Positions 1 through 27,096 of a stretch of 27,096 nt of DNA are shown here, in pieces (within the stretch, counting starts at the first letter, position 1; each line of letters opens with the position of its first letter). A program made the translations under genes and the position numbers. This stretch comes from a virus. The stretch is taken from the IMG/VR virus record IMGVR_UViG_3300025732_000222, positions 1 to 27,096 of that record; one strand, given 5' to 3'. Under the pieces are notes generated by a model, which saw only the letters and a program-made list of their open reading frames with translations, was not told the DNA's origin and ran no database searches.

Positions 1-311
1 TTGGTGACTTTTTTGTTTTTCTCTGGTGGTTTGGTTTGACTGGCTGGTTTGACTTCGACAACAACAACTTTGATCTCGCCTGATTTGGTTTTGGTTCGAA
101 CGATGAAGTCTGGGAAGTACCGATGCCATCTGTTGTCGACGGGAGACTTATATGGAATAACCAATTCTTCTGATGCCCACTCAAGGATATTTGGATTCTC
201 ATCAAAGAACACCATGGCTTTTCTTTCCCACAGGGATCTATACCAAATGTTGTGGACATCGCCCCTATATTTGGTTGGGTTTTTTGGGAAAAATTTACCT
301 GAGTATGCCAT
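1..311 (-). CDS. 4: gp4-like head completion nuclease (partial, 3' end off the left edge)
   Basis: Read on the minus strand from an ATG at 311-309, an open frame of 103 codons runs to the window edge without a stop. It begins MAYSGKFFPKNPTKYRGD, which matches the start of T4 gp4, the head completion protein, as I recall it. Visible features fit a PD-(D/E)XK-type nuclease fold: WER at residues 28-30, an acidic pair at E48-E49, FPDF with Asp68, and EVK with Glu86 and Lys88. T4 gp4 is about 150 residues, so roughly the last third lies outside the window. In T4 this protein acts on the DNA-filled head before tail joining. It is divergent from the gp48 gene at 343, with 31 bp between. I see no clear promoter or Shine-Dalgarno for it. 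The family call is fairly sure; the nuclease residues are inferred from motif spacing. Confidence 0.85.
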   Translation of the reverse strand, partial: MAYSGKFFPKNPTKYRGDVHNIWYRSLWERKAMVFFDENPNILEWASEELVIPYKSPVDNRWHRYFPDFIVRTKTKSGEIKVVVVEVKPASQTKPPEKNKKVT

Positions 312-318
312 ATAAATA
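311..318 (+). promoter_or_regulatory. T4-type late promoter
   Basis: An exact TATAAATA octamer, the -10-type element recognised in T4-like phages by the gp55 late sigma factor with gp33 and the sliding clamp gp45. It ends 24 nt before the ATG at 343, so a start site about 10 nt downstream would leave a leader of about 14 nt. Three other genes in the window have the same octamer at nearly the same distance. It overlaps the divergent gp4 start codon. It probably drives the gp48-gp53-gp27-gp5 block. Confidence 0.8.
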
Positions 319-342
319 TATATCATCAATCGGGATTGCCAA

Positions 343-1434
343 ATGGCGACAAGACGCAGACTAGATAGCGCCACAGAGATAAATAAATTATCATCAGGTG
401 ACGGTTATCTTGATGGATATGATTTCAAAAGATTAGCATATCCATCTGATAATCTTGGAACGGATGAAATTCCAAGTTATATTATTTTCTACATAAATCT
501 ACCTGAAACTTCTCAACTTATTAAAAGTGGTAGTGTGCGCACTGGACTTGGATCATCAACTTCTGATAGGCAAAGCGCACTTACCAGAGGTCGCACCACT
601 GTATTTTCTCCAGATGGCACCAACGATATCGGGGATACTATTGCGGCTGGGGCTGTTGTTGGGGCATTAAGTGGAGACGCATTGCAAGGTGCTGGTGCGA
701 CGCCAATCTTAACTGGATTAGCTAGTGGTATACAGAAAAAACCAAAATATAGCAGAATCGCTCGAGCAATTGCACTATACATGCCAGACACAGTATTTCA
801 AACATACACCCATGATTATGATGCAGTTTCAGTAACTAAAATATCAGGTCAGGCTGGAATGGCGCAAAGAGGAGCAAATCAACTAAACCAAGGCGGCGAA
901 ACTACCCGCGAAAATTTTATAAATTATGCTGGTGCAGATTCAGCCGCAGGAAAAGAACTCGCTGGATTAACAGCAGAAAAGACTGGTCTTGTCAATCAAG
1001 GATTTACTGATCTTGTGTTGAGAAACTCTGGAATCGCTTTGAACCCACAAATTGAAATGGTTTATAAACAAACACAGAATAGACAATTCACATTTGACTT
1101 TAAAATGCAACCCAGAGATTCAGCCGAATCTGATATTATTAGAAACATCATCAAAAACTTCAAAATGTATTCTGCGCCAGCTTTGACTGATGGTGCTGGC
1201 GCTTATTTCGAAATTCCTGGACAATTTGATATTGAGTTCATGTTTAAAAACGAAATGAATCAGTTTATCGGAAAAATATCAACGTGCGTTCTTCAAAATA
1301 TTGATGTGAATTACTCTTCTGCTGGTCAGTTTGCAACTTTCTCTGATGGTTCTCCAGTCGAAATTAATTTACAACTTAGATTCATCGAAGTCGACACATT
1401 AACAAGAGATATGTTCGACAAGGCATCATTCTAA
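343..1434 (+). CDS. 48: Baseplate tail tube cap protein (gp48-like)
   Basis: 363 aa, almost the length of T4 gp48 (364 aa), which caps the baseplate hub and starts tail-tube polymerisation. The C-terminal 135 residues look like the tube-like domain of this family: a beta-rich stretch from about residue 229 (NPQIEMVYKQ, FTFDFKMQPRDSAES) to the end, including DVNYSSAG and FSDGSPVEINLQL. Residues about 85-165 are rich in Gly, Ala and Ser and contain a mildly hydrophobic segment. It is the first gene after the late promoter at 311. Its TAA overlaps the ATG of the gp53 gene (TAATG), suggesting translational coupling. The alternative is the related cap protein gp54; length and position next to gp53 favour gp48. 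Confidence 0.75.
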   Translation: MATRRRLDSATEINKLSSGDGYLDGYDFKRLAYPSDNLGTDEIPSYIIFYINLPETSQLIKSGSVRTGLGSSTSDRQSALTRGRTTVFSPDGTNDIGDTIAAGAVVGALSGDALQGAGATPILTGLASGIQKKPKYSRIARAIALYMPDTVFQTYTHDYDAVSVTKISGQAGMAQRGANQLNQGGETTRENFINYAGADSAAGKELAGLTAEKTGLVNQGFTDLVLRNSGIALNPQIEMVYKQTQNRQFTFDFKMQPRDSAESDIIRNIIKNFKMYSAPALTDGAGAYFEIPGQFDIEFMFKNEMNQFIGKISTCVLQNIDVNYSSAGQFATFSDGSPVEINLQLRFIEVDTLTRDMFDKASF

Positions 1435-2102
1435 TGAAATATTTCAGCTATTTCCCAAAACTAGTTTACACATTGGACAACAATGATGTTGAGTATAAAC
1501 AAGTAACGAACCTCCTAACGAGAGTTAGATTCGTTCGAGAAGTTTTACAGAATGTGAAAATATTCTATGAGTATGATTACTCGGACGCCGACAATCCAGA
1601 GATTATTGCCAAAAAACTTTATGACGATCCAAATAGATATTGGATGGTTCTGTTTGCGAATGACATGGCTGATCCATACTATGATGTTCCTCTGACAAAT
1701 GCAGATTTAGATTCTTACATCGTATACAAATATGGTTCTTTGGCTAATGCAAGTTCAGAAATACACCATTACGAAAGAAGAACCAAAATAGTCACAAATA
1801 AAGATGGCATTATTAATGAACATGAATACGTGGTAGAACTACAAGAACGATCATATGATTTTGAAACGAATACGATTGTGACAAACACATTACCAACATT
1901 GGCAAGTCCAATTGTAGTTAGCTCAGAAACAACTGAAGTCGCTAATGATGGTGTATCCATCACGACAACTGTTACAGATTATGCAATTAGTAAATATGAT
2001 CATGAAGTGAGCATCAACGAGGATAAACGAAAAATTAGACTTGTTCGTTCTGTTGGCGTGCAAGATATAGAAAGACAATTCAAATCACTGTTGCTTAGAT
2101 GA
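1434..2102 (+). CDS. 53: Baseplate wedge subunit gp53
   Basis: 222 aa, slightly longer than T4 gp53 (about 196 aa). The N-terminus is typical of the family: FSYFPKLVYTLD at residues 4-15, then a ligand-like stretch with DNPEIIAKKLYDDPNRYW and FANDMADPYYDVPL at about 53-90. The middle (about 110-185) is a variable beta-rich insert. The last 35 residues (YDHEVSINEDKRKIRLV and onward) are charged, as in other gp53 proteins. In T4, gp53 is the last wedge protein added and ties six wedges around the hub. It overlaps gp48 by one base and the next gene by four (ATGA). The gp4 - gp53 - gp5 neighbourhood resembles T4. Confidence 0.88.
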   Translation: MKYFSYFPKLVYTLDNNDVEYKQVTNLLTRVRFVREVLQNVKIFYEYDYSDADNPEIIAKKLYDDPNRYWMVLFANDMADPYYDVPLTNADLDSYIVYKYGSLANASSEIHHYERRTKIVTNKDGIINEHEYVVELQERSYDFETNTIVTNTLPTLASPIVVSSETTEVANDGVSITTTVTDYAISKYDHEVSINEDKRKIRLVRSVGVQDIERQFKSLLLR

Positions 2103-3382
2103 CAAAACAACTCTTATCAAGTAGCGATTATGAGATAAAGAATCTATCGTTGTATACAAGCGATGGAAATCAAATCGACATTCGAAATTTAGCATTACAA
2201 ATAGAAATATTTGAGGACATCTATTCTCCATGCATGACGTGTAAGATTCGAATTACTGATGGTCTTGATCTGGTGTCGATTCTGAAACTGCATGGAAATG
2301 AATATCTTGAACTCGAAATAGATAAACCGACGCTCGATGATCCGATAAAGAAAGTATTTCGACTGTATAAACTTTCAGATAGAGACTTCACAACAAACTA
2401 TCAGAACTACACATTACATTTTTGCAGTGAAGAATTCATTTTATCACCACAAATATTGATATCGAAATCATACAGAGGTCTCAAAGTCAGTGATATGATT
2501 AGAGATATTTTGGTATCAAAATTAAAAGTTCACAAAGACAAAATAAATCGAATACAACGAACTGACAAAGCGTATGATATAATCATCCCAAAAATGACTC
2601 CATTCGAAGCCATTAGTTGGCTGAGTAACAGAGCATATGCTAAGAATGAGAGTTTATTTTTCTTCTTTGAGAATAGAGATGGGTTCAATTTCGTTTCTTA
2701 CGAGAGCCTACTGAAAGAACAGCCTTATGCGAAATACAGAAAAGATTTTAAAGTAGATCCAAACGATGTTCTTAAGAATTTAGAATCATTCAACTATCTA
2801 AAAATTATGGAAGAATTTGACATAATGAGAGCGACAAGAGAAGGATCGTTCTCGTCGTCAACTGCAAGATTGAATTTAATTACTGGGAAATTTACAGTAG
2901 TTCCATTTAATGCATTTGAATTTAAGAATAAAGGTGTTCTGAATAAAGAAGTCACGATGAACCTTTTCCGAAATAGATTAGATAAAAGTTTCTATGATTC
3001 TTATGACAATATGATGAAATATTCTTTGACAACTGACAGCGATCAAACCAGAAATCAAATGTTACCTCAAGATTGGCTCTCGCAAACTGCGTCCAAGTTG
3101 GGTCAAATAAATTTATGCAAAATAAGAGCGACCGTACCAGGTGATGTTCTATTGAAAACGGGTCAAATTGTTGAAGTTGAATTGCCAGACATTATTCCAA
3201 AGAGTTCAGGAGTAGATATAAATGAAACTAGAAGTGGAAGATATTTGGTTTCAGCAGTTTGTCATAGATTTGAAAATCAGATTTATGCTACTGTATTAGA
3301 TCTAATCTCCGACAGTATCAATGAGTCAATGCCACCAGCGAATAATGAGTTAGAGAAACTTAGAGAGTTAGCAAAATTATGA
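2099..3382 (+). CDS. 27: Baseplate hub subunit (gp27-like)
   Basis: 427 aa, against 391 aa for T4 gp27, the trimeric hub ring that adapts the sixfold tail to the threefold spike. The sequence has the tail-hub layout: an N-terminal beta domain with FEDIYSPCMTCKIRITDG (about 38-55), LHFCSEEFILSP (about 105-116), an alpha/beta stretch beginning YRGLKVSDMIRDILVSKL, and FEAISWLSNRAYA. The C-terminal barrel includes GDVLLKTGQIVEVELPD and the usual near-terminal SGRYLVSAVCHRF. It sits directly before the spike gene and overlaps it by four bases (ATGA), as expected for proteins that form a gp5-gp27 complex. The role is inferred from domain pattern and synteny; sequence identity to T4 is low. Confidence 0.82.
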   Translation: MTKQLLSSSDYEIKNLSLYTSDGNQIDIRNLALQIEIFEDIYSPCMTCKIRITDGLDLVSILKLHGNEYLELEIDKPTLDDPIKKVFRLYKLSDRDFTTNYQNYTLHFCSEEFILSPQILISKSYRGLKVSDMIRDILVSKLKVHKDKINRIQRTDKAYDIIIPKMTPFEAISWLSNRAYAKNESLFFFFENRDGFNFVSYESLLKEQPYAKYRKDFKVDPNDVLKNLESFNYLKIMEEFDIMRATREGSFSSSTARLNLITGKFTVVPFNAFEFKNKGVLNKEVTMNLFRNRLDKSFYDSYDNMMKYSLTTDSDQTRNQMLPQDWLSQTASKLGQINLCKIRATVPGDVLLKTGQIVEVELPDIIPKSSGVDINETRSGRYLVSAVCHRFENQIYATVLDLISDSINESMPPANNELEKLRELAKL

Positions 3383-5301
3383 TGGATAAGAATTACGCAG
3401 GGTTGGATGGGTTCGTTTGGTGGATGGGCATTGTAGAATCCAGAAACGATCCATTAGAAATGAATCGTTGTCAAGTTAGAGTATATGGCTGGCACAGCCC
3501 AAGTCTTGGCGATATTCCTTCTGATGATCTGCCTTGGGCAGTCCCAATCAATGCGTTAAATGGTGGCGCCACTTCAATGGCAAAAGAAGGCGACATGGTT
3601 TTTGGTTTTTTTGCTGATGGTAGGAATGCTCAGGTTCCATTAATCCTCGGCATCGTTCCAACTTATGCAGTTGGTAAAAGTCCAGCTGATATTGGATTTG
3701 GTGATATTCGAGATGAAGCTAAACTTGCTGCAGCACCAAAGAAAGTAACAGCAAGATCTTACAGCCGCAGCGGTGGTGGATCTAAAATAACAGAAGAAAC
3801 ACCAGAAACGTATCCAAAGGAAAGAGACTTCAATAATCCAAGCGTCAGCGCTCTTGCCAGAAATAAACCAAATGAAACTCATGTTGTTACATCCAGAATA
3901 GAAAGAGGACCAATCACAATTCCCAGTTCTGGAAAAACGAAATACACAACCCCAGCACCATCATACAATCCAGTTTATCCATACAATAGAGCTACAGAAA
4001 CTGAATCGGGACACTCGTTTGAACTTGATGATACACCTGGTGCCGAAAGGGTTGAGTTGGCGCACAGATCTGGTACGATGTTTGAAATACAACCAAGCGG
4101 AACCAAAGTCGAAGAGATCGTCAAAGATAACTACACCATAGTCATGGCAGATGATTTTGTATATGTTATGGGTAAAGCGATTGTAAGCGTGGATAAAGAT
4201 TGCACGATTAAAGTTGCTGGCAATCTTAAGATTGACGTTGGTGGAGATTTTGAGTTGAAGGTTGCTGGTGAAAGCAAGATGTCTTCTGGTAAAGACTTTA
4301 AGGTTTCTTCTTCTGATGATGTTAAAGTTGATGCCAAAAAGAAAACGTCAATGAGTGGTGGAACTGAGGTCAGCGTTTCGTCCAAAGGAACTGCGTCATT
4401 AAGTGGAACATCTTCCACGCGTGTTTCATCAAGTGGTTCAATGGCAATCAGTGGAACATCAACTTCAATTACATCACAATCAACAATCAAAGCATCTAAG
4501 ATGGCTGTTGCTGGCAAAATTTCAGCAAGTGGTGTCGGATCAAGTGGTGGTGGATTCTCAATACCTGAACTTCCTGCAGTTCCAGCGCTCCCGACTGGTA
4601 TTGAAGATTTCGCAGCACTTATACCAGGTGCTTCTGAAATATTGGCTCAAGTTAACGAAGCAATGGCTCAAATTGAAGCTGCTGTTGGTGATCTGACTGC
4701 ATTAACTGATGTTCAATCTTTACTCGGTCAGCTAGATGTTGCTCAATTAGATACACTACTGGAAACTGCAACCAGTTTTGATGTTGGGAATATTGTCAGT
4801 TCTTTGGGTGGTGAATTTGGCATTACTTCTCTTGTTGGTGGAATTAGTCCGCTTGGTTTAGCATCAATGGTTAGTGGATTGACGCCTCTTTCTGCAAATA
4901 TGTTGACGGACAAATTGTTATCTGAAGTTGGACTTCCTGGCGCAGATGGTCTTATATCTCAATTTGTAGATAAATTACCCGTTGGAAAAATTAAAGACTT
5001 AGCCAATAATTTAGATTCTGGTAAATTGACCAGTCTTATTACGCAAGCAACTGGGAAAGATGTAGATAAACTTTTCAAAGGATTGGCTGAAGATAAGATA
5101 CGTGATACGTTAACATCACTCGCACCACCACAATTAAGATCTGTGATGTCTTCTTTGAGTGGCGATAACATTAACAAAGCGTTTGGATCTTTACCAGATG
5201 TAAACCTTGCAGATATCAAAAACAAGTTAGGATCGGAACTACAGAAAAAACTCACAGAGAAAGCGAGTCAAGTTTCTGGCTATCCTATCACCCTCATATA
5301 A
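3379..5301 (+). CDS. 5: Central tail spike gp5 (OB-fold plus beta-helix, no visible lysozyme)
   Basis: 640 aa. Residues 1-100 form a gp5/VgrG-like OB-fold (WWMGIVESRNDPLEMNRCQV, then GDMVFGFFADGRNAQVPLIL). Residues about 105-205 are a low-complexity linker where T4 gp5 carries its lysozyme; I see no lysozyme catalytic pattern. From about 205 (SGHSFELDDTPGAERVELAH) to about 385 runs a needle with roughly eight-residue repeats rich in Val, Ser, Gly and Lys, as in gp5C and VgrG spikes. Residues about 390-640 are an extra, helix-prone, Leu/Gly/Ala-rich extension. MetMet at the start gives two possible ATGs (3379, 3382); the first gives the 4-base overlap with the hub gene. The stop TAA lies inside the next late promoter. 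Confidence 0.85.
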   Translation: MMDKNYAGLDGFVWWMGIVESRNDPLEMNRCQVRVYGWHSPSLGDIPSDDLPWAVPINALNGGATSMAKEGDMVFGFFADGRNAQVPLILGIVPTYAVGKSPADIGFGDIRDEAKLAAAPKKVTARSYSRSGGGSKITEETPETYPKERDFNNPSVSALARNKPNETHVVTSRIERGPITIPSSGKTKYTTPAPSYNPVYPYNRATETESGHSFELDDTPGAERVELAHRSGTMFEIQPSGTKVEEIVKDNYTIVMADDFVYVMGKAIVSVDKDCTIKVAGNLKIDVGGDFELKVAGESKMSSGKDFKVSSSDDVKVDAKKKTSMSGGTEVSVSSKGTASLSGTSSTRVSSSGSMAISGTSTSITSQSTIKASKMAVAGKISASGVGSSGGGFSIPELPAVPALPTGIEDFAALIPGASEILAQVNEAMAQIEAAVGDLTALTDVQSLLGQLDVAQLDTLLETATSFDVGNIVSSLGGEFGITSLVGGISPLGLASMVSGLTPLSANMLTDKLLSEVGLPGADGLISQFVDKLPVGKIKDLANNLDSGKLTSLITQATGKDVDKLFKGLAEDKIRDTLTSLAPPQLRSVMSSLSGDNINKAFGSLPDVNLADIKNKLGSELQKKLTEKASQVSGYPITLI

Positions 5302-5304
5302 ATA
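5297..5304 (+). promoter_or_regulatory. 25: T4-type late promoter overlapping the gp5 stop codon
   Basis: An exact TATAAATA; the TAA in its middle is the stop codon of the spike gene. It lies 25 nt before the gp25 ATG at 5330, matching the spacing of the other three late promoters in the window. It probably drives the long wedge and fibre block. No terminator is visible between gp5 and gp25, so read-through from the 311 promoter is also likely. Confidence 0.8.
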
Positions 5305-5329
5305 CTAAGATGGTAAACCTGTAGAATAC

Positions 5330-5722
5330 ATGGAAAATCAAGCTAGAATTTATAAAGATTTGGATCTGGCATTCACCAAACATCCAATAAAAAATGATGT
5401 AAACAGAAAAACTGGTTACAATGCCGTTATTCAATCAGTCAAGAATCTTGTGCTACTCTCGCACTATGAAAAACCATTTCACCCAGAAATTGGTGGCAAT
5501 GTTCGAAAGATGCTGTTCGAACCAATGGATCCAATTACAGCCAATATTATCGCTAAAGAGATTGAAGATGTGATAACAAACTTTGAGCCAAGGGTTCAAC
5601 TCAGAAGTATTGATGTTGTTGAAAATTTTGATAACAATGGTTATGATATTACCATAGAATTCTTTTTGTTAAATCTCCCAGAACCAATACAAACAACAAT
5701 ATTTCTAGAGAGACTACGATAA
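5330..5722 (+). CDS. 25: Baseplate wedge subunit gp25
   Basis: 130 aa, against 132 aa for T4 gp25. This is the compact wedge protein with a lysozyme-like fold and no known enzyme activity that joins wedge to sheath; its counterpart in type VI secretion is TssE. Family features: KDLDLAFTKHPIKNDV at residues 8-23, AVIQSVKNLVLLSHYEKPFH, and the signature FEPR at about 88-91 (NFEPRVQLRSIDV), the EPR loop conserved in gp25/TssE. Length, motif and position directly before gp6 all agree. It ends TAA and is followed without a gap by the gp6 ATG. Confidence 0.95.
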   Translation: MENQARIYKDLDLAFTKHPIKNDVNRKTGYNAVIQSVKNLVLLSHYEKPFHPEIGGNVRKMLFEPMDPITANIIAKEIEDVITNFEPRVQLRSIDVVENFDNNGYDITIEFFLLNLPEPIQTTIFLERLR

Positions 5723-7771
5723 ATGGAAAAACTCTCAGTTTCTGAATTAGACTTTGATGCGATTAAGAGTAGTCTTAAAGATTACCTTAGAAACCAAGAA
5801 GAATTTGATGGTTATGATTTCGAAGGTTCTGCGTTAAACATTCTTCTCGATATTCTCGCATACAATACTCATTATAATTCGTTTTACTTGAATATGATTG
5901 CGAATGAAATGTTTATGGATTCGGCTGCGCTTCGTCAGTCTGTCGTTTCTCACGCTAAACTTCTCGGGTATACACCAAGATCAACAACATCAGCAACCGC
6001 AACAGTAAACGTCGCGGTGACTAAATCGGTTTCTGATTCAACAACAATCCTTACCATTCCAAGATTTACTCGATTCACAAGTCAATCTGTTGATGGGCAA
6101 TCTTTTGAGTTTCTTTCTGTCGATGAAGTGACAACATCAAACAGCGGGTTGTTGTTTAATTTTACCAATGTTACAATTAAAGAGGGAAATCCAGCAAGTT
6201 ATGTTTTTACCGTTAACGATTTAATCAACCCAAAACAAATATTTGAACTTCCTGATGCATTGATTGATACGTCAACTCTACAAGTAACAATTCAGAAATC
6301 TTCAACAGAAACAACGCAAAGAACATACGTTCTTGCCGATGATGCAACAGAAGTTGCAACAAATTCAGAAATATATTATCTTGAGGAAGGTGACGCTGGT
6401 AGATACAGAATTTATTTTGGGGATGGAGTTCTTGGAAACAAACTTGACAACGGAAACATAGTAATTGTTTCTTATATCGTTACAAATGGCGCAGATGCGA
6501 ACGACATTGAAAACTTTAGACTTTCTGGTTCTGTTTTATCAGGATCTACTGTTGCTGTAACAACATCGATGAAATCTGCTGCAGGAAGTGAGCGCGAAAC
6601 CATTGATGATGTTAAATTTAATGCGCCGAAAAAATATCTGTCAAACAATCGAGCAGTAACAAAGAACGATTACATTGCGTTGATTAATCGTAAATACCCA
6701 TATTTTGACGCAGTGAATGTATGGGGTGGTGAAGAAAACATTCCACCAATTTACGGTAAGGTATTTGTCACAGCGAAACCAAAACTAGGATTTGAGGTAA
6801 CTCAGGCAGAAAAAGATTATCTGATTAACACCGTATTGAAACCAATTAGCGTGATGACTGTCACGCCACAATTTGTTGATGTCGATTACAATTATCTCCT
6901 GCTACAAGTTCAAGCGACCTACGATCCAAGATTAACGTCTAAGACCGCAGGTCAAATTGTAACGACAATAAAAAATGCAGTCCAGAATTTTTCCAATCTA
7001 TATCTTAACACGTTTAATTCATCATTCAAAGCATCAAGGCTATTGAGGTTGATTGATGATTCTGATACATCAATCATCAACTCAACAGTTGATCTCTTCA
7101 TTCAAAAGAGAATCCCTGTAACATTAAACGTATCCAAAGATTATATTCTAGAATTTGGAACAGAATTAGAACGATGTTCTTCTGCCAGCGAAAGAATGTA
7201 CAGCACTCCAGGATTTACACAATTAGATACAGCTGGTGTTAGAAGAACGTGTTATATTGAGGAAGTACCAGATTCATTCACTGGAATTGAAGAAGTTGAA
7301 GTTGTTCTGACTGGATCGAATTATACGTCAACTCCAGTTCTAACAGTTGTTGGTGATGGAGTTGGTGCTAGAGTCGAAGCTGTTATTGTAAACAGAAAAT
7401 TCAAAAGCGTTCGTGTTCTTGAGCCTGGTACTGGGTATACAACTGCAACAATACAAATTACTGGTGGTGGTGGAACAGGCGCCACTTTGAATCCAATAAT
7501 TCAGGGTAGAACGGGAAGATTAAGAACATATTATTATGACGATAGTGATATCAAAACCGTCTTAAATGATAATGCTGGTATTGTAAATTACAATTCAGGT
7601 CGCGTTTCAATTCTCAATTTAAATCCAATTGCGATCGACGACCCACAAGGATTTTTGAGATTTAATGCCAAACCAAATTCGTTAACATTCAAAAGTCAAA
7701 GACAATCACTCACGACTCTAGATGAATTTGATTTGGGTGCAATCACAGTCAATTTGAGTGTTTCTGACTGA
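5723..7771 (+). CDS. 6: Baseplate wedge subunit gp6 (baseplate J-like)
   Basis: 682 aa, against 660 aa for T4 gp6, the wedge protein whose dimers form the continuous inner ring of the baseplate. The N-terminus (LDFDAIKSSLKDYLRNQEEF, then YDFEGSALNILLDILAYNTH) and the following stretch with SAALRQSVVSHAKLLGYTPR are diagnostic. The core contains GRYRIYFGDGVLGNKLDNGN at about residues 226-245 and AVTKNDYIALINRKYPYFDA at about 310-330, typical of Baseplate_J proteins. Residues about 520-592 carry an inserted-looking Gly-x-Gly-Tyr beta-module. The start directly abuts the gp25 stop, and the end overlaps the next gene by one base (TGATG). Confidence 0.92.
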   Translation: MEKLSVSELDFDAIKSSLKDYLRNQEEFDGYDFEGSALNILLDILAYNTHYNSFYLNMIANEMFMDSAALRQSVVSHAKLLGYTPRSTTSATATVNVAVTKSVSDSTTILTIPRFTRFTSQSVDGQSFEFLSVDEVTTSNSGLLFNFTNVTIKEGNPASYVFTVNDLINPKQIFELPDALIDTSTLQVTIQKSSTETTQRTYVLADDATEVATNSEIYYLEEGDAGRYRIYFGDGVLGNKLDNGNIVIVSYIVTNGADANDIENFRLSGSVLSGSTVAVTTSMKSAAGSERETIDDVKFNAPKKYLSNNRAVTKNDYIALINRKYPYFDAVNVWGGEENIPPIYGKVFVTAKPKLGFEVTQAEKDYLINTVLKPISVMTVTPQFVDVDYNYLLLQVQATYDPRLTSKTAGQIVTTIKNAVQNFSNLYLNTFNSSFKASRLLRLIDDSDTSIINSTVDLFIQKRIPVTLNVSKDYILEFGTELERCSSASERMYSTPGFTQLDTAGVRRTCYIEEVPDSFTGIEEVEVVLTGSNYTSTPVLTVVGDGVGARVEAVIVNRKFKSVRVLEPGTGYTTATIQITGGGGTGATLNPIIQGRTGRLRTYYYDDSDIKTVLNDNAGIVNYNSGRVSILNLNPIAIDDPQGFLRFNAKPNSLTFKSQRQSLTTLDEFDLGAITVNLSVSD

Positions 7772-9981
7772 TGTCAATTTCAAACCCAATATCGTTCATT
7801 GTAAAGAATCAACTTCCCGAATTCATTCGGGACGATCTAGACAACAAATATGAAAATTTCGTTGCGTTCATTAAAGCATACTATGAGTGGTTAGAAGAAG
7901 AAAATGGAATAACAGCTGAATCCAGAAGTCTTCTTTCTTATGCTGATATTGATAAGACCACCTCAGAGTTTATTCAATATTTCAGTAAAAAGTTTCTACC
8001 ATATTTCCCAGAAGATTTGGTCAACGATAAAGCTAAGTTAATCAAAACAATCAACGATTTTTATGCAAAAAAGGGAAGTATCGAATCGCTGAAGTTCCTA
8101 TTCAGAATTCTTTATAATGAAGATATTGAGATAGTATTACCGAAAGAAAATATTCTCAGAGCATCCGATGGTAAATGGAGAATCCCAAGAACACTCAGAT
8201 TAACAGTTGAAAATACACCATCGAGTTTTGATCTGAGTTCAATTGTTAAGCGATTAGCTGTTGGTCAATTATCAAAGGCGTCTTGCGTTATCGAAGGCGC
8301 ATACAGAACCATTGACGTTGGTACTGGCGCAGAAATTATTGAAATTTATGTCTCAAATGTTCGAAAGACTTTTGAGAATGGTGAATTGCTTGACGTAACT
8401 TATGTCGATGATAATGGTGAACAAGGAGTTCTTCTGTCAGAAAGAATTATTGGCGCATTATCAAACGTTCGTATCAATTCAAGATATAGGGGATTAAAGT
8501 ATAAGACTGGCGATCCTGTTGTTTTAATTGGTGGGTTATCGGATAATCCAGCAATATCAACCGCTGAAGCTAGAGTTGTTGTAAACGAAGTTACGGACGG
8601 TAGAATACAAACAGTTGCTGTATCGAAAGGTGGATTTGGGTTCAGAATAAAACCAAACACTGAGGTTGATATTATACCATCTGCAATTGATGTTGCTCGC
8701 GGTGATGTTGTTGATGCTGTTGTTGAAGTTACCGAAGTCACCAACACTATCCCATTTACATATAATTTAGATTCAATTGATCAATATGCATCAATTCAGC
8801 TTAATGCAGCATCATATGGTTTTCCAAATTTAACTACAGCAAATATAGCGACTGTTTTAAGCGAAGCGTTTGAATTTGAAACGGTCAATATCGGGGCGAT
8901 ATCAAAAGTAAAAATCAGATCACCAGGATCAAAATATACTGAGGTCCCAACAATTGATGTTAATTCTTTTTATGACACAACAACATCAGAAAATTATTTC
9001 AATGATATATTTTTTGCTGGCGAAGATACTCCCGCAAATAGAACAGCATGGGAAGCATCCAGGCAATCATTTCTAAATCTTGGAATTATAGCCAATGTTC
9101 AAATCGTTACTGGCGGAACTGGATACAATACAAGTACAGATAAAATTTATGTGAATAGAAATGCTGGTGGTGGTTATGGGGCGAATATCACATTTACAGT
9201 AGATGGGACTGGGAAAATTACTTCTTTGACGTTGGTTTCTGGCGGAGAAGGATACATTGGACCGAAAGGATCGGTTGAACTGGTAGTCAGAAATAAAAAC
9301 AATGTTTATGCTTCTGCAGCTGGCACTGGCGCGAGTTTAATAGCGTATCGATATGGTGAGGGTGATGAGATTGTTTCGACAGTAGAAGATGTTGGTAGGA
9401 TTAAAAACTTTAGATTATTGAGTAGAGGTAGTGGTTATGTTGATACGCCAGTTGTCTCTCTTAAAGTAAAAGATATCGAAATTGCTGCCATCGATGATCC
9501 GATAAATACATTTGTAGAAAAACAAATGGTGTATCAAGGTAATTTATCTTCTCCAACATTTAGAGCTAATGTTGATCAATACATATCATCAAGCGGAGTT
9601 CTAAGAGTTTACAACTATAATGGGTCTTTGAATACTTCTGCAAATCTGACAATAACGGCAACAGATTCAACTCCACAATATAATGTGGATATTATTTCAG
9701 AAATAAATTACGGCAATGGTCTTGCCCGAGCAAATGCTGAATTTTTGAATGGTCTAATTATCTATAATGGATATTATCTAAATACTGACGGGTTCTTGAG
9801 CTCAGATAAAAAATTGCAAGATTCCAGAAAGTATCACAATTTCTCATACGTTATAGTAACAGAACAGTCATTAAACAATTATAAACAAGCATTGTTGGAT
9901 GTCTTACATCCAATCGGAATGAAACCATTGGGAACGAAAAAGATTATCGATGTGGTGACGACAGGATTTACTTTCTCATGA
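7771..9981 (+). CDS. 7: Baseplate wedge protein, gp7-like
   Basis: 736 aa. Residues about 28-46 (ENFVAFIKAYYEWLEEENG) and about 92-117 (INDFYAKKGSIESLKFLFRI, followed by LYNEDIEI) match, as I recall it, the C-terminal third of T4 gp7, which has the same acidic helix followed by a YSTKGIEASYKFLFKVLYNEE-like segment. The C-terminus from about residue 686 (YHNFSYVIVTEQSLNNYKQA, then LLDVLHPIGMKPLG) fits the end of that region, where T4 has FVHPVGF. T4 gp7 is 1032 aa, so the N-terminal part is missing here. The middle holds at least three Gly-x-Gly-Tyr modules (about 237-305, 370-395, 440-565). It lies between gp6 and gp8, where gp7 belongs. The functional name is an inference. Confidence 0.7.
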   Translation: MSISNPISFIVKNQLPEFIRDDLDNKYENFVAFIKAYYEWLEEENGITAESRSLLSYADIDKTTSEFIQYFSKKFLPYFPEDLVNDKAKLIKTINDFYAKKGSIESLKFLFRILYNEDIEIVLPKENILRASDGKWRIPRTLRLTVENTPSSFDLSSIVKRLAVGQLSKASCVIEGAYRTIDVGTGAEIIEIYVSNVRKTFENGELLDVTYVDDNGEQGVLLSERIIGALSNVRINSRYRGLKYKTGDPVVLIGGLSDNPAISTAEARVVVNEVTDGRIQTVAVSKGGFGFRIKPNTEVDIIPSAIDVARGDVVDAVVEVTEVTNTIPFTYNLDSIDQYASIQLNAASYGFPNLTTANIATVLSEAFEFETVNIGAISKVKIRSPGSKYTEVPTIDVNSFYDTTTSENYFNDIFFAGEDTPANRTAWEASRQSFLNLGIIANVQIVTGGTGYNTSTDKIYVNRNAGGGYGANITFTVDGTGKITSLTLVSGGEGYIGPKGSVELVVRNKNNVYASAAGTGASLIAYRYGEGDEIVSTVEDVGRIKNFRLLSRGSGYVDTPVVSLKVKDIEIAAIDDPINTFVEKQMVYQGNLSSPTFRANVDQYISSSGVLRVYNYNGSLNTSANLTITATDSTPQYNVDIISEINYGNGLARANAEFLNGLIIYNGYYLNTDGFLSSDKKLQDSRKYHNFSYVIVTEQSLNNYKQALLDVLHPIGMKPLGTKKIIDVVTTGFTFS

Positions 9982-10472
9982 AGATATTTACCAAAAATAC
10001 AGCTATAGTTGGAACTGTTACTCTTGATCCTGAAAACAGAACAGGAAACGTTGTCGGGTTTTCTATCAACTTCACATCTAATGTTTCAAGTAATGACATC
10101 ATCATTTTAAATAATAATATTGAAACTAGGAAACAAGTAAAAGTTGTTGTGAATGTTAATACTTCTTCGCTATTGACGTTGGAAAGCAACACCAAATTCT
10201 ATGGTGATGGATATATTAACGTCCCATATAATTCTAACACGATTACATTCACATCAAATACATATACTTTGAATCTAGTTGCAAATGATATTGTGAAATT
10301 TAAATTCAATTCTAGCAACATAAGTGGAAAAATATTGAGCGGAAGCGGAAAAACATACACGATAAATACTTCTTCTGCGACATTCACGGCAAACGCAAAT
10401 CTGGTGAGTTATGCTGTTTACCCATACTTCGACAATGTTTCTTTCGAAATACTTAAACAAATTCAAGAGTAG
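9978..10472 (+). CDS. Small beta-rich structural protein of unknown function
   Basis: 164 aa, not recognised. It overlaps the gp7-like gene by four bases (ATGA) and ends 6 nt before gp8, so it is embedded in the wedge operon and is probably co-translated. The composition is Asn, Ser, Thr and Val rich with alternating hydrophobic residues, for example TGNVVGFSINFTSNVSSNDI and TYTLNLVANDIVKFKFNSS, suggesting a small beta-sandwich. There is no signal peptide, transmembrane segment or cysteine. Context suggests a baseplate accessory or a connector between gp7-like and gp8 proteins. It could also be a detached domain of one of these. Confidence 0.7.
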   Translation: MKIFTKNTAIVGTVTLDPENRTGNVVGFSINFTSNVSSNDIIILNNNIETRKQVKVVVNVNTSSLLTLESNTKFYGDGYINVPYNSNTITFTSNTYTLNLVANDIVKFKFNSSNISGKILSGSGKTYTINTSSATFTANANLVSYAVYPYFDNVSFEILKQIQE

Positions 10473-10478
10473 AATTTA

Positions 10479-12086
10479 ATGAAGAGCCTAAGCACCATAC
10501 AAAATAGAGTTTACATGGCTAAAGAGTATGAAGAAGCCATTACGCTTGAAGCTAACACTTATGTTGGGATTGGAAAATCAACACAATGGCCACAGAGTGA
10601 TGCGTTGATTACCGATTCAGTTGAGACTGTTGAAGCTCTAGATAACGTGTATAAGAATTTAGTTTCTGTGAAAAAGATTAATGGCGCTGATATTAATTTG
10701 GTTGCCCCTAGAGTTGACTGGGCAAATAACACCGCCTATACCGAATACACTGAAAAAACTGAGTTGTTTACTTACGAGTCCAAAACTCAGCTCCCAGCAA
10801 ATGTTTCTGCAACAATATCAACCATGAATGTTGTTGGTAGCGCAGACACATATTTTACATCGAACCTGAGTATTGGTGAAATTATTCTAATTGACGGCGA
10901 TGGTATCAATGTACCAAGGGTCAGAAAAGAAATCGTTTCGATCACAAACAATCGTCATCTGATGGTAAATAGTTCGTTCGACTACACATACACTCAAAAC
11001 ACATATAGTAAAGTTGAGAATTTATATCCTCAGTATGCAAATAAATTTTATGTGAGAAATACCAGGGATCAAGTCTTCAAGTGCCTCTTTAATAACGGCG
11101 GCGCAGAATCAACTGTTATGCCAGAAATTGATATTGGTGGGCAATTACCCGAAAATCCATACATTCAAACGTCAGATGGTTATCGATGGAAATATCTGTA
11201 TACAATACCATCTGGTCTGAAAGAAAAGTTTTTTGATTCTCAGTGGATGCCAGTAATCAATGATGAGATTGTCAGTGATGCTGCTGTCAATGGTAGAATT
11301 GATATCATTGATATTGTGAATGGTGGTACAGGATATGTCTCAAATGGAACATCAGCATCAGCGAATATAATTTCAATTATTGGAGATGGAACAGGGGCGA
11401 ACGTAACAGCAAATGTTCTGAACGGTGTTATTGTTGGCGTGAATATTTTGAATGGTGGGTCTGGATATACGAATGCAACAATACAAGCAACAGGAACTGG
11501 AGCGAATGCTAATTTAATTGCAGTTATCAGCCCTCGTGGCGGTCATGGGTCAAATGTTGATATTGAACTTGGCGCAACGCATTTAATGATATCAGTTGAA
11601 CTTGATGGAACGGTAAATGGGAATTTCCCAACAGAAAATGATCAGGAAAATTTCAAATACAGACAAATTTCTCTGCTGAAAAATGTTAGAGAAACTGATG
11701 GTGGTGCGATTGGAAACGACTCAACATATGTCGCAACATATGTTGTTACAACATCAACAACGCTCGGTTCTGGTAGATTCTATTTGAACGATAAAGTCTA
11801 TCAAGGTCCTTCTTATGCCGCAGCGACATTCGTCGGTACAATTGCTTTCTGGGATGAGACTTCTAATGAAATCTGGATAAATAACACTAGCGGAACAATA
11901 ACTGATAATGCAGAATTAAAAAGTTATAGTGAGGTTGGGAATCCAACAACTTCCGTTGAAGTGTTTAATATTGTAGAGCCAGAAATACAAGCATTTAGTG
12001 GCGATGTTCTTTATGTTAGAAACAATTCTGCTATCGAAAGAGATGATGATCAAGCAGAACAAATTAGAATACTAGTTTCATTTTAG
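10479..12086 (+). CDS. 8: Baseplate wedge subunit gp8
   Basis: 535 aa, against 334 aa for T4 gp8. Matches to gp8 run along the length: YVGIGKSTQWPQSDALITDS near residue 28, the DGYRWKYLYTIPSG segment at about 232-245 (T4 has GYVWEYLFEIP), NFKYRQISLL at about 390-400 (T4 GFRQISII), and the C-terminus with GDVLYVRNNSAIERDDDQAE before QIRILVSF, ending like T4. The extra length lies mainly in residues about 270-360, a Gly-x-Gly-Tyr beta-module (IVNGGTGYVS, ILNGGSGYTN). A GAG motif lies upstream of the ATG. In T4, gp8 binds gp7 and gp10 in the wedge arm, consistent with its neighbours here. Confidence 0.9.
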   Translation: MKSLSTIQNRVYMAKEYEEAITLEANTYVGIGKSTQWPQSDALITDSVETVEALDNVYKNLVSVKKINGADINLVAPRVDWANNTAYTEYTEKTELFTYESKTQLPANVSATISTMNVVGSADTYFTSNLSIGEIILIDGDGINVPRVRKEIVSITNNRHLMVNSSFDYTYTQNTYSKVENLYPQYANKFYVRNTRDQVFKCLFNNGGAESTVMPEIDIGGQLPENPYIQTSDGYRWKYLYTIPSGLKEKFFDSQWMPVINDEIVSDAAVNGRIDIIDIVNGGTGYVSNGTSASANIISIIGDGTGANVTANVLNGVIVGVNILNGGSGYTNATIQATGTGANANLIAVISPRGGHGSNVDIELGATHLMISVELDGTVNGNFPTENDQENFKYRQISLLKNVRETDGGAIGNDSTYVATYVVTTSTTLGSGRFYLNDKVYQGPSYAAATFVGTIAFWDETSNEIWINNTSGTITDNAELKSYSEVGNPTTSVEVFNIVEPEIQAFSGDVLYVRNNSAIERDDDQAEQIRILVSF

Positions 12087-12095
12087 GAAAAATAA

Positions 12096-15000
12096 ATGCC
12101 AATTGAATTCAACGTCAATCCCTATAATGATGATTTTAACGCGGACAATGGTCCACGAGAAAACAACTATATGCGCATTCTGTTTAAGCCAGGATACGCA
12201 GTACAAGCTCGTGAACTGACACAACTACAAACCGCAATACAAAATCAGATTAAACTGTTTGGCGACCACATTTTTAAAGATGGATCGCAGGTTCTTGGTG
12301 GACATTTGACGCTAGACACTGCAGTTATATCTTTGAAACTGCAAAATCAATTCGGCAATACAGATATCGATATTACTGAATTCGATAAACAAATCATCAC
12401 AAATAATACTGGCACTGTACAGAATAAAAAGGCTAGAGTAATTGCAGTTGATGATACTCAAGAATATAAAACTTTAATGATTCGATATGTTCGAGGTATA
12501 GAATTCCAAGATGGAGATTCCATCAAAGTAGTCCCTGGTGATTCCCCAAAAGCAACATTGTTGGCAGTAAATTCAGCTAATGTTGGTTCGGTTGTATCAA
12601 TCAACGAAGGTGTATTTTATGTAAATGGATTCTTCGTCAGCGTACCTGAGCAAACAATTGTTCTTGACCCATATTCTAGGAAACCAACATACAGAGTTGG
12701 ATTAGAAATTGAAGAGACCATTGTCGATGAATCTGTTGATACTTCTCTACTCGATCCAGCGCAAGAATCTTTCAACTACCAAGCTCCTGGCGCTGACAGA
12801 TATCAGTTTAATCTTGTTCTATCAAAAAGAGCATTAGATTCTCTAGACGATAGCAGCTTCTTTGAGTTGCTTCGGGTTGAGAATGGCGTAATCACAAAGC
12901 AAGTAAAATATCCAGTTTATTCTGAAATTGAAAAGACGCTCGCAAGAAGAACATACGATGAATCTGGGAATTACACGGTATTTCCTTTCAGAGCATCCGC
13001 ATCTGACATAGCAACAGACGATTCAAAAATCAGCGTTGATATTGAGCCTGGAAAGGCATATATTAATGGATTCGAGCTGGAGACAGTAGGAACAACATCA
13101 ATACCTGTTAATAAAGCAAGAACAACAGCTTTAGTAACTGACTATGATCTCTCCTTAGAATTTGGAAATTACATTACAGTAAAGAATTTCTTTGGTGCGA
13201 ATAGCGGAATTTTTGATACTACAAATTTCGCAAATCTAGATATGCACATCGTTCCTACTGCAAATATCAATACAACTTCAGCAATAACATATAATTATAC
13301 TTTGGCTGGAACTGCGAGAGCTAGATCTTTACAAAGAAATAGTGGATCGAAACTTGATCTTTATATTATCGATCAGAATATGACGAAGAATACATTCAAC
13401 GTTGCAGCAACTTCAAATTCAACAGCGTTCACCTTCCCATCATCATATCCAATTGATCCTGCAGGATTGTATAATGACATCTCATTTACTGTAACCGCAG
13501 GAACTGGGATTGGACAAACAAGAAGAATTGTTACATACGATACATCAAGAGTTGCAACAGTTGATAGAGCATTTGATACCAACCTCGATACGAGTTCTCA
13601 AGTAACATTAAATTTTGCAATCGAAGATGTAAATAGTATTACTGTTAGACCAACAACTTATGGCGCTTCAGTGTATGGAGCGAAAAGCGCGTCTACCGCA
13701 TATTTCCCATCGATGGATGTTGATAGTCTAAGTCAGTCGAGTGAAGGTTTCACATTCTTAAGCAGAGCAAGTTTCAATAAACTTATATTCCCACTCCCAG
13801 AAACTTATATTTCTAGATCTAATTTTAGTGACGTTGATTTTGTACACAGAAAACTTCTTACAAATCAAACATTCACTAGTGGCCAATACACAATAACACT
13901 TTCTGGAAAAGAAAAATTTTATTATGGAACAAATTCAACGTATCTGTCGAATTCAAATGTAGAAGAAAATTTCATTGTTATAGTCAGAGATAAAGGCTCT
14001 TCTAGCTTCAGTAATGGTCAACTATTGACATTATCAACAGTGGCATCAAATGGAATTTATCGCCTTGGCGAAACTCAAGTTAGAATTGAAGCTGGGGCTT
14101 CAACTTTCACTGGAGATATTTTCGTTAACGTCAAAGTTGAAGACGCTGACGTCAGCCCATCTATCGTCAAACAAAAAATTCTGAAGGGCACAAAAACATC
14201 AATTTCCGATGTAGATTACAATAACGCAACTTTATCAGTTACTGGTGAAGCGAATACTAAAATCGATGCGGCGAATGGCGTTGTTTGGTTTACAAGATAT
14301 TCTGATATAAACAAAACACCAGGCGTTAAGCAGTCATTGTATATTTCCGATGTCATTAAAATTAATAAAATCTTCGACTCTGGAAATACTCAATTCAGAC
14401 CAAATGCAACAAATGCTGTAGATATTACAGAACGATATCTGTTTGAAACTGGTCAGCGCGATAATTATTATGATCATGGATCAATCATTCTTAAAGATGG
14501 TAAATCGCCACCAACGGGTCAAACTGCTGTTCTCTTGACATATTTTGATCACAGTGGTTCTGATGGGTTCTTTACCGCAGAATCTTATAGTGCGAGTCAT
14601 CTATCAAATAATTTTGTTGGTGTTTACTCATCAGCTACTGTTGGCACAACATCACTAGCAGATACAATTGACTTCAGACCAAGAAGAACTGATGGAACAA
14701 CTGCGTTCACATTTACTGGTCTGAAACTGCCGTTTACTGACGAATCAATGGAATTAAACTATGGATATTATATTCCAAGGATTGATAAAGTTGTAGCGAC
14801 TTCAAATAAAGATTTCAAAGTTATTCCTGGAATTCCTTCGAAATATCCAAAACCACCAAATGACGTTCCAGATACAATGACATTGTATACAATGTTCGTT
14901 CCGCCATACACAAAAAAAGCTGCGGATGTGAAGTTTAAGTTCCATGAAAATCGTAGATATACGATGAGAGATATTGGTCGTATTGAAAAGAGAGTTGAGC

Positions 15001-15854
15001 GACTTGAATATTACACTCAATTGAGTCTACTCGAACAACAGGCTAGAGATGAAACATATTTTTATGAAGATAGAATCATTGAGAAAGAAAAGTATGGAAT
15101 TCTGGTTGATCAATTTGATGGATTCAATATTGCTGACAATAAGAATCCAGATCTACTTTGCCACATTTCATTTAATCAATTGAAGCCATTTAAGAAAATA
15201 ACACAAATTGATCTTCAACTTTTATCTAGCAGTGGAAATTATAAATTAAATGATAAGACCTATTCTTTATCTTATACTGAAGAAGAAATGATATCGCAAA
15301 ACACTGCAACGAAGGCTACAACTGTTCAGCCATATTTGTTTGGGACCTATAATGGTAGCGTTGATTTGACACCAGAAATTGATAACTGGATTTCTGAAAC
15401 ATTTTCTCCTGCAGTTGTTTCGACCGATACAGTTGAGAATCAAATACCTCGAACATTTGAGGATGTTGCATCTGCATTTACATCTCTAGTATCAACACCA
15501 GCAGCTACATCAGAACCCCAACCAACAACGACCACTACAACAGCACAAACTGGGGAAACGCTAAATCATACTGGATTTGATAATCCACTATTTGACACGC
15601 CTCCGAATGAGTCTTCAACTGTGGCTGGTATAGTTGATGCTGTTGCTGGATTTGGGGAAATAAACTTTAATGGGATATTCCCAATCACACCAATTGGTGA
15701 TATATCAGGACTCTCGAATTGGTCAATAGCAATAAGCAATCAATTGGGATTGGTTCGAACCGCAGATGATTCCGATATTCCAAGATTCAACAATCAAAGT
15801 GGTGGTGGCAGAAGTACTGTGGGTACTGGTGCTGGAACCCGACGACCCAGATAA
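12096..15854 (+). CDS. Large DUF4815-type virion structural protein (baseplate periphery or fibre)
   Basis: 1252 aa. The N-terminus is the conserved start of the phage DUF4815 family: NPYNDDFN, NNYMRILFKPGYAVQARELT and FGDHIFKDGSQV within the first 65 residues. Other family stretches are DTIDFRPRRTDGT near residue 855, a helical segment RIEKRVERLEYYTQLSLLEQ near 965, and PYLFGTYNGSVDLTPEIDNW near 1080. The last 120 residues are a Thr/Pro/Gly-rich tail ending in basic RRPR. Such proteins are virion components in marine T4-like phages, probably at the outer baseplate; no enzymatic motif is seen. An AGGA precedes the ATG. It sits directly after gp8 and may take the place of T4 gp9/gp10, which are not recognisable here. 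Confidence 0.8.
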   Translation: MPIEFNVNPYNDDFNADNGPRENNYMRILFKPGYAVQARELTQLQTAIQNQIKLFGDHIFKDGSQVLGGHLTLDTAVISLKLQNQFGNTDIDITEFDKQIITNNTGTVQNKKARVIAVDDTQEYKTLMIRYVRGIEFQDGDSIKVVPGDSPKATLLAVNSANVGSVVSINEGVFYVNGFFVSVPEQTIVLDPYSRKPTYRVGLEIEETIVDESVDTSLLDPAQESFNYQAPGADRYQFNLVLSKRALDSLDDSSFFELLRVENGVITKQVKYPVYSEIEKTLARRTYDESGNYTVFPFRASASDIATDDSKISVDIEPGKAYINGFELETVGTTSIPVNKARTTALVTDYDLSLEFGNYITVKNFFGANSGIFDTTNFANLDMHIVPTANINTTSAITYNYTLAGTARARSLQRNSGSKLDLYIIDQNMTKNTFNVAATSNSTAFTFPSSYPIDPAGLYNDISFTVTAGTGIGQTRRIVTYDTSRVATVDRAFDTNLDTSSQVTLNFAIEDVNSITVRPTTYGASVYGAKSASTAYFPSMDVDSLSQSSEGFTFLSRASFNKLIFPLPETYISRSNFSDVDFVHRKLLTNQTFTSGQYTITLSGKEKFYYGTNSTYLSNSNVEENFIVIVRDKGSSSFSNGQLLTLSTVASNGIYRLGETQVRIEAGASTFTGDIFVNVKVEDADVSPSIVKQKILKGTKTSISDVDYNNATLSVTGEANTKIDAANGVVWFTRYSDINKTPGVKQSLYISDVIKINKIFDSGNTQFRPNATNAVDITERYLFETGQRDNYYDHGSIILKDGKSPPTGQTAVLLTYFDHSGSDGFFTAESYSASHLSNNFVGVYSSATVGTTSLADTIDFRPRRTDGTTAFTFTGLKLPFTDESMELNYGYYIPRIDKVVATSNKDFKVIPGIPSKYPKPPNDVPDTMTLYTMFVPPYTKKAADVKFKFHENRRYTMRDIGRIEKRVERLEYYTQLSLLEQQARDETYFYEDRIIEKEKYGILVDQFDGFNIADNKNPDLLCHISFNQLKPFKKITQIDLQLLSSSGNYKLNDKTYSLSYTEEEMISQNTATKATTVQPYLFGTYNGSVDLTPEIDNWISETFSPAVVSTDTVENQIPRTFEDVASAFTSLVSTPAATSEPQPTTTTTTAQTGETLNHTGFDNPLFDTPPNESSTVAGIVDAVAGFGEINFNGIFPITPIGDISGLSNWSIAISNQLGLVRTADDSDIPRFNNQSGGGRSTVGTGAGTRRPR

Positions 15855-15871
15855 AAGAGAAAGGTAAATAA

Positions 15872-18682
15872 ATGTCAGCAATCGATAGAATATCAATAAT
15901 TCCTTATGCTCGAAAGAAAGAAATTGAATTTTTTGGGACAAATCTTAGACCAGATAGAACGGCGAAATTTTATTTCGACGAAATTAATGTAGATGAGTAT
16001 GTTCAATCTGCATCTGAACTCATTATAACTGGAACTGATGCTACAAAATATAATGTTGGTGAGAAGATTATATGCGAAACAACAAACTCATTTTCAACTG
16101 TAATTAGAAGCGTTTCTCCCAATAAACTATTCCTGAATGATAATTTCATAACATTAAACGTTGCGCAGTATGGTGCAACTTCTTTGACTTCTAGTACGTT
16201 TGCAGTCGGGGATATTATATTCCAAGGTGATAATAACTCAACAACTTTCACTTCAAACACATTTAGCGCTAGAGTTGAACATTGGTTTTCGTCAAATAAT
16301 GCTCTTGTTGTGACTCCACTAAGTGGAACGGCGAATAGTTCTTCAACGAAAAGAGTATTACATTCAGTAATAAATTCAAATAGAGCAAATTTATCCTCTA
16401 TAAATGTTCAAAATAAATTTCCAACTGGTTCGATAATTAAATCTGTTGAAACAGCGACAAAAACATCAACAGTTGGTTCTTATTCACATAACAGTGGCGT
16501 GATTTCGGTCGTTAACCCAACCACGACAAAGATTAATCTTTCTTCAACATACACTGGAACGACTCCAACAACAATAAAAATCGTAGATGGCAGCGGATAC
16601 ACGCAAGATGCAACTATAAGTTCACTCGAATCGAGTAATACAGTTGCGGTATTATCAACTGCAATTACTGGTCTCAACAGCACAAGTAGATATTCTATTG
16701 GATCGCATGTTGTAGATTCAAACACCAATATTGCTGGTATTTTTTATCTTCCAGAAAATGAAAACCTAAGATTCTATACTGGGGAAAGAATATTTACAAT
16801 AACTGACGCAACTACATTCAATGGTAGCGATTCAACAATGAAAGCTACTGCAAAATATTCAACGACAGCGCTGTCAGTTCAATATGAAGGAGAGGTTCTG
16901 CGAGTAACTCGCACCACAGAAACCACAACTAGTGGTAGTGGTGCCGTAACAACGCAGCCTGGATCGAACACAGTTGATACATCAATATCAACTGAAGTTG
17001 AAGATCAAAGAACAACGAATGAAGAAACTCAAACTGGTTCGCCAACAACAACAGTTACGAACCCATTCAATTTTGTTGTACCAGATTTTATTCTCAATAT
17101 GGGGAGTTTGGGCATACCATTTGGTGATCCCGTCGCGCAAACATTCATTACACCAAGAAAAAATTATGGAATGTTTGCAACTTCAGTTGATTTATTCTTC
17201 AAATCGAAACCAACTGCAGATGACGCTGAAATACCAGTAACTGTTAGAATTGTATCAACACTAAATGGTTATCCAACTAATAGAGTTATCGCCTCAGCAA
17301 CAGTACAATGTTATGACGTTAAGACTACTGATGGGATTTCAACATTCCCAAGAAGCTCTAACACTTCAACATTGACTAAATTTACATTCTCTGATCCAGT
17401 ATTTTTATTGCCATCCACTGAATATGCGATTGTTGTTTATTCAGATTCTCCAGCTTATGAAGTTTGGGTTTCTGAGTTAGGAAGCGCAATAATCGGTGAC
17501 GCTGACGGTAGAAGGGTATCAGAACAACCTTATGTTGGAAGTTTCTTTAAATCTCAGAATGCATCAACTTGGACACCATACCAAAACGAAGATTTAATGT
17601 TTAGGATTAATCGAGCAGTTTTTGATACCTCGCCGATTAATCTAACATTCGGTCCAGTAAAACAATCTGCAGCAGTTCCTTATGATGAAATTATTCTGAA
17701 CGCATCTGAATTTGAATTCCCAGTTGCAAATATTGATCATGCAATTAAAACAACATTATTCTCAACATCAGCGCTAGAATCGACATTTAGTGATATTTCT
17801 CCAAACAAACCATTTTGGTTTGCTGAAAAGCCAGATTCACTCGTTACAAGTGGAAGAAGGAGGGTGATTCCAGCGTCTAATACTACAGCGTTCCAATCTC
17901 AAGTCACAGTCGATACTAATGACAATTACGTTTCTCCATTTTTCAACGCTGAAAATTACAATATTCTTGTGTCTCAAAATATTATCAATAATGGTGAATT
18001 GTATAACACTAGCGTAACTGTCACGAATGACGGATTCCACAGTAACGCGAGCAACGTTGTCGTCACGATTAGCGATTCGAATCTGTATCCTGGCGAAACA
18101 GGCGCAAGAGCAACTGCCAACGTAACATTAAATGCGAGTGGTAATGTTACCTCTGTGAATATTATTAACGCAGGAAAAGGTTATGTTGAGTCGCCAACAA
18201 TTACAATTGCAGAACCAGGAAGGGCAGCAAACGCAACAGCTGTAATCACTTCTGAAGATTCTAAATTTGGTGGTAATGCTCTTGCTAGATATATAACTAG
18301 AAAGGTGACGTTGGCAGATGGATTTGATTCTGGCGACCTTCGCGTAACATTAAAGGCGATTAGACCACAAGGAACAAATATTATTGTGTACTATAAAGTA
18401 CAATCTGATTCAGATTCCAGAAATTTCTCTGACATTAAGTGGAGAAGAATGTATTTGGAAAATGATGTTATTTCTCCAGATCTCAATACAGCGATTGACT
18501 TCAAATATAACCCATCTTCTGATCCAAGAATAAATAAAATATCGTATGTTGAAGATGGTGTGACATATCCAATCGGCGGAACATTTAAATATTTTGCAAT
18601 CAAAATTGTAATGTTAGCTGAATGTGGTTGCGTTTCGCCCACCATAAGAAATCTAAGGGCAATTTCGTTACCAGAGGGATAA
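15872..18682 (+). CDS. Large virion structural protein, marine T4-like type
   Basis: 936 aa. The N-terminal half is Ser/Thr/Asn rich and beta-prone. A Thr/Gln/Glu-rich linker at about residues 350-395 leads to a conserved-looking domain: GDPVAQTFITPRKNYGMFAT at about 417-436, VTVRIVSTLNGYPTNRVIAS, a tract VFLLPSTEYAIVVYSD, and SFFKSQNASTWTPYQNEDLM near 558-577. I recognise this set from cyanophage and related T4-like structural proteins of uncertain role. Residues about 712-793 contain a Gly-x-Gly-Tyr module. It is preceded by GAAAGG about 10 nt before the ATG, and the next gene begins after one base. It probably works with the 1252-aa protein in the peripheral baseplate. Confidence 0.78.
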   Translation: MSAIDRISIIPYARKKEIEFFGTNLRPDRTAKFYFDEINVDEYVQSASELIITGTDATKYNVGEKIICETTNSFSTVIRSVSPNKLFLNDNFITLNVAQYGATSLTSSTFAVGDIIFQGDNNSTTFTSNTFSARVEHWFSSNNALVVTPLSGTANSSSTKRVLHSVINSNRANLSSINVQNKFPTGSIIKSVETATKTSTVGSYSHNSGVISVVNPTTTKINLSSTYTGTTPTTIKIVDGSGYTQDATISSLESSNTVAVLSTAITGLNSTSRYSIGSHVVDSNTNIAGIFYLPENENLRFYTGERIFTITDATTFNGSDSTMKATAKYSTTALSVQYEGEVLRVTRTTETTTSGSGAVTTQPGSNTVDTSISTEVEDQRTTNEETQTGSPTTTVTNPFNFVVPDFILNMGSLGIPFGDPVAQTFITPRKNYGMFATSVDLFFKSKPTADDAEIPVTVRIVSTLNGYPTNRVIASATVQCYDVKTTDGISTFPRSSNTSTLTKFTFSDPVFLLPSTEYAIVVYSDSPAYEVWVSELGSAIIGDADGRRVSEQPYVGSFFKSQNASTWTPYQNEDLMFRINRAVFDTSPINLTFGPVKQSAAVPYDEIILNASEFEFPVANIDHAIKTTLFSTSALESTFSDISPNKPFWFAEKPDSLVTSGRRRVIPASNTTAFQSQVTVDTNDNYVSPFFNAENYNILVSQNIINNGELYNTSVTVTNDGFHSNASNVVVTISDSNLYPGETGARATANVTLNASGNVTSVNIINAGKGYVESPTITIAEPGRAANATAVITSEDSKFGGNALARYITRKVTLADGFDSGDLRVTLKAIRPQGTNIIVYYKVQSDSDSRNFSDIKWRRMYLENDVISPDLNTAIDFKYNPSSDPRINKISYVEDGVTYPIGGTFKYFAIKIVMLAECGCVSPTIRNLRAISLPEG

Positions 18683-18683
18683 T

Positions 18684-18896
18684 ATGTTAGTCAAGGTAAA
18701 AGACAATGATGGTCTTGTTCGTGATATGCGAAACAATTCAATTTTGAATACCAATCCCAGCGCATTGAAAAAGCATGAAATGATTATGAAAGAAAAAGAA
18801 AACGCCAAAAAATTGGCTGATGAAGTTACAAAAATGAAGAGTGAAATGTCTGATATAAAGCAAATGCTGCAAATTCTAATCGATAGAGAGAAATAA
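18684..18896 (+). CDS. Small coiled-coil protein of the tail cluster
   Basis: 70 aa. The start MLVKVKDNDGLVRDMRNNSI, followed by LNTNPSAL, is a pattern I associate with small conserved proteins of T4-like marine phages. From about residue 29 to the end it is strongly charged with hydrophobics at heptad-like spacing (MKEKENAKKLADEVTKMKSE and onward to LIDREK), so a coiled coil is likely. It starts one base after the previous stop and its TAA overlaps the next ATG. Perhaps an assembly factor or connector for the fibre encoded next; the function is unknown. Confidence 0.75.
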   Translation: MLVKVKDNDGLVRDMRNNSILNTNPSALKKHEMIMKEKENAKKLADEVTKMKSEMSDIKQMLQILIDREK

Positions 18897-20638
18897 TGCC
18901 GACTCCAAATATTCCTCAGGTACAAACAGCGAATACATTCGATCAGTGGCGAATTTACACTAACAGTGCTGTTAATGCTGTTAATGAGCTAAGAAGTACA
19001 ACATATGAAAAAGAAGCTGGTCTTCTTTACCTTTCGAATACAGATATTTCTACAGCATTACTTGTAAGCGGAAACGCTCGCGTTGATAGGATATTTACTG
19101 CTGGGAATGTGATTGCTGGGAATATCAATACAGCATCTTTAATTGAAACCACGAACCTTACTGTTAGAAACAATGCAATATTTGGAAATATCAACACATC
19201 ATTTTTAATTGAAACTGGGAACCTTACTGTTAGAAATAATGCAACTTTTGGTAATATTAACGTAACTTCATTATTGTCTACAACGAATTTAACAGTTAGA
19301 AATAATGCAACTTTCGGTAATATCAATACATCAACTTTAATTGAAACTGCAAATCTTACGGTTAGAAATAACGCCACTTTCGCTAACATTAATGTTACTT
19401 CAAATACAACCACAGCAAATTTAATAGTATCTCGTGGGTTGTTTTTAAATGGCGCAAACCTCGCTCTTGATCTCGCAAATTCATCAAATACAGTATTGGT
19501 TTCTGCAAATAGTGGATCAATACAAAGTAGATCAAGATTAAATTTCATTAACACAGCGTCAGTTCAAGTTTCTGTAGCCGCAGGAACTTCAGGAAATGCT
19601 AATGTCAGTTTTACTGTCGTTGGTGGATTCGGCGCACAAGGTGCTGCTGGTGCTCAGGGAGCTGCTGGTGCTCAGGGATCAGCAGGAGCACAAGGAGCTC
19701 CTGGTTCAACTGCTGGCGTTCAAGGACCAGCAGGAGCACAAGGAGCCGCTGGTGCTCAAGGATCTGCTGGCGCTCAGGGATCAGCAGGCGCACAAGGGTC
19801 TGCTGGTAGCCAAGGAGCAGCTGGTGCTCAAGGTGCTGCTGGGGCACAAGGTGCTGCTGGGGCACAAGGAGCAGCTGGGGCACAAGGAGCAGCTGGTGCT
19901 CAAGGTGCTGCTGGTGCTCAAGGATCAGCAGGTGCACAAGGGTCTGCTGGTGCTCAAGGTGCTGCTGGTGCTCAAGGATCAGCAGGTGCACAAGGGTCTG
20001 CTGGTGCTCAGGGATCAGCGGGAGCACAAGGATCATCAGGTGCACAAGGGTCTGCTGGTGTTCAAGGATCAGCGGGAGCACAAGGATCATCAGGTGCACA
20101 AGGGTCTGCTGGTGCTCAGGGATCAGCGGGAGCACAAGGATCATCAGGTGCACAAGGGTCTGCTGGTGCTCAGGGATCAGCGGGAGCACAAGGTCCAGCT
20201 GGTGTCGGCGCACAAGGAACAAGTGTCAATTTTACTGTTGGTTCGTTGGGCGTAGGAACAGCAGCGTCAGGAACTACTGGTGAAATTCGAGCAACAAATG
20301 ATATCACCGCATACTATTCTTCAGACAGAAGGCTGAAGGAAAATATTCGTAAAATCGAAAACGCTCTAGAGTTAATAAAACAAATTAATGGCGTTAGATA
20401 CGACTGGAAAGATGAACATATTAAAGATCGTGGTGGCGAAGATGGCATTTTCGTTCGTAAAGAAGATGTTGGCGTTATCGCGCAAGAGCTACAGGCTATT
20501 TTACCAGAAATAGTCGCCGAACGTTCAGACGGAATCTTAGCTGTAAGATATGAGAAAATAGTTGCATTGCTCATCGAAGCCATTAAAGAACTTGATCAAA
20601 AGCATGATAATTTAGTGAAACATCTCAGGAGAATATAG
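18896..20638 (+). CDS. Collagen-like tail fibre with C-terminal S74 intramolecular chaperone
   Basis: 580 aa. Order: N-terminal region (1-80) that may attach to the baseplate; five 22-residue repeats (about 80-190, unit like NLTVRNNATFGNINTS); a shared fibre module (about 200-245, VSANSGS and FINTASVQVSV); a collagen-like stalk of Gly-Ala-Gln and Gly-Ser/Ala-Ala triplets (246-442); and a C-terminal Peptidase_S74 domain (about 465-580). The last begins SSDRRLKENIRKIENALELI, with Ser476 and Lys481 in the spacing of the endosialidase-type autocleavage dyad, and continues with GVIAQELQAILPEIV and RYEKIVALLIEAIKEL. Such domains help trimers fold and then cut themselves off. GAGAG precedes the ATG, which overlaps the previous stop. 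Confidence 0.92.
   Translation: MPTPNIPQVQTANTFDQWRIYTNSAVNAVNELRSTTYEKEAGLLYLSNTDISTALLVSGNARVDRIFTAGNVIAGNINTASLIETTNLTVRNNAIFGNINTSFLIETGNLTVRNNATFGNINVTSLLSTTNLTVRNNATFGNINTSTLIETANLTVRNNATFANINVTSNTTTANLIVSRGLFLNGANLALDLANSSNTVLVSANSGSIQSRSRLNFINTASVQVSVAAGTSGNANVSFTVVGGFGAQGAAGAQGAAGAQGSAGAQGAPGSTAGVQGPAGAQGAAGAQGSAGAQGSAGAQGSAGSQGAAGAQGAAGAQGAAGAQGAAGAQGAAGAQGAAGAQGSAGAQGSAGAQGAAGAQGSAGAQGSAGAQGSAGAQGSSGAQGSAGVQGSAGAQGSSGAQGSAGAQGSAGAQGSSGAQGSAGAQGSAGAQGPAGVGAQGTSVNFTVGSLGVGTAASGTTGEIRATNDITAYYSSDRRLKENIRKIENALELIKQINGVRYDWKDEHIKDRGGEDGIFVRKEDVGVIAQELQAILPEIVAERSDGILAVRYEKIVALLIEAIKELDQKHDNLVKHLRRI
19154..19460 (+). repeat. 66-bp tandem repeats (22 aa) in the S74 fibre
   Basis: Diverged in-frame repeats begin at 19154, 19220, 19286, 19352 and 19418, an exact 66-bp period. 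Each encodes a unit like NLTVRNNATFGNIN followed by a short variable piece (SFLIETG, VTSLLST, TSTLIET). The last copy is degenerate (NLIVSRGLFLNG). The regular spacing with alternating hydrophobics suggests a trimeric beta-helix or similar shaft. Confidence 0.85.
19904..20210 (+). repeat. 54-bp tandem repeats in the collagen-like tract
   Basis: Units of 54 bp (18 residues, six Gly-x-y triplets) start at 19904, 19958, 20012, 20066, 20120 and 20174 (last one partial). The first two copies are nearly identical to each other, and the next three are nearly identical to each other (GGATCAGCGGGAGCACAAGG at their start). The tract is visibly richer in G and C than the flanking DNA. Confidence 0.85.
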
Positions 20639-20640
20639 TA

Positions 20641-21285
20641 ATGCCAACTCCAACTCCTGATCAAATTACTATGACGCAAGTGAATACTGAATTGGGTAGA
20701 ACTGGGTTAGCGACAAATTTCAATTTGGCGAACACAAGAAACCTTGCAAATATAACTACTTCTGGTTCTAAAATTCAAGCAGCAAATTTGAGTTTTGGTT
20801 TAGATGTTCCGAAAGCGCAAACAGGAATAAATTATGGTGTTAATGCAATACTCAGCATATCATATTTGAATAGTGTGGTTGGTAAGGCGTCAAATGGTAC
20901 AGTAAGAATTCTTATGAACTCAGATGGATCTGGATCATATCAAACCCTCGGAACTGATGCTGGTACGACAACTGTTCGTAGCATTACTTGGAAACCAACA
21001 GCAAGCACAGCTGGCGATCATTGGGTTCAAGTTAAAGTAGATTCTACTACTGCAAGCGGAACTGGCGCTGGTAGTGGGTGTTTCGGTAACGCAGCAAACA
21101 CAGATGTTAGGTTAAACGCTCAGGCAACATTTCAGGTTACCGCGATAAGAGCGACAAACGGTATAGCAGATCTTAGTGCTTCTGGAAATGTAATAATGAA
21201 ATATAGTACTGATGGTGGAACAACTAAAGAAGAATATTTTCGAAGACCATTCGTGTTTTTTGCTAGTGCAGAACGAACTGTATAA
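20641..21285 (+). CDS. Probable fibre-associated virion structural protein
   Basis: 214 aa. The N-terminus PDQITMTQVNTELGRTGLAT, followed by FNLANTRNLA, is a short motif I have seen at the start of phage fibre and tail proteins. The rest is Thr/Ser/Gly/Ala rich and beta-prone, with STDGGTTKEEYFRRPFVFFA near the C-terminus and a single cysteine. An AGGAG at 20627-20631 precedes the ATG. It shares the MPTP opening with the fibre just upstream. It may be an adhesin or fibre-tip protein working with that fibre; the function is not established. Confidence 0.7.
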   Translation: MPTPTPDQITMTQVNTELGRTGLATNFNLANTRNLANITTSGSKIQAANLSFGLDVPKAQTGINYGVNAILSISYLNSVVGKASNGTVRILMNSDGSGSYQTLGTDAGTTTVRSITWKPTASTAGDHWVQVKVDSTTASGTGAGSGCFGNAANTDVRLNAQATFQVTAIRATNGIADLSASGNVIMKYSTDGGTTKEEYFRRPFVFFASAERTV

Positions 21286-21290
21286 AGGAG
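21284..21290 (+). promoter_or_regulatory. Strong ribosome binding site for the 54-aa membrane protein
   Basis: AAAGGAG placed 7 nt before the ATG at 21298, the best Shine-Dalgarno in the window. It overlaps the stop codon of the upstream 214-aa gene and supports translation of the short gene that follows. Confidence 0.75.
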
Positions 21291-21297
21291 ATCTAAT

Positions 21298-21462
21298 ATG
21301 GATATTGGTGTAGTTATAGCAATTGTATTGGTTGTTGGGTTTGCTGTTTTCATTGGTTTAAAACTAAAAGAAAACAAAAACAAAAAAGTAACAACAAGTG
21401 TTGGGAATCCAACCAAACCAAATCCTGGCGTTAGCCCAGAATATAGACGGGAAAGAGAATAA
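21298..21462 (+). CDS. Small single-pass membrane protein, unknown function
   Basis: 54 aa. Residues 4-21 form one clear transmembrane segment (GVVIAIVLVVGFAVFIGL), followed by a Lys-rich stretch (KLKENKNKK) and a hydrophilic tail with two NP-containing turns, ending YRRERE. The positive charges after the segment predict N-terminus out and C-terminus in the cytoplasm. It has a strong Shine-Dalgarno, unlike most neighbours, and is the last gene before a hairpin terminator. Holin- or spanin-type roles are conceivable but nothing specific supports them. I do not recognise the family. Confidence 0.75.
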   Translation: MDIGVVIAIVLVVGFAVFIGLKLKENKNKKVTTSVGNPTKPNPGVSPEYRRERE

Positions 21463-21470
21463 GGTTTAAA

Positions 21471-21494
21471 GGTTCGTGTGTTCTATCACGAACC
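21471..21494 (+). terminator. Hairpin, probable terminator of the upstream block
   Basis: A perfect 8-bp stem GGTTCGTG / CACGAACC with an 8-nt loop, starting 9 nt after the stop of the 54-aa gene. No long T-run follows (CTATCTAAAC), so it would be a weak intrinsic terminator or an RNA 3'-end stabiliser. It lies about 90 bp before the next late promoter, at the largest gap in the window. Confidence 0.6.
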
Positions 21495-21546
21495 CTATCT
21501 AAACAATATTATTCTTCATAACCGACACTCTGATTATACTGGTTTT

Positions 21547-21585
21547 CTTGAGATAAGTAAAATGAAATATTGAGATTCTCTCAAG
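21547..21585. repeat. Nested inverted repeats just before the third late promoter
   Basis: CTTGAGA at 21547-21553 pairs with TCTCAAG at 21579-21585 (7-bp stem, 25-nt loop). Alternatively TTGAGA at 21570-21575 pairs with TCTCAA at 21579-21584 around a 3-nt loop. The two foldings exclude each other. The right arm touches the TATAAATA at 21586. This could be a second terminator-like hairpin or a protein site. Confidence 0.45.
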
Positions 21586-21593
21586 TATAAATA
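21586..21593 (+). promoter_or_regulatory. T4-type late promoter
   Basis: An exact TATAAATA, 24 nt before the ATG at 21618. It is preceded by two hairpins and no coding sequence, so it clearly opens a new transcription unit for the 111-aa protein, second fibre and LamG genes. Confidence 0.82.
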
Positions 21594-21617
21594 ATCTAAA
21601 AGTTCAGGAATTCCAAG

Positions 21618-21953
21618 ATGGCTCAATTTATCGAACTGAACCTAGACCAAGGTGCAGATTTCAGCTTTGACATGACCATCACTAATGATGATGGAACTGC
21701 TAAAAATGTTGCTGGGTATACTTTTTCCTCTTCAATGAAGAAATCGTATTATTCAACAACCACAACTGCAAATTTAACATCAACGATTTTAAATTCTTCT
21801 AATGGTTTAGTTAGATTTGCAATAACTGCTGCAAATAATGCAACAATAAAAGCTGGTAGATATTTGTTTGATATAAAACAAGTAGACACATCAAATAATG
21901 TTAGTCGTATAGTTGAAGGATTGATTATTGTAAATCCGAGAATAACTGAATGA
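21618..21953 (+). CDS. Small beta-sandwich virion protein, marine T4-like type
   Basis: 111 aa. The pattern LNLDQGADFSFDMTITNDDG, then VAGYTFSSSMKKSYYSTT, a short variable loop, and KAGRYLFDIKQVD with VEGLIIVNPRITE at the end is one I recognise from small virion proteins encoded beside fibres in cyanophage-type T4-like phages. It reads as a complete Ig-like or similar beta-sandwich. It is the first gene after the late promoter at 21586 and overlaps the fibre gene by four bases (ATGA). That suggests coupled synthesis and perhaps a connector or base for that fibre. The exact function is unknown. Confidence 0.78.
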   Translation: MAQFIELNLDQGADFSFDMTITNDDGTAKNVAGYTFSSSMKKSYYSTTTTANLTSTILNSSNGLVRFAITAANNATIKAGRYLFDIKQVDTSNNVSRIVEGLIIVNPRITE

Positions 21954-23359
21954 CTGACATAAAAATCTCCAGTAATACTGGAGCGGTTAAAATTGTCAAT
22001 CAAGTTCGTGTGGCTGGTAACACTGGAAACATAAAAGTCACAAATACCCCTGCAAGTAAAATTTCACTCAATACAGGCAAAGGTGTTGATGGAATTGCTG
22101 GGGCACAAGGTGCTCAAGGAGCTAATGGCGCTCAGGGCAGTCAAGGTACAATCGGTGCTCAGGGAGCGATTGGCGCTCAGGGAGTTTCTGGTCCTCAAGG
22201 CACTCAAGGCGTTGCTGGCGCACAAGGATCTGCTGGTGCTCAGGGAGCCACTGGTATTCAGGGAGCGCAAGGAATTCAAGGTTCTGTTGGCGCACAAGGA
22301 TCTGCTGGTGCTCAGGGAGCCACTGGTATTCAGGGAGCGCAAGGAATTCAAGGTTCTGTTGGCGCACAAGGAGCCGCTGGTGTTCAAGGAACACAAGGCA
22401 TTCAAGGTGCACAAGGAGTTCAGGGTTCTGTTGGTGCACAAGGAGTCGCTGGTGTTCAGGGCGCGCAAGGAATTCAAGGTGCACAAGGAGTTCAGGGTTC
22501 TGTTGGTGCACAAGGTATTGATGGTGTTCAAGGAGCAGTTGGCGCACAAGGAGCCGCTGGTGTTCAAGGAACACAAGGCATTCAAGGTGCACAAGGAGTT
22601 CAGGGTTCTGTTGGTGCACAAGGTATTGATGGTGTTCAAGGAGCAGTTGGCGCACAAGGAGCCGAAGGAGTTCAAGGTGCACAAGGAGTTCAGGGTTCTG
22701 GAGCACAGGGACCACAAGGTGTGCAAGGCGCTCCAGGAACTGGATCTGGTGGTTTATCTTCAATTCTTGTTTCTGCCAACTCTGCTTTAACTGTAAATGC
22801 GAATGGTATTAATTTCGTCAACACATCTACTACAACAATTGCAGTTTCTTCTGGTGTTACTGGAAACGCGAACGTCTCAATTATCGCAAACACAGCATTG
22901 ATCAATGCAACAAATGACGTCGCTTCTACATTACTCTATCCTGTAATGGTACCAACACCAAATGCAGAATCAACAGCAAGAGTAACATCTTCGAAGTTGT
23001 ATTTCGACGCAAGCACTGGTACGATTTATGCAACAGCAAAGAGCTTCGATATTGAACATCCTAGCAAAGAAAATATGCGACTTCGCTATGGTTCGCTCGA
23101 AGGTCCAGAGAATGGAGTATACTTCAGAGGAAGAACTTCAGATTCTAAGATTGTTCTCCCTGATCATTGGACTAAATTGATCGATCCTGATTCAATTACA
23201 GTTCAATTGACGCCAATTGGAAGTTCAGCTATACTATCAGTCGATTATATCGATGGCGATACAATACATATTAACAAAGTAAATGGTTGTGAATATTATT
23301 TCATAATATTTGCAGAGAGAATCGATATTCCAAAGCTGACTATAGAATACAAAGAATAA
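21950..23359 (+). CDS. Collagen-like tail fibre protein (second)
   Basis: 469 aa. A short N-terminal beta region (1-43) leads into a collagen-like stalk of Gly-Ala-Gln / Gly-Val-Gln / Gly-Ile-Gln triplets (about 44-263). Then comes the shared fibre module (about 268-310, LVSANSAL, NGINFVNTSTTTIAVSS, GNANVSI), and a C-terminal domain (about 325-469) with FDIEHPSKENMRLRYGSLEG, GVYFRGRTSD and ITVQLTPIGS. That C-terminal domain is familiar from many tailed-phage structural proteins and has no S74 Ser-Lys motif, so this fibre is not of the self-cleaving type. It starts within the stop of the 111-aa gene. Probable trimer; receptor binding is an inference. Confidence 0.87.
   Translation: MTDIKISSNTGAVKIVNQVRVAGNTGNIKVTNTPASKISLNTGKGVDGIAGAQGAQGANGAQGSQGTIGAQGAIGAQGVSGPQGTQGVAGAQGSAGAQGATGIQGAQGIQGSVGAQGSAGAQGATGIQGAQGIQGSVGAQGAAGVQGTQGIQGAQGVQGSVGAQGVAGVQGAQGIQGAQGVQGSVGAQGIDGVQGAVGAQGAAGVQGTQGIQGAQGVQGSVGAQGIDGVQGAVGAQGAEGVQGAQGVQGSGAQGPQGVQGAPGTGSGGLSSILVSANSALTVNANGINFVNTSTTTIAVSSGVTGNANVSIIANTALINATNDVASTLLYPVMVPTPNAESTARVTSSKLYFDASTGTIYATAKSFDIEHPSKENMRLRYGSLEGPENGVYFRGRTSDSKIVLPDHWTKLIDPDSITVQLTPIGSSAILSVDYIDGDTIHINKVNGCEYYFIIFAERIDIPKLTIEYKE
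22216..22372 (+). repeat. 72-bp tandem duplication in the second collagen tract
   Basis: Bases 22216-22300 are repeated identically at 22288-22372 (offset 72 bp, 85 bp identical, so the copies overlap). The unit encodes eight Gly-x-y triplets and stays in frame. Confidence 0.85.
22358..22664 (+). repeat. Long direct repeats at 180-bp and 108-bp offsets
   Basis: Bases 22358-22443 (86 bp) recur identically at 22538-22623 (offset 180). Bases 22472-22556 (85 bp) recur identically at 22580-22664 (offset 108). Both offsets are whole numbers of Gly-x-y triplets (20 and 12), as expected for recent in-frame duplication within a collagen-like tract. Confidence 0.85.
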
Positions 23360-23360
23360 A

Positions 23361-24056
23361 ATGGGATCACATTATAATTCAAGAGGCGTGACAAACGGAT
23401 TGGTGTTTTGCCTTGATGCTGCAAATGTTAAATCATACCCAAAAAGCGGATCAACGTGGTTCAATTATATCACTGGAACGAATAATGCAACGTTGCAAAA
23501 TTCACCAACATACAGCACTGCAAATGGTGGATACATTGCGTTTTCATCTAGCAGTTCCCAATATGCGAACGCAGCGACTCTTGGTAGTTTGACGCGATGG
23601 ACAGTAGAGGTTGCAGTTAGATTCACAGCATCATATAGCACAAAAGTTGCGATGGTTGTTGGTGGGCAATATGACTTATCGTCAAATTTAAATTTTACAA
23701 TTGGCACCAACAATGCACCAATCAATTACAATATAGCAGTTGGGTTCTTTAATGGTGCGTGGAGAAGTACAACTGGTGTTGCGTATGCACAAAATCAGTG
23801 GGTGCATATAACAGGAACTTATGACGGCTCAACTGTCAGACAATATACTAATGGCACACAAGTTGATTCGTTATCATACACGGGAACGCCCGCATCTGGC
23901 GGGGAAGTTAGAATTAATCGTCGATGGGATGATGTCGTTTCTTCTGGTAATTTGTTCGACACAAACATTGGCATAATTAGAATTTACAATCGAAGTCTGA
24001 CTGCCTCTGAAGTTCGTCAGAATTTTAGCAATATACGTGGGAGATATGGAATTTAA
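23361..24056 (+). CDS. LamG / concanavalin-like lectin-fold virion protein (copy 1)
   Basis: 231 aa. Single LamG_3-like jelly-roll domain. The N-terminus VTNGLVFCLDAANVKSYPKS begins the fold. Strands with WTVEVAVRFTASYS, the conserved NQWVHITGTYDGSTVRQYTN at about 147-166, and the end IGIIRIYNRSLTASEVRQNF with IRGRYGI are typical of phage LamG proteins. Such domains often bind carbohydrate, so host-surface recognition is plausible. The ATG lies one base after the fibre stop, and the TAA directly abuts the next ATG. It is a paralogue of the 230-aa protein at 24309. Confidence 0.85.
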   Translation: MGSHYNSRGVTNGLVFCLDAANVKSYPKSGSTWFNYITGTNNATLQNSPTYSTANGGYIAFSSSSSQYANAATLGSLTRWTVEVAVRFTASYSTKVAMVVGGQYDLSSNLNFTIGTNNAPINYNIAVGFFNGAWRSTTGVAYAQNQWVHITGTYDGSTVRQYTNGTQVDSLSYTGTPASGGEVRINRRWDDVVSSGNLFDTNIGIIRIYNRSLTASEVRQNFSNIRGRYGI

Positions 24057-24302
24057 ATGTTTGACGAAAGGCAATTTATGATTTTCAATGTCAGTGAATT
24101 ACCATCAGTCAATTTCGAAGAAGTGATGGAAACTTCAGCAGAAACAGTTCGACTTAGCGTTGATCGTACAAAAACATTTGTCAAATGGAATGGGAGTATC
24201 GTGCCACAATCAGTTGATGCGTTGACATCTAAAGAAGGTCCATATAATTACAATGAAATTATGGATATTCTAGCGACTTCTGATTGGGCAGGAGATCAAT
24301 AG
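24057..24302 (+). CDS. Small conserved protein between the two LamG genes
   Basis: 81 aa. The sequence FMIFNVSELPSVNFEEVMET, with SVDRTKTFVKWNG and EGPYNYNEIMDILATSDWAG, is a pattern I associate with short hypothetical proteins in structural regions of T4-like marine phages. It is acidic and probably compact alpha/beta, without cysteines or membrane segment. The ATG at 24057 directly follows the LamG stop. A second in-frame ATG at 24078 would give the shorter MIFNVSELP start and cannot be excluded. Function unknown; its position suggests an assembly helper or a virion component tied to the LamG proteins. Confidence 0.75.
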   Translation: MFDERQFMIFNVSELPSVNFEEVMETSAETVRLSVDRTKTFVKWNGSIVPQSVDALTSKEGPYNYNEIMDILATSDWAGDQ

Positions 24303-24308
24303 ATTTAA

Positions 24309-25001
24309 ATGTCAAAATTTCATGGTCCAGAAATAACGAATGATGGTCTTAGATTGTATCTAGATGCAGCAAATATTCGATCATACATCGGAAGCGGGAA
24401 TACGTGGGTAGACGTTTCCGCAGCAAAAGCAGAAAATGTAACTCTTACGAATGGTGCGATCTATGATTCTTCAAATTCAGGAAATATCTTTTTTGATGGG
24501 ACCAACGATTATGCCAATTTCTCTGTCACTAATCTGAGTACAACTACAACAGTAGAAATGTGGTGTAAAATCGGGGCGAGTTACACTAATGGTATGTTTT
24601 TTGGATGGGCTAATTATAGTGTTTGGTGCAGTGGTGGGCGTCTTGGATATAACACAGCATCAAGTGATATTTATGGTATATCAGCAGCGTCAGTTACGAG
24701 TTTGGGTTTAGTTAATAACTGGAAACATTATGTGTTTGAAATGAGAAGTGATGTTTCGTATACAAACAATAAAATATACATAAACGCGATCCCGCAAACT
24801 TTATCCCAACAAATTGGTACAGAGAATGCAACGAATAGAAATTTCAATAACGGTTTGGGTAGAATAGCCATTTGGAGAGGTGGCACAACAACATTCTTCA
24901 TAGACATGAACTGCGCAATATTCAAAGTTTACAATCGCTCATTGACGCAAGATGAAATCAAACAAAATTATAATGCTATCCGAGGGAGATTCGGAGTATA
25001 A
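24309..25001 (+). CDS. LamG / concanavalin-like lectin-fold virion protein (copy 2)
   Basis: 230 aa. Same architecture as the protein at 23361: ITNDGLRLYLDAANIRSYIG at the start, TTTTVEMWCKIG, NNWKHYVFEMR, and an end with FKVYNRSLTQDEIKQNYNAI before RGRFGV. Start and end are well conserved between the two while the middle has diverged strongly, including two Trp-rich segments (FFGWANYSVWCSGG) absent from copy 1. This fits duplication followed by divergence of binding specificity. A GGAG lies 15 nt upstream of the ATG. The stop TAA is inside the late promoter at 24997. Confidence 0.84.
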   Translation: MSKFHGPEITNDGLRLYLDAANIRSYIGSGNTWVDVSAAKAENVTLTNGAIYDSSNSGNIFFDGTNDYANFSVTNLSTTTTVEMWCKIGASYTNGMFFGWANYSVWCSGGRLGYNTASSDIYGISAASVTSLGLVNNWKHYVFEMRSDVSYTNNKIYINAIPQTLSQQIGTENATNRNFNNGLGRIAIWRGGTTTFFIDMNCAIFKVYNRSLTQDEIKQNYNAIRGRFGV

Positions 25002-25004
25002 ATA
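24997..25004 (+). promoter_or_regulatory. T4-type late promoter overlapping the LamG stop codon
   Basis: An exact TATAAATA whose internal TAA ends the LamG gene, the same arrangement as at the end of gp5. It lies 27 nt before the ATG of the third fibre gene at 25032, which it probably drives. Confidence 0.8.
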
Positions 25005-25031
25005 ATATCAGCCTTAATTCAAAGTTAGAAC

Positions 25032-27096
25032 ATGGCAAACACATATAAAAATATTATTATAACACCAAACATTAATGCGGTTGATGGAACTGATCCGACT
25101 ATTGCATTTCGAGGCGCAAACACAAGCGTCAATACTGAAATTGTTTTGAAAGTTTACCCAGATTCGAATGGTACACTTTCTTATGAAGGTTCTGCTGGTC
25201 AATTACATTCAATTACAAATGATCTAACTGGAACAATATTTTCAGTCAACGATGTTTCTGGAATTCCTTCAATTGAAGTTCAAGCGAACGGAATAATCAA
25301 TTTAGCAAGGTTTGGTGGCGCTAATGTTAATGTTCATATCGGTAATGTTTCCATTAACGATGGACAAAGCGTTCTTCAAGTCAGAGGTGCAGCGAACGTT
25401 GATTATCTCAGACTTCAATCATATGGAAATGTAATCGCATCGAATGGTGCTTGGCTTGGTTTGCCGATAAGAACTTTAATTTCAGCTAATTCTGGTTCAA
25501 CAATTTCCGCCAATGGTGTTAATTTTGTTAACACATCCACATTAACAGTTTCGGTGACATCTGGCATTAATGGTAATGCCAATATTGAATTTACAGTCGT
25601 TGGTGGTGGTGGAAGTGGTGCGCAAGGATCTCCAGGCGCTCAAGGTGATGTTGGCGCACAAGGAGCAACAGGAGCGCAAGGATCTCCAGGAGCTCAAGGT
25701 GATGTTGGCGCACAAGGAGCAACAGGAGCGCAAGGATCAGCTGGTGCTCAGGGTTCAGCAGGTGCTCAAGGTGCTGCTGGTGCCCAAGGAACAGCTGGGG
25801 CGCAGGGATCAGTAGGCGCTCAGGGAACAACAGGAGCACAAGGATCAGCTGGTGCTCAGGGTTCAACAGGCGCTCAAGGTGCTGTTGGTATTCAGGGCGC
25901 GCAAGGTGTTCAAGGATCTGTAGGCGTACAGGGCGCTCAAGGTCCATTCGGCGCATCTTTCTCAGTAGACACTGGAGAACCTCTTGGTATTGTAAACAAA
26001 GCTGATTCTACGATTGGATTTACAAATTCCTCAAGAGAATTCAGAATCACGCCTGTATCTGGTTCTTATGAGATTTATTCTCGAGGAATTAAGTATACAA
26101 TTTCAAACGAAAGAACCGTAACTCTTCCAAACACTAGTGGATTGTATTACATCTATTTCGATACAACAGCAACTCTTCAATACAAAACTACATTCTTTGA
26201 TTGGCCAAATGATTGTATGGTTGCTTATGTGTATTGGAATGCGGATACTGGAACCGCACCATTCGTTGCTGATGAACGTCATGGAATTGTATTAGATTGG
26301 CAAACGCACGAATATTTGCATCGCACGCGTGGGGCTGCGATTGCTAATGGGTTTAATGTCAATAATTATATTCTGAATGGTGATGGATCTTCAAACACTC
26401 ACATGCAATTAGATATTATTGATGGGACGTTCTTTGACGAAGATCTACAGGTAGACATTACACATAGTAATACACCAACTGCAAATACTTGGGAACAGGA
26501 CATCCAAGGTCCTGCTAGAATTCCAATATTCTACTTGAGTGGAACTCATTGGGTGATTGACTCTCCAACTGATTATCCAATTAAAATTAGCGCAACCCCA
26601 TTCCCAGTTTACAACCAAAATGTAGCTGGAAGCTGGACAACAACTGATATTGGAAATAACAAATTTGGTGTTACATTCATTGTTGCGACAAATAATATTA
26701 ATTATCCTATAATTGGTCTCATTGGACAAGAGAACCACGCAAATGAAAATGATGCTGTCAATTATAGTTTTGCTGATTTACAATTACCAGATTTACCAAT
26801 TGTAGAGTTCAGACTTCTATACAAACTCATCTATGATTGTAAAGCGAGTTATACAAATTATCCAAGAGCAAGTTTAAAATATGTAACTGACATTCGTGGA
26901 TTCACTTCAGTTCTTGCTGTTGCTGCTGGAAGTGCAGGAGCTCCTGGCGCTCAAGGCGCTCAAGGTGTTCAAGGTGCTGTTGGAACACAAGGAGCCGCTG
27001 GTGCTCAGGGATCTGCTGGTGCTCAAGGATCATCAGGAGCACAAGGAGCCGCTGGTGCTCAGGGATCTGCTGGTGCTCAAGGATCATCAGGAGCAC
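25032..27096 (+). CDS. Collagen-like tail fibre protein (third, partial, 3' end off the right edge)
   Basis: An open frame of 688 codons from the ATG at 25032 (MANTYKNIIITPNINAVDGT) to the window edge. Order: N-terminal beta region (1-150); shared fibre module (about 153-195, LISANSGS, NGVNFVNTSTLTVSVTSG, GNANIEF); first collagen-like tract (about 197-306); a globular beta-rich domain (about 307-630) with SGLYYIYFDTTATLQYKTTF and DERHGIVLDWQTHEYLH; then a second collagen-like tract (about 636 to the edge). I do not recognise the globular domain by name. No S74 motif is seen in the visible part; the C-terminus is outside. It is the first gene after the late promoter at 24997. Host recognition is likely but inferred. 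Confidence 0.85.
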   Translation, partial: MANTYKNIIITPNINAVDGTDPTIAFRGANTSVNTEIVLKVYPDSNGTLSYEGSAGQLHSITNDLTGTIFSVNDVSGIPSIEVQANGIINLARFGGANVNVHIGNVSINDGQSVLQVRGAANVDYLRLQSYGNVIASNGAWLGLPIRTLISANSGSTISANGVNFVNTSTLTVSVTSGINGNANIEFTVVGGGGSGAQGSPGAQGDVGAQGATGAQGSPGAQGDVGAQGATGAQGSAGAQGSAGAQGAAGAQGTAGAQGSVGAQGTTGAQGSAGAQGSTGAQGAVGIQGAQGVQGSVGVQGAQGPFGASFSVDTGEPLGIVNKADSTIGFTNSSREFRITPVSGSYEIYSRGIKYTISNERTVTLPNTSGLYYIYFDTTATLQYKTTFFDWPNDCMVAYVYWNADTGTAPFVADERHGIVLDWQTHEYLHRTRGAAIANGFNVNNYILNGDGSSNTHMQLDIIDGTFFDEDLQVDITHSNTPTANTWEQDIQGPARIPIFYLSGTHWVIDSPTDYPIKISATPFPVYNQNVAGSWTTTDIGNNKFGVTFIVATNNINYPIIGLIGQENHANENDAVNYSFADLQLPDLPIVEFRLLYKLIYDCKASYTNYPRASLKYVTDIRGFTSVLAVAAGSAGAPGAQGAQGVQGAVGTQGAAGAQGSAGAQGSSGAQGAAGAQGSAGAQGSSGA
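25620..25738 (+). repeat. 54-bp tandem repeat in the third fibre, first tract
   Basis: The unit at 25620-25673 is repeated almost identically at 25674-25727, with a partial third copy to 25738. The unit encodes six Gly-x-y triplets (GAQGSPGAQGDV and onward). The period equals that of the tracts at 19904 and 26994. Confidence 0.85.
26994..27096 (+). repeat. 54-bp tandem repeat in the third fibre, second tract (runs off the edge)
   Basis: The unit starting at 26994 (GCCGCTGGTGCTCAGGGATC) recurs at 27048 with no difference seen up to the window end. The array may continue outside. It encodes GAQGSAGAQGSSGAQGAA-type triplets. Confidence 0.8.

Follow-up and report, generated by a model that had tools for sequence, protein, structure and literature searches.

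The gp5 spike protein of the virus fragment described here, like that of a small group of other uncultured T4-like viruses, has helical repeats past its needle, a position taken in its closest relatives by a wall-cutting enzyme, which suggests that the tip of the spike has changed jobs, seemingly exchanging cutting for another task such as, perhaps, gripping or capping. The stretch of DNA analysed (hereafter the window) comprises an entire IMG/VR virus record, 27,096 bases long, and its gene content is that of a fragment of a T4-like virus. Within it, an open reading frame of 640 amino acids at positions 3379-5301 is identified as a gp5-type baseplate central spike gene by its matches to PHROG 430 (E 2.6e-67) and PHROG 694 (E 2.1e-34) and by the order of the surrounding genes, which runs gp48 (gp48-like), gp53, gp27-like, gp5, gp25 and gp6. 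More specifically, the gene is preceded by that of a gp27-like hub protein (2099-3382; PHROG 350, E 5.7e-83) and is directly followed by that of the gp25 wedge protein (5330-5722; PF04965), with no PAAR gene between. These three genes, and all parts of gp5 located below, lie on the plus strand. The surroundings of gp5 are those of a T4-type baseplate hub, a phage baseplate locus rather than a type VI secretion locus.

The N-terminal part of the protein has the OB domain and needle of a T4-type spike. The OB domain (residues 1-117, window 3379-3729) matches PHROG 694 over residues 3-117 and the Pfam model Gp5_OB at 17.0 bits, under the cut-off of 25. The beta-helix needle (approximately residues 205-392, window 3991-4554) is matched by PHROG 430 over residues 168-378 and by Gp5_trimer_C at 23 bits, which is likewise below cut-off; a motif scan finds it to be without a RIDLN-type end motif. 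Chains of T4 gp5 in the PDB align to this needle, and the matches to these chains and to 9f4a range in E from 4e-26 to 4e-28. Between the two domains, at the place of the lysozyme in T4 gp5, lies a linker (residues 105-205, window 3691-3993) in which no enzyme was detected. The initial annotation had already regarded the spike as lacking a lysozyme at this position, and the search of residues 105-205, in which a lysozyme fold would by that annotation have refuted this view, likewise detected none. No Pfam family matched residues 105-214, and neither Pfam nor the GH24 and M15 HMMs built for this study gave a hit between OB domain and needle; a hidden lysozyme at residues 105-205 is rejected on these grounds. 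The same annotation was mistaken in calling the linker low-complexity, since the linker section of PHROG 430 aligns with it (E 2.4e-5), as is expected for a gp5 without an internal lysozyme. Short gp5 proteins also occur in cultured marine relatives, namely Mosig (361 aa) and HTVC008M (350 aa). By eye, the gp5 of cyanophage P-SSM7 (L013, 4962-7514) has a long Leu- and Ala-rich, helical-looking stretch between OB domain and needle, at the place of the T4 lysozyme. In sum of likenesses, the window gp5 shares with the tail-associated lysozyme of T4 its OB domain, its needle and its gp27-like, gp25, gp6, gp53 and gp48 neighbours; it differs in having no detected lysozyme between OB domain and needle, a predicted alpha-solenoid after the needle and no adjacent PAAR gene.

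Approximately 246 residues extend beyond the needle (residues 395-640, within the region first noted at residues 390-640, window 4546-5301), and the composition of the extension is 16% Leu with 9% each of Ala, Gly and Ser. A Pro-rich hinge, IPELPAVPALPTG, comes first (residues 395-407, window 4561-4599); it is evident in the translation, is of low pLDDT in the structural models and confirms an earlier reading of this segment. The remainder had been described as a helical extension of about 240 residues; a helical domain after the needle is indeed predicted, but its helices are short and recur every 12 residues, and the long helices considered at first are replaced in the AF2 models by these 12-residue units. 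The repeat is clearest in residues 480-628 (window 4816-5262), where self-similarity at an offset of 12 reaches a z of 7.3, a value attained by 0 of 1000 shuffles, while at offsets of 11 and 13 it stays at background. Of the five models from a first AF2 run on an alignment of 9 sequences, one was good and the other four stood at pLDDT 45-54; after the remote homologue L036 was added to make 10 sequences, all five models agreed (mean pLDDT 76-77, pTM 0.74). In these models about 15 short helices are predicted for the extension, with helices at model residues 46-240; the blocks of model residues 91 to 230 have pLDDT of 86 or more except for one (83), and prediction is poor for roughly the first 50 residues of the extension. 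With good confidence, the extension is thus predicted to be a helical repeat, an alpha-solenoid of 12-residue helix-turn units (residues 443-633, window 4705-5277). It ends in a GYPITLI tail (window 5278-5298), of which YP[IV] is kept in alignments of the window clade and not in L036. Across 9 full sequences the extension is free of His, Cys and Trp, and none of its Glu residues is invariant; its invariant polar residues are Q446, D458, D468, S490, S515, K532, K549 and K564.

The position of this domain is less unusual than its content. The initial annotation had found the extension hard to explain, but a domain after the needle is, by comparison with related spikes, not an oddity in itself. 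Related loci were collected by their OB region (the best 80 of 120 confirmed relatives), and their gp5 sequences, 81 in number, bear GH24 tails in 9 cases, M15-like tails in 29 (4 of them cut) and helical tails in 8, the remainder having no detected domain, other tails or a cut end; because these loci are the best of longer scans, such counts are not population frequencies. The three GH24 tails tested have strong Pfam matches (E 3e-26 to 3e-40). The M15-like tails were assigned from weak Pfam hits together with an HMM built for this study and the motifs H-x-x-G-x-A-x-D and W-[ILM]-H, which we take to be marks of M15. A second scan, by gp6, from which the best 80 of at least 596 relatives were taken, brought in further post-needle matches, GH19-, NlpC/P60- and CHAP-like, among which only CHAP in L147 passed the Pfam cut-off. 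In Klebsiella phage RaK2 the lysozyme of gp078 is reported to be located after the beta-helix (PMC3622015). Thus the place after the needle is already a known position for wall enzymes, and what differs here is its occupant. On the sequences compared, it appears to be a swappable slot, often holding a peptidoglycan enzyme, or nothing, and in the window clade a helical repeat. Since wall enzymes sit past the needle in relatives, the lysozyme of the window spike is not merely gone from its T4 place; the slot is differently occupied. The GH24 and M15-like spikes of IMG/VR contigs, like RaK2 gp078, agree with the window gp5 in the position of the domain and in gene order, and include its closest backbone relatives; they differ from it in that its slot is filled by helical repeats, in which the GH24 and M15 HMMs found no match.

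Other helical-looking regions occur near this slot. In L083 (641-3481), L086-L089 and L091-L093, gp5 is 947-949 aa long and has about 430 mostly helical-looking residues between the needle and a C-terminal M15-like domain. The gp5 proteins of L110, L111, L112, L113 and L120 have helical-looking tails after the needle with K-x-x-YP-x-T near their end, the terminal motif of the window clade being YP[IV]; Pfam gave no enzyme match in those tested, and the helical-domain HMM gave no hit, so that homology is not supported. The gene after gp5 in phiM12 (L009, 7617-9179), annotated as having a Peptidase M15 domain, also has a long helical-looking region.

The phylogenetic distribution of the helical domain is narrow. 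It was found in the window and in 10 further IMG/VR records (L002, L003, L004, L005, L006, which is cut, L007, L018, L022, L023 and L036), the most remote being L036, with 27% identity over the domain and 83 bits by an HMM built without it. None was seen elsewhere among the 6,182 ORFs of the collected loci. Searches of 50,697 phage records by tblastn (E<=1), with the window extension and with the extension and tail of L036, returned nothing, nor did a phmmer search of PDB sequences with the window extension (E<=10), and a scan of genome contigs with an extension profile gave 46 pattern matches and 0 relatives. Among the matches listed in open-licence papers, no published description of this domain was recognised. 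A common gp5 domain of known fold, which the initial annotation had named as a possible refutation, was not found to match the extension.

Resemblances of the predicted fold are of middling strength and general in kind. The solved folds nearest to the predicted solenoid are the cytosolic domains of MgtE and armadillo-type proteins, which tie at Z of about 8-9.5, and the arrangement is a common one for helical repeats; in two comparisons, the match to 8gpv has Z 9.5 with rmsd 4.0 over 125 residues and Z 8.8 with rmsd 3.8 over 123 residues. The Pfam family MgtE_N (PF03448) scores 23.7 bits on the window extension, under the gathering cut-off of 25.9, and 28.9 bits on L036, above it. The extension may share with the N-terminal domain of MgtE a superhelix of short helices in 12-residue units; unlike that domain, the extension is below the Pfam cut-off in the window, the window gp5 matches no CBS or MgtE channel family of Pfam, and armadillo proteins fit equally well. 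Foldseek comparison of the extension models with PDB and BFVD gave no match at E<=1e-3; the top BFVD rows, above that value, are uncharacterised proteins of uncultured Caudovirales. The likeness to MgtE-N and armadillo folds shows no function.

The evolutionary history of the slot was examined on a tree of gp5 cores from which the tails were left out. A pool of 179 gp5-like ORFs, copies included, yielded 68 different sequences of adequate coverage with a core score of 250 bits or more, which were thinned to 63. The six helical sequences group as a single clade (100/92). L030, which has an M15 tail, is sister to it (100/97 for both together); the next clade out consists of 11 GH24 sequences and one without a domain. 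Over the whole tree the tail labels change 14 times, against a possible minimum of 5. Because the helical clade is nested among enzyme-bearing spikes, the direction of change would be from enzyme to solenoid, and the simplest reading of the tree is that a solenoid replaced an enzyme, once.

Between close pairs, dN/dS is 0.07-0.16 in the extension and 0.03-0.12 in OB domain and needle. These values, together with the 12-residue repeat, rule out a chance reading frame or an unselected tail. At core identities of 0.7-0.8 the tails retain an identity of 0.43 in the helical group (n=4 pairs), while those of GH24 type retain 0.78 (n=7) and those of M15 type 0.69 (n=21), in samples of pairs that are small and related. 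By these sequence comparisons the extension is under purifying selection and yet far outpaces the spike core in divergence, which enzyme tails do not. Its want of His, Cys, Trp and invariant Glu, taken with this fast divergence, makes any of the known wall-enzyme chemistries less likely and favours a role in structure or binding in which the contacts change.

The end of the needle also differs from that of many relatives. Among 63 gp5 genes with room for the comparison, 17 have both a RIDLN-like needle end, as this motif is defined in the present survey, and a PAAR gene within 3 kb of gp5, while 5 have the motif only (two of them, L083 and L093, by a weak mid-needle motif retained in the count), 3 have PAAR only and 38 have neither; the Fisher p of 2e-8 for this association overstates independence because sequences within a class are related. 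The motif and an adjacent PAAR gene occur together in L045-L053, L050, L060-L072, L090 and L098, which makes the motif a possible sequence signature of PAAR capping. In the helical group, by comparison, a RIDLN-type end was absent from 5 of 5 and a PAAR gene within 3 kb from 5 of 5, and gp5 is directly followed by gp25 in the window clade and in L036. No PAAR was found in the nine helical-clade records searched (the L023 record being left out), all of which, like the other records of the clade, are genome fragments, so that PAAR or lysozyme genes may lie elsewhere in the genomes; a phmmer survey found no PAAR match at the L023 locus. Nor was PAAR found in G011 (179 kb) and G018 (177 kb), which are long relatives whose spikes have enzyme tails, and its absence is therefore common to sister groups and not specific to the solenoid. 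Among the families listed (25 of 27) for 45 ORFs drawn from the window and from three related records there is no peptidoglycan hydrolase, and no hydrolase gene adjoins gp5.

A study of T4 and PpiD reports that the tube is preceded into the periplasm by the hub with gp5 and gp5.4, and that a fragment of the spike tip binds periplasmic PpiD weakly (PMC7600766). By homology with T4, three solenoids per virion would arrive first in the periplasm. In the mechanism proposed, the three solenoids would hang from the tip of a trimeric needle by the Pro-rich hinge, would reach the periplasm first upon tail contraction and would there bind a partner, either a host protein of the periplasm or inner membrane or some other component of the virion, instead of cutting the wall. 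As neither a PAAR gene nor a PAAR-docking needle end was detected, the solenoids would most likely form or shield the tip themselves; the earlier suggestion that the extension could replace the tip fits the lack of a PAAR gene beside gp5. We infer that a trimer-borne, non-enzymatic tip module replaced the enzyme after the needle, perhaps along with the PAAR cap, and that docking or capping in the periplasm is its most likely role, a reading to which we give about an even chance. A contractile phage without a spike enzyme may be viable, judging by phiCD508, which is reported to be apparently without enzymatic domains (PMC11948020). More speculatively, loss of the enzyme would also evade a block of the kind exerted by Spackle, which in T4 is reported to block gp5 lysozyme in superinfection exclusion (PMC7677548).

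The alternative rated next, though improbable, is that the solenoid is a spacer or adaptor, serving as a neck for a separate wall-cutting protein, which may dock on it, or for an enzyme that was formerly fused. The helical-looking residues that precede the M15 domain in L083 and L091 are consistent with such a neck, and the YP[IV] tail of the window clade could be a docking strand. However, the helical-domain HMM finds no significant match to helices of the L083 type (full E 1.4 for L083 and 0.55 for L091), what L036 has in addition is more helix and not an enzyme, and the neighbourhood of gp5 lacks a hydrolase gene. It is somewhat less probable again that the extension is a folding or packing device without host contact, aiding trimerisation of the needle or folding back upon it. 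The helical domain does adjoin the needle end, and C-terminal trimerisation or chaperone domains are known from other phage fibres (PMC5380687), but many related needles do without such a domain (12 of the 63 on the tree are labelled as having none), and fast divergence would be unexpected for a surface packed on a conserved needle. Insertion of hydrophobic, Gly-rich segments into the host membrane, opening a way for the DNA, is decidedly unlikely: the window residues FGITSLVGGISPLGLASMV have a mean hydropathy of 1.53 over 19 residues, and values of up to 1.67 occur elsewhere in the clade, but AF2 makes these segments short helices of the solenoid (block pLDDT 82-93), and L036 has no hydropathy peak (1.02 at most). 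A new type of hydrolase outside all known folds, suggested by the frequent occupation of the slot by peptidoglycan enzymes, is very improbable given the residues missing from the extension and a divergence much faster than that of enzyme tails.

In the evolved VgrG spikes of type VI secretion, an additional C-terminal domain is fused past the needle. The window gp5 likewise has an extra C-terminal domain in that place; it differs in belonging to a phage baseplate, in that its domain is apparently non-enzymatic and in showing no sign of a toxin. A wider proposal, which we advance tentatively and consider less probable than the docking or capping role, is that the gp5 needle end of T4-like viruses is a general cargo slot, exchanged between wall enzymes and modules of other kinds like that of evolved VgrG spikes; here a fast-evolving, non-enzymatic alpha-solenoid would bind a periplasmic or inner-membrane host factor, take over the tip from PAAR and permit infection without a spike lysozyme. 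If the slot is modular in this way, phage spikes would have a natural cargo position parallel to that of evolved VgrG. A natural exchange of the spike enzyme for a defined non-enzymatic module, which can be compared with sister spikes that have an enzyme, makes the non-cutting duties of the leading end testable; the route of contractile phages from outer to inner membrane is poorly understood, as the T4 PpiD paper itself remarks (PMC7600766).

Several features of other genes in these records may be noted. Long collagen-like Gly-Ala-Gln-Gly repeats are present in three tail genes of the window (18896-20638, 21950-23359 and 25032-27096), and a relative of the first of these (L104, 3661-5115) matches Collagen and the S74 chaperone family. 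Among tail fibre genes, 2OG-Fe(II) oxygenases are matched by 5 of the 45 ORFs that come from the window together with records G001, G002 and G007, and glycosyltransferases by some. In record G002, a gene for a PagL-like outer-membrane beta-barrel (L105, 3492-3986, minus strand) lies near a tape-measure-like gene.
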